From Amycolatopsis roodepoortensis (GTDB lineage Bacteria > Actinomycetota > Actinomycetes > Mycobacteriales > Pseudonocardiaceae), in NCBI RefSeq assembly GCF_014873915.1, contig NZ_JADBEJ010000005.1, positions 2,232,001 to 2,296,000 of the forward strand: a stretch of 64,000 bases of DNA. The letters run 5' to 3'. Shown here piece after piece: positions 1 to 64,000 of this stretch (the stretch's first letter is position 1; every line of letters begins with the position of its first letter). The translations under genes and the position numbers were made by a program. Under the pieces are notes generated by a model. That model ran no database searches and was not told the DNA's origin. It was given only the letters and a program-made list of their open reading frames with translations.

Positions 1-3000
1 TCGCCGGGTCGAACGACGCGACGTCCCACGGCATCGCGGGCAGGAAACCGCCGGCGACATGCGTACCCCAGCCGCCATTCCAGTCCGCGCTGACCGGATA
101 CGAAACCGGCACCTGACGCGCTCCCTGCGTCACCACGGCCCGGACGTCCGCCTTCTCCCCGCGTGTCAGCGACGAGGGCCCGGACAGCGTCAGCGCGTCG
201 ACGTTCGGCCGCGTCTCGAACCGCACCGGCTGCGCCTTGTCCCCCGGTTCGAACCGGACCATCGTCCACCCGACGAACCCGCCGTCACCCGGGGCCGCCG
301 CGGGCGACTTCCCGGAGTTGCCGTTCACCAGATACGGCACGCCGTCGACGCGCGAAAGGTTGAAAACGCCCGCGTGCGAGGCGATCGCGGCCGCCTGCTT
401 GCCCGACTCGCGTTCGAAGGCGGTCAGCCAGCCGGTCAGCATGGCGGCTTCCTTGCGGTCGGCCAGCTGTGAATTCCCGGCGGGGCTGGGGTCCTTCACC
501 GGATGGTGCATCGCGACGACGACGCCGCGGATCCGCTTGTCCGCCTTCGCGCCGTCGAGCGCCTCGCGCAGCATCCGGATCTGGTCGAACCCGCCCGCGC
601 GCAGCGAACCACGCGAGGAATCCATCAGCACCAGCCGGATCCCGGCGATGTCGGCGACGCGATGGCTCTCCCCGAACGCCGCCTGGAACTCGGCGAGCCC
701 GTGCCCGCCGTCGGCTTCGTGGTTGCCCGGCACGTAGTACCAGGGCGCCTTGCCGACGAGTTCTTCATCGATGATCGAGCGAGCCAGCACGAAATCGGCG
801 GCCGTACCGCGATCGACGAAGTCACCGTTGATCAGCACGAGATCCGGTTTCGCCGCCACCGCCTCGCGCAGCGCGCGACGGGCCTGGGCGACCAGCGGCC
901 CGTCCGGCTGGTCCGCGGTGAACTGCGCGTCGCTGACCACGGCGATCCGCAGGCCGCCGGTCGCGGCGCCGTCTGTGATCAGCGCCGGGTCACGCGGGGC
1001 CGGATCGGCCGGGACGGCGGCCGCGGGCGCGACCTCGAAGGTGAGGTCGTCGAAGACCAGCCGTCCTTCGTACTGCTGGGCCGGGACGTTCTCGACGGCG
1101 TAGAACTTCGTCAGCCGCTGCCCGTCGGGGAGCCCGGCGGGGATGGCCGCGCGCACGTAGCGCCAACCCGTCCAGTCGACGCTCAGCGACAGATCCACGA
1201 CGGACGGGACGTTGGCGGCGTCACGGAGTTCCGCCCGCAGCCAGGCGCCCTTCGCGTCGCCGTTGACCCACAGGCCGACGCGCTGGCTGCCGGGCGGCAG
1301 CGCGAGCGGCGCCGCCGAGTTGACGTACGCCGCGCGCGTGGCGTTGGTCCCGTTCAGCCGGTAGTCCAGCGCGAGGCCGCGTCCGCCGTCCCGGCCGGGG
1401 GCCTCGGAAAGCGCGGCACCGACGACGGCGGGGAAGACGCTGGCGGACCAGCCCGCCGGGCCGTCCAGTGGAGACGCCACGCGGGACTCCGTGCCGACCG
1501 AAGCCGCCAGATGCGTCACCTTCCCACCGGCGGTGGCGGTGATCGCCGAAGCACCCGACCCCTTGAGCGCGGTGACCGCGAACCCGTCACCGGACGGCTC
1601 GATCTTCACCACCGCGGGGTCGTAATCGAGTTTGACGTCGTCGGGCTCGATCCACGTGCCGTAACCGTCGGCGTCGTAGCCGAACACCTTGAACGTGCTC
1701 TTCGCACCTTCGCCGGACAATGCGACCTGCTCGGTACTCGTGCCCAGGCGGACCGGGGAGCCGAGGACATTCAGCGTGGCCTTGCCCATGACGCCGCCGC
1801 GTTTCGCGTAGACGTCGACGTTCGCGGGCGCGTCCGGCCGGAACCGGTCGGCGTGCGCGGTGAACACGCCGTCGGTCACGGTGCCGCGCAACGGATTCGT
1901 ACTGCGCCACTGGACGTGGGCGTCGACCGCGGCGCCGGTCTCGTCGTGACCTCCGGCGACGAGTTTCCGCGTCAGGCCGGAAAGAACTCGCGTCGCGTCG
2001 GCGGTGTCCTGCGCGGGACGGGGCGCGAATCCGGTCAGGCGTCCGCTTCCCGGCGTGGTCGCGACGCCGATCCCGTTGGGCACCAAGCGTTCCCCGCCGT
2101 CCGACGGCGAGTTGCGGACCAGCGGCGCCTTCTCGCCCTCTTCGCGGGCGAGCATGGTCGACGAGCCGCCGCCGTCGAGGTTGAGGGCGTCGTCCGCGCC
2201 GAGCGACTTCATGTGCCGGGCGAGTTCGAGTTCGGTCATGCCGCGGCTGTCGGCCTGGCGGCCGTCGACCGTCGCCAGCCACATCTTCGTGCCGTCGGCC
2301 GAGAACCCGACCGCGGTCCGCGGGTGCATCGCGACGTTGTCGACCGGCTGCACCGCGCCGTCACGCAGCAGGACCTTGTTGCCGCCGATCGAGACGGACA
2401 GCTTGCCCGCGTCACTCTTCGGCGCGTACGTGACCCCCACCCGGTCGCCGGTCTTCAAGCCGGACAACGTGTCCACGCCACCGTCGCGGGCGAGCAGGAC
2501 CGTCGCACCGGCCGCGATCGGGCCGTCCGCGGGCTGCGGCCGCACCTGTGTCACGACGCCGTCGGAGACCTCGACCTCGACGACGCGCTGGGCACCCGCG
2601 ACCGAAGTCCGCCGCGAGGACGCGCCCCACAGCGGCGTGTAGACGCCGATCGCGTCACCGCTCAGCACGGGACTGTTGAAGTTCGACGCGGGTACGACCC
2701 GGCCGTCGGGCAGGGTGACCGACGCGTCGAGGAACACCTCCGCGAGCCGCGCCTTTCCTTCTTCGGTGATCGACGCGGTCAGGTTGTGGCCGCGCGCGGG
2801 CGCCGTCTGGAGTTTCCCGGCGTCGATGCCGACGCCGATCGGCGCTCCGCTGGCGTTGATGTCGAAGAAGTCCCCGTTGACGCCGGCGACCGCGCCGGCC
2901 CTAAACACCTGCTGCGAAAGCGGTGTCCGCGCGGAAACCGCGCCAGGGCTGAGGTATGTCGGCTTGAGCGTCTTGCTGGTGAGGTCGACGGCGAGGGTGT

Positions 3001-3271
3001 CGCCGCGGATCCAGCCCGCCGGGTCGTACCGGTCGAACTCGGTCAGGCTCAGACCCGGTGCCACGCGCGAAGTCGCGCTCGTGGTGACGAGGCCGTCGTC
3101 GGGCGCGGCCACGGCGTACGCGGACGGGCCCTCCTTCGCCGAGGACGCCGCGGGGGCGGCTTCGATGGGCGCCGGACCGAGCGGAGCGGCCAAGGGATCG
3201 GCGTGCGCCGGTGGGGCGACGAACAATCCGGGCAGCAGGGCAGCGAGCAGCAACAGGCGTGAATTTCTCAC
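1..3271 (-). CDS. Secreted phosphodiester glycosidase / metallophosphoesterase fusion (C-terminus cut by window edge)
   Basis: The open frame starts at a GTG at 3271 and runs off the window start, about 1090 codons visible. It begins with a signal peptide (RNSRLLLLAALLPGLF, then AHA). An NAGPA-type phosphodiester glycosidase domain follows: GDFFD near residue 130, HPRTAVGF near 317, LNLDGGGSSTM near 365. Next come Ig-like or jelly-roll regions, and from about residue 774 a calcineurin-like metallophosphoesterase (VSDAQF, NGDFVDRG, VPGNHE, MHHP). The usual closing GHxH motif reads SHAG near 968, so the metal site may be altered. It is probably exported and hydrolyses sugar-phosphate diesters or wall phosphodiesters; the substrate is inferred. 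The upstream GGGG is a weak ribosome site. The family assignment is firm, the function is not. Confidence 0.85.
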   Translation of the reverse strand, partial: MRNSRLLLLAALLPGLFVAPPAHADPLAAPLGPAPIEAAPAASSAKEGPSAYAVAAPDDGLVTTSATSRVAPGLSLTEFDRYDPAGWIRGDTLAVDLTSKTLKPTYLSPGAVSARTPLSQQVFRAGAVAGVNGDFFDINASGAPIGVGIDAGKLQTAPARGHNLTASITEEGKARLAEVFLDASVTLPDGRVVPASNFNSPVLSGDAIGVYTPLWGASSRRTSVAGAQRVVEVEVSDGVVTQVRPQPADGPIAAGATVLLARDGGVDTLSGLKTGDRVGVTYAPKSDAGKLSVSIGGNKVLLRDGAVQPVDNVAMHPRTAVGFSADGTKMWLATVDGRQADSRGMTELELARHMKSLGADDALNLDGGGSSTMLAREEGEKAPLVRNSPSDGGERLVPNGIGVATTPGSGRLTGFAPRPAQDTADATRVLSGLTRKLVAGGHDETGAAVDAHVQWRSTNPLRGTVTDGVFTAHADRFRPDAPANVDVYAKRGGVMGKATLNVLGSPVRLGTSTEQVALSGEGAKSTFKVFGYDADGYGTWIEPDDVKLDYDPAVVKIEPSGDGFAVTALKGSGASAITATAGGKVTHLAASVGTESRVASPLDGPAGWSASVFPAVVGAALSEAPGRDGGRGLALDYRLNGTNATRAAYVNSAAPLALPPGSQRVGLWVNGDAKGAWLRAELRDAANVPSVVDLSLSVDWTGWRYVRAAIPAGLPDGQRLTKFYAVENVPAQQYEGRLVFDDLTFEVAPAAAVPADPAPRDPALITDGAATGGLRIAVVSDAQFTADQPDGPLVAQARRALREAVAAKPDLVLINGDFVDRGTAADFVLARSIIDEELVGKAPWYYVPGNHEADGGHGLAEFQAAFGESHRVADIAGIRLVLMDSSRGSLRAGGFDQIRMLREALDGAKADKRIRGVVVAMHHPVKDPSPAGNSQLADRKEAAMLTGWLTAFERESGKQAAAIASHAGVFNLSRVDGVPYLVNGNSGKSPAAAPGDGGFVGWTMVRFEPGDKAQPVRFETRPNVDALTLSGPSSLTRGEKADVRAVVTQGARQVPVSYPVSADWNGGWGTHVAGGFLPAMPWDVASFDPA

Positions 3272-3380
3272 GAATTACCCCACGATCGAGTGATAGGCAG
3301 CATCGCTCAGCACAGCGGACGCGAGCCGCCAGGAGAAGACCCCGAGGTGAACGTGAACCGAACGGCGTAGGGCGCGAAGG

Positions 3381-4124
3381 TCAGGGCGTCATGGGCCCGG
3401 CGAGGAAGGTCTCGGCCGCCTCGACGTCACCGGTGATCTTGATACCCGAAGTGGCCAGCTCGATCCGTTGCCACAGCAGCAGATCCAGCTCCTCCGCGGA
3501 CCCTTCGACGACGGCGCCCGCCGCTTCGGCGGGATCCGCCTGCCGCGAGCCGGGGACGTCGGTCTCGCCCGGCGGTGTGATCAACCAGGCGTGTCCGGTG
3601 TCGGATGTCTTCAGCAGCAACGGAACGGTGACCGCCGGCGGGGTGTGCCAGCGCTTCACCTTCGGCAGCATGCCGAGAAGGACCTCGTCCACGCCGTCGG
3701 CGGCGAGGGACGGGTCCAGGGTGTATTCGGTCCCTGCCGCGCGGTGCGCGTCGAGCAGGTGCACCGCGGTCTCGTGGACCTGGCGGCGGAACCAGAAGGA
3801 CTTGGTCTTGGCGGCGGCGGTGAAGTTCCAGGCGCCGTCTTGGGGAGCTGCCTCGCTCAGCGCGTCGATGAGCTCGTCCGCGCTTTCGCGGTACCAGGGG
3901 GCGAGATCCCCGCCCGGTTCGGCGTCGAGGTCCTGCGGGGCGGGCTCGCCGGTGCGCACGATCCCGGCCGCCCAGCGGTGGACGTTGCCGAGGTGGACGA
4001 CCAGGTCACGCAGGCGCCAATCGCCGCAGCACGGCACGGGTGCGGTGTGGTCCCCGGTGCTCGCGACCCGCGCGAAACCGGTGGTGAGCTCCCGCAAGCG
4101 CTCCAGGTACTCGTCCGGTGTCAT
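3381..4124 (-). CDS. Maleylpyruvate isomerase family mycothiol-dependent enzyme
   Basis: A 247-residue cytosolic protein beginning MTPDEYLERLREL. The frame is open further upstream, but this ATG follows a clear GGGGAG site. The N-terminal part has the DinB/MDMPI layout with helices around VVHLGNVHRWAAGIV and ETAVHLLDAHRAAG, whose histidines are the expected metal ligands. The C-terminal half matches the MDMPI C domain. Members use mycothiol as cofactor or have unknown thiol-transfer roles, and actinomycetes carry many paralogues, so the substrate cannot be predicted. It lies upstream of ndk's 3' end on the same strand with no shared operon evident. Confidence 0.85.
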   Translation of the reverse strand: MTPDEYLERLRELTTGFARVASTGDHTAPVPCCGDWRLRDLVVHLGNVHRWAAGIVRTGEPAPQDLDAEPGGDLAPWYRESADELIDALSEAAPQDGAWNFTAAAKTKSFWFRRQVHETAVHLLDAHRAAGTEYTLDPSLAADGVDEVLLGMLPKVKRWHTPPAVTVPLLLKTSDTGHAWLITPPGETDVPGSRQADPAEAAGAVVEGSAEELDLLLWQRIELATSGIKITGDVEAAETFLAGPMTP

Positions 4125-4179
4125 CGTGGCTCCCCAGGTTCGTGGACGGCGCGGCGCTCCCGCGCCGTCCACGATTCTG

Positions 4180-4590
4180 TCAGACCTCGGGGAACCAGAG
4201 CTTGAGCTCGCGCTCGGCCGACTCCGGGGAGTCCGAACCGTGCACCAGGTTGTACTGGGTCTCCAGCGCGAAGTCGCCACGCAGGGTGCCCGGGGTGGCC
4301 TTCTCGACCGGGTCGGTGCCGCCGGCGAGCTGACGGAACGCGGCGATGGCGCGCGGGCCCTCGACGGCGATCGCGACCAGCGGGCCCGAGGTGATGAACT
4401 CGAGGAGGTCGCCGAAGAACGGGCGCTCCTTGTGCTCGGCGTAGTGCTCCTCGGCGACCGAGCGCTCGACGGTGCGCAGTTCGAGGGCGGCGAGCTTCAG
4501 GCCCTTGCGCTCGATGCGAGCGATGACCTCGCCGACGAGGCCGCGCGCGACGCCATCGGGCTTGACGAGGACCAGCGTGCGTTCAGTCAC
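4180..4590 (-). CDS. ndk: Nucleoside diphosphate kinase
   Basis: This 136-residue protein transfers the gamma phosphate from ATP to nucleoside diphosphates through a phosphohistidine. It begins [17 protein letters not shown] and carries the active-site histidine and signature near the C-terminus as [15 protein letters not shown]. Length is normal for the family. In mycobacteria ndk follows folC and the DUF4233 gene. Here they are on the same strand but about 5.6 kb of other genes (HxlR/imine reductase, PhoD, acylase) separates them, suggesting insertion into an ancestral run. Confidence 0.97.
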
Positions 4591-4654
4591 GGCGGTATTA
4601 CTCCTTGGGTGGGATTCGTGCTATTCGCCCGGAGCCTACTGGGTGCTTCGCCGC

Positions 4655-5002
4655 TCACTTCACTTCGGACCAGGGAATGGCCTCGATCCGTTCGAGGTGC
4701 TCCTCGCCCCACTCCCCGAGCGCGGCCATCGCGGTGTTGAGGGAATCCCCGAACTCCGTCAGCGAATACTCCACCTTCGGCGGAACCTGGTGGTACACCT
4801 CGCGATGCAGCAGTCCGGTGGTCTCCATCTCGCGCAGTTGCAGGATCAGCACCCGCTCGCTGATGCCGGGCACCGCGCGCCGCAACTCCCCGAAACGCAG
4901 CGGCCCGTCCTGGAGGGCGAACAGGATCAGCCCTTTCCATTTGCCGCCCATGACGGCGATCGCGGCGTCGAGGCCGCAGGTGAACGTGCGGTTCTTGGTC
5001 AT
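4655..5002 (-). CDS. HxlR-family winged-helix transcriptional regulator
   Basis: A 115-residue MarR-like DNA-binding protein starting MTKNRTFTCGLDAAI. The frame stays open upstream, but no start codon with a ribosome site lies nearer. The HxlR signature is visible: an N-terminal cysteine (C9), GGKWKGLILFAL, GPLRFGELRRAVPGIS, QLREMETTGLLHR and VEYSLTEFG. It is divergent from the imine-reductase-like gene at 5115, a common regulator-target layout. The shared 112-bp region contains an inverted repeat (5024-5048). The lone N-terminal cysteine is typical of thiol- or quinone-sensing members, so redox or aldehyde sensing is plausible but inferred. Confidence 0.92.
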   Translation of the reverse strand: MTKNRTFTCGLDAAIAVMGGKWKGLILFALQDGPLRFGELRRAVPGISERVLILQLREMETTGLLHREVYHQVPPKVEYSLTEFGDSLNTAMAALGEWGEEHLERIEAIPWSEVK

Positions 5003-5023
5003 CGCCTCACATACCTTTTTGTC

Positions 5024-5048
5024 AGTACCCGGCAAAATAGTAGGTACT
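5024..5048. promoter_or_regulatory. Candidate HxlR operator
   Basis: A perfect 6-bp inverted repeat, AGTACC and GGTACT, separated by 13 bp lies between the divergent HxlR gene (start 5002) and the oxidoreductase gene (start 5115). A TACC direct repeat 10 bp away (5013-5029) overlaps one arm. The position in the shared promoter region suits an autoregulatory site also controlling the reductase. Assignment rests on position and symmetry only. Confidence 0.4.
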
Positions 5049-5114
5049 TGATCGAATGTACGCGACCGCCCAGCATGAGGTCTTCCCGAAGATTTCCTTG
5101 GACTGGAGCGAAAA

Positions 5115-6008
5115 ATGCCGAAGACGCCGGTGACCGTCGTGGGCCTCGGTTCGATGGGTTCAGCCCTGGCGGACGCCTTGCTGGCGGCCGGGCATCCGAC
5201 CACCGTGTGGAACAGGACGGCCTCGAAGGCCGAGCCGCTGATCTCGCGTGGAGCGATCCTGGCCGCGACTGCCGGGGACGCGGTTCGGGCGAGCCCGCTG
5301 ATCATCACGTGCCTGACCACCTACGAAGACACACGCGCGGCCTTGGAAGCGGCCTCACTGACCGGGCGTGCTTTGGTGACCTTGAACAGCGGCTCACCGG
5401 CGGAGGCGCGCCGGATGGCCGAATGGGCGAAAGAGCGCGGCGCGCGCTACCTCGACGGGGCGATCAAGAACGTGCCGTCGGCCGTGGGCGCGCCGGACAC
5501 GCTGCTGTACTACGGCGGCGACAAGGCCGTCTTCGACGAGCACCTGGAGACGTTGCGGGTGCTCGGCGGCGACACCGTCCATCTCGGCGAGGAAACCGAT
5601 CTGGCGGCGCTGTACGAAACGGCCGTCGGCGGCACCCTGCTGCCCGCGCTGGTCGGGTTCTTCCAGGGTGCCGCCGCGCTGCGGTCGCGCGGGCTCGCGG
5701 CCGAGACGCTCCTGCCCTACGCCACCAAGTGGTTCGAGATGATCATCTCGGTGCTTCCGGTGTTCACCAAGGAAATCGACAGCGGCGACTACTCGGAGCC
5801 CGCGTCCTCGGTGGACATCTTCCACGCCGGCGCCGCCGCCGACCTCGGGCTGGCCGAGGAAGGCGTCGACGTCGCGTGGCAGCAGCCGATGCACGACCTC
5901 GTGCGGCGGGCCGTCGAGGCCGGGTACGGCGATCGCAGCATCTCGGTCCTGACCGAACTGCTCAGCGTTGGGGCCGCAGGGTCTTCGACCACAGCGAAGC
6001 GCCCGTAG
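5115..6008 (+). CDS. NAD(P)-dependent imine reductase-like oxidoreductase
   Basis: A 297-residue Rossmann protein of the 3-hydroxyisobutyrate dehydrogenase superfamily. The NADP-binding loop is GLGSMG at residues 10-15, followed by TVWNRTASK (31-38), the NADPH-selective pattern of imine reductases. LDGAIKNVPSAVG at 113-125 corresponds to the substrate-side IRED motif, and the all-alpha C-terminal domain follows. Imine reductases reduce cyclic imines or couple amines with carbonyls using NADPH; the natural substrate is unknown. The gene is divergent from an HxlR regulator and probably controlled by it. Its last 47 bp overlap the 3' end of the convergent phoD-like gene. Confidence 0.88.
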   Translation: MPKTPVTVVGLGSMGSALADALLAAGHPTTVWNRTASKAEPLISRGAILAATAGDAVRASPLIITCLTTYEDTRAALEAASLTGRALVTLNSGSPAEARRMAEWAKERGARYLDGAIKNVPSAVGAPDTLLYYGGDKAVFDEHLETLRVLGGDTVHLGEETDLAALYETAVGGTLLPALVGFFQGAAALRSRGLAAETLLPYATKWFEMIISVLPVFTKEIDSGDYSEPASSVDIFHAGAAADLGLAEEGVDVAWQQPMHDLVRRAVEAGYGDRSISVLTELLSVGAAGSSTTAKRP

Positions 6009-7518
6009 CGTCCCTCAGATCGACAGTGAGCGCGCCGCTCCGTCCGTCGATGTTCACCTCGCCGAAGTGCTGGAAACCGTCGGCGGGCGAGGTGTTCGCG
6101 GCGGGCGGGGCGTGCACGAACACCGCTTCCGGCCCGAACGTCGGGTCGAGGGTGTTCGGGCCGAACGCGCCGGCGTTGAGCGGGCCGGAGACGAACTCCC
6201 AGAACGGGTCGAATTCGGTGAACGACGCGCGATCCGGCGAGTAGTGGTGCGCCGCGGTGTAGTGCACGTCGGCGGTCAGCCAGACGACGTTGCGCACCCG
6301 GCGCCGCGAGATCTCCCGCAGCACCCAGGCGAGTTCGGTCTCGCGACCGCCGGGCGCGCCGGGCAGGCCGTTGGCGACGCCTTCGATGGCCTTGCCGTCC
6401 GGGACGGTGAGGCCGATCGGGAGGTCTGCCTGGATGATCTTCCAGGTGGCGGTGCTGCGGTCGAGCGCGTCGACGAGCCAGCGGGCCTGACGGTCGCCGA
6501 GGACATGGCCCGGTTTGGTCTGGTCCGAGGTGTTGGCGTCCTTGTAGGTCCGCATGTCCAGCACGAAGATCTCGGCGCGGGAGCCGTGCCGGAAGTTGCG
6601 GTACACGCGGCCGTCGACGGCCTGGCGGCGGTCGATCGGGTGCCATTCGTGGAACGCCTGGAACGCGCGGGCGGCGAGCACGTCGACCCGCTTTTCGGTG
6701 TATTCGGGGCGATCGTTGAGGATCTCACCCGGGTACCAGTTGTTCACGACTTCGTGGTCGTCCCACTGGACGTAGGCGGGAACGTTCGCGGTGAAGCGCT
6801 TGAGGTTCTCGTCGAGCAGGTTGTAGGCGAACTGGCCTCGGTACTCGTCGAGCGTCTCGGCGACCTTCGCCTTCTCCGGGGTGACGATGTTGCGCCACAC
6901 GCGCCCGCCGGGCAGCGCGACGGTCTCGGTGAGCGGCCCGTCGGCGTAGACCGTGTCTCCACAGTGGAGGAACAGATCGGGACGGCGGTCGGCCATCGCG
7001 CGGTAGATGGTCATGCCGCCGCGTTCGGGGTTGATGCCCCAGTTCTGCCCGGCGACGTCGCCGGACCACAGCAGCCGGACGTCCGAGCGGCCGACCGGGG
7101 CGGTGGCGAAGCGGCCGGTGACGGCCTCGCTGCGGGTGCGGCCGTCGAGGTCTTCGGCGGTGACGCGGTAGTGGACCTCGGTGCCCGGCATGAGGCCGGC
7201 GACGCGCACCTTGCCGGTGCCGCCGGTCTCCGGGCTCATCACCGGGCCGCGCACGACGCGCGCGTGCCGGAACGACGGATCCCGGGAAACCTCCACGATC
7301 AGCCGCGACGGCCGGTCGGCGCGCGACCAGACGATGCCGGAACCGGTGCTGACGTCGCCCGACTGGACACCGTGGGTGAGCACCGGGCGGTCGCGGCGGA
7401 GGAGCGGGACGGCGTTCGCGGTCGCGGTTCCGGGAAGGAGCAGTCCGCCCGCGACCGCTCCGGCGCCGGTGAGACCGGCTTTGAGCAGTGTGCGGCGGTT
7501 GTGGTGGGTTGCGGTCAT
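5962..7518 (-). CDS. PhoD-family alkaline phosphatase / phosphodiesterase, Tat-exported
   Basis: A 518-residue secreted metalloenzyme. The N-terminus NRRTLLKAGLTGAGAVAGG with the twin arginines at residues 8-9 is a Tat signal, consistent with PhoD folding with metals before export. An N-terminal fibronectin-like PhoD_N domain (VLTHGVQSGDVS) precedes the catalytic domain: LLWSGDVAGQNWG (near 150-161), FLHCGDTVYADG (184-194), WDDHEVVNN (252-260), and TADVHYTAAHHY near 418. PhoD enzymes hydrolyse phosphomono- and diesters, including teichoic acids, to scavenge phosphate. It is divergent from the acylase gene at 7677, and the 158-bp gap shows no clear PHO box. The 3' end overlaps the convergent imine reductase gene. 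Confidence 0.93.
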   Translation of the reverse strand: MTATHHNRRTLLKAGLTGAGAVAGGLLLPGTATANAVPLLRRDRPVLTHGVQSGDVSTGSGIVWSRADRPSRLIVEVSRDPSFRHARVVRGPVMSPETGGTGKVRVAGLMPGTEVHYRVTAEDLDGRTRSEAVTGRFATAPVGRSDVRLLWSGDVAGQNWGINPERGGMTIYRAMADRRPDLFLHCGDTVYADGPLTETVALPGGRVWRNIVTPEKAKVAETLDEYRGQFAYNLLDENLKRFTANVPAYVQWDDHEVVNNWYPGEILNDRPEYTEKRVDVLAARAFQAFHEWHPIDRRQAVDGRVYRNFRHGSRAEIFVLDMRTYKDANTSDQTKPGHVLGDRQARWLVDALDRSTATWKIIQADLPIGLTVPDGKAIEGVANGLPGAPGGRETELAWVLREISRRRVRNVVWLTADVHYTAAHHYSPDRASFTEFDPFWEFVSGPLNAGAFGPNTLDPTFGPEAVFVHAPPAANTSPADGFQHFGEVNIDGRSGALTVDLRDATGASLWSKTLRPQR

Positions 7519-7676
7519 GGCGCGGTTCTATCCCGTGGTCACGGCCGGTGGACCAACGCCGGTTGACCTGGTGATGAACGAACGGGCGGTAGCCGGCTCA
7601 ACCGTTCGGTCGATGCCTCCCCGTGTCGGCGCCGGTACTTTCGATCACGGGGACGATCGATCCGGATGGGGGAACG

Positions 7677-10061
7677 ATGCGAAGGTTCCAGCGCGGTCTC
7701 GTGCTGCTCACGGCGGCCTTGGCGGTGTCGAGCGTGACGACGGGGGTCTCGTCGGCGGACGAGCTCGGCCGGTCACGGGCGGTGATCCGGTACACCGAGT
7801 ACGGCATCCCGCATATCGCGGCGAAGGACTTCGACGGGCTCGGCTACGGCTACGGGTTCGCCGCGGCCAAGGACAACATCTGCGAACTCGCGAACACCTA
7901 TCTGACGGTGTCCGCGCGGCGGTCCGCGTACCTCGGCGCGGGCGGCCAGGGCAACCCGGCGATGAGCGAGGCGGAGAACAACCTCGACAGCGATCTGCAC
8001 TTCCAGCGGATCAACGACTCGGGCGTGGTCGAGCGGCTGCTCGCCCGGCCCGCGCCGCACGGCCCGCGGACAGAGGTGCGGGAGCTGGCGGCCGGCTACG
8101 TCGCGGGTTACAACGCGTACCTGAAACAGACCGGCGTCCAGCGCATCACCGATCCGGTCTGTCGCGGCGCGGACTGGGTCCGGCCGATCACCGAACTCGA
8201 TTTCTACCGGCACTTCTACGCCGTCACGTCGGTCGCCGGGCAGGGCTTGCTCGCCTCCGACCTCGTCCGCACCCAGCCTCCGTCCACAAAGGACGCTTCC
8301 GTCGCGGGGCCGGAGTCGGCGCCGAAAATCGCCGACGGGCTCCGGAGGACCATGAAGACCGGCGAACTCGGCAGCAACGGTATCGCCGTCGGCGGAGACG
8401 GGACGAAGTCCGGCGGTGGCCTGCTGCTCGGGAACCCGCACTATCCGTGGCAGGGCGGTCGCCGGTTCTGGCAGTCGCAGCTGACCATTCCCGGCCGGTT
8501 CGACGTCGCGGGCGGAAGCCTGTTAGGGCTCCCGATCCCGCAGATCGGCCACAACGCCGACGTCGCCTGGACGCATACGGTGTCGACGGCGATCACGTTC
8601 GGTCTCTTCGAAGTGCCGCTGTCACCCGGCGACCCGACGACGTACCTGGTGGACGGGAAACCCGAGAAGATGACCGCGCAGGAGGTGAAGGTCGAGGTCC
8701 GCGAGCCGAGCGGCGAGCGACGGCAGGTCGCCCGCACCTTCTACGGGACACGGTACGGCCAGGTCCTCGGTTCGGCGTTCGGCGTGCCCACGCCGTGGAC
8801 GGCGAAGTCCGCGCACGCGCTGCGGGACGGGAACGCCGGTAACCTGCGCGGCCTCAACACCTGGTTCGAACTGGCCGGAGCACGCGGCACCACGGACGTC
8901 GCCAACGCGCTCGCGCGCACCCAAGGCGTCCCGTGGGTCAACACCATCGCCACGGACAGGGCCGGGAACGCGCTCTACAGCGACATCCAGGTCGTCCCGC
9001 ACGTCACCGACGAGCGGGCGGCGGATTGCGGGACCGCGCTGGGCCGGGCACTCTTCCCCGGCACCGGTCTCTCCATTTTGGACGGTTCGAAGTCGTCGTG
9101 CGACTGGGGTTCCGACCCGGGTTCCCTGGAGCCGGGGCTGTTCGCGCCGTCCCGGCTGCCGCTGCAACAGCGACGCGACTACGAACTCAACGCCAACGAC
9201 AGTGCCTGGCTTTCCAACGCCCGCGCACCGATCGCGCCGCTCCCCCGGATCGTCGGCTCGACCGGCACTCAGCGGTCGGACCGGACGCGGGAAGCGCTCA
9301 TCGCCACCGAAGAGGGCTTGGCGGGCAAGGGATTCACGCCGTCGTCGATGAAGGACATGCTGTACCGCGACCGAAGCCGCACGGCCGAGCTCGCGTCCGC
9401 CGACACGGCCGAGATGTGCGCGGCCTTCCCCGGCGGCCAGGCTCCGTCCTCGTCGGGGCCGGTGCCCGTCGGCAACGCCTGCGCGACGCTGGCCTCCTGG
9501 GACCGCACGTTCCGGCTCGACAGCCGCGGCGCGCTGTTCTTCGAGCGGTTCGTGGACCGGATCGGCGGCCTGCGCGGCATCTGGCAGGTCCCGTTCGACC
9601 CGAACCGGCCGGTCACCACCCCGAACACCCTCGCGACCGGGAATCCCGACGTGCAGAAGGCCTTCGGTGACACGCTCGCGGAGTTCCGCGCCAACGGCAT
9701 CCCGGTCGACGGCAGGCTCGGCGACCACCAGACGGTGACCAGGGCCGGCCAGAGGATCCCGATCCACGGCGGGCCGGGCGACCTCGGCGTGCTCAACGTG
9801 ATCACGGCGCAATGGGATCCGGCCAAGGGCAATCACGAGGTCGGGCACGGATCCAGCTACGTGCAGGTGGTCGGGTTCAGCGGCAAGGCCGCCTGCCCGG
9901 ACGTCTCGACGATCATGACCTACTCGCAGTCGACCGACGTCACGTCACCGCATTTCGCCGACCAAACGCGGCTGTACTCGCGGGGCGGCTGGGTGCGGGG
10001 ACGCTTCTGCGCCGCGGACATCGCGCGGTCGCCGGAGCTACGGGTGGTGAGGCTGCGCTAG
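7677..10061 (+). CDS. Secreted penicillin acylase family protein (aculeacin A / AHL acylase type)
   Basis: A 794-residue Ntn-hydrolase precursor. The frame opens at 7623, but the ATG at 7677 directly follows GGGGGAACG and begins a signal peptide (MRRFQRGLVLLTAALAV to VSSADE). Domains in order: alpha chain (YTEYGIPHIAA, YGYGFAAAKDNICELA), linker, then the self-cleavage site GSNGIAVGG with the nucleophile at Ser233 and the diagnostic stretch LLGNPHYPWQGGRRFWQ, IGHNADVAWTHTVSTA. This pattern fits lipopeptide deacylases and N-acyl-homoserine-lactone acylases (AAC, AhlM, PvdQ) better than penicillin G acylase. It would remove fatty-acyl chains from amides outside the cell. A 21-bp-period repeat array begins 16 bp after the stop. 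Confidence 0.92.
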   Translation: MRRFQRGLVLLTAALAVSSVTTGVSSADELGRSRAVIRYTEYGIPHIAAKDFDGLGYGYGFAAAKDNICELANTYLTVSARRSAYLGAGGQGNPAMSEAENNLDSDLHFQRINDSGVVERLLARPAPHGPRTEVRELAAGYVAGYNAYLKQTGVQRITDPVCRGADWVRPITELDFYRHFYAVTSVAGQGLLASDLVRTQPPSTKDASVAGPESAPKIADGLRRTMKTGELGSNGIAVGGDGTKSGGGLLLGNPHYPWQGGRRFWQSQLTIPGRFDVAGGSLLGLPIPQIGHNADVAWTHTVSTAITFGLFEVPLSPGDPTTYLVDGKPEKMTAQEVKVEVREPSGERRQVARTFYGTRYGQVLGSAFGVPTPWTAKSAHALRDGNAGNLRGLNTWFELAGARGTTDVANALARTQGVPWVNTIATDRAGNALYSDIQVVPHVTDERAADCGTALGRALFPGTGLSILDGSKSSCDWGSDPGSLEPGLFAPSRLPLQQRRDYELNANDSAWLSNARAPIAPLPRIVGSTGTQRSDRTREALIATEEGLAGKGFTPSSMKDMLYRDRSRTAELASADTAEMCAAFPGGQAPSSSGPVPVGNACATLASWDRTFRLDSRGALFFERFVDRIGGLRGIWQVPFDPNRPVTTPNTLATGNPDVQKAFGDTLAEFRANGIPVDGRLGDHQTVTRAGQRIPIHGGPGDLGVLNVITAQWDPAKGNHEVGHGSSYVQVVGFSGKAACPDVSTIMTYSQSTDVTSPHFADQTRLYSRGGWVRGRFCAADIARSPELRVVRLR

Positions 10062-10077
10062 GCGCGTGATCACGCGC

Positions 10078-10200
10078 GTAACTCGCGTGATCAGAGGCGT
10101 AACTCGCGTGCTTGGAGGCGTAACTCGCGTGATCGGACGCCGCACACCCGTGTGCTGCCTCCAGACACGTGAGATACGCCTTTGATCACGCGAGTCACGC
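10078..10200. repeat. Fold-back array of 21-bp units (copy 1)
   Basis: Three direct units starting at 10078, 10099 and 10120, each beginning GTAACTCGCGTG, are followed by reverse-complement units ending at 10177 and 10198. Unit boundaries mirror exactly about position 10148 (10120 with 10177, 10099 with 10198). The array lies between the convergent acylase and DUF4233 genes. It is not translated as a gene. It could fold into a long hairpin in RNA or a cruciform in DNA; a terminator role is inferred. Confidence 0.8.
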
Positions 10201-10223
10201 CGTGGCCCTGGGGCCCGGAGAAC

Positions 10224-10622
10224 CTACTGCGGTTGCTGTTGCTGGCTGGGCAGTGTCCCGGCCGCCATCCGCCGCGCCACATCGCGGCGCAGCCACAGGA
10301 GCCACAGCCAGATCCCGAGGAAGATCACCCCGAGGATCGCGACGGCGGGCAGCGCGACGAAAAAGGCGATCAGCGCGACCTGCAGGACGAGCACCGCGGG
10401 CACCGCCCACGGCTTCTTCAGGAAACCGCACAGCACGATCAGCGCGACCGCGATGACGATCACCGACCAGCCGGTGAACGAGCCGACACCGCCGCCGAGC
10501 TTCGCCACCACGGGCAGCGCGAGCGCGACGGTGATGCCCTCCATGATCAGCGAGCCCGCCATCACGCCCCGGAAGGACTTCATCGGGTCCTTGGCGGGCG
10601 GTTTCGGGGTTTCGTCGGTCAC
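10224..10622 (-). CDS. DUF4233 membrane protein
   Basis: A 132-residue integral membrane protein with about four hydrophobic helices (around residues 18-40, 46-68, 73-92 and 93-112) and a glutamine-rich C-terminus. It is recognised by FRGVMAGSLIMEGITVALALPVV and by its place immediately after folC, the arrangement found across actinobacteria. The GTG start overlaps the folC stop (GTGA, 4 bp), so translation is probably coupled. Function is unknown; the constant partnership with folC suggests a link to folate metabolism or only shared expression. Confidence 0.93.
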   Translation of the reverse strand: MTDETPKPPAKDPMKSFRGVMAGSLIMEGITVALALPVVAKLGGGVGSFTGWSVIVIAVALIVLCGFLKKPWAVPAVLVLQVALIAFFVALPAVAILGVIFLGIWLWLLWLRRDVARRMAAGTLPSQQQQPQ

Positions 10623-12295
10623 GCCGGCTCCTTACCGAACAGGGTCCTGGCCTCGCCCGCGGTGACGACCGAGCCGGTGACCAGCACACCGCCGCCCGCC
10701 AGCGGTTCCTCGGGGTCGTCGCTCTGCTCGACGAGGCCGATGGCGGTCTCGATCGCGGCGTCCAGGCTGGGCTCGGCCACGACCCGGTCTTCGCCGAAGA
10801 TCGAGATGGCGATGTCGTTGAGCTCGTCGAGCGGCATCGCGCGCGGGGACGAGTTCTTGGTGACGACGATCTCGGACACCACCGGTTCGAGGGCGTCCAG
10901 GATGCCGCGGGCGTCCTTCTCCGCCATCACGCCGACCACGGCGGCGAGACGGCGGAAGGCGAACTCCTCGGCGACGGTGGTCGCGAGCGCCTTGGCACCG
11001 TGCGGGTTGTGGGCGGCGTCGAGCAGCACGGTCGGCGCGGCTCGGACGCGCTCCAGCCTTCCCGGGGTCTCGACCTCGGCGAAGGCTTCGCGGACGGCTT
11101 CGATGACCAGTTGCTTGTCTTTGCCCGCACCGAAGAACGCTTCGACCGCGGCCAGCGCGAGCGCCGCGTTGGCGGCCTGGTGCGCGCCGTGCAGCGGCAG
11201 GAAGATCTCGTCGTAGACCCCGCCGAGGCCCTGCAGCTTGAGCATCTGCCCGCCGACGGCGACCTCGCGCTCCAGCACGCCGAACTCGCTGCCCGCGCGG
11301 GCGACGCTCGCGTCGACCTCGACGGCGCGTTCCAGCAGGACCTTCTGCACTTCGGGGTCCTGCTCGGCGATGACCGCGACACTGCCGGGTTTGATGATCC
11401 CGGCCTTCTCCACCGCGGCCTTGACCGGGGAGCCGCCGAAGTACTCGACGTGGTCGACGCCGATCGGCGTGATGACGGCGACGTCGCCGTCCACGACATT
11501 GGTGGCGTCCCAGGAGCCGCCGAGCCCGGTTTCGACGACCGCGGCTTCGACGGGCGCGTCGGCGAAGGCCGCGAACGCCATCCCGGTGAGCACCTCGAAC
11601 TTGCTCATCGGCACCGCGTCGGGCCCGCCCGCGTTGTCCACCATGGTCACGTACGGCGCGACGTCGCGATACAGATCGACGTACGCGGCGGCGGAGATGG
11701 GGGCGCCGTCGAGCGCGATCCGCTCGGTGACCAGCTGCAGATGCGGGCTCGTGTACCGGCCGACGCGCAGGCCCATCCGGGTCAGCAGCGCGTCGATCAT
11801 CCGGGTGGTCGAACCCTTGCCGTTGGTCCCGGCGACGTGCAGCACCGGGTAGCCGCGGTGCGGTTCACCCATGAGGTTGACCAGGGCCGCGATCCGGGCG
11901 AGAGACGGCTCGATCTTGGTCTCGGGCCAGCGCTGGTTCAGCTCGGCCTCGACGGCGAGCAGTTCGCGGCGCGCCTGCTGCCCGTTCGGGTCGGCCGGGG
12001 CGAACTCGTCGCCCTGGTCGTCCAGTTCGTGCAGCTCCACGTCCTCGGGGGCGACGAGGTCCGGCACGGGGCCGAGCGCGAGGTTGTCCCCCAGCTGCCC
12101 GATCCCGCCGATGCCGCCCCGTGAACCGCCACCCGCCTGGTACGCGGCGTCGGGTGCGTCCAGATCCGGGTCGGTGTCGTCGGACGGATCGTGGGCGCGG
12201 GCCCCCAATTCGTCGACACCGGCGAAACTGTCCAGATCTGCCAGGTCCGGGGATTCCCTGAAATCTTCGGAATCCCGGCCGTCACCTCGCGGCAC
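10619..12295 (-). CDS. folC: Bifunctional folylpolyglutamate synthase / dihydrofolate synthase
   Basis: A 558-residue Mur-ligase-family enzyme that adds glutamate to dihydropteroate and extends polyglutamate tails on folates. The catalytic part begins near residue 107 (ARRELLAVEAELNQRWP), with the P-loop VAGTNGKGSTTR at 154-164 and DAAHNPHGAKAL in the C-terminal domain. Ahead of it is a roughly 105-residue acidic, glycine-rich, probably disordered extension absent from typical FolC. The GTG start at 12295 is supported by AGGAGAG just upstream, so the extension is probably translated. The stop overlaps the DUF4233 start. It belongs to the valS-folC-DUF4233-ndk set. Confidence 0.95.
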   Translation of the reverse strand: MPRGDGRDSEDFRESPDLADLDSFAGVDELGARAHDPSDDTDPDLDAPDAAYQAGGGSRGGIGGIGQLGDNLALGPVPDLVAPEDVELHELDDQGDEFAPADPNGQQARRELLAVEAELNQRWPETKIEPSLARIAALVNLMGEPHRGYPVLHVAGTNGKGSTTRMIDALLTRMGLRVGRYTSPHLQLVTERIALDGAPISAAAYVDLYRDVAPYVTMVDNAGGPDAVPMSKFEVLTGMAFAAFADAPVEAAVVETGLGGSWDATNVVDGDVAVITPIGVDHVEYFGGSPVKAAVEKAGIIKPGSVAVIAEQDPEVQKVLLERAVEVDASVARAGSEFGVLEREVAVGGQMLKLQGLGGVYDEIFLPLHGAHQAANAALALAAVEAFFGAGKDKQLVIEAVREAFAEVETPGRLERVRAAPTVLLDAAHNPHGAKALATTVAEEFAFRRLAAVVGVMAEKDARGILDALEPVVSEIVVTKNSSPRAMPLDELNDIAISIFGEDRVVAEPSLDAAIETAIGLVEQSDDPEEPLAGGGVLVTGSVVTAGEARTLFGKEPA

Positions 12296-12365
12296 GAACT
12301 CTCCTCTTAGCCTTGCTACCTGTCACGCCGAGTCTACGTGCGGCTTTTCCTGGCACTCTCGACGC

Positions 12366-12995
12366 ATGGGGTTCAACCACAACGACCACTACCACCCGCT
12401 CCTGCTCGACCAGCTGCCTCCCGGCCCCGGCGTGGCGCTGGACGTGGGCTGCGGCGGCGGGCGGTTCGCGCGGCGGCTCGCGGCGACCGGGATGCACGTC
12501 GAGGCGATCGACCGGTCCGGCCCGATGATCGAGCTCGCCCGCGCCGCCGGTTCGCCGGGGCCGGGCACGATCTCGTACCGGCAGGCCGACGTGGTCGCCG
12601 AGAAGCTGCCGGAGGAGGCGTACGACTTCATCTCCTGCCTCGCGTCGCTCCACCATGTGCCGTTCGACACGGTCACGAAGCTGCGTGACGCACTGGTCCC
12701 GGGCGGTGTGCTGGCCGTGCTCGGCCTCGGCAGGCCCAGCACGTTCGCCGACTACGCGCGAGCGATCGCGGCCTCGCCGGTCAACGCCGTGGCGAGGGTG
12801 ATCGTGTACGCGGGCGAGCGGCTCAACGGCGGGGTCGATCCGCTGCCGAAGGCGCCGATCATGGAGACCTACCCGCCGATGAACCGGATCCGGCGCGACG
12901 CGGAGCGCCTGTTGCCGGGGAGCAAGGTCCGGAACCTGCTCTTCTTCCGCTATCTCCTCGTCTACCGGCGGCCGGAAGACGATCACCCGATGTGA
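12366..12995 (+). CDS. Class I SAM-dependent methyltransferase
   Basis: A 209-residue cytosolic methyltransferase starting MGFNHNDHYHPLLLDQL at 12366, 70 bp from the divergent folC start. Motif I is ALDVGCGGGRFARRL at residues 24-38, followed by an acidic strand end (VEAIDRS), DFISCLASLHHVPF and a DALVPGGVLAVLGLG strand. This is the small UbiE/Methyltransf_11 layout. No substrate-specific feature is visible. Residues after 130 (FADYARAIAASPVNAVARVIV) form a helical cap. Confidence 0.88.
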   Translation: MGFNHNDHYHPLLLDQLPPGPGVALDVGCGGGRFARRLAATGMHVEAIDRSGPMIELARAAGSPGPGTISYRQADVVAEKLPEEAYDFISCLASLHHVPFDTVTKLRDALVPGGVLAVLGLGRPSTFADYARAIAASPVNAVARVIVYAGERLNGGVDPLPKAPIMETYPPMNRIRRDAERLLPGSKVRNLLFFRYLLVYRRPEDDHPM

Positions 12996-13102
12996 CACCC
13001 CAAGCGGGTGAAACCGGCGCCCGACCACCCGATCGGCGGCGCCGACGGGAGCGGATCCGGTTCATTTTTGAGAGGCCATCCAGTCCGGAGATCGGGGTCC
13101 TC

Positions 13103-13978
13103 ATGCGCTACAGACGCGTCCTGTTCGCGGCCGTCTCGACCGTCGTCCTGCTGATCGCCTCCGCCACGGCGGCCACCGCCGCCACGCGGTCCTACCGGAA
13201 TTACGTCGCGCTGGGTGATTCCTACACCTCCGGGCCGCTCATCCCGCTCCCCCGCCTCGACCCGCTCTTCTGCGGCAAGTCGACGCAGAACTATCCGTCG
13301 ATCCTCGCCACGGCCCTGCGGGTCCGCTCCTTCACCGACATCAGCTGCGGTGGCGCCGACACCACCAACATGACGCAGCGGCAAAGCGTCACCCTCGGCA
13401 GCAACCCGCCCCAGTTCAGCGCCCTGCGCGCGAACACCGACCTGGTCACGGTCGGGATCGGCGGCAACGACTACGACGTCTTCGGCACGCTGGTCGGCAC
13501 CTGCCCGTCACTGCGCGCGAGTGATCCCACGGGGAACCCGTGCCAGGACAAATTCACCGTGGGCGGGGTCGACACCATCAAGGCCAAGATCGCCGACACC
13601 GGCAAGAACGTCGAGAAGGTGCTGGCCGGGATCCACGCCCGCTCGCCGCGCGCCGACGTGCTCGTCATCGGCTACCCGCGGATCGCGCCGGAACGCGGTT
13701 ACTGCCCGAAGATCCTGCCGTTCGCCGAGGGCGACTACGCGTGGCTCAACGACGTCGAGAAGGCGCTGAACTCGGCGATCGAGAAGGCGGTCGCCGCCGA
13801 TGGCAAATCGACCTTCGTGGACACCTTCGGCCCGTCGGCCGGGCACGACGCCTGCGCGAAGAACGGGGCCGCCTGGATCAACGGGCAGCACACGAAACTG
13901 CTCGCCGCCGCGGCGTACCACCCCTACCGCACCGGGATGGTGGGCGTGGCCGGAGTGGTCCTCCGTCACCTCCGCTGA
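13103..13978 (+). CDS. Secreted SGNH/GDSL-family lipase or esterase
   Basis: A 291-residue extracellular serine hydrolase of the Streptomyces SGNH lipase type. The ATG at 13103 begins a signal peptide (MRYRRVLFAAVSTVVLL to ATAATAA). Catalytic blocks: GDSYTSG with Ser40, the oxyanion GGND at 120-123, and YHPYRTG near the C-terminus supplying the histidine. Paired cysteines (C57/C82 and others) fit disulfides of exported lipases. It would cleave acyl esters or phospholipids outside the cell. A perfect 48-bp palindrome starts 3 bp after the stop and separates it from convergent valS. Confidence 0.92.
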   Translation: MRYRRVLFAAVSTVVLLIASATAATAATRSYRNYVALGDSYTSGPLIPLPRLDPLFCGKSTQNYPSILATALRVRSFTDISCGGADTTNMTQRQSVTLGSNPPQFSALRANTDLVTVGIGGNDYDVFGTLVGTCPSLRASDPTGNPCQDKFTVGGVDTIKAKIADTGKNVEKVLAGIHARSPRADVLVIGYPRIAPERGYCPKILPFAEGDYAWLNDVEKALNSAIEKAVAADGKSTFVDTFGPSAGHDACAKNGAAWINGQHTKLLAAAAYHPYRTGMVGVAGVVLRHLR

Positions 13979-13981
13979 AAG

Positions 13982-14029
13982 CCTCGTGAGTGGTAAGGAC
14001 GGTTAGAACCGTCCTTACCACTCACGAGG
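13982..14029. terminator. 48-bp perfect palindrome, probable bidirectional terminator
   Basis: Two 23-bp complementary arms (left arm begins CCTCGTGAGTGG) surround a 2-nt centre. It fills the whole gap between the stop of the SGNH lipase (13978) and the stop of convergent valS (14030). A second, slightly diverged copy lies at 51658-51705, so it is a dispersed repeat family rather than a one-off terminator. There is no U-tract, as usual in high-GC actinomycetes. Confidence 0.75.
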
Positions 14030-16672
14030 TCAGGAGGCGGGAAGCGTCGCCAGTCGGGCGTTGATGCGCTCGATGTCCGCGACCGCGGTCTCCTTGCGGG
14101 CCCGGATCTTGCCGATCACCGGCTCCGGCGCCTTGTCGATGAAGGCCTGGTTGCCGAGTTTGGCCTCGGCCTGCGCCAGTTCCTTCTCCGCCGCGCCGAG
14201 GTCCTTCTGCAGGCGCTTGCGTTCCGCGGCGACGTCGATCGTGCCGGACAGGTCCAGCTCGACGGTCACCACACCGGCCGACAGCCCGACCTCGAGCGAC
14301 GCGCTCGGCGCGAAGCCCTCTTCCGGCTGGGTGAGCCGGACCAGCGAGCGGATCGGCTCGTCGTGCCCGGTGATCTCGGCGAACCCGTCGCCGGACAGCC
14401 GCGCGGCCACCTTCTGGCTGGGCTTGAGGCCCTGGTCCGCGCGGAACCGACGGACCTCGGTGACCAGCTTCTGCACGTCCGCGATCCGCTTGTCCGCCAC
14501 AGCGTCGGCGTACGAGGAGTCGGCCACCGGCCACTGGGCGATCACCAGCGACTCACGGCCGGTCAGCGCCGTCCACAGCTTCTCGGTGATGAACGGGATG
14601 AACGGGTGCAGCAGCTTCAGCACGGTGTCGAACACGTGCCCCAGCACCGCGCGGGTCGCCGTCACGCGGGCCTCGTCACCCTGGAAGACCTGGACCTTCG
14701 ACAGCTCCAGGTACCAGTCGCACAGCTCGGTCCAGGTGAACTGGTACAGCGTGTCGGTGGCCTTCGCGAACTGGTAGTCCGCCAGGTATCCGGTGACCTC
14801 GTCGACGACGTTGCCGAGCCTGCCGAGGATCCAGCGGTCGGCCTCGGTGAGCTCGGCGGCCGGGGGCAGCGGGGCGTTGGCGTCCGCGCCGTTCATCATC
14901 GCGAACTTGGTGGCGTTCCAGAGCTTCGTGGTGAAGTTCCGGGAGCCCGCGACCCACTCTTCGCCGATCGGCACGTCGGTGCCCGGGTTGGCACCTCGCG
15001 TGAGGGTGAACCGCAGCGCGTCGGTGCCGTACTTGTCCATCCACTCGATGGGGTCGACGCCGTTGCCCGCGGTCTTCGACATCTTCTTGCCGAACTGGTC
15101 GCGGACCATGCCGTGCAGCGCGATGGTCTTGAACGGCGCCTCGCCGGTGGCGTAGAGGCCGAACATCATCATCCGCACGACCCAGAAGAACAGGATGTCG
15201 TAGCCGGTGACCAGCACCGACGTCGGATAGAACTTGTTCAGGTCCGGGGTCTTCTCCGGCCAGCCGAGGGTGGAGAACGGCCACAGGCCCGACGAGAACC
15301 AGGTGTCGAGGACGTCCGGATCCTGGGTCCAGCCCTCACCCGACGGCGGCTTCTCGTCCGGTCCGACGCAGACGACCTCGTCGTTCGGGCCGTACCAGAC
15401 CGGGATGCGGTGGCCCCACCACAGCTGGCGCGAGATGCACCAGTCGTGCAGGTTGTCGACCCAGTCGAAGTAGCGCTTCTCCATCTCCGCCGGGTGGACG
15501 TTCACGCGGCCGTCGCGCACCGCGTCGCCGGCGGCCTTCGCGAGCGGGCCGACCTTGACGAACCACTGCAGCGAAAGCCGCGGCTCGATCGGCTCCTTGG
15601 ACCGCTCGGAGTGCCCGACGCTGTGCAGGTACGGACGCTTTTCCGCGACGATGCGGCCCTGCTCGCGCAGCTTCTCCCGCACCGCGACACGGGCCTCGAA
15701 GCGGTCCATGCCGTCGAATTCGGTGCCGGTGCCGTCGATGCGGCCCTGCTCGTCCATGATCGTGATCATCGGCAGGTCGTGCCGCTGGCCGATCTCGAAG
15801 TCGTTCGGGTCGTGCGCGGGCGTCACCTTGACCGCGCCGGTGCCGAACTCCGGGTCGACGTGCTTGTCCGCGACGATCGGGATCTTTCGCCCGGTCAGCG
15901 GAAGCTCGACCTCGGTACCGATGAGGTGGGTGTAGCGCTCGTCGTCCGGGTGGACCGCGACGGCGGTGTCGCCGAGCATCGTCTCCATCCGGGTGGTGGC
16001 CACGACGATCGCGTTCTCGCCGTCGCCGTAGCGCATCGAGACGAGCTCGCCCTCGACCTCTTCGTGCTTCACCTCGGCGTCGGACAGCACCGACCGCAGC
16101 TCCGGCGACCAGTTGACCAGCCGCTCGGCGCGATAGATCAGGCCGTCGTCGTAGAGCTTCTTGAAGATCGTGTTGACGGCCTTGGACAGGCCGTCGTCCA
16201 TGGTGAACCGCTCGCGGGTCCAGTCCACGCCCTCGCCGAGGCGCTTCATCTGGGCGAGGATCTTGCCGCCGTGCTCGTTCTTCCACTGCCAGACGCGCTC
16301 CACGAAGGCCTCGCGGCCGAGCTCGCGGCGGCTGGTGCCCTCGGCGCGGAGCTGCTTCTCGACCAGCGCGTGGACCGCGATGCTCGCGTGGTCCATGCCC
16401 GGCAGGTACAGCGTCTCGTCGCCGAGCATGCGGTGGTAGCGGGTGATGGCGTCGATCAGGGTGTGCTCGAACGCGTGCCCGATGTGCAGCGAACCGGTCA
16501 CGTTCGGGGGCGGGATGACTACCGTGAACGGCGGCTTGTCCGACGTGGGGTCGGCCGTGAAGTAGCCGGCGTCTACCCAACGCTGGTAGAGCGAGGCTTC
16601 TTCGTCGGCCGGGTTCCAGGTACCCGGAAGGTCGGTCTGCTGCGGCTGGGCGTTCTCGGTCACAGTTGACAA
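14030..16672 (-). CDS. valS: Valyl-tRNA synthetase
   Basis: This class I aminoacyl-tRNA synthetase of 880 residues charges tRNA-Val and edits threonine. The Rossmann signature HIGH is at 63-66 ([15 protein letters not shown]), KMSKT lies near 530 ([15 protein letters not shown]), and the editing-domain threonine-rich region [20 protein letters not shown] lies between them. The C-terminus ends in the ValS coiled coil ([23 protein letters not shown]). The longest start is TTG at 16672 with a GGGGG run nine bases upstream; an in-frame GTG at 16663 would give a start VTENAQP and is an alternative. Length is family-typical. Confidence 0.97.
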
Positions 16673-16770
16673 GTCTACGAACCCCCTCCATCGACTTCCT
16701 CACCGGCCGTAACGCCCGGCGTTCCCAGGCGATGAGGGGTTGTCGTGACGCACTGGGGAGGGGCGGGCTC

Positions 16771-17727
16771 TTGGAAGACCGGCGGCTGGAGACGCATCCG
16801 GATCTGATGGATCCGAATTGGCGCGAGCACGCGGAAGTGGACGCCTGGCTCGGCGCGAAGAAGCAGGCGTCGCACCGCCGTTTCCGGGTGTCCGGCGGCC
16901 CCGTCCTCGTCCTGGCGCTGATCGCGCTCGTGGTCGCTGCGGTCGTCGTGCACCGGGTACAGGGACGCGGCGTCAACGACGTACCCGGCTTCGGGCAGCC
17001 GCCGAAGGCCGCCCCGGTTTCCGGTGCGGTCGACCTGAACCGGCCCTACGACCGCACCCCCGCCGCGAACTGGCGCGAAGGCATCGCCGGGGTCATCGTG
17101 CCGCCGGGGCGGGCTGTCGGCGATTTCACCGCCGGGGAGGTCGACGCGGCGTACCGGACCGTGACGGAGGCCATCGCGGCGGCCCGGCTGGGTTCCCCGG
17201 CACTGCAGTACGCGGACGGCTCGGAACTGCTCCGCCTGCTCGCCCCGAACGAACGCGTCCGGCTCGAACCGGCGCTCGCCGGCCCGCTCAAGGTCGAAAA
17301 GGGCAAGTACCTGACCCTCATCGGCCCGAACCGGCTGCTCCAGGTGAGCCCGCGCATGACCGGCTTCCTGACCTCGAAAGCCGGCGAGAAGGGCGAACTG
17401 ATCTTGCACGCGAGTTACACGACCGCGTACGCCTTCGACGCGCATCCGGGTGAGGCCCGGTCGCCGGCGGACATAGTCCCGTTCGTCCGCGACGAGCAGG
17501 ACTACGTGATCCGCAAGGCGCCGCCGTTCGCCGAGGCCGACGCCGGGCTCAGCTTCGGCGAAGGCGCGGGCTACCACTCGCACATGGCGTGTGACGCGCT
17601 CAAGGCCGGCATCCTCGCGCCCCAGTACTCTGACAAGAGCAAACCCGTCGACGGAGCGCTCGCGGTCGACGAAGTGGACACCTACGACCCGACGAAACCC
17701 CTGCCGTCGACAGGCAACTGCGGTTAG
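16771..17727 (+). CDS. Hypothetical membrane-anchored protein with ETHPDL N-terminal motif
   Basis: About 318 residues from a TTG start at 16771, chosen because GGGGAGGGG lies just upstream and the N-terminus then matches the next gene. The start is uncertain; an ATG at 16732 is in frame. The N-terminal cytosolic motif RLETHPDLMDPNW, HAEVDAWLGAKK precedes one membrane helix (about 43-63), then RGVNDVPGF and an extracellular domain of about 250 residues with no family I recognise (DFTAGEVDAAYRTVTEAIAAA, YADGSELLRLLAP). The N-terminal motif, helix and RGVN motif recur in the following gene, 31 bp downstream, so the two are paralogous in part. Confidence 0.75.
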   Translation: MEDRRLETHPDLMDPNWREHAEVDAWLGAKKQASHRRFRVSGGPVLVLALIALVVAAVVVHRVQGRGVNDVPGFGQPPKAAPVSGAVDLNRPYDRTPAANWREGIAGVIVPPGRAVGDFTAGEVDAAYRTVTEAIAAARLGSPALQYADGSELLRLLAPNERVRLEPALAGPLKVEKGKYLTLIGPNRLLQVSPRMTGFLTSKAGEKGELILHASYTTAYAFDAHPGEARSPADIVPFVRDEQDYVIRKAPPFAEADAGLSFGEGAGYHSHMACDALKAGILAPQYSDKSKPVDGALAVDEVDTYDPTKPLPSTGNCG

Positions 17728-17758
17728 CCGGCCGAAACCCCTGGGGAAGAGGACAGAG

Positions 17759-18082
17759 ATGGACGAAGAGGACCGGCGGATCGAGACCCACCCGGACCTG
17801 GTCGACCCGAACTGGCAGAAGCACGCCGAACTGGACGCCTGGCTCGGCGCGAAGAAGGAGCTCAAGAAGAAGCGCCGCAAGCAGCGCAAGGCGGCGGCCT
17901 CCGCCGGCGGCTACTCCGCGCCGGGGTCGAGCCGGTGGCCCGGCATCGCCGCGATCGTCGCACTGATCGTGCTGGTCGTGGCCGCGGTGACGGTGAACGC
18001 GGTGCAGGAACGCGGCGTCAACGAGACACCTTGGTTCCCGCTCGACGAAACGCAGATCGCCCGGATCGTCACCGACGCCTGA
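17759..18082 (+). CDS. Small single-pass membrane protein, paralogue of the upstream gene
   Basis: A 107-residue protein beginning MDEEDRRIETHPDLVDPNW. The ATG at 17759 follows GGGGAAGAGGAC. Order: acidic motif with AELDAWLGAKK (24-33), a strongly basic stretch (KELKKKRRKQRK), one membrane helix at about 60-80, then ERGVNETPWFPLD and a short tail. It matches the first 70 residues of the upstream protein but lacks its extracellular domain. Spacing to its neighbours (31 bp upstream, 43 bp to the FdhF-like gene) suggests co-transcription. Function unknown. Confidence 0.82.
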   Translation: MDEEDRRIETHPDLVDPNWQKHAELDAWLGAKKELKKKRRKQRKAAASAGGYSAPGSSRWPGIAAIVALIVLVVAAVTVNAVQERGVNETPWFPLDETQIARIVTDA

Positions 18083-18125
18083 CCCCTCGGTCGCGCGCGG
18101 AGGCGGCAAGGCGCACGATGGGGGC

Positions 18126-20438
<2,313 letters not shown>

Positions 20439-20518
20439 GCCGCCCGGTCGGCGGTGTCGGGCGGGACGGGCCGGGTCCACCGTGAAGTGACCGACCCACT
20501 TCGCGGAAAGGCCTTGCC

Positions 20519-21403
20519 ATGTCACGAAGATCGGCTCTGCGTTGCTTCGCCGCCCTGGCCTCGCTCCTGCTCGTCGCGGTACTGCCCGGCGCGGCCACCG
20601 CCGCTCCGGGCGCACCGCCGCCACTGCCCTTCGTCTCCCAGCTCGACCTGTCCTGCTACCGGACCGAGGGCTACAAACCGCCGCCCGTGGAGCTCACCCT
20701 CACGCACCTCAACCCCGTCCTCGCGAAATTGCCGTCGGAGACGGTCAAGCTGGGCGAACGCCGGCAGCTTTGCGTGCCGGTCGCGAAGAACGGCGCGATC
20801 CCGCCGCCGGGCATCCTCGACTACGTCCGCTGGGTGGATCTGTCCTGCTACCGGATCGAAGGCCGCGCGGCCGACTTCCCGCTGACGCTGAGCCAGCTGA
20901 ACCCCGTCGTGCAGAAGCTGGGTATCCAGGACGCGCACGTCACGATGTTGTCGCCGGAGCAGTTGTGCGTCCCCGTCGCGAAGAACGGGAAGCTGCCGCC
21001 GCCGGAGATCCTGTCGTTCGTGCGGCACATCGACCTCGAGTGCTACGCCCTGCGCGTCCTCGGTATCCCCACCATCCCGTTCCCGCTGACACTGGGCCAT
21101 CTCAACCCGGTGCTGGCCGACCGGCCGAAGACGGACGTCAAGGTCGGCAACGCGCGGCAGGTGTGCGTCCCAGTGGCCAAACGCGGTGACGAGATCCCGC
21201 CGGAGGTGCTCGGCACCATCCAATGGCTGGATCTGGCGAAGGCGGACGTAAGCACCGCGCCCAGCGTCGTCGGCCCGGTCTCGCTGAAGCTGACCCACCT
21301 GAACCCGGTGCTGGCGCGGCTACCCAGTGAGGAGGTCGTCATCACCGAGCCGACCCAGCTCGGCCTTCCGGTGGCCAAGAACGGCAAGATCCCGCCGGGC
21401 TGA
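20519..21403 (+). CDS. Secreted four-repeat protein (DUF7450-like repeats)
   Basis: 294 residues with a signal peptide (MSRRSALRCFAALASLLL to ATAAP). The mature part is four tandem repeats of about 65 residues starting near 41, 106, 171 and 236. Each has DLSCY-type, PLTL.HLNPVL and LCVPVAKNG.IPP blocks; LNP falls at 64, 127, 195 and 261. Repeats 1-3 each contain two cysteines (46/85, 110/150, 175/216). Repeat 4 has lost both, which suggests one disulfide within each repeat. The LCVPVAKNG block resembles the DUF7450 family, but this match is from memory. Role unknown; probably extracellular. The ATG follows AAAGGCC. Confidence 0.85.
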   Translation: MSRRSALRCFAALASLLLVAVLPGAATAAPGAPPPLPFVSQLDLSCYRTEGYKPPPVELTLTHLNPVLAKLPSETVKLGERRQLCVPVAKNGAIPPPGILDYVRWVDLSCYRIEGRAADFPLTLSQLNPVVQKLGIQDAHVTMLSPEQLCVPVAKNGKLPPPEILSFVRHIDLECYALRVLGIPTIPFPLTLGHLNPVLADRPKTDVKVGNARQVCVPVAKRGDEIPPEVLGTIQWLDLAKADVSTAPSVVGPVSLKLTHLNPVLARLPSEEVVITEPTQLGLPVAKNGKIPPG

Positions 21404-21406
21404 GGA

Positions 21407-22807
21407 TCAGTCGATGCATCCGGCACTGTCCGGGGTGATCGGCTGCTCACCCTGGGCAGGCGCTCCCCCGCCCGCGGACACGCCCGGTCCTTTGTAGACC
21501 TGACCGAGGACGACCTCGACCTGGCCCGCGGCGACCGAATCGGCTTTCTGGACGTCCAGTCCGCCGAGCAGTTTCGCGATCTCCGCCGCGGGCCCGGACG
21601 CGTCGCTGTACCGGACGACCGACGTCCGCCGCCCGGCCTCGGCCTTCGTGTCGCCCTTGCCGTAACCCTTCTCCGCCAAGAGATCCGAGACGCGGGCGGC
21701 GAGACCGTCCTTGCCGCTCGCGTTGACGACGTCGACCTTGGGGCCGGCCGGCGCCTGCGGGGTCGCGGGCTGCGCGCCGATCAGCGAGGCGGCGAACGCG
21801 CGCACCTGGACGGGATCCACCTGCACGGCGGTCCAGGTCGGATGCCGGGGGTCGTAGCGGTAGTCGGGGTTGACCACCGGGATCGTCTCGAACGCGATAC
21901 CGCCTCCGGACACGCCGCGCATCTGCCGGACGAAGTCGAGCAGGTCCCACGAACCGTCGAGCACCACCGAACGCTTCACCGCGTCGATCAGGTCGGACAC
22001 GCGCGCCGGGTTGGCGAGGGTCCCGCCGGACAGCACCTTTTGCGCCAGCCCCGCGAGGAACACCTGCTGACGGCGGACGCGGTCGAGGTCGCTGCGGGGC
22101 AGGTTCTTGCGCTGACGGACGAAGGCGAGCGCGTCGGCGCCCTGGATCGTCTGCCGCCCGGCCGGGAAATCCGCGCCCGAATCCCGGTCCTTGGTGGCCT
22201 TGTTCAAGCAGACCTCGACCCCGCCGACCGCCTTGCTGATCTCGTAGAAGCTCAGCAGGTTGACCTCGGCGAAGTGATCGATCTTGACCCCGCTGAGCTC
22301 CTCGACCGCCTTCAGGGTCGCCTTCCGCGCCGCGGTGATCGCCTGCTTGTTGATTTCGGCCTTGTCGGTCTTGCCCGCCGCGCGCTGCTCGTTCGCCGAG
22401 GCGAACTTGGTCCGGCCGAAGATCTCGTTGATCTTGCTCTTGTCCTTCGTGCCCGGCTGCGCGACCCAAGAGTCCCGCGGGATCGAGAACGCCTTCACGG
22501 CCTGCTGCCCGTTGGGGATGCGGAGCACGATGAGCGTGTCGGTCAGGTCGTCGCCGTTGGCCCCGGCGCGCAGTTCGCGCAGGATCTCCGGCGGGAGCGG
22601 CCGGTCCTGGTTGTCGGTCCGCGCGTCGCGGCCGACCAGGAGGATGTCCAGCGAGCCGTCGGCGGGCTGCTCTCCCGGGTCCGGCGCCTCGATCACGTCT
22701 TCACGCGTGACGCCTTCGAGCGACTCCAGCGTCGTGTATCCGTACGCGGTCCCGCCGAACACCGCCACCGCCAGCGCGGCGACCAGGACCTTCCCCAGCT
22801 TGTGCAC
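21407..22807 (-). CDS. LytR-CpsA-Psr (LCP) family cell-wall ligase
   Basis: A 466-residue membrane-anchored protein that transfers lipid-linked glycopolymers onto peptidoglycan. One N-terminal helix (about 5-25) is followed by the LCP domain: DILLVGRDAR (54-63), DTLIVLRIP, AFSIPRDSWV near 110, KINEIFG, VKIDHFAEVNLLSF, DALAFVRQRKNLPRSDLDRVRRQQ. These include the arginines and aspartates that bind pyrophosphate. A LytR_C domain (VDVVNASGKDGLAARVSDLL) occupies about 350-425. The GTG start at 22807 has a weak site. It ends 3 bp from the convergent repeat protein. Confidence 0.93.
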   Translation of the reverse strand: MHKLGKVLVAALAVAVFGGTAYGYTTLESLEGVTREDVIEAPDPGEQPADGSLDILLVGRDARTDNQDRPLPPEILRELRAGANGDDLTDTLIVLRIPNGQQAVKAFSIPRDSWVAQPGTKDKSKINEIFGRTKFASANEQRAAGKTDKAEINKQAITAARKATLKAVEELSGVKIDHFAEVNLLSFYEISKAVGGVEVCLNKATKDRDSGADFPAGRQTIQGADALAFVRQRKNLPRSDLDRVRRQQVFLAGLAQKVLSGGTLANPARVSDLIDAVKRSVVLDGSWDLLDFVRQMRGVSGGGIAFETIPVVNPDYRYDPRHPTWTAVQVDPVQVRAFAASLIGAQPATPQAPAGPKVDVVNASGKDGLAARVSDLLAEKGYGKGDTKAEAGRRTSVVRYSDASGPAAEIAKLLGGLDVQKADSVAAGQVEVVLGQVYKGPGVSAGGGAPAQGEQPITPDSAGCID

Positions 22808-22855
22808 GTTCCATAGACGCGCGGAAAGCCTTCAGCGCTGCATTCGTGATCCAGT

Positions 22856-23599
22856 TCACATCCGCAGATACGAGGCGCCGTTCAGGTCGAGGATCGCGCC
22901 GGACGCCCACGCGGCGTCGCCGGAAGCGAGGTAGAGCACCGCCGCCGCGACCTCCTCCGGCGTGCCGACCCGGCCGAACGGGCTCTCGCCGCGCGCGCCT
23001 TCGACCTTCGCCGCGACCCGGTCCGTCGCGGTGAAGCCGGGCGCGACGGTGGTCACGGCGATCCCGTGCGGAGCGAGGGCGACGGCGAGCGACTGCCCCA
23101 GCGAGTGCAGCGCCGCCTTGCTCGCGCCGTATGCCGGGAACTCGGGCTCGCCCTTGAAGGCTCCCCGCGAGCCGATGTTGACCACGCGGCCGGGCGCGCC
23201 GCGCTCGATCATGTGCCGGGCCACGCAGTAGGTCACGTTCGCGGTGCCGAGCACGTTGACGTCGAGCATCCGCCGCCAGACCCGCTGCCAGTCCTCATAG
23301 GACACTTCGGCGACGGGATGGGCCGAGGACGCGGACGGTGCGAAGGCGGCGTTGTTGACCAAGACGTCGACACCGTCCACCAGCGCCTCGGCCTCGTCGG
23401 CGACCCGCCGCGCCACCTCGGGATCCGCGAGGTCGCCCTGGACCAGGCCGTGCCCGGAACCGGGAAGCTCGCCGAGGGTCCGCTCGGCGTCCTCCCGCTT
23501 CGAGGCGTAGTGGACGGCGACACGGTCGCCCTTTTCCGCGAAGGCGCGGGCGATCGCACGGCCGATGCCGCGCGACGCCCCGGTGACCAGAATTCCCAC
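22856..23599 (-). CDS. Short-chain dehydrogenase/reductase (FabG-like)
   Basis: A 247-residue classical SDR. The NADP loop TGASRGIG is at 6-13, NNAA near 83, the catalytic serine in VVNIGSRGAF, and YGASK for Tyr/Lys near 155-159. The adenine/phosphate side VAVHYASKRE suggests NADPH. It reduces or oxidises a carbonyl/alcohol; FabG-like members act on 3-oxoacyl thioesters, but the substrate is unresolved. It lies on the same strand as the OFA transporter unit just upstream, 13 bp after the 42-residue protein. Confidence 0.92.
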   Translation of the reverse strand: MGILVTGASRGIGRAIARAFAEKGDRVAVHYASKREDAERTLGELPGSGHGLVQGDLADPEVARRVADEAEALVDGVDVLVNNAAFAPSASSAHPVAEVSYEDWQRVWRRMLDVNVLGTANVTYCVARHMIERGAPGRVVNIGSRGAFKGEPEFPAYGASKAALHSLGQSLAVALAPHGIAVTTVAPGFTATDRVAAKVEGARGESPFGRVGTPEEVAAAVLYLASGDAAWASGAILDLNGASYLRM

Positions 23600-23612
23600 G
23601 AGCCGACCTTAC

Positions 23613-23741
23613 TCAGCCGCCGAAAAGCTGGACCACCTTGCGGAACAGTTCGTAGACCCCGTAGGCGAACGGGAGCGCGACCCACAGCCAGGCGAAGACC
23701 ATCAGCCCGGTGCGGCGGCGTTCGGGAGCCTGTTCGGTCAT
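23613..23741 (-). CDS. MFS transporter small subunit-like membrane peptide, 42 residues
   Basis: A small gene from ATG 23741 to TGA at 23613. It begins [12 protein letters not shown], has one hydrophobic helix (LMVFAWLWVALPFAYGVYEL) and ends KVVQLFGG. Its ATG overlaps the stop of the OFA transporter (ATGA, 4 bp), so translation is probably coupled. Short one-helix partners encoded right after OFA-type MFS genes are known in actinobacteria. It probably binds or stabilises the transporter; this is inferred. Confidence 0.82.
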   Translation of the reverse strand: MTEQAPERRRTGLMVFAWLWVALPFAYGVYELFRKVVQLFGG

Positions 23742-25099
23742 CGGGCCTCACTCCTCGCGGGCTCGCCGGACGGCGCCGGCTCGTGGAACTTCGGGTTGAC
23801 GGGGCGCACCAGTTCGTTGGCGACGAAGCCGACCACCAGCAGGCCGATCATGATGAACAGCGACGTCGAGTAGAGGTCGGGGCCGACCTTGCCCGCCGCC
23901 TTCTGGCTGTCGGCGATGGCGTTGACGATGAGCGGCCCGAGCACACCGGCCATCGACCACGCGGTCAGCAGCCTGCCGTGGATCGCGCCCACCTGGTACG
24001 TGCCGAAGAGGTCCTTCAAGTACGCGGGGACGGTCGCGAAGCCACCGCCGTAGAACGACAGGATCAGCATGGCGCACAGGACGAACACGAGCTTCGACGC
24101 GTTGGTGGTCAGCGCGATCACCAGGTACAGCAGTGCGCCGACACCGAGGTAGAGCCGGTAGATGTTCTTGCGCCCCACCAGATCCGAAGTGGACGACCAG
24201 ACGAACCGGCCGAGCATGTTGGTCAGCGAGAGCAACGCGACGAACCCGGCCGCGGCGGCGGTGCCGACCGGGGTCGAGGTCTCACGGAAGAAGTCCGCGA
24301 TCATCGGCGACGCCTTCTCCAGGATGCCGATGCCCGCGGTCACGTTGAAGCACAGGACCACCCAGAGCAGCCAGAACTGCGGCGTCCTGAGGGCGTTGCG
24401 CGCCGACACGTTCGCGGTGGTGATCATCGCGTTGCCGTGGTCGGTCTTGGGTTCCCAGCCCGCCGGCTTCCAGCCATCGGCGGGAACGCGGACGAGCAGG
24501 ATGCCGAGGGTCATGAAGACCGCGTAGACCAGGCCGTGCACGAGGAAGGCCGTCGCGACCGTCCCGGCCGACCACGGCGCCGCGCCCAGCATCTGCGAGG
24601 ACCACGGAGAGGCGATCAGGGCGCCGCCGCCGAAGCCCATGATCGCGATCCCGGTGGCCATCCCCGGCCGGTCCGGGAACCATTTGATCAGCGTCGACAC
24701 CGGCGAGATGTAGCCGATGCCGAGCCCGATGCCGCCGATCCCGCCCCAGCCGAGGACGACGAGCCAGTACTGCGACGTCGCCACGCCGAGCGCGGAGAGC
24801 AGGAAGCCCGAGCTGAAACAGACCATCGAGACGAACATCGCCCAGCGCGGCCCGTTGCGTTCGACCAGCGTCCCGCCGAACGCCGCCGACAGCCCGAGCA
24901 TCACGATGCCGAGCTGGAACGGCAGCGCGCTCTCCGTGCCGCTGAGCCCGAGAGTCTTCTCCAGCGGCGGTTTGAAGACGCTCCACGCGTACGCCTGCCC
25001 GATCGACAGGTGGACGGCGAGCGCGGCGGGCGGCACCAGCCAGCGGCTCCAGCCCGGCGATGCGACGATGCGGGAACGGTCCAGGAAGCCGACAGCCAT
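23738..25099 (-). CDS. OFA-family MFS transporter (oxalate/formate antiporter-like)
   Basis: A 453-residue transporter with about 12 membrane helices. The frame is open to 25318, but the ATG at 25099 has GGAGG upstream and starts [20 protein letters not shown] features: [18 protein letters not shown] in helix 1, [35 protein letters not shown], and an extended central loop ([11 protein letters not shown]). OFA members move small carboxylates such as oxalate, formate or lactate. It is divergent from fdhD and coupled to a 42-residue helix protein, which fits a formate or oxalate role alongside the molybdopterin oxidoreductase; substrate inferred. Confidence 0.92.
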
Positions 25100-25130
25100 C
25101 CGGCGCCTCCGTACTCTGGGGATGTGCACT

Positions 25131-25152
25131 GGGAATGTATTACTTAATTCCC
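25131..25152. promoter_or_regulatory. Inverted repeat in the transporter/fdhD divergent promoter
   Basis: GGGAAT and ATTCCC flank a 10-bp AT-rich spacer in the 101-bp gap between the divergent OFA transporter (start 25099) and fdhD (start 25201). The AT-rich composition stands out in this GC-rich window. It could be an operator coordinating both genes. Evidence is symmetry and position only. Confidence 0.35.
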
Positions 25153-25200
25153 GACGTTGCAGTATCCGAGTGTCGAATAACCGGTCAGAAGGGTGGACAA

Positions 25201-26031
25201 GTGGGCAGGGTGACGGTGCGGCGTCCGGTGCGGAAGATCTCCGCGACGAAGGACGTCCGGCGGCCCGACGCGCTCGCGGCCGAAGAACCGCTGGAGATCC
25301 GGGTCGGCGGCAAGGCACTCGTGGTCACCATGCGCACACCCGGCAACGACGTGGAACTGGCGCACGGGTTCCTCCTGTCGGAGGGCGTGCTCGCCTCGCG
25401 TGAGGACGTCGCGGTCGCGCGGTACTGCGACGGCGTCGACGACCAGGGGCGCAACACCTACAACGTCCTCGACATCGCGCTGGCCGAAGGGGTGGCTCCG
25501 CCGGAGACCGGCGTCGAGCGGAACTTCTACACCACGTCCTCGTGCGGCGTCTGCGGCAAGGCCGCGCTCGACGCGGTGAAGCTGAAAAGCCGGTTTTCGC
25601 CGGGGAAGTCCGAGTTCGCGGTGAGCACCGACGTGCTGGCGACGCTCCCGGACACCCTTCGCGCGCACCAGAAGGTGTTCTCCAGCACGGGCGGGCTGCA
25701 CGCGGCCGCCCTGTTCGACGGTGACGGGAACCTCGCCGTCGTCCGCGAGGACGTCGGCAGGCACAACGCCGTCGACAAGGTGCTCGGCTGGGCGCTGCAG
25801 GAGGGCCGGATCCCCGCGGCGGACGCCGGGCTGCTGGTGTCCGGCCGCGCCTCGTTCGAACTGGTGCAGAAGGCCGCCATGGCCGGGATCGGCCTGCTGG
25901 CGGCCGTTTCCGCGCCGTCGTCGCTGGCCGCGGAACTGGCCGACGAGAACGGCATGACCCTCATCGGTTTCCTGCGCGGCGACAGCATGAACCTCTACGG
26001 CGGGGAACAGCGGGTGCTCGGCCTGGACTGA
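25201..26031 (+). CDS. fdhD: FdhD, formate dehydrogenase accessory sulfurtransferase
   Basis: A 276-residue maturation factor that carries sulfur from a cysteine desulfurase to the bis-MGD cofactor of formate-dehydrogenase-type enzymes. SSCGVCGK at 113-120 gives the CxxC pair (C115, C118). Other family blocks are [42 protein letters not shown] and [12 protein letters not shown]. The GTG at 25201 starts MGRVTVRRP after AAGGGTGG; the longer upstream frame has no ribosome site. The only apparent client in this window is the YdeP-type enzyme at 18126. Confidence 0.96.
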
Positions 26032-26045
26032 GCAGGGCGCGAAGT

Positions 26046-26182
26046 GTTGCGAAAGCCACTTTCGCAACGTTGAAGGTTGCGAAAGTGGCTTTCGCAACGT
26101 CGGCGGAGGTGGCGACTAGCCCGCCAGACGTCGCGAAAGCCACTTTCGGGACATCCGACGTCCTGAAAGTGGCTTTCGCGAC
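26046..26182. repeat. Four 23-bp palindromes in two pairs (copy A)
   Basis: Palindromes at 26046-26068, 26076-26098, 26130-26152 and 26160-26182. The first two have perfect 10-bp arms GTTGCGAAAG and its complement around a 3-nt centre. The second two are GTCGC-flanked variants with mismatches in one arm. Within each pair the starts are exactly 30 bp apart and the centre is CCA in one and TGG in the other, so each pair is itself an inverted repeat. They fill the gap between convergent fdhD and the carotenoid oxygenase gene. Confidence 0.85.
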
Positions 26183-26191
26183 ACCTCCCCT

Positions 26192-27628
26192 TCAGCCCTC
26201 CGCGCCCACCCAGTTGCCGTGGAAGCCGTTCGGCACGCGGTCCGGCAGGTGCACGGCACCGACGGTCTCCAGTGTCCCCGCGTCCAAAATGGTCAGATCG
26301 CTCTTCTGCGTCGCGGCGTCGTAGACGAAACCCATCAGCACACCTTCGTCCTCCCCCGCGTCCACAGAGGACGGCACGAAGACGAACTCCCCCACCTGGC
26401 TGCCCGCGCCGAATTCCCGCGAAGCGACCGAACGGTTCCACAGGTCGTGTTTGAGCAGTGCCCCCGAGGACGCCGATCCGTCCTTTGTGGACACCGAGTA
26501 GCCGAAGCGATGCCGCCGTCCCACCAAACGCTCGTCGACGCGCGGGAACTCCTGCCCCTGGTCGTCGAGGCGTTCCTCGACGACCTTGCCGGCACTCAGG
26601 TCGATCGTCCAGCGGTCCAGGGTCGGCGGCCCCTCGGCGGGCCCGAGCAGTTCGGTGTCGAACATCTTCGGGTGGCGGACGACGTCCAGCACGATGTCGT
26701 CGCCGTCGTCGTAGGCGTTCATCGGGTGGAAGACGTAGCACGGCTCGATCTCGAACCAGCGGACGTCGCCGTTGCCGCCGTCGCGCGGCATGACCCCGAT
26801 CCGCGCCGGGTACTTCGGGTTCCAGCGGTACGGCAGGCCGGCGTTGCCCGAGACCCGCTGACGCAGCTTCGCCGCGAAGGGATCCGGCACCTTCACCTTG
26901 CCCACCAGCGCCGACAGCACGAGCCGCGCGGGCGTGCGCAGGACCGACGGGACGGACGCGGCGACGGCCTGCTCGCTGTCGAAGGCGACCGGGAGGTCGT
27001 AGAACACGACATGCTTCTCGGTCAGGGAGAAGTCGTGCATCATCGGCGAACCGGTGACCTCGACGTCGACCGTGCGGCGGGCCCGTCCCCGCGCGTCGAT
27101 CACCGAGTACTGGACCTTGTTGCCCGAGCCGAAGAAGTACGACACGGCGTGCAGTTCGCCGGTCTCCGGATCACGCTTCGGATGGGCGGTGTAGCCGCCG
27201 GGAAGCGTGCCGTCGAAGTCGCAGACACCGACGGTGTCGAGCTCGTCGGTCAGCTCGAAGCTGGTGGCGCCGCCCTCGATCAGCGCGAGGGTCTTGCCCG
27301 CGTGGCCGATCACGTTCGTGTTGGCCCCCAGACCGGCGGCCACACCGCCTTCCCAGCGCTCGCCCAGGTCCGCGGACAGCCGCGGGTTGCGCACCCAGCG
27401 GTTGCGGTACCACTCGGCGCGGCCGTCCCGCAGCCGGACGCCGTGCACCATGCCGTCGCCCATGAACCAGTGATAGGTCGCCGGGTCCACTTCGGACAGC
27501 GGGTTCGGCCCGTTCCTCAGGTAGCGGCCGTCCAGGTATTCCGGGATGTGCCCGGTGACGCTCAGTTCGGTGATCGTGTGCTCGCGGCTGACCGGGGCGA
27601 AGTTGCCCTCGAGGAACTTGTTGCCCAT
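26192..27628 (-). CDS. Carotenoid oxygenase family protein
   Basis: A 478-residue seven-bladed propeller dioxygenase of the RPE65/apocarotenoid family. It uses non-haem Fe(II) held by four histidines to cleave a C=C bond in carotenoids, apocarotenoids or stilbene-like phenylpropanoids. Family blocks: GRYLRNGPNP, WFMGDGMVHGVRL, TAHPKRDPETGELH, MMHDFSLTEKHVVFYDLP, FHPMNAYDDGDDIVLDVVRHP and the terminal NGFHGNWV, giving the candidate iron histidines. The ATG at 27628 has GGTAGGGGG upstream; a GTG lies one codon earlier. It is divergent from a TetR regulator across a promoter with two identical palindromes. Confidence 0.93.
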   Translation of the reverse strand: MGNKFLEGNFAPVSREHTITELSVTGHIPEYLDGRYLRNGPNPLSEVDPATYHWFMGDGMVHGVRLRDGRAEWYRNRWVRNPRLSADLGERWEGGVAAGLGANTNVIGHAGKTLALIEGGATSFELTDELDTVGVCDFDGTLPGGYTAHPKRDPETGELHAVSYFFGSGNKVQYSVIDARGRARRTVDVEVTGSPMMHDFSLTEKHVVFYDLPVAFDSEQAVAASVPSVLRTPARLVLSALVGKVKVPDPFAAKLRQRVSGNAGLPYRWNPKYPARIGVMPRDGGNGDVRWFEIEPCYVFHPMNAYDDGDDIVLDVVRHPKMFDTELLGPAEGPPTLDRWTIDLSAGKVVEERLDDQGQEFPRVDERLVGRRHRFGYSVSTKDGSASSGALLKHDLWNRSVASREFGAGSQVGEFVFVPSSVDAGEDEGVLMGFVYDAATQKSDLTILDAGTLETVGAVHLPDRVPNGFHGNWVGAEG

Positions 27629-27649
27629 CACTGGCCCCCTACCGGCGGA

Positions 27650-27685
27650 ATAACGATGTTATGCATTCATTTATAACAGGGTTAT
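27650..27685. promoter_or_regulatory. Twin TetR-type operators
   Basis: Two palindromes with the same arms, ATAAC-N3-GTTAT, lie at 27650-27662 and 27673-27685, 23 bp centre to centre, in the 72-bp gap between the divergent carotenoid oxygenase and TetR genes. Spacing of about two helical turns suits two dimers on one face. They would block both promoters, so the regulator would control itself and the oxygenase. Confidence 0.7.
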
Positions 27686-27700
27686 GGGATACTGGCAAGC

Positions 27701-28399
27701 ATGGCATCGAAACCCTCCGCCGCCGAGGTCAAGGCCAAGCTGATCGAGGCGGCGATCCGGCTGCTCTCGGACGGCGGCCCGGAGGCGCTCCAGGCCCGCA
27801 AGCTGGCGGCCGAGATCGGTGCGTCGACCATGGCCGTGTACACCCACTTCGGCGGGATGGGCGCCTTGGTGAACGAGGTCGCGCGCGAGGGCTTCCGGCG
27901 GCTGTCGGCGAATCTGGGCGAAGTCGAGGAGACCGACGACCCGGTCGCCGACATCCTCACCCTGGCGCTGGCCTACCGGCGGACCGTGGTCGACAACCCG
28001 CAGCTCTACGCGGTGACCTTCGGCCAGAGCCAGCCCAGCGGGCAGAAGGCGGCACTGGGCGACATGACCAAGGAGGAGACCCGCCAGAACGCCAGCGAAG
28101 AGGGCATCGAGGCCTTCGGCTATCTCGTTCGCGCCGCGAAGCGGGTGATAGACGCGGGCCGGTTCCGTCCCACCCCCGAATTCGAGGTCGCCGCCCAGCT
28201 CTGGAGCGCCGTGCACGGCTACATCACGCTGGAGGTCGCCGGGCATTTCGGCGACGGCGAGAATGGTGTGGACCACATCCTGATTCCCCTGGCCACCGCG
28301 ATCGGCGTGGGTCTCGGCGACACTTACGAGGCGGCGATGCGGTCCGCCCGGGTCTCGATCGAGGCGTGGCGCGCGAAAGAGGGAAACATCGGCACCTGA
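27701..28399 (+). CDS. TetR/AcrR family transcriptional regulator
   Basis: A 232-residue repressor. The N-terminal helix-turn-helix is AKLIEAAIRLLSDGG, LQARKLAAEIGASTMAVYTHFGGMGALVNEV (about 12-62). The C-terminal ligand domain contains YRRTVVDNPQLYAVTFGQ and LWSAVHGYITLEVAGHF, the WHG-type pattern (TetR_C_33). It is divergent from the carotenoid oxygenase gene, and two identical ATAAC/GTTAT palindromes lie in the 72-bp gap, so it probably represses itself and that gene. The inducer may be an oxygenase substrate or product; inferred. Confidence 0.94.
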   Translation: MASKPSAAEVKAKLIEAAIRLLSDGGPEALQARKLAAEIGASTMAVYTHFGGMGALVNEVAREGFRRLSANLGEVEETDDPVADILTLALAYRRTVVDNPQLYAVTFGQSQPSGQKAALGDMTKEETRQNASEEGIEAFGYLVRAAKRVIDAGRFRPTPEFEVAAQLWSAVHGYITLEVAGHFGDGENGVDHILIPLATAIGVGLGDTYEAAMRSARVSIEAWRAKEGNIGT

Positions 28400-28497
28400 T
28401 CCGGCGATACCCCGGTCACAGGTCGGTGAATCGTGCAACCTTCGAGCGGAAACGCGCGTCTGACCTGGTGGAAGCCCTCGGCCGGAAAGAAACCGCG

Positions 28498-28532
28498 GGG
28501 GAATGGGGAGCGGGAACGGGGAACGGGGATCG
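28498..28532 (+). promoter_or_regulatory. G-run leader overlapping the esterase ribosome site
   Basis: At least five runs of three to five G separated by 2-4 bases, in near-direct repeats of CGGGAACGGG, occupy the 35 bp before the GTG at 28533. The last run (GGGGATCG) is the likely ribosome-binding site. An RNA G-quadruplex here could affect translation start. Structure is possible from sequence; activity is not shown. Confidence 0.4.
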
Positions 28533-29474
28533 GTGAACGAGGACGACCAGGGGCACACGACGCTGCCGGGGGTGGACGGCGCCCGCCGGTGGCTGAGCCG
28601 TCGGTCCGTGCTGATCGCCGGCGCCTCCGGTCTCGGAGTCGCCGGGCTCGCCGCCGGTACGGCCACCGGGGCCCTGCCGTTCAGCGAAGCGCTCCAGCGG
28701 GCGCTCGGTGTCGCCTCGCCGACGCCGGCCACGCAGCTGGGCAGCCCCCGCGTCGAACGCGTCTACTCCGAAGCCCGCGGCCGCGAGGTCGATCTCGTGC
28801 TCATGCTGCCGACCAAGGCCCCGCCCAAGGGCCTGCCGATGTCGCTGATGCTGCACGGCCTCCACGGCACCGCGCGCCACGCGGCCCCCACCGGGCTGCT
28901 CAAGCAGCTCGGCAGCGAGGTCGCCCGCAAGGCGGTGCCGCCGTTCGGGTTCGTCGCCGTCGACGGCGGTGACCACTACTGGCACGAGAACCAGCCCGGG
29001 GACAACCCGATGGCGATGCTGCTCGAAGAGGTCCCCCGCTGGCTGGCCGCCCGCGGCCTCGGCGGCCGGGACGGGCAGCCGTTCGCCGCCACGGGGCTTT
29101 CGATGGGCGGCTTCGGCGCGCTGCTGTACACCCGGCGCCGCCTGGAACGCCGTCGTCCGCCCGCCGCGGTCGCGGCGCTCGCGCCCGCGCTGATCACGTC
29201 GTGGGCCGAAATGAGCAAACGCCGCGCGTTCCGCGACGCCGCCGACTGGGGTTCGCTGGATCCGTTGCGCCACATCAATGTCACCAAGAGCGTGCCGACC
29301 GGTATCTGGTGCGGGACCGAAGATCCGTTCATCGGCGGGGTGCGGAAGTTCATCTCCGAAGCGCGGCCCACGGTCGCGCACACCGCGCGCGGCAAGCACG
29401 GCGACAGCTTCAACCGCACGGTCGTGCCGAGCCTGATCGCGTTCCTCGGCAAGCACGTCCCGAAGCACGCCTGA
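28533..29474 (+). CDS. Tat-exported alpha/beta hydrolase (esterase)
   Basis: About 313 residues from the GTG at 28533, which has GGGGATCG upstream; an in-frame ATG at 28503 gives a longer alternative. SRRSVLIAGASGLGVAGLAAG (22-42) is a Tat signal with twin arginines. The alpha/beta fold shows SLMLHGLHG (oxyanion side), the nucleophile elbow GLSMGGFG with Ser near 190, an acid in GTEDPF, and KHGDSFNR near the C-terminus supplying the histidine. This resembles the esterase-D/antigen-85-like branch acting on secreted esters. Substrate unknown. It converges on the MEDS gene 3 bp away. Confidence 0.88.
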   Translation: MNEDDQGHTTLPGVDGARRWLSRRSVLIAGASGLGVAGLAAGTATGALPFSEALQRALGVASPTPATQLGSPRVERVYSEARGREVDLVLMLPTKAPPKGLPMSLMLHGLHGTARHAAPTGLLKQLGSEVARKAVPPFGFVAVDGGDHYWHENQPGDNPMAMLLEEVPRWLAARGLGGRDGQPFAATGLSMGGFGALLYTRRRLERRRPPAAVAALAPALITSWAEMSKRRAFRDAADWGSLDPLRHINVTKSVPTGIWCGTEDPFIGGVRKFISEARPTVAHTARGKHGDSFNRTVVPSLIAFLGKHVPKHA

Positions 29475-29476
29475 GC

Positions 29477-30397
29477 TCAGACGCGGAAGTAGATCCTGGT
29501 CACGGTCGAACCCGGTCTGAGGTACTGCCGGACCAGATCGGCGACCTGGTTCACCAGCACCAGACCACGTCCGCCCAGCTGTCCCGGCAAAGCGGGACGG
29601 CGGCCCGCCAGCGGATCGCTCAAGGTGCCTTCGTCGACGACCTCGCAGAGCACGTGGCCCTCCTCGCGCCAGACCCGCACGACACCGTGCCCGGAACCGT
29701 GCAGCACGCTGTTGGCCGACAGTTCCGCCACGGCGAGCACCAGATCCTCCACCCGTTCCCTGGCGAGCCCGCTCTCTTCGGCCCGGACCTGCGCGAACCG
29801 GCGCACCGCGGCGAGCGTGCCGAGGTCGAAGCGGAACGCGTCGGCCGACCGCGGCTCGGGCAGCGGCAGGTTGTACTTCTCGACGACCGCGTCGGGTGCG
29901 TAGCCCGGGCTCGGGCGATCCCCGTCGGCTCCGGAAAGGGTCGGATGGGTCCGCTCCGCGTCGGCGAGAACGTCGGCTTCGAGCCGGGTGCGGTCGTACG
30001 GGCACAGGATGCTGAGGTCGCGATCGCCGAAGGCGAAGTTGATCAGTGCCTCGTGCTGCGCGCACGCCGGGTACTCGACGGCCGAACGGCCCGCCCAGAT
30101 CGGCTCGCCGATGATCCGGACCGGCCCCGGCCGGTTGTCCGCGAACGCGAGCAGCACACCGGGGAGGATGCGGCCCGGATTCCGGCCGGCTTCGCTCATG
30201 TCGATGAGCTCGACGTCGGCGGCGGACTCCCCCAACGCCGCTTCGATCAGGGCCAGGTTCCGGCTCGGCACGGCCACCGCCACGGGCTCGTCGTGCTTCA
30301 ACCCCTCCAGGATGTACGGAACCGTACCGTCCAGGTACTCGGCGTCACCGGAGTAGAGCAGACCCACGTGCGAGAAGGGCCCCGCGGTGACTGTCAC
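29477..30397 (-). CDS. MEDS-domain anti-sigma-type ATPase regulator
   Basis: A 306-residue cytosolic protein. The N-terminal MEDS domain (about 8-170: FSHVGLLYSGDAEYLDGTVPYILEGL, EYPACAQHEALIN, LCPYDRTRL) is a sensory module of the DcmR/RsbR-network type. The C-terminal part is a GHKL ATPase (AVRRFAQVRAEESGL, LAVAELSANSVLHG near 218-231, GRGLVLVNQVADLV) like RsbW anti-sigma kinases. No phospho-acceptor histidine domain is seen. It probably binds a sigma factor or anti-anti-sigma protein in a stress or development network; the partner is not nearby. GTG start. Confidence 0.88.
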   Translation of the reverse strand: MTVTAGPFSHVGLLYSGDAEYLDGTVPYILEGLKHDEPVAVAVPSRNLALIEAALGESAADVELIDMSEAGRNPGRILPGVLLAFADNRPGPVRIIGEPIWAGRSAVEYPACAQHEALINFAFGDRDLSILCPYDRTRLEADVLADAERTHPTLSGADGDRPSPGYAPDAVVEKYNLPLPEPRSADAFRFDLGTLAAVRRFAQVRAEESGLARERVEDLVLAVAELSANSVLHGSGHGVVRVWREEGHVLCEVVDEGTLSDPLAGRRPALPGQLGGRGLVLVNQVADLVRQYLRPGSTVTRIYFRV

Positions 30398-30472
30398 GGA
30401 CTCGTCTTACCCCGTCCAGGGGATTCTGAAACCCTGCTAACGGAGGGAAATCCGGAAAAGTGTGCCGGGCGA

Positions 30473-30853
30473 TCAGCCGAGCCAGCGTCCCGCCATCGAG
30501 ATCAACCAGAATCCGGCGAGCGTCGCACCGGTGAACAGCCCGGTCCAGGCGACGAGCGGCTGGTTCGCCTCCGCGCTCCGCGCCCCCTTGATCCGGAGGA
30601 GCGCGTACGCCGAAACGGCGAAGAACGGCAGCGGGATCAGCGGTAGCGGCGACAGCCGGACGACGCCGGCCACCAGGCAGGTCGCCACCAGCACGCCCAG
30701 CGCGATCGTCAGCGCGCGCGGGATCCACGGATGCCCGCGGTAGGCCCCGACGACGATGCGTTCGGTGAGCTCGACGAGTCCCCTGACCTCGCGTGGACTC
30801 GCGGCTGCCAGCTCGGGAGCCTCGTTCTCGTCCTTCGTGGGAGTCAGCGGCAC
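30473..30853 (-). CDS. Hypothetical membrane protein
   Basis: A 126-residue protein with an acidic N-terminus (PTKDENEAPELAAASPREVRGLVELTERI) and about three hydrophobic helices (ALTIALGVLVATCLVAGVV, LPLIPLPFFAVSAYALL, WTGLFTGATLAGFWLISM). The GTG start at 30853 has only a weak purine site. I do not recognise the family. It lies between clpX and the MEDS gene on the same strand, downstream of the clpX terminator hairpin. Confidence 0.7.
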   Translation of the reverse strand: MPLTPTKDENEAPELAAASPREVRGLVELTERIVVGAYRGHPWIPRALTIALGVLVATCLVAGVVRLSPLPLIPLPFFAVSAYALLRIKGARSAEANQPLVAWTGLFTGATLAGFWLISMAGRWLG

Positions 30854-30904
30854 TCTCGCATCCTATCCCGGTCCGGTCACCGGCCGGACCGGGCCGGAGA
30901 AACC

Positions 30905-30938
30905 GATGCCCCGGCCGGAAGGATCCGGCCGGGGCATC
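30905..30938 (-). terminator. clpX terminator hairpin
   Basis: A perfect 14-bp stem (left arm GATGCCCCGGCCGG) with a 6-nt loop begins 18 bp beyond the clpX stop. The stem is very GC-rich with no U-tract, as is common in actinomycetes. A weaker inverted repeat of GGTCCGG lies just beyond. Confidence 0.7.
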
Positions 30939-30956
30939 AGTGACGAAAGGTGTTCT

Positions 30957-32252
30957 CTAGGCGGACTTCTCGCCGCGTTCGCTGCTGCGACGACGCGACG
31001 GCTGACGTGCCACGATCGTCGGGTTCACGTTCTCGCGGACGGTCTGCTCGGTGATGACGACCTTCGCGACGTCGTCGCGGCTGGGGATGTCGTACATGAC
31101 CGGCTGCAGGACCTCTTCCATGATCGCGCGCAGGCCGCGGGCGCCGGTGCCGCGGAGCACGGCCTGGTCGGCGATGGCCTCGAGCGCGGTCTTGGTGAAC
31201 TCCAGCTCGACGTTGTCCATCTCGAAGAGCTTCTTGTACTGCTTCACCAGCGCGTTGCGCGGCGTGGTCAGGATGCTGACCAGCGAGTCCTTGTCGAGGT
31301 GGGTCACCGTCGCGACGACCGGGAGACGGCCGATGAACTCCGGGATCAGCCCGAACTTGATCAGGTCCTCCGGCATGGTGTCGGAGAAGATGTCGCTCTC
31401 GTCGATCTCGGCCTTGGTGCGGATCTCCGCGCCGAAACCGAGGCCGCGCTTGCCGACCCGCTCGTTGATGATCTTCTCCAGCCCGGCGAACGCGCCGGCC
31501 ACGATGAACAGCACGTTCGTCGTGTCGATCTGGATGAACTCCTGGTGCGGGTGCTTGCGGCCGCCCTGCGGCGGCACCGAGGCGGTGGTGCCCTCGAGGA
31601 TCTTCAGCAGCGCCTGCTGCACGCCCTCGCCGGACACGTCGCGGGTGATCGACGGGTTCTCCGACTTCCGGGCGATCTTGTCGACCTCGTCGATGTAGAT
31701 GATGCCCGTCTCGGCGCGCTTGACGTCGTAGTCCGCCGCCTGGATCAGCTTGAGCAGGATGTTCTCGACGTCCTCGCCCACGTACCCGGCTTCGGTGAGC
31801 GCCGTGGCGTCCGCGATCGCGAACGGGACGTTCAGCATCTTCGCCAGGGTCTGGGCCAGGTAGGTCTTGCCGCAGCCCGTCGGCCCGAGCATCAGGATGT
31901 TGGACTTCGCCAGCTCGACGGTCTCGTCCTTGGAATCCTTCGGCCCGGCCTTGTCGTCGGACTGCACACGCTTGTAGTGGTTGTACACCGCCACGGCCAG
32001 CGATCGCTTCGCGTCGTCCTGGCCGATGATGTACTGCTCGAGGAACTCGTGGATCTCGGCGGGTTTGGGCAGCTCGTCGAGCTTGACCTCACCGGCCTCG
32101 GCCAGTTCCTCTTCGATGATCTCGTTGCAGAGATCGATGCACTCATCGCAGATGTAGACCCCGGGGCCGGCAATGAGCTTCTTCACCTGCTTTTGGCTCT
32201 TGCCGCAGAAAGAACATTTCAGCAGGTCGCCGCCGTCACCGATCCGTGCCAT
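30957..32252 (-). CDS. clpX: ClpX, ATPase subunit of the Clp protease
   Basis: A 431-residue AAA+ unfoldase that delivers substrates to the ClpP1P2 peptidase. The N-terminal zinc finger has C13, C16, C35 and C38. Walker A is GPTGCGKT at 123-130, Walker [10 protein letters not shown] near 184-192, and sensor/arginine-finger regions follow ([39 protein letters not shown]). Length is normal. It lies downstream of clpP2 on the same strand across a 218-bp gap containing a hairpin terminator, so clpX probably has its own promoter. Confidence 0.98.
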
Positions 32253-32426
32253 GGCCGTTGACCTCGTCCCCTCCGGCGCGATACGCGCCTGACTGTCTTA
32301 CCGCCCCGGTCACGGATGACCGCTCGGAGCCTCACACACTGCCACTGACGGTACCCGCCCGATGCCGTCGGCGGGAGAACCAACGTCACATCTGAGCACG
32401 CCAGAAGCTGACCATAGACCAGGGAT

Positions 32427-32457
32427 CCGGTGCGTGTCGTCTCCCGACACGCACCGG
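32427..32457 (-). terminator. clpP2 terminator hairpin
   Basis: A perfect 13-bp stem (CCGGTGCGTGTCG) with a 5-nt loop lies 14 bp after the clpP2 stop. It should end the tig-side clpP1-clpP2 transcript before clpX. The remaining gap to clpX (32253-32426) would hold the clpX promoter; I see no confident -10/-35 pair. Confidence 0.7.
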
Positions 32458-32470
32458 TCCCCTCCCACGA

Positions 32471-33142
32471 TCAGCTGCTCGAAGCCTTGCGGTACTCGAG
32501 CACCTCGTCGACGATCCCGTACGCCTTGGCCTCGTCGGCCGTCAGGATCTTGTCGCGCTCGATGTCCTTCTTGACCTCGTCGGCGTCCTTGTTCGTGTGC
32601 TTCGCCAGGATGACCTCCATCTGGCGCCGCACCCGCTGGATCTCGTTGGCCTGGATCTCCAGGTCCGAGACCTGCCCGTAGGTGCCCTCGGTGGCGGGCT
32701 GGTGGATCAGCACGCGCGAGTTCGGCAGGGTGAACCGCTTGCCGGGGGTGCCCGCGGCCAGCAGCACCGCGGCGGCCGAAGCGGCCTGGCCGATGCACAT
32801 CGTGACGATGTCGGGGCGGACGTACTGCATCGTGTCGTAGATCGCCATCAGCGCGGTGAACGAACCACCGGGCGAGTTGATCAGGATCATGATGTCGCGG
32901 TCCGGGTCCTCGTGCTCGAGGTGCAGCAGCTGGACCATGACGTCGTTCGCCGACGCGTCGTCGATCTGCACGCCGAGCATGATCTGGCGCTCTTCGTACA
33001 GCTTGTTGTACGGGTTCGATTCCTTGATGCCGTAGCTCGTGCGCTCGACGTACGAGGGCAGGACGTACCGCGACTGCGGCAGCTGGAGCCGCGACTGCAT
33101 CCCGGGCGCCTGCGACCCGATCGGAAGCTGGAAGTTGCTCAT
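32471..33142 (-). CDS. clpP2: ATP-dependent Clp protease proteolytic subunit 2
   Basis: A 223-residue serine peptidase subunit. The catalytic serine is in GQAASAAAVLLAAG (Ser122) and the histidine in VLIHQPA (His147); the aspartate is expected in the following helix region. An N-terminal extension of about 30 residues before YVLPSYVERTSYG fits an actinobacterial propeptide. The ATG at 33142 has AGGAGA upstream. In actinobacteria ClpP1 and ClpP2 form a mixed 14-mer driven by ClpX or ClpC1. It follows clpP1 by 27 bp, so the two are co-transcribed. Confidence 0.96.
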   Translation of the reverse strand: MSNFQLPIGSQAPGMQSRLQLPQSRYVLPSYVERTSYGIKESNPYNKLYEERQIMLGVQIDDASANDVMVQLLHLEHEDPDRDIMILINSPGGSFTALMAIYDTMQYVRPDIVTMCIGQAASAAAVLLAAGTPGKRFTLPNSRVLIHQPATEGTYGQVSDLEIQANEIQRVRRQMEVILAKHTNKDADEVKKDIERDKILTADEAKAYGIVDEVLEYRKASSS

Positions 33143-33169
33143 TGAATTCTCCTGTGTGCGAGGCGCGGA

Positions 33170-33772
33170 TCAGCTGTTGGGAAGCGGGTTCTCACGAGTG
33201 AGGACCTGGTCCACGAAGCCGTAGTCCTTCGCCTCCTGCGCGGTGAACCAGCGGTCGCGGTCGCCGTCCTTGACGATCTGCTCGACCGTCTGGCCGGTCT
33301 GCTCGGCGGTGATCCGGGCCAGCTCCTGCTTCCACTTGCCGAACACCTCGGCCTGGATGGCGATGTCGGAGGCCGTGCCGCCGACCCCCGCCGAGGGCTG
33401 GTGCATGAGGATGCGCGCGTGCTGCAGCGCGTACCGCTTGCCGGGCGTGCCGGACGAGAGCAGGAACTGCCCCATCGACGCGGCGAGGCCCATCGCGTAG
33501 GTCGCGACGTCCGGGCGGATCAGCTGCATGGTGTCGTAGATCGCGAAACCCGCGGTGACCGAGCCACCGGGCGAGTTGATGTAGAAGCGGATGTCCGACT
33601 CGGAGTCGTCTGCGTCGAGCAGCAACAACTGGGCGGTGATCCGGTTGGCGACCTCGTCGTTGACCTCGGAGCCGAGGACGACGATGCGCTCCTGGAGCAA
33701 CCGCTCGAAGACCGAGTCGGTGAGGTTGAGCCCTGCGGTACCGGTCCGCGCCTGGGGCGTGTGCTGCGTCAC
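33170..33772 (-). CDS. clpP1: ATP-dependent Clp protease proteolytic subunit 1
   Basis: A 200-residue peptidase subunit. The frame is open to 33898, but the GTG at 33772 with AGGCAGG upstream gives [12 protein letters not shown], a family-normal length. Catalytic residues: Ser99 in [14 protein letters not shown] and His124 in [30 protein letters not shown] forms the substrate-binding strand. It pairs with the clpP2 product encoded 27 bp downstream. A strong hairpin between it and tig suggests separate transcripts. Confidence 0.96.
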
Positions 33773-33861
33773 GTCATGCCTGCCTTTTCGCCGACGGCGG
33801 CGGGTGGAACGTTCGCCGCCGCGTATGTCCAGATGCTTGAGGATCTTGCAACCGACCCTAA

Positions 33862-33903
33862 CGAACTTGGGCGGTGCAGAATGCCTGACACCGCCCAAGT
33901 TCG
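33862..33903 (-). terminator. Trigger-factor terminator hairpin
   Basis: A perfect 15-bp stem (CGAACTTGGGCGGTG) with a 12-nt loop starts 42 bp beyond the tig stop and precedes clpP1. It should end the tig transcript, leaving clpP1P2 its own promoter between 33773 and 33861. A shorter GGCGGCG/CGCCGCC repeat near 33794 lies closer to clpP1. Confidence 0.7.
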
Positions 33904-33944
33904 CTTACAGCTTTACGGTCCGTTTCGAGCGGACCGGATATTCC

Positions 33945-35315
33945 CTACTCGGCCGCAGTCTTCGCGGGTTCCTCGGTGACCTGCGTCTCCTCGGCTGCGG
34001 GGCCGAAGAGCTCTTCGAGGTCGACCGTGGCACCGGAGGCGTCGGTCACGGTGGTCTTGCGGACCACCGAGGCCAGCGCCTTGCCGCGACGGACGTCGGC
34101 GTAGATCGCGGTCAGCTGACCGGACTGCTGCGCCCGCTGGACGTACTCGTCCGGGCTGACGCCGAAGCGCTGCGCCTGGTAGATGATGCGCTCGGTGAGC
34201 TCGCCGTCGTTGACCGACGTCTGCTCGGCGTCGGCGATGCTGTCCAGCAGCAGCTGCGTGCGGACCGCCTTCTCCGACTCCTCGCGGACCTCGGTGTCGA
34301 ACTCCTCGATCGTGCGGCCTTCGGCCTCGAGCGCCTTGGCGAACTGCGCCTCGTCGTGGTCGAAGGGGTGGATCGCGTCGTGCTTGCGGTTCTCGATCTC
34401 GGCCTCGAGGACCTTCTCCGGGATCGCGACCTCGGTGCGCTCGAGCAGTTCCTCGAGGACCTTGTCGCGGGCCTGGACACCCTGCTGCATCTTCTTGACG
34501 CGGCCGAGGCGCTCGCGAAGGTCGGCCTTCAGCTCGTCGATCGTGTCGAACTCGCTCGCCATCTGGGCGAACTCGTCGTCCGCCTCGGGCAGCTCGCGCT
34601 GCTTGATGGTCTGCACGGTGACGGTGACGTCGGCGTCCTTGCCGGTGTGCTCGCCGGCGACCAGCTTCGTGGTGAAGGTCTTGGTCTCGCCCGCGTTCGC
34701 GCCGATGATCGCCTCGTCGATACCGTCGACGAGCTGGCCGGAGCCGATCTCGTAGGACAGGCCGGTGGTCGAGGCCTCCTCGACCTCCTGGCCGTCGACG
34801 GTGGCCGCGAGGTCGATCGAGACGAAGTCGCCGTTCTCGGCCGGGCGGTCGACACCGGTGAGCGTGCCGAACCGGGCGCGCAGCTCGTCGAGCTGCTCGT
34901 CGACCTCGGCGTCGGTCAGTTCGACGTCGTCGACGCTGACCGAGAAGCCCTCGAGGTCGGGCAGCGAGATCTCCGGGCGGATGTCGACTTCGGCGGTGAA
35001 CTCGAGGACCTCACGGTCCTCCAGCTTGGTCACCTCGAACTCGGGCTGGCCCAGCGTGCGGACCTCGCCCGCGCGCACGGCTTCCATGTACTTGGCCGGA
35101 ATGACCTCGTTGACGACCTCGTCGAGCACCGGGGCTCGCCCGATCCGGCTTTCCAGCACGCGAGCCGGCGCCTTGCCCGGGCGGAAGCCGGGGATGCGCA
35201 CCTGCTGGGCGATCTTGCGGTAGGCGCGGTCGAAGTTCGGCTTGAGCTCGTCGAACGGCACCTCGACATTGATCTTGACTCGCGTCGGGCTGAGCTGCTC
35301 GACGGTGCTCTTCAA
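33945..35315 (-). CDS. tig: Trigger factor, ribosome-associated chaperone and PPIase
   Basis: A 456-residue chaperone binding nascent chains at the ribosome exit. The N-terminal domain has KINVEVPFDEL and the ribosome-docking GFRPGKAP (43-50). The FKBP-like PPIase part lies around 160-245 (ENGDFVSIDLAATVDG, GLSYEIGSGQLVDGIDEAIIG, FTTKLVAGEHTGKDADVTVTV), and the helical C-terminal arms follow, ending in an acidic tail. The start is a TTG at 35315 preceded by GAGGAGAATACG. It stands first in the tig-clpP1-clpP2-clpX order typical of bacteria. Confidence 0.97.
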   Translation of the reverse strand: MKSTVEQLSPTRVKINVEVPFDELKPNFDRAYRKIAQQVRIPGFRPGKAPARVLESRIGRAPVLDEVVNEVIPAKYMEAVRAGEVRTLGQPEFEVTKLEDREVLEFTAEVDIRPEISLPDLEGFSVSVDDVELTDAEVDEQLDELRARFGTLTGVDRPAENGDFVSIDLAATVDGQEVEEASTTGLSYEIGSGQLVDGIDEAIIGANAGETKTFTTKLVAGEHTGKDADVTVTVQTIKQRELPEADDEFAQMASEFDTIDELKADLRERLGRVKKMQQGVQARDKVLEELLERTEVAIPEKVLEAEIENRKHDAIHPFDHDEAQFAKALEAEGRTIEEFDTEVREESEKAVRTQLLLDSIADAEQTSVNDGELTERIIYQAQRFGVSPDEYVQRAQQSGQLTAIYADVRRGKALASVVRKTTVTDASGATVDLEELFGPAAEETQVTEEPAKTAAE

Positions 35316-35701
35316 CGTATTCTCCTCGAGCGGTAAACGATGTGTTTGAGCATCCGCATGTCGTCGACGGCGGATGTGCCCTGGTCACCTTGCAGACCGG
35401 GCCGTCCGAGTCTAGGCCGTGTCGCTCACCGGTCCGGTCCCGGGGCCACCACCCCGCCCTCATCCGCCGCTCACGGGTTTCGAACGACGTCGCAGCAACC
35501 ACCCGCCGACCACCCGATCGGACCAGTTTTCGGTTCTTCTCTGTTACGAACCGGCCCTTTCCTGGACACGGATGCGTGCCACGATTCACCATCGGGCGCC
35601 GTGACGAGGCGTTTCGGCGATCGGATGAAGTTTACAAACCAATACTAATTGTCTACGGTGTGACAGCTTGTCCCGGTAGCATCGACCGAGGGGAACGATC
35701 G
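35316..35701. promoter_or_regulatory. 386-bp divergent intergenic region between tig and the desaturase fusion
   Basis: No gene or tRNA found here. Near the desaturase side is an AT-rich patch (35629-35650, with TTTACA at 35631 and TACTAAT at 35643) that is a possible promoter. Further inside, CGGTTC and GAACCG (35531-35553) form a 6-bp inverted repeat around an 11-nt loop. The tig side carries its GGAG ribosome site. Nothing else is recognisable. Confidence 0.35.
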
Positions 35702-37780
35702 ATGACCGTCGCCGTAACCCGGTCCGGGGACACGGGGGAATCGTCCGAGAGAAGACCGAGACGCGGTGTGCCCAACCCGCGTCTCCCGTTGCCGGTGGTC
35801 TCGGTGCCGACGGTGCTGCTGTTCGTCGGCGGCGCCATGGTCTGGACGGGCGCCACCTGGCTGGTCGTCAACGAGGCCGCGCCGCTCTGGGTGACCATTC
35901 CCCTGCACGCGCTCGTCACCTTCACCATGTTCACCGTGCTGCACGAGTCGACGCACCACGCGGCCGGCCGGCTCACCTGGGTCAACGAACTGCTCGGCAG
36001 GCTCGCGATGCCGTTCGTGGCGGTCTACGGCTCCTTTCCACTGGTGCGCTACATCCATCTGGAGCACCACCGCAACACCAACGAGGACGCCCACACCGAT
36101 CCCGACGCCTGGACCGCGCACGGCCCCTGGTGGCAGCTGCCGTTGCGCTGGCTGACCATCGACTTCTGGTACGCCCGCTTCTACGTGGCGCGGCAGCGCA
36201 CGCGGCCGCCGTCGGAGCGGGCCGAGACCGCGGCCGCCGTCACGCTGAGCCTCGCCGCGTTCGCCTGGCTGACGGTGAGCGGCCACGGCTGGGAACTGCT
36301 GATGGTCTACCTGATCCCGCAGCGCGTCGGGCTGGCCGTGCTGGCCTGGTGGTTCGACTGGCTGCCGCATCACGACCTCGGCGCGCAGCGGCAGAACCGG
36401 TTCGGCGCCACGCGCGTCCGCGTCGGGCTCGAATGGCTGATGACGCCGATCATGCTGTGCCAGAACTACCACCTGGTGCACCATCTCCACCCCGCGATCC
36501 CGTTCTACCGCTACCTGCGCACGTGGCGGGACAACCGCGAGGCGTACCTCGCCAGGGACGTTCCGATCGCCACCCCGTGGGGCCGCGAGCTGACGTCGTC
36601 GGAGTACCGCGAATGGCGTCAGCTCACCGATTCGTTCGACGAGGAGCCGCCCGCGCCCCAGCCTCGGCAGCCGAGCCGCTTCCACTCGCTGCGGGTCGCC
36701 GAGGTCCGGCCGCTGTGCGAGGGCGCCGTCACCGTGACGTTCGACGTCCCGGAACGGCTCCGGGAGACCTTCCGGTTCACCCCCGGCCAGCATCTCGTCA
36801 TCCGCGCGGAGGTCGACGGGGAAGAGGTGCGGCGCGCCTACTCGATCTGCTCGACGCCGGACTCCGGTGTGCTGCGGATCGCGATCAAACATCAGCTCGG
36901 CGGCGCGTTCTCGACGTTCGCCACCACGGAACTCGCGGCGGGCGACGCACTGGACGTCCTGCCGCCGGACGGGGAGTTCACGCTGACCCCGGCGCGGAGC
37001 CGCGCCGGCCGGTACGTCGCGCTCGCCGCGGGCAGCGGGATCACGCCGATCCTCTCGATCCTGACCGCGACCCTGCAGGACGAGCCGAACAGCAAGGCGA
37101 CCCTGCTCTACATCAACACTTCCGGGGCCAGCACGATGTTCGCCGGCGAACTCGCCGCCCTCGCCGCGAGGCTGGGCGGGCGGCTGCACGTGGTGCACTA
37201 CCGTACCGACGAACGCGACCCGGATCTGCGCACGCAACGGCCCGAGCGGCCGTTCGACATCGTCGGCGAGGCGCTCGCCATCTCGCACGAGCGCTACCAG
37301 CGCGGCCGTCTGGACGGCACCCGTCTCCGCGCGCTGCTGCAGTCGCGGCTGCACCCGGCGAAGGTGGACGAGTGGTTCCTGTGCGGCCCGCGCGACCTCG
37401 TCGACATGGCCCGCCGGACCCTCGCGGACCGCGACGTCCCCGAGGAGAACGTCCACTTCGAACTGTTCCAGGGCGCGCTGCCCGTCCGCCCCTCGCGGCG
37501 GCCGGGCTCGACGCTGACGGTGACCGCGGGCGGGAAGACCGCCGAAATCCCGGCGACGGTGGGCGAAACCGTGCTCAGCGCCGCGCTCCGGCACGGCGTC
37601 GACGCGCCGTACGCGTGCGTCGGCGGGGCCTGCGGCACCTGCCGGGCGACGGTGGTGCGGGGCAGCGCGCGGATGGACGTGCACTACGCGCTCGGGGACG
37701 ACGAGGTCGCGGCGGGGCGGATCCTGACCTGCCGGGCGGTGGCCACCTCCCCCGAACTGGCCGTCGACTACGACCGCTGA
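35702..37780 (+). CDS. Self-contained membrane desaturase/hydroxylase fused to FNR-type reductase and [2Fe-2S] ferredoxin
   Basis: A 692-residue three-part fusion. The ATG at 35702 follows GAGGGGA. Residues about 30-310 are a membrane fatty-acid-desaturase-type di-iron domain with histidine boxes HESTHH (81-86), HLEHHRNTN (119-127) and NYHLVHHLHP near 255. Residues about 318-590 are a ferredoxin-NADP reductase-like domain (FTPGQHLVI, RAYSICSTPD, ALAAGSGITPILSIL, EWFLCGPRDLVD). The C-terminus is a plant-type ferredoxin with ACVGGACGTC (Cys near 639, 644, 647) and a later cysteine in LTCRA. Electrons could pass from NAD(P)H to the di-iron site within one chain. Lipid, carotenoid or small alkyl substrates are all possible. 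Confidence 0.92.
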   Translation: MTVAVTRSGDTGESSERRPRRGVPNPRLPLPVVSVPTVLLFVGGAMVWTGATWLVVNEAAPLWVTIPLHALVTFTMFTVLHESTHHAAGRLTWVNELLGRLAMPFVAVYGSFPLVRYIHLEHHRNTNEDAHTDPDAWTAHGPWWQLPLRWLTIDFWYARFYVARQRTRPPSERAETAAAVTLSLAAFAWLTVSGHGWELLMVYLIPQRVGLAVLAWWFDWLPHHDLGAQRQNRFGATRVRVGLEWLMTPIMLCQNYHLVHHLHPAIPFYRYLRTWRDNREAYLARDVPIATPWGRELTSSEYREWRQLTDSFDEEPPAPQPRQPSRFHSLRVAEVRPLCEGAVTVTFDVPERLRETFRFTPGQHLVIRAEVDGEEVRRAYSICSTPDSGVLRIAIKHQLGGAFSTFATTELAAGDALDVLPPDGEFTLTPARSRAGRYVALAAGSGITPILSILTATLQDEPNSKATLLYINTSGASTMFAGELAALAARLGGRLHVVHYRTDERDPDLRTQRPERPFDIVGEALAISHERYQRGRLDGTRLRALLQSRLHPAKVDEWFLCGPRDLVDMARRTLADRDVPEENVHFELFQGALPVRPSRRPGSTLTVTAGGKTAEIPATVGETVLSAALRHGVDAPYACVGGACGTCRATVVRGSARMDVHYALGDDEVAAGRILTCRAVATSPELAVDYDR

Positions 37781-37796
37781 CCCCGGCCGCCATCGC

Positions 37797-37975
37797 GTAT
37801 CTCACGTGACTGGATGGACGACACGCGTGATCAGACGGACGACACGCGTGATCAGTGGGACGACACACGTGTCCAGGCGGACGACTCGCGGCGGACCCGG
37901 CCGCACACGCGTGTCGTCCAGCCAGTCACGTGTGTCGTCCGTCTGATCACGGGTGCCGTCCGTCTGATCACGACG
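37797..37975. repeat. Fold-back array of 21-bp units (copy 2, GACGACACG variant)
   Basis: Direct units start at 37817, 37838 and 37859, each beginning GACGAC and containing a CGTGATCAG-type core. Reverse-complement units end at 37918, 37939 and 37960. Boundaries mirror exactly about 37888. The unit text differs from copies 1 and 3, but the 21-bp period, the fold-back symmetry and the CGTGATC core are shared. It starts 17 bp after the desaturase stop. The rest of the 356-bp gap to the kinase holds a solo 23-bp palindrome and no gene. Confidence 0.8.
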
Positions 37976-38014
37976 CGGCCGCCCCGGTTTCGCTGGCCGG
38001 GTGGGACGTTGCAC

Positions 38015-38037
38015 GTTGCGAAAGCCACTTTCGCAAC
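38015..38037. repeat. Solo 23-bp palindrome
   Basis: Perfect 10-bp arms (GTTGCGAAAG and complement) around CCA. It is identical to the first member of the clusters at 26046 and 53737 and lies 100 bp upstream of the histidine kinase start. Confidence 0.85.
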
Positions 38038-38136
38038 ACCGGCCGGGGATCACCCCGCTTCTCTGCAGCCACAGCACACAGCGGGCTCACAGGCGGAACA
38101 CAACGCGCGCATACGACCGCGGCGCACGCTCGGGTC

Positions 38137-39672
38137 ATGGCACCCGGTCCGGTCCCGACCACCGGCCCGCGCCGGTGGATCCGGCCCGGGCGGCTTTCCC
38201 TGCGCGCCAAGCTGACCGGCTCGATGGTGCTGCTGCTCACCTTCGTCTGCCTGGCGATCGGCGTCTCCGGCGAGATCGCCTTGCGGTCGTTCCTCACCCG
38301 CCAGATCGACGACCAGCTCTCCGCCGCGTCGGCCCGCGCCCACGACTTCGCGAGCCGGCCGCCGGAGGACGGTCTCGGTCCCAATCCGCTCAACGCGCCC
38401 GGCCAGGCCTCCGGGACGCTGAGCGTGCGCGTGTCCGGCGACCGCGTTCTCTACGCGGGAGTCCTTACCGTGCAAGGACTTCCCCAGGGGCTGTCGGCCG
38501 AGCAGGAGTCCGGCCTGTTCTCCATCCCGGCGGACCGGCCGCCGATGACGCTGACGATCGGCGGGCTGGGCGACTACCGCGTACAGGCCGTCACGATTCC
38601 CGGCGGCGTGGTCGTCACCGGGCTTCCGCTCGCGCCGATGCAGGACACCCTGACCACCGTCCGGTGGATCCTGTTCGGGGTCGCGGCGGCGGGCGTCACC
38701 GGCGCCGGGTTCCTCGGCGCGTTCGCGGTCCGGCGCACGCTGCGGCCGCTCGACCGAGTCGCGGCGACCGCGGGCCGGGTGTCGGCGATGCGGCTCGACC
38801 GCGGCCAGGTCGCGCTTTCCGTGCGGGTGCCCGAGATCGACACCGATCCGCGGACCGAGGTCGGCCAGGTCGGTTCGGCGCTGAACCTCATGCTCGGGCA
38901 TATCGCACGGGCGCTGGAAGCACGGCACGCCAGCGAGACCCGGGTCCGCCGGTTCGTCGCCGACGCGAGCCACGAGCTCCGCACCCCGCTCGCGGCGATC
39001 CGCGGGTACGCCGAACTCGCGGGCCGCGGCAGTGCGCTGGCGCCGCCGGAGATCGTCGCCCATTCGATGGCGCGGATCCAATCCGAGGCCGCGCGGATGA
39101 CGACCCTGGTCGAGGACCTCCTGCTCCTGGCGAGACTCGACGCGGGACGCCCGCTCGAAGCGAGTGAGGTCGACCTGGCCCGGCTGGCGGCGGACGCGGT
39201 CGGCGACGCGCATGTCGCCGGTCCGGACCACCGGTGGGAACTGCGGCTCCCACCGGTTCCCGTACTCGTCCGCGGTGACGTCCAGCGTCTGCACCAGGTA
39301 CTGGCGAACCTGTTGTCCAACGCGCGCACGCACACCCCGCCGGGCACCACGGTGATCACCGCGCTGACCCGCTCGCACGGCGGGGCCGCGGTGCTCACCG
39401 TCACCGACGATGGCCCCGGTATCGCTCCCGAACTCCTGCCGAGCGTGTTCGAACGGTTCGCCCGCGGCGACTCCTCCCGCTCCCGGACGGCGGGCGGCAC
39501 CGGGCTCGGGATGGCGATCGCGTCGGCCATCGTCGTGGCGCACCACGGCTCGATCGAGGTGCACAGCCGTCCGGGACACACCGAGTTCGCGGTCCGGCTG
39601 CCGGTGATCGGATCCTCACAGCGGGTGCACAGCTTCGGCACAACCACACCCCAGGTCGGCCCCCGACGCTGA
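38137..39672 (+). CDS. Membrane sensor histidine kinase
   Basis: A 511-residue two-component sensor, ATG at 38137. The first helix is near 27-47 (LTGSMVLLLTFVCLAIGVSG), an extracellular sensor of about 125 residues follows, the second helix lies near 172-196, then a HAMP linker (RRTLRPLDRVAATAGRVSAM). The dimerisation site is ASHELRTPLAAIRGYAEL with His279; the ATPase has VLANLLSNARTHTP, DDGPGIAPELLPSVFERFARGD and GGTGLGMAIASAIV. This is the TrcS/TcrY-like class. No response regulator is encoded next to it in the window. Only 4 bp separate it from the downstream glycosyltransferase gene, so it heads that operon. Confidence 0.94.
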   Translation: MAPGPVPTTGPRRWIRPGRLSLRAKLTGSMVLLLTFVCLAIGVSGEIALRSFLTRQIDDQLSAASARAHDFASRPPEDGLGPNPLNAPGQASGTLSVRVSGDRVLYAGVLTVQGLPQGLSAEQESGLFSIPADRPPMTLTIGGLGDYRVQAVTIPGGVVVTGLPLAPMQDTLTTVRWILFGVAAAGVTGAGFLGAFAVRRTLRPLDRVAATAGRVSAMRLDRGQVALSVRVPEIDTDPRTEVGQVGSALNLMLGHIARALEARHASETRVRRFVADASHELRTPLAAIRGYAELAGRGSALAPPEIVAHSMARIQSEAARMTTLVEDLLLLARLDAGRPLEASEVDLARLAADAVGDAHVAGPDHRWELRLPPVPVLVRGDVQRLHQVLANLLSNARTHTPPGTTVITALTRSHGGAAVLTVTDDGPGIAPELLPSVFERFARGDSSRSRTAGGTGLGMAIASAIVVAHHGSIEVHSRPGHTEFAVRLPVIGSSQRVHSFGTTTPQVGPRR

Positions 39673-39676
39673 GCCC

Positions 39677-41524
39677 ATGACCCTCCTCGCCTCCCGCGAC
39701 GAAGCCGATCGAACCGACCCCTCCGCCCGGGACCGACCGGCCGATCCGCGCTGGGTCCGGCCGTCCGTGGCCGCGCTGCTGCTCGCGACCGCCCTCCTGT
39801 ATCTCTGGAATCTCGGGGAATCCGGCTGGGCCAACGCTTTCTACTCCGCGGCCGTGCAGGCCGGGTCGCTGAGCTGGAAGGCGTTGTTCTTCGGTTCCAG
39901 TGACGCCGCGAACGCGATCACGGTCGACAAGACCCCGGCCGCGTTGTGGGTGATGAGCCTTTCCGCGCGCTTGTTCGGCGTCGGCGCGTGGAGTGTCCTG
40001 GTGCCGCAGGCGTTGATGGGCGTCGGCTCGGTGGCGTTGCTGTTCGCCGCGGTACGACGGACTTCCGGTCCGGCCGCGGGTCTGCTGGCGGGAGCCGTCC
40101 TCGCGCTCACTCCGGCCGCCGCGCTGATGTTCCGGTTCAACAATCCCGACGCGCTGCTCGTCCTGCTCCTGACCGCGGGCGCCTACTGCGTCGTCCGCGC
40201 GCTGGAGAACGCGAGCCCGCGCTGGCTGGCCTTCGCCGGGGTCGCCGTCGGATTCGGCTTCCTCGCCAAGATGCTGCAGGCGTTCCTGGTGCTGCCCGCG
40301 TTCGGGCTCGCCTACCTGATCGCCGCTCCGACGACGGTGGGCCGCCGCCTGCTGCACCTGCTCGGGGCCTTGATCTGCACCCTCCTGTCCGCCGGCTGGT
40401 ACCTCGCCGTCGTCGCGCTGTGGCCGGCCGCCGACCGGCCGTACATCGGTGGCTCGCAGGAGAACAGCCTGTGGGAACTGGCTTTCGGTTACAACGGCTT
40501 CGGCCGCATCACCGGCGACGAGGTCGGCAGCGTCGGCGGAAACCCCAACGGCGGCTGGGGCGGCACGGGCTGGGACCGGTTGTTCGGCAGCGAGATGGCC
40601 GGCGGGATCGCGTGGCTGCTTCCGGCCGCCGTCGTCGCGCTGGCCGCCGGACTGTGGTTCACCCGCCGCGCCCCGCGCACCGATCGCGGGCGGGCGGCGC
40701 TGATCGTCTGGGGTGGCTGGTTCCTGACGACCGCCCTGGTGTTCAGCTACATGAGCGGGATCATCCACGCCTACTACACGATCGCGCTCGCCCCGGCGAT
40801 CGCCGCGCTCATCGGGATCGCGGGCACCCGGTTGTGGCGCGCACGAGGGAATCCGGCCGCCGCGGGCACCTTGAGCGCGGGAATCGGCTTGACCGCGTTG
40901 ACGGCGTATCTCCTGCTGTCCCGGCGATCCGACTGGCTTCCCGGATTGTCGATCGCGATCCTCGTGACCGGTCTGCTGTGCGCGTTCCTGGTGTTCTTCG
41001 CCTCGCGATTGCCTGGCGTGGCAAGGCGTCTGCTCGCGACAGGCACACTGGTCACCGTTCTCGCGGGCACCGGCGCGTACACGGTCGCGACGGCCGCCAC
41101 CCCGCACTCCGGCGCGCTTCCCTCCGCCGGGCCGGATATGGGCCGGGGCATGCGGATGGGCGGCGGCGGGCTGCTCGGGACGAGCCTGCCCGGTGAGGAA
41201 CTCGCCGCCCTGATCCGGCAGGACAGTGCCAAGTACACCTGGGCGGCGGCGACCGTGGGCTCCAACAACGCGGCGGGCTATCAGCTCGGCAGCGGGGCTC
41301 CGGTGATGGCCGTCGGCGGGTTCAACGGTACGGACCCGGCCCCCACACTGGAAAGATTCCAGGAATACGTCCGAAATGGACAGATCCACTACTTCCTCGG
41401 CGAAGGCATGATGATGCGAGGGGACAGCGGCAGCGACGCCGCCGAGCGGATCGCCGCCTGGGTCGCGGACACCTTCACACCGACCACTGTGGACGGTATC
41501 ACCGTCTACGACCTGAGCCGGTGA
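39677..41524 (+). CDS. GT39-family polyprenyl-phosphate-sugar glycosyltransferase (first paralogue)
   Basis: A 615-residue multi-pass membrane GT-C enzyme, ArnT/YkcB-like. It has an N-terminal helix (ALLYLWNLGESGW), the first-loop acidic region SSDAANAITVDKTPAALW, and RFNNPDALLVLLLTAGAYC. Helices fill the middle, and the C-terminal soluble part has a MGRGMRMGGGG loop and YTWAAATVGSNNAAGYQL. It transfers sugar from a lipid-phosphate donor to an envelope acceptor. The usual DKPP reads DKTP here, unlike its paralogue at 42857. It lies 4 bp after the kinase gene and overlaps the GT2 gene by 4 bp. Confidence 0.9.
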   Translation: MTLLASRDEADRTDPSARDRPADPRWVRPSVAALLLATALLYLWNLGESGWANAFYSAAVQAGSLSWKALFFGSSDAANAITVDKTPAALWVMSLSARLFGVGAWSVLVPQALMGVGSVALLFAAVRRTSGPAAGLLAGAVLALTPAAALMFRFNNPDALLVLLLTAGAYCVVRALENASPRWLAFAGVAVGFGFLAKMLQAFLVLPAFGLAYLIAAPTTVGRRLLHLLGALICTLLSAGWYLAVVALWPAADRPYIGGSQENSLWELAFGYNGFGRITGDEVGSVGGNPNGGWGGTGWDRLFGSEMAGGIAWLLPAAVVALAAGLWFTRRAPRTDRGRAALIVWGGWFLTTALVFSYMSGIIHAYYTIALAPAIAALIGIAGTRLWRARGNPAAAGTLSAGIGLTALTAYLLLSRRSDWLPGLSIAILVTGLLCAFLVFFASRLPGVARRLLATGTLVTVLAGTGAYTVATAATPHSGALPSAGPDMGRGMRMGGGGLLGTSLPGEELAALIRQDSAKYTWAAATVGSNNAAGYQLGSGAPVMAVGGFNGTDPAPTLERFQEYVRNGQIHYFLGEGMMMRGDSGSDAAERIAAWVADTFTPTTVDGITVYDLSR

Positions 41525-42852
41525 ATCCCATGACAGGACACAGCGACAGCACAGCTCGGACACAAGGCGACCTCAGCGCGATGACCGAGATTGACACCAT
41601 GACAACCGCGACCCTCTCCGGCGCCGACTCCGGCCGCCGCCCCGCCATCGCCCCGGACGGCTCCCCCGTGCTCGACGTCGTCATCCCCGTCTACAACGAG
41701 GAAACCGACCTCGAACCGTGCGTCCGGCGATTGCGCGCGCACCTCGTGGAGCAGTTCCCGTACCCGTTCCGGATCACCGTCGCCGACAACGCCAGCACGG
41801 ACGGCACCCTGCGGGTCGCCGAACGGCTGAGCCGCGAATTCGACGACGTCGAAGTCCGCCACCTCGACGAAAAAGGCCGCGGCCGCGCGCTGCGTTCGGT
41901 TTGGTCCACTTCGGACGCTCCGGTGCTCGCGTACATGGACGTCGACCTCTCGACCGATCTGGCCGCGCTGGGACCGCTCGTCGCGCCGCTGCTTTCGGGA
42001 CACTCAGACCTCGCCATCGGCAGCAGGCTCGCCCGCGGCGCGCGGGTGGTGCGCGGGCCGAAACGGGAGTTCATTTCCCGCTGCTACAACCTGATCCTGC
42101 GCGGCACGCTGGCGGCGAGGTTCAGCGACGCGCAGTGCGGTTTCAAGGCCATCCGCGCCGACGTCGCCGAGCGGCTGCTCCCCCACATCCAGGACACCGG
42201 CTGGTTCTTCGACACCGAACTGCTCGTCCTGGCGCAGAAGGCCGGGCTGCGGATCCACGAGGTCCCCGTCGACTGGGTGGACGACCCGGACTCGTCGGTC
42301 AACATCATCGCCACCGCGACCGCCGATCTGAAAGGGATCGCGCGGCTGGCCAAGGCGACGATGACGGGGCAGATCCCGATCAGCGGCCTGCGCGAACAAC
42401 TCGGCCGCGCTCCGATTCAGGTAGAGGCACCGGGGGTGGCGCCGAGCCTGGTGCGGCAGCTGGTGCGGTTCGCCGCCGTCGGCGTCGCCAGCACCATCGC
42501 CTACCTCGTGCTGTTCCTGCTGCTGCGGACGTTCACCGGCGCGCAGGCGGCGAATCTCGTCGCGCTGCTGGTGACCGCGATCGGCAACACCGCGCTCAAC
42601 CGGCGGCTGACGTTCGGCATCCGCGGCCGGGAAGGCGCCGGGCTGCACCAGTTCCAGGGTCTCATCGTGTTCGGCCTCGGGCTCGCGCTCACCAGCGGCG
42701 CGCTGGCGCTGCTCCACACGATGACGGCTCCCGGCCTGCCGCTCGAGATCACCGCGCTCGTGCTCGCGAACCTCGCGGCCACCGTCCTGCGTTTCCTGCT
42801 GCTGCGCGGCTGGGTGTTCCGCCGCCGCCCCGCCACCGAGATGGAGAGCTGA
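41521..42852 (+). CDS. GT2 glycosyltransferase with C-terminal GtrA domain
   Basis: A 443-residue protein from GTG 41521, which overlaps the previous stop (GTGA); downstream ATGs at 41530 and 41581 are possible starts. The GT2 domain has DVVIPVYNEETDLEPCV, VADNASTDGTL, YMDVDLSTDLAAL (the DxD metal site) and IGSRLARGARVVRGPKREF, the dolichyl/polyprenyl-phosphate glucosyltransferase pattern. After a linker, a GtrA-like domain gives four helices (FAAVGVASTIAYLVLFLLL, NTALNRRLTFG). It probably makes the lipid-linked sugar donor used by the flanking GT39 enzymes. Confidence 0.92.
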   Translation: MNPMTGHSDSTARTQGDLSAMTEIDTMTTATLSGADSGRRPAIAPDGSPVLDVVIPVYNEETDLEPCVRRLRAHLVEQFPYPFRITVADNASTDGTLRVAERLSREFDDVEVRHLDEKGRGRALRSVWSTSDAPVLAYMDVDLSTDLAALGPLVAPLLSGHSDLAIGSRLARGARVVRGPKREFISRCYNLILRGTLAARFSDAQCGFKAIRADVAERLLPHIQDTGWFFDTELLVLAQKAGLRIHEVPVDWVDDPDSSVNIIATATADLKGIARLAKATMTGQIPISGLREQLGRAPIQVEAPGVAPSLVRQLVRFAAVGVASTIAYLVLFLLLRTFTGAQAANLVALLVTAIGNTALNRRLTFGIRGREGAGLHQFQGLIVFGLGLALTSGALALLHTMTAPGLPLEITALVLANLAATVLRFLLLRGWVFRRRPATEMES

Positions 42853-42856
42853 CCCC

Positions 42857-44713
42857 ATGACCACCGCACTCGCTTCCCGGGTGGACCCCGGCCACGCCGG
42901 GGAAAGCGCCACGAAACCACCCGGCCGGTGGGTCCGGCCCGCCGTCTTCGGGCTGCTCGCCGCCACCGCGCTGCTGTATCTCTGGAACCTGACCGCCTCC
43001 GGCTACGGCAACTCGTTCTACGCCGCGGCGGTGCAGTCCGGCACGCAGGACTGGAAGGCGTGGCTGTTCGGCTCGGTCGACGCCGGGAACGTGCTCACCG
43101 TCGACAAACCGCCCGCCGCGCTCTGGGTGACGACGGCGTTCGCCAGGCTCTTCGGCTTCTCCAGTTTCACCGTGCTGGCCCCGCAGGCGCTGATGGGCGT
43201 CGCCTCGGTCGGCCTGCTGTACCTGACGGTGAAACGGACCTCCGGCCCCGTCGCCGGTCTGTTCGCCGGGGCGGCGTTCGCCGTCACGCCGGTCGCCGCG
43301 CTCATGTTCAGGTTCAACAACCCCGACGCGTTCCTGACGCTGCTGCTGATCGCCGGCGGGTACTGCGCGATCCGCGCGATCGAAAAGGCGAGCCCGCGCT
43401 GGCTGGCCTTCGCCGGCGTCGCCATCGGGTTCGGCTTCCTGACCAAGATGATGCAGGCGTTCCTGGTGCTGCCCGCGTTCGGCCTCGCCTACCTGGTCGC
43501 GGCGCCGACGTCACTCCGGAAACGGTTGCTCCATCTCGTCGGCGCGGTGGTCGCCGTGGTCGTCTCGGCGGGCTGGTTCATCGCGCTGGTCGATCTCTGG
43601 CCGACGGACTCGCGTCCGTACATCGGGGGCTCGGACGGCGACAGCCTGCTCGAACTCGCCTTGGGCTACAACGGACTCGGCCGGATCTTCGGCCGGGGCG
43701 GCGGCGTGATGGTCGGCGGACCCGGCGGCACGGTCAGCTCCGGCGGCGGGAACGTCGGTTTCGGCGGGGAGAGCGGCCTGACCAGGATGTTCGGCGCGAG
43801 CTTCGGCGGCGAGGTGTCGTGGCTGCTGCCCGCCGCGCTGATCGGGCTGGTCGCGGGGCTGTGGTTCACCCGGCGAGCCGCCGGGACCGACCGGACGAGG
43901 GCCGCGCTGATCGTGTGGGGCGGTTGGATGCTCGTCACCGCGCTGGTGTTCAGCTTCATGAGCGGCATCGTGCACCCGTACTACGCCGTCGCGCTGGCGC
44001 CGTCGATCGCCGCCGTGGTGGCGATCTCCGGGACCTCGTTGTGGCGGGGCCGGGCACATCTCGCGCCTCGGGTGTTCCTGTCGCTGATGATCGCGGCCAG
44101 CGCCGTCTGGGCGTACATCCTGCTGGACCGCGACGCGGATTGGCTGCCCGCGCTGCGCTGGATCATCGCCGGGCTCGGCCTGCTGACCGCGACCGTCGTG
44201 CTGGTGGGTGTCCCGCCGGCCCGCAAACTCGTCGCCGTCGTCGCGACAGCCGCCGTCCTGACCGCCGGGCTCGGCACCACCGCGTACGGCATCGCGACCG
44301 CTTCGCAGGCGCACTCCGGTTCCATCCCGATCTCCGGCCCGTCGGCAGGCGGCGAACGGGGAATGGGGATGGGCATGGGAATGGAGGAAGGCTCGTCCGC
44401 GGAGCTCCGGGCCGCGCTCGCCGCGACCACGACGAAATGGGCCGCCGCGACGACGAGTTCGCAATCGGCGGCGAACCTGGAACTCGCGAGCGGGAAGTCG
44501 GTGATCGGCATCGGCGGCTGGAGCGGCGGAGATCCCGCCCCGACGCTGGCGGAATTCCAGCAGTACGTGGCCAACGGCGACATCACGTACTACGTCGAAG
44601 GCGGGCGCGGCGGCGGACCTGGTGGCGGCTCGAACGAGATCTCCGAATGGGTCGCCGAGAACTTCAGCGCCACCACGGTCGGCGAGCAGACGGTGTACCA
44701 CCTGCTCTCCTGA
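42857..44713 (+). CDS. GT39-family polyprenyl-phosphate-sugar glycosyltransferase (second paralogue)
   Basis: A 618-residue membrane enzyme closely resembling the gene at 39677 (shared RWVRPAV, ATALLYLWNL, MFRFNNPDAFL, SPRWLAFAGVAIGFGFL). The canonical DKPPAALW is intact here. A glycine-rich insertion (GRGGGVMVGGPGG, SSGGGNVGFGGESG) sits in the central loop where the other paralogue has a shorter GNPNGGWGG loop. The C-terminal soluble domain ends FSATTVGEQTVYHLLS. It lies 4 bp after the GT2-GtrA gene, so donor synthesis and two transferases are co-expressed. Confidence 0.9.
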   Translation: MTTALASRVDPGHAGESATKPPGRWVRPAVFGLLAATALLYLWNLTASGYGNSFYAAAVQSGTQDWKAWLFGSVDAGNVLTVDKPPAALWVTTAFARLFGFSSFTVLAPQALMGVASVGLLYLTVKRTSGPVAGLFAGAAFAVTPVAALMFRFNNPDAFLTLLLIAGGYCAIRAIEKASPRWLAFAGVAIGFGFLTKMMQAFLVLPAFGLAYLVAAPTSLRKRLLHLVGAVVAVVVSAGWFIALVDLWPTDSRPYIGGSDGDSLLELALGYNGLGRIFGRGGGVMVGGPGGTVSSGGGNVGFGGESGLTRMFGASFGGEVSWLLPAALIGLVAGLWFTRRAAGTDRTRAALIVWGGWMLVTALVFSFMSGIVHPYYAVALAPSIAAVVAISGTSLWRGRAHLAPRVFLSLMIAASAVWAYILLDRDADWLPALRWIIAGLGLLTATVVLVGVPPARKLVAVVATAAVLTAGLGTTAYGIATASQAHSGSIPISGPSAGGERGMGMGMGMEEGSSAELRAALAATTTKWAAATTSSQSAANLELASGKSVIGIGGWSGGDPAPTLAEFQQYVANGDITYYVEGGRGGGPGGGSNEISEWVAENFSATTVGEQTVYHLLS

Positions 44714-44726
44714 AAATCCGTCGACA

Positions 44727-45578
44727 ATGTCGGGGCGCACGGGAATCCTGGACGGCGTGAATCGGCCGTACCGCTGGGATCTCGTGCGCCCCGACCAGCT
44801 CGGGACGCTACTGGAACGCGCCGGAAAACCGTCGCTGTGGTTCCTGGACGAGCTGATCGAATGCGCCGCGAAGGTGATCGCCCGTGCCGGTGACGCGGAT
44901 CTGTACTTCGTCGGGCGCTCGGCGGACAGCGTGCACGATCTGCTGAGCGGAACTCCTTGGCGGGAAAGGATCCACCAGTTGCCGCTGTCGTTCGCCGGGG
45001 TCTACTCCGGACTGAATGAGTCCGATGTGGACACTCTGCGCGGCTATCTCGCTTCGGTGGGGCTGAGCCCGCACGACCTGGCCCGCGGGCGGCCGAAGGT
45101 GTTCGTCGACCTCGTCTACACAGGACAGACGTTCACCGAGCTCTACGGCTTTCTGCGGCGCTGGATCGAGGACGAACGCGAGGCCTGGAGCATCATCCGC
45201 GGACGGCTCCGGTTCCTCGGGATCACCATCCGCGAGGACACGAGCCCGACGGCGTTCCGCTGGCAGCAGCAGTTCGGCTGGCCCGCCGACCTGCCCGCGA
45301 ACGGCGTCCGGAACATCTCGCTCGACGAGCCGGTCTGGTCCTACTTCGGCAACACGCAGCCCAAGCTCACGGCGTCGTTCCCGCGGCCGCGCTGGTCGGA
45401 CGAGAACGGTCGCGCGCCGGAGCATTCGGACAAGCGGCTGCAGGGGCTGGCCGAGGCGGTCGCGATCGTCGAGGCGGGCCGCTCGAAGGCGGGGCGGGAC
45501 CTGCTGGTGCGGCATCTGCGGAAGGAACCGGCGATGGCGGAGAGCTGGCTGCGGACGCTGATCACGCGCCTGCGCTGA
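44727..45578 (+). CDS. Hypothetical phosphoribosyltransferase-like protein
   Basis: About 283 residues from ATG 44727; an in-frame GTG at 44757 is an alternative and neither has a strong ribosome site. DADLYFVGRSADSVHDLLSG near 50-68 looks like a PRTase-type first strand and loop. KVFVDLVYTGQTFTELYGFL near 123-142 resembles the PRPP loop, with the acidic pair reduced to one aspartate. No hydrophobic helices, so cytosolic. I do not recognise a named family. It follows the GT39 gene by 13 bp and may belong to that operon, or be carried along. A 21-bp-period array starts 10 bp after the stop. Confidence 0.72.
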   Translation: MSGRTGILDGVNRPYRWDLVRPDQLGTLLERAGKPSLWFLDELIECAAKVIARAGDADLYFVGRSADSVHDLLSGTPWRERIHQLPLSFAGVYSGLNESDVDTLRGYLASVGLSPHDLARGRPKVFVDLVYTGQTFTELYGFLRRWIEDEREAWSIIRGRLRFLGITIREDTSPTAFRWQQQFGWPADLPANGVRNISLDEPVWSYFGNTQPKLTASFPRPRWSDENGRAPEHSDKRLQGLAEAVAIVEAGRSKAGRDLLVRHLRKEPAMAESWLRTLITRLR

Positions 45579-45587
45579 CCCCTCCCC

Positions 45588-45741
45588 GTGACTCGCGTGA
45601 TCGAAGGCGTAACTCACGTGCTTGGAGGCGTAACTCACGTGATTGAAGGCGTAACTCGGGTGGTGCGCCTCCGATCACGCGAGTTACGCCTTTAATCACG
45701 CGAGTTACGTCTCTGATCACGCGAATTACGCCTCCGGTCAC
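45588..45741. repeat. Fold-back array of 21-bp units (copy 3)
   Basis: Direct units start at 45588, 45609, 45630 and 45651 (core GTAACTCACGTG). Reverse-complement units end at 45687, 45708 and 45729, with a partial one after. Boundaries mirror exactly about 45669. Unit sequence is nearly that of copy 1 at 10078. It lies in a 265-bp gap between the PRTase-like gene and the PP2C gene; the remainder (45742-45843) holds only the PP2C leader with GAGGAG. Confidence 0.85.
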
Positions 45742-45843
45742 GAGGGCGGGACCGACAGCCGTCCGACACCGAACCCTCAGGTCGCCCACAGGATCAAGGC
45801 GCACCCTGGAAGCAGGGAATCACCCAGGGGTGAGGAGAAGACC

Positions 45844-46542
45844 ATGAGGGAGCTTCCGCACTGGCACACGGCGAGCGCGCAGGGGCCGCGCGAACACAAC
45901 GCGGACGCCGTCGCGGCGTACGCGACCCCGGGCGGCCGGGGGATCGTGTTCGCCCTGGCCGATGGAGTCGGAGATCACCCGAACGCGGCACGTGCGGCGC
46001 GGACGGCCGCCTCGGCGGCGTCCAGGACGCCGGTCGAGCAAGGGGCGGCCGGGGCCGTTCTCGCTGCTCAGCGGGCCGTGCTCGCTCTCGGCGAGGCCGG
46101 TGACTGCGTCCTCGTCGTGGCCGTGCGGACCGACGAGGGGTATGGCATCGCGTGGGTCGGGGACGCACGGGCGTACGCTTGGGACGGTTACACCGTGCGG
46201 CAGGTGACGAAGGACCATACGCTCGCGCAGTACTTCCGCGACCACGGACAACCCGTGACACCGCGGATGGAACACGTCGTCACCACCAGCGTCCGCACGG
46301 CCGGTGCGCACGAGATCGGCACGGCCACCGTCACGACCGGCGGGCTCGTGCTCACCAGCGACGGTGTGCACAAGACGCTCAGCGGGCCGACCATGCTCGA
46401 CATCCTCGGGATGCCGGACAGGGCGGCCACCGAGCTGGTGCGGACGGCGATCTCGCTCGGTGGCTCCGACAACGCCACCGCGCTCGTGGTGGATCCGCCC
46501 GGCGCGGACGTCACCACGGAAAAGTTTCGCGTCGCGGCCTGA
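45844..46542 (+). CDS. Small PP2C-type Ser/Thr protein phosphatase
   Basis: A 232-residue cytosolic metal-dependent phosphatase. Motifs: REHNADAVAAY (the acidic site after an NxD pattern), FALADGVGDHPNAARAA (37-53), WVGDARAYAW, LTSDGVHK and LGGSDNATALVV, which supply the Mn/Mg ligands. It is shorter than PstP-type enzymes and has no membrane helix or extra domains. It could reverse Ser/Thr kinase phosphorylation; the STK at 56135 is the only kinase of that kind in the window but is distant. The ATG at 45844 follows GAGGAGAAGACC. Confidence 0.92.
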   Translation: MRELPHWHTASAQGPREHNADAVAAYATPGGRGIVFALADGVGDHPNAARAARTAASAASRTPVEQGAAGAVLAAQRAVLALGEAGDCVLVVAVRTDEGYGIAWVGDARAYAWDGYTVRQVTKDHTLAQYFRDHGQPVTPRMEHVVTTSVRTAGAHEIGTATVTTGGLVLTSDGVHKTLSGPTMLDILGMPDRAATELVRTAISLGGSDNATALVVDPPGADVTTEKFRVAA

Positions 46543-46551
46543 ACCGGGCGG

Positions 46552-47016
46552 TCAGGCCGCGACGCGATCCCGTTTGAGCTGCCGGTACTCGCGCAGGACG
46601 AGCACGACGATCACCACGTCGAGGGCGGCGAAGAACGGAAGCGCGAGCGAGTGCGTGTGGATCGCGCGGAAGATCTCGTAGACCACGAAGGCCGAGAGCA
46701 CCACGGCGGCGACGGGGTAGGCTCGCATCACCTTCTTCGCCAGCGCCCAGACCAGGCCGAGTTTGACGAGCCCGTGCGCCACGAGGTACACGACGGCGAA
46801 CGTCCGGCCCTCGGCGAAGTGACCGGCGGCGAGTTCGAGGTGCCGGGCCAGCGTCCCTTCGGGGTCGCCGAGCAGGTCGCGAGTGACCACGGCGTGCGCG
46901 AAACCGGAGATGACCGACGCCGGCACGATCAGCAGGACCAGCCCGCCGGCCAGCTGCAATGCGCCGTCGAGCCCCTTCAGGGTGATGGCGATCCGGAACA
47001 GCTTCTCGGTGCTCAT
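46552..47016 (-). CDS. DUF2127 membrane protein
   Basis: A 154-residue protein with about four helices. The frame is open to 47352, but ATG 47016 gives MSTEKLFRIAITLKGLDGALQLAGG, the family's typical start. Further blocks: ARHLELAAGHFAEGRTFAVVYLVAHGLVKLGLVWAL, AYPVAAVVLSAFVVYEIFRAIHTHSLAL, and a basic C-terminus. Function unknown in the family. It converges on the PP2C gene 9 bp away. Confidence 0.88.
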   Translation of the reverse strand: MSTEKLFRIAITLKGLDGALQLAGGLVLLIVPASVISGFAHAVVTRDLLGDPEGTLARHLELAAGHFAEGRTFAVVYLVAHGLVKLGLVWALAKKVMRAYPVAAVVLSAFVVYEIFRAIHTHSLALPFFAALDVVIVVLVLREYRQLKRDRVAA

Positions 47017-47059
47017 GTCATCCGACCCTGCCGCACCCCGCCGCCGCGCGCAGCCGCCG

Positions 47060-47464
47060 TCACCGGAACAGGCGGTCCCGGCAGGTCGGGCACCGCTCGT
47101 GCCGGGCGGTCCGCCGGGAGCGGTCCCTGCCGTAGAAGGGAAAGCACGGCGCACCGCAGACGGCGAGATAGATCCGCCCGCAGCGCAGCGGCCGATCGCC
47201 GACGTGGTGGGCCACGACCAGTGCCCGGTGGTGCTCGCCCGCTTCGGGCAGCCAGCCGTCGTCCGGCAGCTTCGCGAGCACGTCGGCGTCGACGTCATCC
47301 GAATGGGCGAGCAGTGCCGCGCCGAGGTCGGTGAGCCGTTCCCCGAGATCACGGAGGACGTCGGCGCGCGGCACGTCCTCCTCGACCATCCGGGTGACGA
47401 AACCGATGTCGGTGCTCAAGGAGCCGTGGAGGTCCCGGAGCCGGTCGAGCAGACGGTGATCCAT
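47060..47464 (-). CDS. Hypothetical cysteine-rich small protein
   Basis: A 134-residue cytosolic protein. The N-terminal half is helical and acidic (LLDRLRDLHGSLSTDIGF, DLGERLTDLGAALLAH). The C-terminal part has cysteines in LRCGRIYLAVCGAPCF and RHERCPTCRDRLFR, with nearby histidines, suggesting a zinc-binding knuckle or ribbon. The ATG at 47464 has GGAAGGGC upstream. I do not recognise the family. It is 43 bp upstream of the DUF2127 gene on the same strand. Confidence 0.75.
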   Translation of the reverse strand: MDHRLLDRLRDLHGSLSTDIGFVTRMVEEDVPRADVLRDLGERLTDLGAALLAHSDDVDADVLAKLPDDGWLPEAGEHHRALVVAHHVGDRPLRCGRIYLAVCGAPCFPFYGRDRSRRTARHERCPTCRDRLFR

Positions 47465-47503
47465 GCCCTTCCATTAAGGCGTTGCGTCACCGCAAGAAAA
47501 GAC

Positions 47504-48961
47504 TCAGGACGCGTAGGTGACACGGCCGTCCATCACCGTCGCGGTGATCGGGATGTCGCGTAGCCCGGCCGGGGACAGCCGCGCCGGATCCACGGCAGTG
47601 ACGACCAGATCCGCGACGTCTCCGACGGCCACCGACGTCCGGCCACCCGACGACGCGGCGAGCGCGGCCTCCAGCGGCATGGACTGCTCGGGATGCCACG
47701 GCGGGCGGTCGTCGTCGGTGCGGCTGACCGCCGACGCGATCGCGTCCCACGGGTCCAGCGGCGCGACCGGCGCGTCCGAGCCGAACTCCAGCGTCACCCC
47801 GGAGCGATGCAGAGCGCCGTACGGGAAGGCACGGTCGGTCCAGCCGTGCCAATGCCGGTCGGCGACGTCGCGGTCGTCCGGCTGATGGGCGGGCTGCACA
47901 CTCGCCACGACACCCAGCTCGGCGAACCGCGCGACGTCCTCGGCGCACAGCAGTTGCGCGTGCTCGATGCGGCCCGCGCAGCCGACCTTCGCGAAGGCGT
48001 CGAGCGCGATCTTGTTGGCGTGGTCGCCGATCGCGTGCACCGCGGGCGAAAGGCCGTTCGCGGATGCCTTGCGCATCAACGGTTCCAGCTCCTCGGGCGG
48101 CAGTTCGAGCAGCCCGTGGGACTCGGTTCCGGCGTAGTGACCCACGCAGTACGCGGTACGCGTGTTCAGCGAACCGTCGACGAACAGCTTGAACGGGCCG
48201 ACCGTGAGCAGGCCGCCACTGTCCTCCAGTACGTCTCCGGAACGGTGGCCGCGTTCGATGGCCGTGTCGAGCAGGTACTTCGCGATCACGCAGGAGACCC
48301 GGACCGGCAGGGGTCTCCGCGCCTGCCGTCGCCGCCAGTCGGTGACCGTGTCGGCGTATTCGTAGTCGGCGATCCTGGTGACGCCGCGGGCGGCCGCCGC
48401 GTCGAGGGCGTCGGCCACCCAGCCGTCGACGACGTCCTCGGGAGCGATCGGGAGTTCGGCAGTCGCGCTCATGCAGTCGTTCTCCAGCAGCACCCCGGTC
48501 GGATGCTCGCGGCCGATGAGCTTGAGCGCGGCCGGGCTCAGCCAGAGCGTGTGGAGGTCGGCGCTGAACAGCGCGACCGGATGCCCGGGCAGCGCCTTCT
48601 GCAGCAGATCCTTGTGCGGGGCGTCGGGCCAGAGTCCGTCGCGGAACCCGGCGCCGAGCACGAGTTCGCCGGGCGGCGCGGGATTCGCCAGCAGGTGTGC
48701 CAGCACGAGCTCGACCGTGTGCGCGGCGGAAGCCGCTTCCCCCAGTGGGATCCGGCGGCGCGCGGCCGACCACTGGGCGGTGTGCACGTGCGCGTCGACC
48801 AGGCCGGGCAGCAGGGTGCCGCCGTGCCCGTCCAGGATCTCCGACGCCTCACCCGCCTGCCCCGGGCCCGCGATGGCCGCGATCCGGCCGCCCTCGATCC
48901 GCACGTCCGACAGGGAACCCGCCAGGCCGACCCGGACCCGGCGCAACAGAAGATCGTCCAC
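47504..48961 (-). CDS. YtcJ-like amidohydrolase family protein
   Basis: A 485-residue TIM-barrel metal hydrolase. The GTG at 48961 has GGTGAGGGC upstream; the frame also allows a GTG at 48997. Metal motifs: GLVDAHVHT near 54-62 (HxH), a TIM core with VSCVIAKYLLDTAIE and FKLFVDGSLNTRTAYC, AVHAIGDHANKIALDAF, RIEHAQLL, and FGSDAPVAPLDPW. This is the amidohydrolase_3/YtcJ pattern, acting on amides or cyclic amides of unknown identity. It stands alone between MarR and the small cysteine-rich gene. Confidence 0.9.
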   Translation of the reverse strand: MDDLLLRRVRVGLAGSLSDVRIEGGRIAAIAGPGQAGEASEILDGHGGTLLPGLVDAHVHTAQWSAARRRIPLGEAASAAHTVELVLAHLLANPAPPGELVLGAGFRDGLWPDAPHKDLLQKALPGHPVALFSADLHTLWLSPAALKLIGREHPTGVLLENDCMSATAELPIAPEDVVDGWVADALDAAAARGVTRIADYEYADTVTDWRRRQARRPLPVRVSCVIAKYLLDTAIERGHRSGDVLEDSGGLLTVGPFKLFVDGSLNTRTAYCVGHYAGTESHGLLELPPEELEPLMRKASANGLSPAVHAIGDHANKIALDAFAKVGCAGRIEHAQLLCAEDVARFAELGVVASVQPAHQPDDRDVADRHWHGWTDRAFPYGALHRSGVTLEFGSDAPVAPLDPWDAIASAVSRTDDDRPPWHPEQSMPLEAALAASSGGRTSVAVGDVADLVVTAVDPARLSPAGLRDIPITATVMDGRVTYAS

Positions 48962-49010
48962 GCCCTCACCTTGCCAGCCCGGCTCGCGAGTAGTCACCTA
49001 CTTGCGAGGG

Positions 49011-49463
49011 TCAGGAGCGGGCGAAGGTGAGCTTTCCGAGCGCGGCGACCAAAGGCGCGAGTTCGGGTAGTTCTTCGGCGGCGGCCAGAGCCTCGGTCAG
49101 GACGGCGTCGTGCGTCGGCCGGGCGGCCGCGAGCAGCTCCTGCCCCGACGGCGTGACCTCCGTGTAGATCCCCCGCCGGTCGTCCGGGCACAGGTATCGC
49201 TGCAGCAGCCCCCGGTCCTCCAGCCGCGACACCAGCCGGGTCGTCGCCGACTGGCTGAGCACGACGGCGTTCGACAGCTGGTTCATCCGCAGGTGGAAAC
49301 CGTCCTGCCGGGCGAGCACGTCCAGCACGGTGTACTCGCTGACGGACAGCGAGTGCTGCTGCGCCAGCGCGCGCTCCAGCGCGTCCTCGATCCGCGCGTG
49401 CAGTGCGGCCAGGGTCCGCCAGCCCTGCGCGCGTGCCTCCACGGCGTCGTCGGCCAGTGACAC
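49011..49463 (-). CDS. MarR family transcriptional regulator
   Basis: A 150-residue winged-helix dimer. LSVSEYTVLDVLARQDGFHLRMNQLSNAVVLSQSATTRLVSRLEDRGLLQR is the HTH and wing (about 39-90), followed by YTEVTPSGQELLAAARP and dimer helices. The GTG start at 49463 has GAAGAGGTG upstream. It is divergent from the MFS/aldo-keto reductase operon and probably represses it and itself through a 7-bp inverted repeat in the gap. It likely responds to the compound the transporter exports. Confidence 0.93.
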   Translation of the reverse strand: MSLADDAVEARAQGWRTLAALHARIEDALERALAQQHSLSVSEYTVLDVLARQDGFHLRMNQLSNAVVLSQSATTRLVSRLEDRGLLQRYLCPDDRRGIYTEVTPSGQELLAAARPTHDAVLTEALAAAEELPELAPLVAALGKLTFARS

Positions 49464-49536
49464 GGTTCACCTCTTCCCCGGTTGCCCGAGCTTCGTTGCG
49501 TCATGCATCATCAAGCGTGTGCAATATACGGCGCGT

Positions 49537-49563
49537 GCAACTATTTCAGGCGCCCGTAGTTGC
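49537..49563. promoter_or_regulatory. Candidate MarR operator
   Basis: GCAACTA and TAGTTGC form a perfect 7-bp inverted repeat with a 13-bp spacer in the 143-bp gap between marR (start 49463) and the MFS gene (start 49607). A related GTGCAA element lies at 49519-49524 next to a TATACG. Suits a MarR dimer site; inferred from symmetry and position. Confidence 0.5.
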
Positions 49564-49606
49564 CAACGCCAGACAACACCACTCTACGGGAAGAAGTGAG
49601 CCTCCA

Positions 49607-50788
49607 ATGCCCGCCGCTCTGCTCGCACTGGCGATCAGTGCCTTCGGTATCGGCACCACCGAGTTCGTGATCATGGGCCTGCTGCCCGAGGTCGCGGGCG
49701 ACTTCGGCGTCTCGATCCCCTCCGCCGGACTGCTGATCTCCGGATACGCGCTGGGCGTCGTGGTCGGCGCCCCGCTGCTGACCGCGCTCGCGTCGCGGGT
49801 GCCGCGCAAGACGGTCCTGGTCGGCCTGATGGTCCTGTTCATCGCAGGCAACGTCGTTTCGGCGCTGGCCCCCACCTACGGCCTGCTGATGACCGGCCGC
49901 GTGGTCGCCGCGCTCTCGCACGGAGCGTTCTTCGGTGTCGGCGCGGTCGTCGCCGCCTCTCTGGTCGCGCCGAACAAGCAGGCGGGCGCCATCGCGATGA
50001 TGTTCACCGGGCTGACCGTCGCCAACGTCCTCGGCGTGCCCGCGGGAACCGCGCTCGGCCAGGCACTGGGCTGGCGTTCGACGTTCTGGGCGGTCAGCGC
50101 GCTCGGCGTGATCGGCCTGATCGGGATCCTCGCGCTGGTCCCCGTGCAGGCGACGACGAAGAGCGCCGGGCTGCGCAGCGAACTGGCCGTGTTCCGGCGT
50201 CCGCAGGTGTGGCTCGCGCTGGCGATGACCGCGCTCGGCTTCGCCGGCGTGTTCGCGTCCTTCACCTACATCGCCCCGATGATGACCGAGGTCGCCGGCT
50301 TCTCCCCCGGCGCGGTGACCTGGCTGCTGGTGCTGTTCGGCGGTGGCCTGTTCGTCGGCAACCTGCTCGGTGGCAAGGCGGCCGACCGGTCGCTGATGCC
50401 CAGCCTGTACGTCATCCTCGCCGTGCTCGCGGCCGTGCTGGTCGTGTTCGTCTTCACCGCGCACGCCCAGCTCCCCGCCGCGATCACCATCGCGGTCTTC
50501 GGCGCCGCCGGTTTCGCGACCGTCGCGCCACTGCAGGCCCGCGTCATGAACAAGGCCGAAGGCGCGCCCGCGCTGGCTTCGGCGGCCAACATCGCCGCGT
50601 TCAACCTCGGCAACGCCGCGGGCGCGTGGCTCGGCGGCAAGGCCATCGACGCCGGGCTCGGCTACACCGCGCCCAACTGGATCGGCGCCGCGCTCGCGCT
50701 CGCCGGACTGCTGGTCGCGGTCATCTCGGGCATGCTCGACAGCGGGCGGCGAAAGGCTCGTCGCGCCGAACTGGCCCCCGCCGCCTGA
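49607..50788 (+). CDS. MFS efflux transporter (AraJ/CmlA-like, DHA1 type)
   Basis: A 393-residue, 12-helix antiporter. ATG at 49607 starts MPAALLALAISAFGIGTTEFVIMGLLPEVAGDFGVSIPSAG, the standard opening of the arabinose-efflux/AraJ class; the frame's upstream extension lacks a ribosome site nearby. Motif A (ALASRVPRKTVLVGLM) lies in the loop between helices 2 and 3 and the C-helix motif is GLTVANVLGVPAGTALGQ. It exports drugs or metabolites by proton exchange. It is divergent from MarR and 28 bp upstream of the aldo-keto reductase gene. Confidence 0.93.
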   Translation: MPAALLALAISAFGIGTTEFVIMGLLPEVAGDFGVSIPSAGLLISGYALGVVVGAPLLTALASRVPRKTVLVGLMVLFIAGNVVSALAPTYGLLMTGRVVAALSHGAFFGVGAVVAASLVAPNKQAGAIAMMFTGLTVANVLGVPAGTALGQALGWRSTFWAVSALGVIGLIGILALVPVQATTKSAGLRSELAVFRRPQVWLALAMTALGFAGVFASFTYIAPMMTEVAGFSPGAVTWLLVLFGGGLFVGNLLGGKAADRSLMPSLYVILAVLAAVLVVFVFTAHAQLPAAITIAVFGAAGFATVAPLQARVMNKAEGAPALASAANIAAFNLGNAAGAWLGGKAIDAGLGYTAPNWIGAALALAGLLVAVISGMLDSGRRKARRAELAPAA

Positions 50789-50816
50789 CCCGCAAGTACC
50801 CACGAAAGGAACGCAA

Positions 50817-51650
50817 GTGACCGACATTCCCACCGTCGAGCTCAACAACGGGGTGGAGATGCCGCAGCTCGGGTTCGGCGTCTTCCAGGTGCCGGACGAG
50901 GAGACCACCGCCGCGGTGAAGGCCGCGCTGGACGCGGGCTACCGCAGCATCGACACCGCCGCCGTCTACGGCAACGAAGCGGGCGTCGGCAAGGCGCTCG
51001 CCGAAGCCGGGATCCCGCGCGACGAGCTGTTCATCACCACCAAGCTGTGGAACAGCGAACAGGGCTACGACGCCACGCTGAAGGCGTTCGACGTCAGCAT
51101 GGCCAAGCTGGGCCTCGAGAAGCTGGACCTCTACCTCATCCACTGGCCGACGCCGGAGCGCGATCTCTACCGCGACACGTGGAAGGCCTTCGAGAAGCTC
51201 TACGCCGACGGCCGGGTGCGCGCGATCGGCGTGTCCAACTTCCAGCCCGCGCATCTCGAACGGCTTCTCGACGCCGGCTCGGTGACCCCGGCGGTCAACC
51301 AGGTCGAGGTGCACCCGTACCTGCAGCAGGCCGAAGTGCGCGAATTCGACGCGAAGCACGGCATCGCGACCGAAGCGTGGAGCCCGCTGGCCAAGGGCGG
51401 CGCCCTGCTCGGCGAGGACGCGATCACCGCGCTGGCCGCCAAGCATGGCCGCACGCCGGCGCAGATCGTCCTGCGGTGGCACCTGCAGCTCGGCAACGTC
51501 GTCATCCCGAAGTCCGTGACGCCGTCGCGGATCAAGGAGAACCTCGACGTCTTCGGGTTCACGCTGTCGGAGGAGGACATCGCCTCGCTGTCCGTACTGG
51601 ACCGCGGCGAGCGGACCGGGCCGGATCCCGACACCTTCAACGTCGCCTAG
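50817..51650 (+). CDS. Aldo/keto reductase (2,5-diketo-D-gluconate reductase-like)
   Basis: A 277-residue NADPH-dependent TIM-barrel reductase. The catalytic tetrad is Asp46, Tyr51, Lys76 and His109 (GYRSIDTAAVYGNE, LFITTKLWN, YLIHWP). AIGVSNFQPAHLERLL and VVIPKSVTPSRIKENLDVF are the cofactor-binding signatures. The GTG at 50817 follows AAAGGAACG. It is co-transcribed with the MFS gene and probably under MarR control, so it may detoxify the carbonyl compound that is exported; inferred. Confidence 0.94.
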   Translation: MTDIPTVELNNGVEMPQLGFGVFQVPDEETTAAVKAALDAGYRSIDTAAVYGNEAGVGKALAEAGIPRDELFITTKLWNSEQGYDATLKAFDVSMAKLGLEKLDLYLIHWPTPERDLYRDTWKAFEKLYADGRVRAIGVSNFQPAHLERLLDAGSVTPAVNQVEVHPYLQQAEVREFDAKHGIATEAWSPLAKGGALLGEDAITALAAKHGRTPAQIVLRWHLQLGNVVIPKSVTPSRIKENLDVFGFTLSEEDIASLSVLDRGERTGPDPDTFNVA

Positions 51651-51657
51651 TCATCAG

Positions 51658-51705
51658 CCTCGTGAGTGGTTAGGACGGTTAGAACCGTCCTTGCCACTCA
51701 CGAGG
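51658..51705. repeat. 48-bp palindrome, second copy
   Basis: Nearly identical to the hairpin at 13982, with the same 2-nt centre and two changes in the stem. It starts 8 bp after the aldo-keto reductase stop. The 115 bp from it to the M48 gene should contain that gene's promoter. Probably the operon's terminator. Confidence 0.75.
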
Positions 51706-51820
51706 CTCTGGGCTTTCGCAGGTCGCGGGCGTAGCCCTTTGTTCTCGCCCGAGCCCGCTGCGTAGCCGGTTACTATTCGGCCGCACAGACGGCACTTGTG
51801 CGAAAAGAGGTAACCGGACG

Positions 51821-53704
51821 ATGCAGGCCCGAGGACGCGCCGTCCTCGCGACACTTCTGCTCGTGGCGTTCCCAGTGGTGGTCGTCGCGGTGGGTGTCGC
51901 CAGTGTGCTGGCGGGCCTGCGGATCCAGGGCAAGATCGGCACCTACGTCATGCTCGGCGGGCTCGCGATCATGATCGCGCTCGGCTTCGGGCTGGTGAGC
52001 GCGCTGCGGGCGCGGCGTCCCCCGATCGAGGGGCCGCGGCTGGACCGCGAAGCGCATCCCGCGCTGTGGCGGATGATCGACGATCTCGCCGCCCAGGTGA
52101 AGACGCGGCCGCCGGACGAGATCGTGCTGATCGGCGAGATCAACGCCGCGGTCACCGAGGACGCCCGGTTGCTCGGCTTGCGGCCGGGCCGCCGCACGAT
52201 GCTGATCGGGCTGCCGCTGATGGCCGCGCTGAGCGTGAGCGAGCTGCGCGCGGTGCTCGCGCACGAACTCGGCCACTACAGCGGCGGCCACACCCGGTTG
52301 CTCGCGCTGACCTACCGCGGCACCCAGACGCTCGCCTTCACCGTCGACAGGCTGGACGGCGGCCCCGCCAGGGCCTTGCTCTCCGCGTACTCGAAGCTGT
52401 ACCTCCTGATCGCCCGGTCGGCGAACCGGCGGCAGGAACTGCAGGCCGACGAGGCGTCCGTGCTCGCGGCGGGCAGCCGGACGGCGGCCGCGGCGCTGCG
52501 GAAGGTCGCGACGCTGAGCCCGCTGTGGAAGGACTACTCCGAGCGCTATCTCTCGCTCGGCGCGGCGGCACGGCGCACTCCCGCCGTCCTGCTGGGGTTC
52601 CGGTCGTATCTCAACCACCCCGTCCAGCGGGACTGGGTGACCGAGTACGCCGACGACATCATCGACGGCGAGGAGCTGTCGAAGTACGACAGCCATCCGC
52701 CCACCAAGCGGCGGATCGCCGCGCTGGCGGGCGTGCCGGACAACCCGGTGAAGCCGGACGCGCGGCCGGGCTGGTCGCTCCTGGGGGCGCCGAAGATCGA
52801 CGTACCCGAGGCGGAGCTGGCCGTGCTGGTCCGCGACGTCGGACCGCGCGCCGACTGGGACGAGGTCGTCAAACGCGCGGGCCGCGCGTCGGTGGCCGAG
52901 GGCGCGAGAATGCTGACCTCGGCCGGGATCGAAAGCAGGCTGGCGCCGCGCGGCACGATCGGCGAGGTCGTGCGGGTGCTGCGCGACGGGGACGCCGACG
53001 CGCTCGCCAAACCCCTGCGGGCGCCGTCCCGCGAGGAGGGCCTCGCGCTGCTCACCGAACTGTTCGCCGACACCGTCACCGCCGCGATGATCGACAACGG
53101 CGTCGCCGCCCACCGCCTGAACTGGGGCGGCGGCTGGGAACTGTGCCTCGGCGACGGCGAGCCGTTCGACGTCGCCGAACTGGTCGGCCCGGCGGTGCGG
53201 AGCCCGCGCGCGGTCGACGAACTGGTCCACAACCTGCAACTGCTGAGCGTGCCGGCCGGGTACTTCTGCAAGCAGGAACCCCAGCCCGAGCCGGATCCCG
53301 CCGAAGCACGGATGCTCGGGATGTTCACCGCGCTCAAGGCCAAACGGAAGCTCTACGACCTGGTCGTCTGCGACACCGAAGTGGTGTTGCTGCCGATGGC
53401 GCGTTCGGTGCTGATCCGCCGCGGCCTCGCCGGGCTGATCGGGGCGCGTGGTGTGTCGGACCGCAAGCGGATCCGGAAACTGCGCGAGCGCGGCCTCGAC
53501 GATCTGCGCGCCGAACCGGGCGCCCGGCGGATCCCGTTCTCGGACATCGTCGCGGGCGGCTTCCCCCGCCGGAAGCTCACCGCGTACCTGACGCTGGAGC
53601 TGTCCGACGGCGAGACACTGGAACTGGCTTTCACCGGCAACACCGAGGACTTCGGGACCGCGCACGACGAACTGACGGCGTTGTTCGGGTCGCTGAGGGC
53701 TTGA
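51821..53704 (+). CDS. M48-family membrane zinc metallopeptidase
   Basis: A 627-residue protein. Two N-terminal helices (about 10-31 and 42-63) anchor the domain. HELGH at 148-152 gives the zinc histidines and catalytic glutamate, and RRQELQADEAS supplies the third ligand glutamate. After the peptidase domain (to about 300), a C-terminal part of over 300 residues (RDVGPRADWDEVVKRAGRASV, FADTVTAAMIDNGVAAHRLNWGGG, YDLVVCDTEVVLLPM) is not typical of HtpX and I do not recognise it. M48 enzymes degrade damaged membrane or wall-associated proteins. A possible start TTCGGCCGCACAG promoter region precedes. Confidence 0.92.
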   Translation: MQARGRAVLATLLLVAFPVVVVAVGVASVLAGLRIQGKIGTYVMLGGLAIMIALGFGLVSALRARRPPIEGPRLDREAHPALWRMIDDLAAQVKTRPPDEIVLIGEINAAVTEDARLLGLRPGRRTMLIGLPLMAALSVSELRAVLAHELGHYSGGHTRLLALTYRGTQTLAFTVDRLDGGPARALLSAYSKLYLLIARSANRRQELQADEASVLAAGSRTAAAALRKVATLSPLWKDYSERYLSLGAAARRTPAVLLGFRSYLNHPVQRDWVTEYADDIIDGEELSKYDSHPPTKRRIAALAGVPDNPVKPDARPGWSLLGAPKIDVPEAELAVLVRDVGPRADWDEVVKRAGRASVAEGARMLTSAGIESRLAPRGTIGEVVRVLRDGDADALAKPLRAPSREEGLALLTELFADTVTAAMIDNGVAAHRLNWGGGWELCLGDGEPFDVAELVGPAVRSPRAVDELVHNLQLLSVPAGYFCKQEPQPEPDPAEARMLGMFTALKAKRKLYDLVVCDTEVVLLPMARSVLIRRGLAGLIGARGVSDRKRIRKLRERGLDDLRAEPGARRIPFSDIVAGGFPRRKLTAYLTLELSDGETLELAFTGNTEDFGTAHDELTALFGSLRA

Positions 53705-53736
53705 CGCGCGCTTTTGTGTCGGGTGCCTCCACCCGG

Positions 53737-53898
53737 GTTGCGAAAGCCACTTTCGCAACCTTCAACGTTGCGAAAGGGCATTCGCAACGCAGCCGCCAGA
53801 GGCGAGCCTGCGCCGACCGTCGCCCGAGGACGGCCCTCCGCGCACGTCGCGAAAGCCACTTTCGCGACGCCTGACGTCCCGAAAGTGGCTTTCGCGAC
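53737..53898. repeat. Four 22/23-bp palindromes in two pairs (copy B)
   Basis: Elements at 53737-53759, 53767-53788, 53846-53868 and 53876-53898. The layout matches the cluster at 26046: a GTTGC-flanked pair then a GTCGC-flanked pair, starts 30 bp apart within each pair. The spacer in the first pair (CTTCAAC) is the exact reverse complement of the corresponding spacer at 26069-26075 (GTTGAAG). The second element has lost a base. They lie between the convergent M48 and methyltransferase genes. Confidence 0.85.
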
Positions 53899-53922
53899 AT
53901 GCCGCTCCGGCAGGCCCGCCCC

Positions 53923-54753
53923 TTAAGGCTTGATCCCGACCCCGCCGAGGCTCAGGTGGTTCAGCTCGGTCAGCGGAGCCAGCCGCGGCCCCTCCGGCCA
54001 CCACTCGTGCAGGTGAACGACACCGGGCTCCAAGACCTCCAGCCCGTCGAACAGCGACTCGATCTCCTCGCGGCCGCGATGCACGGTGCGGTGCCCGGTG
54101 CTCGCCATGAGGTCGTCGAGCTTCCGGGCGAGCGCGCCGCGTGCGCCCTCGCCCGGGGTGAAGTCGTGGGTGATCAGCACGTAGGAGCCGGGCGCGATCG
54201 CGTCGACGTACGCCCGGACGACGGACCGCGCCTCGTCGAGGTCTTCGATGTGGTGCAGCACCGAGTTCAGGATCACCGCGACCGGGCGGTCGAGCTCGAT
54301 GTGCTCGGCGACCACCGGATCGGCGAGGGTCTGCTCCGGGTCGGTCAGATCGGCGCCACTGACATGGACGAGCAGGTCTTCCAGCAGCGCCAGCCCGTGC
54401 GCCTGGACGACCGGGTCGTGGTCGACGTAGACGACCAGCGCGTCCGGGTTGTACCGCTGCGCCGCCTGATGCGTGTTCTCCGAGGTGGGCAGCCCGGAGC
54501 CCAGGTCGAGGAACTGGTCGATCCCGCGGGCGCCGGCGAGGAACCGGACCACCCGGTTCGCCCAGGAGCGGAACTCCTTGGCCATCGAGGCGGCGTCGGG
54601 GGCGATGGCGAGCAGGTCCTCCACCGCCCGCCGGTCGACCTCGTAGTGGTCGTGCCCGCCGAGAAGGACGTCCTTCATCCGGGCGAGGTTGGGCTTGCTG
54701 TAGTCGAGGGGAAGCGGGCGCCTCGGCACAGACCGGACCTCGTCCGAAGTCAT
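53923..54753 (-). CDS. SAM-dependent methyltransferase, Methyltransf_19 (DUF574) type
   Basis: About 276 residues from ATG 54753; a GTG two codons earlier (54759) has GGTGG upstream and is equally likely. The family pattern is clear: PNLARMKDVLLGGHDHYEVDR near the start, FLDLGSGLPTSENTHQAAQRYNPDALVVYVDHDPVV for SAM binding, AVILNSVLHHIEDLDEA, and WWPEGPRL near the end. It is abundant in actinomycetes with unknown substrates. It converges on the M48 protease gene. Confidence 0.9.
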   Translation of the reverse strand: MTSDEVRSVPRRPLPLDYSKPNLARMKDVLLGGHDHYEVDRRAVEDLLAIAPDAASMAKEFRSWANRVVRFLAGARGIDQFLDLGSGLPTSENTHQAAQRYNPDALVVYVDHDPVVQAHGLALLEDLLVHVSGADLTDPEQTLADPVVAEHIELDRPVAVILNSVLHHIEDLDEARSVVRAYVDAIAPGSYVLITHDFTPGEGARGALARKLDDLMASTGHRTVHRGREEIESLFDGLEVLEPGVVHLHEWWPEGPRLAPLTELNHLSLGGVGIKP

Positions 54754-54892
54754 GGACACGTTCCACCCTTCAGCCGCGCACGGGCCGCGCGAACGCGCCC
54801 ACGGCTCCCTCGACATCGACGGACCGTACACAGATTACGACATGGCGTGCTGTCCCGTGAACCTCCCCAAGGGCCTTGCCTACCTGCGCCGA

Positions 54893-55990
54893 TCACCCGA
54901 AGACGAGCTCACGCCAGGTGATTCCCCCGTCGGTGGTGCGGTACACGGCGGACCCGCCCTCGGCGTCGGGCAGGCCGTCCACGACCACGCCGACCCGTTC
55001 GTCCGGGAAGTCCAGATCGTTGAGGCAGACGCCGCGGCCGCTGAGCACGGTCGTCGTCCAGGTCGATCCGCCGTCGGCGGTGCTGTGCAGGAATCCGGTG
55101 CCGCCGCCTTCCGCCGCGACGGTCGCCGCCGTGGGCGAAGCCGCGCTGAAGCTCTGGTCGATCCCGAGGGTGGGCGCCTGCGCCGTCCCGGTGAAGTGCC
55201 CACCGAGCTTCGGCGCGCGCCACAGCCGCCGGACGGTCGCCCCCGGCTGCGGCGTCCCCGGTCCCCCACTGCACAGCGCCAGTACCTGGCCCCGCCGGAC
55301 TCCGCTCAGTGACGCCGAACTGTCCGCCGGGCAAGGCGGTGGCGCGGCCGCGAAGGTGAGGCCGTCCGACGACGTCCAGTACTTCTGGACGCGGTGGTCC
55401 GCCCCCATCGAAACCTGGATCCCGCCGCTGGTGGCGATGTCGCCATAGGTCGAGGAGCCGGTGACGGTGAATCCCGGGACCGGCAGGAGCAGCCGCGTGC
55501 CGGCGATGCCGGCGTACAGCGTCGTCGTCGACGGGGTGCCGAATCCGGTGACCATCGCGAACACCCGCGGTCCCGATTCGGCGATTTTCGAAATATAGAA
55601 GGGTTCCCGGGCACCGGCGAGGCGGACCTCGGACCATTTGACGCCCCCGTCGTGGCTGGCGAGCAGCCGGGTGCCGTCGGAAAGGAACGCGTCGCGCCCG
55701 TCGATCACCGTGAGTTTGACCTGATTGTGGTTGTCCGGCAAGGAGATCGGCGGTTCACCGACGCGGCGCCACCGCTTCCCGCCGTCGGTGGTCGCCAGCA
55801 GCGAAGCGCACCATCCGGGTTTCCCGCACGGCGAGAACCCGAGGACGAATCCGTGCCGCGGCCCGGTCCAACTGGTCGACGCGGGGGCGAAACCCTCGGG
55901 CACCGGCGCCTCGGCGGCGGCGGGCGGAGTGAAGACGGCCAGGGCGGTCAGTGCGGTGGCGGCGAGCGCGGCCCACCGGTTCGGCTTCAT
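54893..55990 (-). CDS. Secreted beta-propeller protein with BNR/sialidase-like repeats
   Basis: 365 residues with a signal peptide from ATG 55990 (MKPNRWAALAATALTALAVF to AAAE). Repeated Asp-box-like turns occur: TTDGGKRWRRVG, SHDGGVKWSEVRL, TADGGSTWTTTVL, TTDGGITWRELVF, each in a propeller blade. Internal low-complexity blades (GFGTPSTTTLYAG, TSSDGLTFAAA) complete the fold. No catalytic residues of true sialidases are evident, so a binding role is likelier. It is divergent from the Ser/Thr kinase gene at 56135. Confidence 0.85.
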   Translation of the reverse strand: MKPNRWAALAATALTALAVFTPPAAAEAPVPEGFAPASTSWTGPRHGFVLGFSPCGKPGWCASLLATTDGGKRWRRVGEPPISLPDNHNQVKLTVIDGRDAFLSDGTRLLASHDGGVKWSEVRLAGAREPFYISKIAESGPRVFAMVTGFGTPSTTTLYAGIAGTRLLLPVPGFTVTGSSTYGDIATSGGIQVSMGADHRVQKYWTSSDGLTFAAAPPPCPADSSASLSGVRRGQVLALCSGGPGTPQPGATVRRLWRAPKLGGHFTGTAQAPTLGIDQSFSAASPTAATVAAEGGGTGFLHSTADGGSTWTTTVLSGRGVCLNDLDFPDERVGVVVDGLPDAEGGSAVYRTTDGGITWRELVFG

Positions 55991-56134
55991 GACCACGAGA
56001 CGTCCGGCCCCCGCCCGGGTTGCCCGTCGCTCGAAGTGAACCCTCCGTTCATCTCCGGTACTCTCGCAAATCTTGTTTCGCCCGGGGCCGGACCGGGTAT
56101 ACGGCGTTCGGCCGGTGAGACGGAGGTAGCACCG

Positions 56135-57454
56135 ATGGACGACGCGGGTGCGCGTGCTGGTGGTGATGAAGAAGAAGACCCCGGGACCACTCAGCGCCGG
56201 TTCAGCCTGAACGTCCACGACCCGGACCATCTGCCACGCAGGCTCGCCGGCCGGTACGAGGTCCGCGAGCTGCTCGGCCGCGGCGCGACCGCGCGCGTGT
56301 TCCGCGCCTGGGACCTGCGCGAAGGGCGCGAAGTCGCGCTGAAATTGTTCCACGCGGACACGATGGCCAGGGACGAGCGCCGCCGGGAGCAGGAGATCCA
56401 GACCCTCAGCGCGGTCCGCCACCCCGGCCTCGTCCCGCTGTACGACGCGGGCTCCGACGACGGCTACACCTACCTCACGATGCGACTGGTCGAGGGCCCG
56501 AACCTGGCCCAGCGCCTGCGGTCCGGCCCGCTCTCCCAGGACGAGGTCGTCGAACTGGCCGCCCGGCTGACCGACGCGCTCGCGCACGTCCACGCGCACG
56601 GCATCACCCACCGTGACCTGAAACCGGCGAACATCCTGATCGACGGCGACGGCCCGTTGATCGGCGACTTCGGCGTGGCGCACGCTTTCGACGCGACGAG
56701 GGTGACCGAGACCGGCGGCGTCGTCGGCACGGCGGCGTACATGGCGCCCGAACAGGTCCGCGGCGAGAACGTCGGCCCGCCCGCCGACATCTATTCGCTC
56801 GGCCTCGTGCTGCTCGAATGCCTGTCCGGCGAGCGGGAGTACACCGGGACACCGGTCGAGGCCGCGGTCGGCAGGCTGCACCGGCCGCCCCGGATTCCAG
56901 GCGGGTTGTCGGTGACCATGACTACCTTGTTGCGCGGGATGACCGCGCGGAAGCCGGCGCAGCGTCCGACGGCCGCAGCCATTTCCCGGATCCTGCTGGA
57001 GGATTCCACCGGGACGAAGGTGGTCCGTCTCGCACCCGCGGCCCGTAAACGGGCGGCGGTGGTCGCCGCCGTCACCGCGCCCGCCGCCGCGATCACCCTC
57101 GGTGTCATGCTGGCCTTCAACCAGACGGGAACGCCCGCACCGATCCAGCCGGAAGGGATGGTCCCCCCGGCGGTGACCAGCACTTCGGGACCGGTGGCAG
57201 GCCCGGGACCGCAGGTTTCGGAGGCCGTCGAGGTGCCCACCCGCGGCCCGAAGGCGAGCAACGGCACCGTCGTGGTGACCGAAGCGGTCCCGGCTTCCGG
57301 CGCGGATCCGACAGGCGCCCGGAGCACCGAGGCCACCTCCGCGCCGAGGGACACGACCGCCGCAAGCGACCGGCAGAGCACCTCGGGCAAGCCGAGCAAG
57401 ACCAAGCCCGGCCCGCCGACGACGAGGAGCAGCAGGCCCGGCCCACCCGGCTGA
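56135..57454 (+). CDS. Membrane Ser/Thr protein kinase (PknA/PknB-like)
   Basis: A 439-residue Hanks-type kinase. ATG 56135 has ACGGAGG upstream. The glycine loop LLGRGATARVF, Lys70 in VALKLF, HRDLKPANIL with catalytic Asp161, DFG at 178-180 and MAPEQ are intact; the activation loop has TRVTETGGVVGTAAY. A juxtamembrane stretch leads to one helix near 308-328, and the outside tail is a Thr/Ser/Pro-rich disordered region with no PASTA repeats. The kinase may sense an envelope state through the divergent secreted propeller; inferred. Confidence 0.93.
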   Translation: MDDAGARAGGDEEEDPGTTQRRFSLNVHDPDHLPRRLAGRYEVRELLGRGATARVFRAWDLREGREVALKLFHADTMARDERRREQEIQTLSAVRHPGLVPLYDAGSDDGYTYLTMRLVEGPNLAQRLRSGPLSQDEVVELAARLTDALAHVHAHGITHRDLKPANILIDGDGPLIGDFGVAHAFDATRVTETGGVVGTAAYMAPEQVRGENVGPPADIYSLGLVLLECLSGEREYTGTPVEAAVGRLHRPPRIPGGLSVTMTTLLRGMTARKPAQRPTAAAISRILLEDSTGTKVVRLAPAARKRAAVVAAVTAPAAAITLGVMLAFNQTGTPAPIQPEGMVPPAVTSTSGPVAGPGPQVSEAVEVPTRGPKASNGTVVVTEAVPASGADPTGARSTEATSAPRDTTAASDRQSTSGKPSKTKPGPPTTRSSRPGPPG

Positions 57455-57473
57455 GCGACCGCACGGTACGGGT

Positions 57474-57486
57474 GTCCACTGTGGAC
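57474..57486. promoter_or_regulatory. GTCCAC-T-GTGGAC palindrome
   Basis: A perfect 6-bp inverted repeat with one central base lies 18 bp upstream of the ATG at 57504, between the kinase stop and the small membrane protein. It may be an operator for that gene or just chance; the position next to the ribosome site is its only support. Confidence 0.3.
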
Positions 57487-57503
57487 GATGATGGGAGACG
57501 GCG

Positions 57504-57893
57504 ATGACCTACATCAACGACCCGCGAGAGCCGCAGGAAGAAGAAATCGTCGAACGGACACCCGGCAGGATCCGCGTCGTGCGGGTCGTCAACGCCGTCG
57601 TCCACGCGGTGTGCTGGATCTCCGCGCTGGTGCTGCTCGTGCACATCCTGCTGGTGTTCGGCGAAGCCAACCCGGGGAACGGGTTCGCGCAGCTGATCGA
57701 CCAGTGGTCGCGCGCCGTCTCACTCGGCCTGCGGAACCTGTTCACCCCGGACGGCCTCAAACTCCGCACCCTGTTCAACGACGGTCTCGCCGCGTTGCTG
57801 TGGCTGATCATCGGCGGCGTGGTGACCGACCTGGTCTCGCGGATCGGCCTCCCCGGCCCGAAGCGGGTCTGGTACCGGCGCTCCCTCAGTTGA
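57504..57893 (+). CDS. Hypothetical two-helix membrane protein
   Basis: A 129-residue protein starting MTYINDPREPQEEE. Two hydrophobic helices (VVNAVVHAVCWISALVLLVHILLVFG and GLAALLWLIIGGVVTDLVS) flank an amphipathic middle (GFAQLIDQWSRAVSLGLRNLF). No recognised family. It is 49 bp after the kinase and may be co-transcribed. Its last 8 bp overlap the convergent 58-residue gene. Confidence 0.78.
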   Translation: MTYINDPREPQEEEIVERTPGRIRVVRVVNAVVHAVCWISALVLLVHILLVFGEANPGNGFAQLIDQWSRAVSLGLRNLFTPDGLKLRTLFNDGLAALLWLIIGGVVTDLVSRIGLPGPKRVWYRRSLS

Positions 57894-58062
57894 GCGAGCC
57901 CGGTCTCCCCTCCGGGGCGTCACCCGCCTGGGCCTGCTCGGCCTGGGCGTCCGTGACCTCCGGGGCGGCCGTGGTCTCCGCGGGCCGCGTCCGTTCCGGC
58001 TCATGCTCGGTCTCGAAATGCTCACGGCACCAGCGGCCGTAGCGTCTGGCATGCACGGTCAT
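57886..58062 (-). CDS. 58-residue hypothetical protein
   Basis: A small ORF from ATG 58062 preceded by AAGGAGGTG at ideal spacing, one of the best ribosome sites in the window. It begins MTVHARRYGRWCREHFE, then a disordered acidic region (ETTAAPEVTDAQAEQAQAGD) and ends RPGSLN. No family. The strong ribosome site and codon use support a real gene. It overlaps the end of the convergent membrane protein gene by 8 bp. Confidence 0.7.
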   Translation of the reverse strand: MTVHARRYGRWCREHFETEHEPERTRPAETTAAPEVTDAQAEQAQAGDAPEGRPGSLN

Positions 58063-58120
58063 CGCGGCACCTCCTTCCCCGCCACCACGATCCCTCAGTT
58101 CTGTGACGCGCGCCACTCGT

Positions 58121-58663
58121 TTATCCGGCGAATCGGGCGACGATCTCGGCGCAGAAGGCGGGCAGGTCGTCCGGATTGCGGCTCGACGTGAGGTTGCCGT
58201 CGGTGACGACCTCCTGGTCGACGACGGTTCCGCCGGCGTTGCGGATGTCGGTGCGAATGCTGGGATACGACGTGAGCGTGCGGCCGCGGACGACGTCGGC
58301 CTCGACCAGCGTCCACGGCCCATGGCAGATCACGCCGACGGGCTTGCCGCTGTTCACGAAGTCGCGCACGAAGCGGACGGCGTCCTCGTCCGCGCGCAGG
58401 TTGTCCGGGTTCATCGTGCCGCCGGGCAGCACAAGCGCGTCGAAGTCGGCGACCGTAACGTCCTTGACGACCCGGTCCACGGTGAACTTCTCGGCCTTGT
58501 CGATGTCGCCGTTCATGGCCTGGATCTCGCCGGGCTCCAGCGAGACGACTTCGGCCGTCGCCCCGGCGTCGGTGACCGCCTTGCGCGGCTCGACCAGCTC
58601 GACCTGCTCCACGCCGTCCGCGGCGAGGATGGCCACGCGGTGTCCGTTCAGCGATGTCGCCAT
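58121..58663 (-). CDS. DJ-1/PfpI family protein
   Basis: A 180-residue class-I-amidotransferase-fold protein. The nucleophile elbow GVICHGPW puts the reactive Cys at 113 and His at 114; DALVLPGGTMNPDNLRADEDAVRFV is the family's other block, and the glutamate near 18 (DGVEQVEL) completes the site. Members act as glyoxalase/deglycase-like stress enzymes or peptidases; YhbO/PfpI-type is the closest pattern. Stands alone, divergent from topoisomerase IB. Confidence 0.93.
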   Translation of the reverse strand: MATSLNGHRVAILAADGVEQVELVEPRKAVTDAGATAEVVSLEPGEIQAMNGDIDKAEKFTVDRVVKDVTVADFDALVLPGGTMNPDNLRADEDAVRFVRDFVNSGKPVGVICHGPWTLVEADVVRGRTLTSYPSIRTDIRNAGGTVVDQEVVTDGNLTSSRNPDDLPAFCAEIVARFAG

Positions 58664-58761
58664 CGGGTTCCCTCCTGAGGTCGTAGTCGCTTTCGGACTA
58701 CCCCGGACCGCGACCGCCGAACCATGGGTATGAACTCCCGCCGCGGCGGGTATCTGCCCGC

Positions 58762-59769
58762 ATGCGACTTCGGCGAGCGGACCTGGCGACCCCCGGTATC
58801 CGGAGGCGGCGCAGAGGTCGTGGCTTCGGCTATCTGACCCCGGACGGCGAGTCGCTGAAGGACGGGGAGACGATCGAGCGGATCAACGCGCTCGCGATAC
58901 CGCCCGCGTGGCGGCGCGTGTGGATCTCCCCGCACGAGAACGCCCACATCCAGGCGGTCGGGATCGACGACGCCGGGCGGAAGCAGTACCTCTACCACCC
59001 CGAATGGCGACGGGCCCGGGACGAGGAGAAACACGATCGCGTCCTCGCGCTGGCGCGGAAGCTGCCCAAGCTGCGCGAGACGGTCCAGGAGGATCTCGAC
59101 TCTCGCGGCCTGAAACGGGAACGCGTGCTCGCCGGCGCCCTGCGGATGATCGACCTCGGGGTCTTCCGCACCGGCGGAGAGAGCTACGCCGACGAGCACG
59201 GCACCCACGGGGTGGCGACGTTGCTGTGCGAGCACGTCGAGCTCCGCGGCGAATGCCTGGTGTGCGACTACCCCGCGAAACACGGCATCCAGCGGAAGGT
59301 CCGGCTGCGGGACGAGGCACTGGTACGGCTGGTCCGCTCCCTCCGGCGGGTGAGAGGCGGCGAAGTGCGCCTGCTCGCCTACCGCGACGGTGACGGCTGG
59401 CACGAGGTGAAGGCCGACGACATCAACGACCGGCTCCGGGAAATCGTCGGCGACGGTTTCACCGCCAAGGATCTGCGCACCTGGAACGCCACCGTCCTGG
59501 CCGCTTCGGCCTTCGCGGGGCTGGAGAAACCATCCAGCCAGCGCGGTTTGAAACGCGTGGAGAAAACCGTGATGACCGAGGTGGCCGAGGGGCTCGGCAA
59601 CACGCCCGCCGTGGCGCGGCGGTCCTATGTGGACCCTCGGGTGGTCACCGCCTACCACGAAGACCGGACGATCGCGCGCGCGGCGCGGAAGGCGGAGAAG
59701 GTGGCCGATCCGAACGAGGCCCGCGACATCGTGGAGCGGGCGGTGGTGCGGCTACTGAACGGGTCGTGA
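58762..59769 (+). CDS. DNA topoisomerase IB
   Basis: A 335-residue eukaryotic-type (poxvirus-like) topoisomerase that nicks and rejoins one strand to relax supercoils. N-terminal clamp: FGYLTPDGESLKDGETIERINALAIPPAW. Catalytic part: RVLAGALRMIDLGVFRTGGESYADEHGTHGVATL, FTAKDLRTWNATVLAASAF, and the active-site Tyr289 in ARRSYVDPRVV. These occur sporadically in actinomycetes as accessory enzymes. The last 18 bp overlap the convergent SpoIIE-type gene. Confidence 0.95.
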   Translation: MRLRRADLATPGIRRRRRGRGFGYLTPDGESLKDGETIERINALAIPPAWRRVWISPHENAHIQAVGIDDAGRKQYLYHPEWRRARDEEKHDRVLALARKLPKLRETVQEDLDSRGLKRERVLAGALRMIDLGVFRTGGESYADEHGTHGVATLLCEHVELRGECLVCDYPAKHGIQRKVRLRDEALVRLVRSLRRVRGGEVRLLAYRDGDGWHEVKADDINDRLREIVGDGFTAKDLRTWNATVLAASAFAGLEKPSSQRGLKRVEKTVMTEVAEGLGNTPAVARRSYVDPRVVTAYHEDRTIARAARKAEKVADPNEARDIVERAVVRLLNGS

Positions 59770-61332
59770 GGCTTCGATGGCGAGGACGGCGATGTCGTCG
59801 TGCGTCCCGCTGCCGAGCCATTCCCGCACCGCGGAACGGATCCGGGCGACGACCTGGCGGCCGGACATCCCCTGGCAGCCCGCCAGCAGGTCACGCAGCC
59901 GTTCGTCCCCGAACAGGTCCGACGGCCGCTCGTGGTGCCGCGCTTCGGTGATCCCGTCGGTGTAGAGCAGGCAGACGTCGCCCTCGGCCAGCCGGATGGC
60001 GGTCTCGGCGAACCGGGCCTGCGGGGAGATCCCGACCAGCGTGCCGGGCAGGGTGATCTCGTCGACCCCGCCGCGGCGGCGCACCACCAGCGGCGCGGGA
60101 TGCCCGCCGGAGGCCAGCGTGACGCCGAGACCGTCTTCGCCCGCCAGCACCGAACCGAGCACCAGGGTGGCGAACCGGCCGCTGCCGCCGGTGATGAGCA
60201 GGGAGTTCAGCAGGCTCAGCAACGTCGTGTTGTCGTGCTCGACGAGGTCGAGCGCGGCGAGGGTCTGCCGGACCCGGCCGGTGAGCGCGGCCGCCTCGGC
60301 ACCCTTGCCGCAGACGTCGCCGAGGACGAACATCGCGCCGCCGTCTTCGCGCGGCAGGACGTCGTAGAAGTCGCCGCCGACGTCGAGCAGGCCGCCCGAG
60401 GGCTCGTACCAGACGTCGAACTTGGCACCGTGGACGTCCGGTGGCGGCGTCGGGCGCAGCGTGGTCTCCAGGCCGCGAGTGGCTTCTTCCTGGCGGGCGT
60501 AGCGGTGCGCGTTCGCCAGCGCCGTCCCGGCGGCGCGGGCGAACTCGGTCACCGCTCGCGGGTGGTCCTCGCCGAACGCGGGCGCGCCGCGCCTGCCGAG
60601 CACCACCGCGCCGGTGACTCCTCCGGAGCCGCCGTCGAAGCCCAGTGAGACGACCGTCACCGACGAATGGACGGCGAGCCGTTCCGCGACGATCGCAGGC
60701 AGGGCCGCGATCTCCTCCTCCGGGACCGCCTTGGCCTCGAGTTCGTCCGTGGAGGCGAAGGTGCCCGCGAGCACCGGCGCCAGCTGGGCGGGAACGCGCC
60801 TGATCCGGCCGTGCCCGTGAGTGGTGCGGTGATCGCAGCTCCACCACTCCCACCGGCCGCGAGTGGTCGGCAGCAGCACGAAGACACAGTCCGCGAGCTC
60901 GGCCGCGGCGAGCTCGGCGATCGCCTTCGCCGTCCCGTGCCGCCCCCGCGCGGAGGCGAGCCGGGGCGCCGAAGCGGCGAGGAAGCCGTCCACGCGCGGG
61001 CCGTCGGCCGCGACCGCGGAGGTCACCGTCCACGCGTGCCAGCCGCCGGGCAACGTCCGGATCCGGGCCGGGAACCGGCGGCCGGTGTGCTCGACATGCC
61101 CGACGTCGGGACCTTCGGCGGTCAGTATCGGGCGGCCGCCGCCGAACAGCTCGCGGGCGGCGGGATTCGACCAGCGCAGCGCGCCGCCGACGTCCTGCAC
61201 CAGCACCGCGTCACGGACGTCTTCGAGCAGCTCGCGCCAGAACCGCCCGGATTCGGGCAGGGCTCCCTCGCTCGTCGGGGGCGACGACTCCGAGGGGAGC
61301 GACGTCGAGGCCGGGGCGGGCCGTGACACCAT
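59752..61332 (-). CDS. PAS-GAF-PP2C (SpoIIE-type) protein phosphatase
   Basis: A 526-residue signalling phosphatase. The frame is open to 61821, but ATG 61332 follows GGAGGAGG. Order: a PAS-like domain (VRDAVLVQDVGGALRWSNPAARELFGGG, about 38-65), a GAF-like domain (about 130-290), then a SpoIIE PP2C (KFDVWYEPSGGLLDVGGDFYDVLP, GDVCGKGAEAAALTGRVRQTL, LYTDGITEARHH, HDDIAVLAIEA). It would dephosphorylate anti-anti-sigma proteins in an RsbU-like pathway. It is divergent from the HAMP-repeat protein, a common pairing of stress sensors. Confidence 0.93.
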   Translation of the reverse strand: MVSRPAPASTSLPSESSPPTSEGALPESGRFWRELLEDVRDAVLVQDVGGALRWSNPAARELFGGGRPILTAEGPDVGHVEHTGRRFPARIRTLPGGWHAWTVTSAVAADGPRVDGFLAASAPRLASARGRHGTAKAIAELAAAELADCVFVLLPTTRGRWEWWSCDHRTTHGHGRIRRVPAQLAPVLAGTFASTDELEAKAVPEEEIAALPAIVAERLAVHSSVTVVSLGFDGGSGGVTGAVVLGRRGAPAFGEDHPRAVTEFARAAGTALANAHRYARQEEATRGLETTLRPTPPPDVHGAKFDVWYEPSGGLLDVGGDFYDVLPREDGGAMFVLGDVCGKGAEAAALTGRVRQTLAALDLVEHDNTTLLSLLNSLLITGGSGRFATLVLGSVLAGEDGLGVTLASGGHPAPLVVRRRGGVDEITLPGTLVGISPQARFAETAIRLAEGDVCLLYTDGITEARHHERPSDLFGDERLRDLLAGCQGMSGRQVVARIRSAVREWLGSGTHDDIAVLAIEASRPVQ

Positions 61333-61462
61333 TCCCGGACCTCCTCCTGCCTTGCGGGTAGCGCAGTGTGAGCGGGCGGACTGGCTCGAAGTGTAGGTCG
61401 AATCATGGCACGCTGATGCGACGACCATGGCTTGGCATGCGTGGTGGAGAGGGTCGACACAG

Positions 61463-64000
<2,538 letters not shown>

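Follow-up and report, generated by a model that had tools for sequence, protein, structure and literature searches.

Phased 21-bp fold-back arrays behind stop codons in Amycolatopsis, candidate hairpins of transcript ends

What is the role of a strictly periodic, self-complementary array placed directly behind a stop codon? The question is raised by positions 45587-45742 of a 64,000-nucleotide stretch of the Amycolatopsis roodepoortensis genome (the window), where 21-bp units in direct orientation are followed by inverted ones. Our preferred reading, to which we give a probability of about 0.6, is that this array and its relatives are genus-specific hairpins of transcript ends, devoid of a U-tract, often bidirectional and acting as terminators, as 3′ barriers or as both.

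The array at 45587-45742 and its sisters

The array (45587..45742, no strand assigned) was delimited by repeat and inverted-repeat analysis and by RNA folding, and is composed of units which we call type A. Direct repeats at 45587, 45608 and 45629 are spaced by exactly 21 bp. In the best register, a direct arm (45596..45662, plus strand; units 45596-45616, 45617-45637 and 45638-45658) and an inverted arm (45676..45742, minus strand; units 45680-45700, 45701-45721 and 45722-45742) are separated by an apex at 45663..45675 (no strand), a 13-nt loop, which is spanned by a degenerate unit (45659-45679). The mirror sum of this 67-nt pair is 91338 and those of four further inverted pairs are offset by multiples of 21. 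The first-pass annotation had described a single, perfectly phased hairpin. The phase is indeed exact, but the best pair is only 84% complementary and the hairpin is therefore imperfect. In a lag scan of the window, high-scoring positions number 253 at lag 21, 25 at lag 42 and 5 at lag 15, with none at any other lag from 10 to 59. The predicted RNA fold of the array reaches −115 kcal/mol (z −14.4; 0 of 200 shuffles as good), and the minus strand of the array together with pieces of two sister arrays gave z-scores of −12.2, −9.0 and −4.5 against shuffles.

The array is preceded by a gene without a Pfam match (44727..45578, plus strand), whose TGA ends 10 bp before the first unit as originally placed, and is followed by a gene for a PP2C-type phosphatase (45844..46542, plus strand). 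No curated Rfam family reached its gathering score in the window and no terminator-like site was detected within 45000-46500. A 41-bp inverted repeat at 46527-46567 overlaps the ends of two convergent genes. It is identical in the relative G223 and present as related versions in G054 and G183, and hence appears as a conserved, site-specific hairpin, unlike the families described below, which are swapped.

Two sister arrays with the same phased fold-back design are present in the window, in agreement with the first-pass annotation. One (10065..10200, no strand) carries the same type A unit and is located between convergent genes: a penicillin amidase-family gene on its left (7677..10061, plus strand; start from the codon-model caller) and a small gene (10224..10622, minus strand) matched in 60 of the 60 genus genomes searched. 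The other (37805..37972, no strand) has a related unit, CGGACGACACG plus CGTGATCAGA, defining type B, and is located between tandem genes, a desaturase/ferredoxin-reductase fusion gene on its left (35795..37780, plus strand) and a histidine kinase gene on its right (38137..39672, plus strand), both with uncertain starts. The proposed distance of 10 to 17 bp between stop codon and array was recovered for all three (10, 17 and 17 bp). The consensus units are GGCGTAACTCGCGTGATCNGA for type A and CGGACGACACGCGTGATCAGA for type B. They have the 10-bp half CGTGATCAGA in common, while the 11-bp half is type-specific. In the G223 gap orthologous to position 119644 of the 400-kb stretch around the window, inspection by eye showed a one-armed mixed array with type A units and, after them, a type B half, so that the 10- and 11-bp halves look modular.

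Copies, phase and position relative to genes

A BLAST search with the array located type A in at least 40 places of the 9.1-Mb genome (82 matches, each place being matched on both strands; 40 of 133 initial candidates scored). We parsed 47 arrays (41 of type A, 6 of type B) from the 400-kb stretch and from 38 shorter stretches around matches; type A arrays were picked by similarity to the array at 45587-45742 and type B is therefore undersampled. Both unit orientations, with up to 5 mismatches per unit, occur in 46 of the 47. Neighbouring units on the same strand are exactly 21 bp apart in 137 of 144 cases for type A and 28 of 30 for type B, and two of the nine off-phase spacings are 42. Some positions of the unit are nearly invariant and others are free.

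Genes were called with our own codon-model caller. A flanking stop codon was found for 43 of the 47 arrays, within 25 bp in 31 and within 60 bp in 40. Stops lie at a median of 10 bp from an array (69 distances), starts at a median of 119 bp (25 distances). The arrays are found between convergent (26), tandem (17) or divergent genes (4); for comparison, the 400-kb stretch has 35 convergent, 110 tandem and 63 divergent gaps measuring 40 bp or more. The first-pass annotation had expected many copies in constant phase at the 3′ side of genes, which is what the genome holds; neither a scarcity of copies nor the lack of a positional bias, which it had named as fatal to its proposal, was encountered. 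The same applies to coding repeats: these were ruled out since none of the 47 arrays was flagged inside a called gene and since stops occur in one frame of the unit. In 11 of the 47 the stop codon overlaps the edge of the array (for example L031:3295 and L058:3422), with the outermost unit supplying TAA in seven cases and the unit supplying TGA in two.

For the 47 arrays, the predicted RNA folding energy, computed without shuffles, has a median of −85.2 kcal/mol, the weakest fold reaching −45.8. In the sense of the gene, the first 10 nt beyond the array contain 2.0 T on average and 5 at most (69 array ends), and the T content a few bases further is that of the background (mean 1.5 for both). 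The placement behind stop codons is terminator-like, in line with one of the possibilities initially raised (a multi-register terminator), but the base composition that follows includes no U-tract.

Among the matches listed, with at most 4 candidates scored per genome, type A occurs in 9 of 200 family genomes, all of them from the same genus (represented by 11 genomes), and in none of the 189 others, on the assumption that the list was sorted by kinship. Within 80 genus genomes, again among the matches listed and with kinship ignored, 38 have type A and 39 have type B; both occur together in 37, A alone in 1, B alone in 2 and neither in 40. No 21-bp phased array was detected in 200-kb stretches of another genus (G016) and of a distant Amycolatopsis (G202), which include 2 and 11 long inverted repeats, respectively. 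A plasmid or phage origin was also considered and rejected, type A having no match in plasmid or phage collections.

Different palindrome families between conserved flanks

The 21-bp arrays are part of a larger set of long 3′-end palindromes. Five 400-kb regions, from A. roodepoortensis and four relatives (2 Mb), were scanned de novo for long inverted repeats and yielded 187, of which 105 are located in convergent, 65 in tandem and 9 in divergent gaps and 8 inside genes. The A. roodepoortensis region alone includes 49, compared to 0, 0 and 0 in three 400-kb sequences simulated with an order-3 Markov model. In addition to the arrays, there are dispersed families which we labelled in this analysis by their stem words (GTGAAGG, GCGAAAG, GTGAGTGG, TTTAGTCC, TGTGTGG and others), and some hairpins are confined to a single site; 30 of the 187 are singletons. 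In the window, GTGAGTGG-family palindromes of 48 and 52 bp are located at 13982-14029 and 51656-51707, each at most 5 bp from a stop codon. Palindromes of the GCGAAAG family (GTTGCGAAAGCCACTTTCGCAAC plus a variant with GTCGCG) are found at 26046-26098, 26130-26182 and 53842-53902. Members of this family are often paired, 84-120 bp from start to start. At two convergent sites of the 400-kb stretch, 82527 and 179641, both outside the window, genes of relatives overlap where A. roodepoortensis has GCGAAAG elements, as if these had been inserted.

We compared orthologous gaps of at least 25 bp between A. roodepoortensis and each relative, using reciprocal best hits and conserved neighbours. The counts are site-by-species comparisons to which one A. 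roodepoortensis site may contribute as many as four times and in which weak stems are disregarded, and the orthologous sites of five related genomes are not independent. Of the convergent gaps with a dispersed hairpin in A. roodepoortensis (n=44), 16 have a hairpin of that family in the relative too, 15 have one of a different dispersed family there and 3 a unique hairpin; the remaining 10 have none. With a unique hairpin (n=17), the relative has a hairpin in 10, a dispersed family in 1 and none in 6, and with no hairpin (n=20) the relative has one in a single case and none in 19. In tandem gaps, a dispersed hairpin (n=19) corresponds to the same family in 10, another in 5 and none in 4; a unique one (n=8) to a hairpin in 1 and none in 7; and an empty gap (n=274) to a hairpin in 9 and none in 265. 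The divergent comparisons are composed of 3 gaps with a dispersed hairpin (same family in 1, none in 2) and 140 without (hairpin in 3, none in 137). Site 161104 of the 400-kb stretch has four different states among the five genomes, and at the nine orthologous sites inspected the flanks are conserved around unrelated hairpins.

The site at 45587-45742 behaves in the same way. Named orthologues of its upstream gene (44727..45578), 86-92% identical, were found at six loci, in Amycolatopsis keratiniphila, A. decaplanina, A. oliviviridis, A. azurea, A. orientalis and Amycolatopsis sp. WAC 01376. Seven relatives retain both flanks; A. orientalis is not among these, its contig stopping 284 bp past the gene. 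Three of the seven carry type A (A. keratiniphila; A. oliviviridis, whose arms have a single clear unit each; and G183, with one arm only), one carries type B (WAC 01376, again one arm only) and three carry an unrelated hairpin of the GTGAGTGG family (A. decaplanina, G054 and A. azurea, the last imperfect and identified by eye). The one-armed arrays of G183 and WAC 01376 include no long inverted repeat. The hairpin of one relative at this site measures 46 bp.

Could the palindromes be purely selfish? REP- or MITE-like elements might insert at many places and be retained chiefly behind stop codons since they would be harmful elsewhere, any effect on transcripts being incidental. Their many copies, the patchy distribution of both types across the genus among the matches listed, the two GCGAAAG-containing gaps in which the genes of a relative overlap, and the occurrence in places of several families at one site are all in keeping with this. 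We nevertheless judge it unlikely, since at convergent gene ends the presence of a hairpin is kept while its family differs (34 of 44 gaps, against 1 of 20 for gaps without a hairpin in A. roodepoortensis), since inspection of nine sites by eye revealed no clean empty site with a target duplication for type A or B, and since neither a Y1_Tnp match in the genome nor a plasmid or phage match to type A was found.

The number of elements per gap bears on the same alternative. With the GCGAAAG family excluded, two or more elements occur in 5 of the 179 convergent gaps of the five genomes, where 16.2 are expected (P = 0.009 in A. roodepoortensis, 0.05 in G213, 0.03 in G054, 0.19 in G183 and 0.075 in G223); this exclusion was chosen post hoc, after the pairing of the family and its adjacency to other hairpins had been seen. 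With GCGAAAG included there are 14 of 179 against 21.3 expected (P = 0.46, 0.05, 0.016, 0.19 and 0.44 in the same order), and in A. roodepoortensis itself 6 multi-element gaps against 6.6 expected. The 554 tandem gaps show the opposite, over-dispersed pattern, in line with selfish insertion (11 with two or more elements against 4.5 expected; 5 against 2.8 without GCGAAAG). Given this and the post hoc exclusion, a tendency toward one element per gap, which would argue against selfish spread, is restricted to convergent gaps with GCGAAAG left out, where it is suggestive.

Hairpins at transcript ends and comparison with known systems

Position, predicted folding and the persistence of a hairpin of changing identity at convergent gene ends together point to a role of the hairpin at the ends of transcripts, in either direction between convergent genes. 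The fold-backs at gene ends would then probably mark where the copies of genes end. The hairpins would form at the 3′ ends of transcripts, often in common for two convergent genes, and the arrays could serve as bidirectional, perhaps factor-aided, terminators, as barriers to 3′ exonucleases or as both. Types A and B would be two among several palindrome families with the same task that substitute for each other at orthologous gene ends. Both termination or 3′ protection and the growth of arrays by duplication of units are what we infer from the sequences; arms that lengthen and shorten by whole 21-bp units would explain the exact phase as well as the unequal unit numbers.

Several observations count against transcript-end hairpins. 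Nested unit pairs (75 pairs from 38 loci) are complementary at 16.92 of 21 positions, compared to 16.86 for pairs permuted between arrays (z 0.41); covariation of the arms, suggested by a first parse (nested identity 0.779 against 0.715), was dropped after this cleaned test. Tandem arrays have no wobble bias in the mRNA sense (64 G-U against 66 A-C mismatches). To these are added the one-armed relatives, the 4 of 47 arrays between divergent genes, the missing U-tract and the pile-ups in tandem gaps. The first three would be reconciled with a transcript-end function if the arrays are young, with units drawn from a common pool and arrays turning over before compensatory changes accumulate. Repeated sites bound by a protein, a possibility also raised at first, with a spacing of two helical turns and a fold-back symmetry that is incidental or used for bridging, would suit the regular same-strand spacing, the mixture of near-invariant and free unit positions, the arms without covariation and the one-armed arrays, yet are very unlikely, since the other families at orthologous sites lack the 21-bp unit and since the position of the arrays is tied to stop codons.

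If the arrays are hairpins of transcript ends, repeat families could be used to locate these ends in a high-GC actinomycete, in which U-tracts guide poorly, and their turnover could be traced across numerous orthologous sites. The presence of unlike hairpins within conserved flanks makes the evolution of transcript ends, by insertion, exchange, or decay and rescue, testable site by site, and the unit numbers per arm provide a natural series for relating stem length to termination or RNA stability. A bolder view, which we consider improbable, is that gene ends are cassettes: a dedicated process would swap hairpin families at the same stop codon, one trans-acting factor would handle both 21-bp types, and the signals of transcript ends would change through the exchange of ready-made repeats and not through point mutations.

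The open-access literature includes, among the matches listed, no description of these array sequences; a full-text lookup of repeat words returned, again among the matches listed, one short word in papers with unrelated titles. To this extent the initial impression of an undescribed family stands. The arrays are not singular in kind, other palindrome families replacing them in relatives. Inverted repeats after stop codons have been reported (PMC13155455), and bacterial stem-loops at large prefer convergent gaps (PMC1590033).

REP sequences and BIMEs of the GTAG and CGTC superfamilies are likewise dispersed palindromic repeats, located mostly 3′ of genes, where the neighbouring ORFs are unidirectional or convergent, and several types are present in some genomes (PMC3733652, whose main text mentions neither Amycolatopsis nor Streptomyces nor Actinobacteria). 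The arrays resemble them in being dispersed, intergenic and biased toward 3′ ends, and the REP-like nature first considered is retained as regards placement. It fails as regards the transposase: no RAYT gene (Y1_Tnp, PF01797) was matched in the A. roodepoortensis genome, in a search whose control was positive in 5 of 14 genomes. Moreover, the 21-bp unit GGCGTAACTCGCGTGATCNGA is non-palindromic and, from the consensus, carries no GTAG or CGTC end tag; CGTC does occur internally in the inverted units of type B. Identity with REP/RAYT systems was thus ruled out on the tested features, a Y1_Tnp match and a tagged palindromic unit.

Pairs of DNA uptake sequences (DUS), in which a short repeated word in inverted orientation forms a terminator hairpin (PMC2267715), provide another parallel. 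The arrays differ from them in having a 21-bp unit, repeated within each arm, and in being interchangeable with unrelated families. Of a canonical intrinsic terminator, the arrays have the stable predicted stem-loop just behind the gene but not the U-tract after the stem. Closer in this respect are the terminators of Streptomyces, described as long, very stable, GC-rich and U-poor hairpins behind genes (PMC12207403), which the arrays resemble as long and stable predicted hairpins followed by few T. The parts of PMC12207403 considered here describe neither dispersed repeat families nor phased arrays; the Amycolatopsis arrays have both, with a T content close to background. Although they are without the tested REP features, the arrays would work like a REP/BIME or like a U-less terminator.
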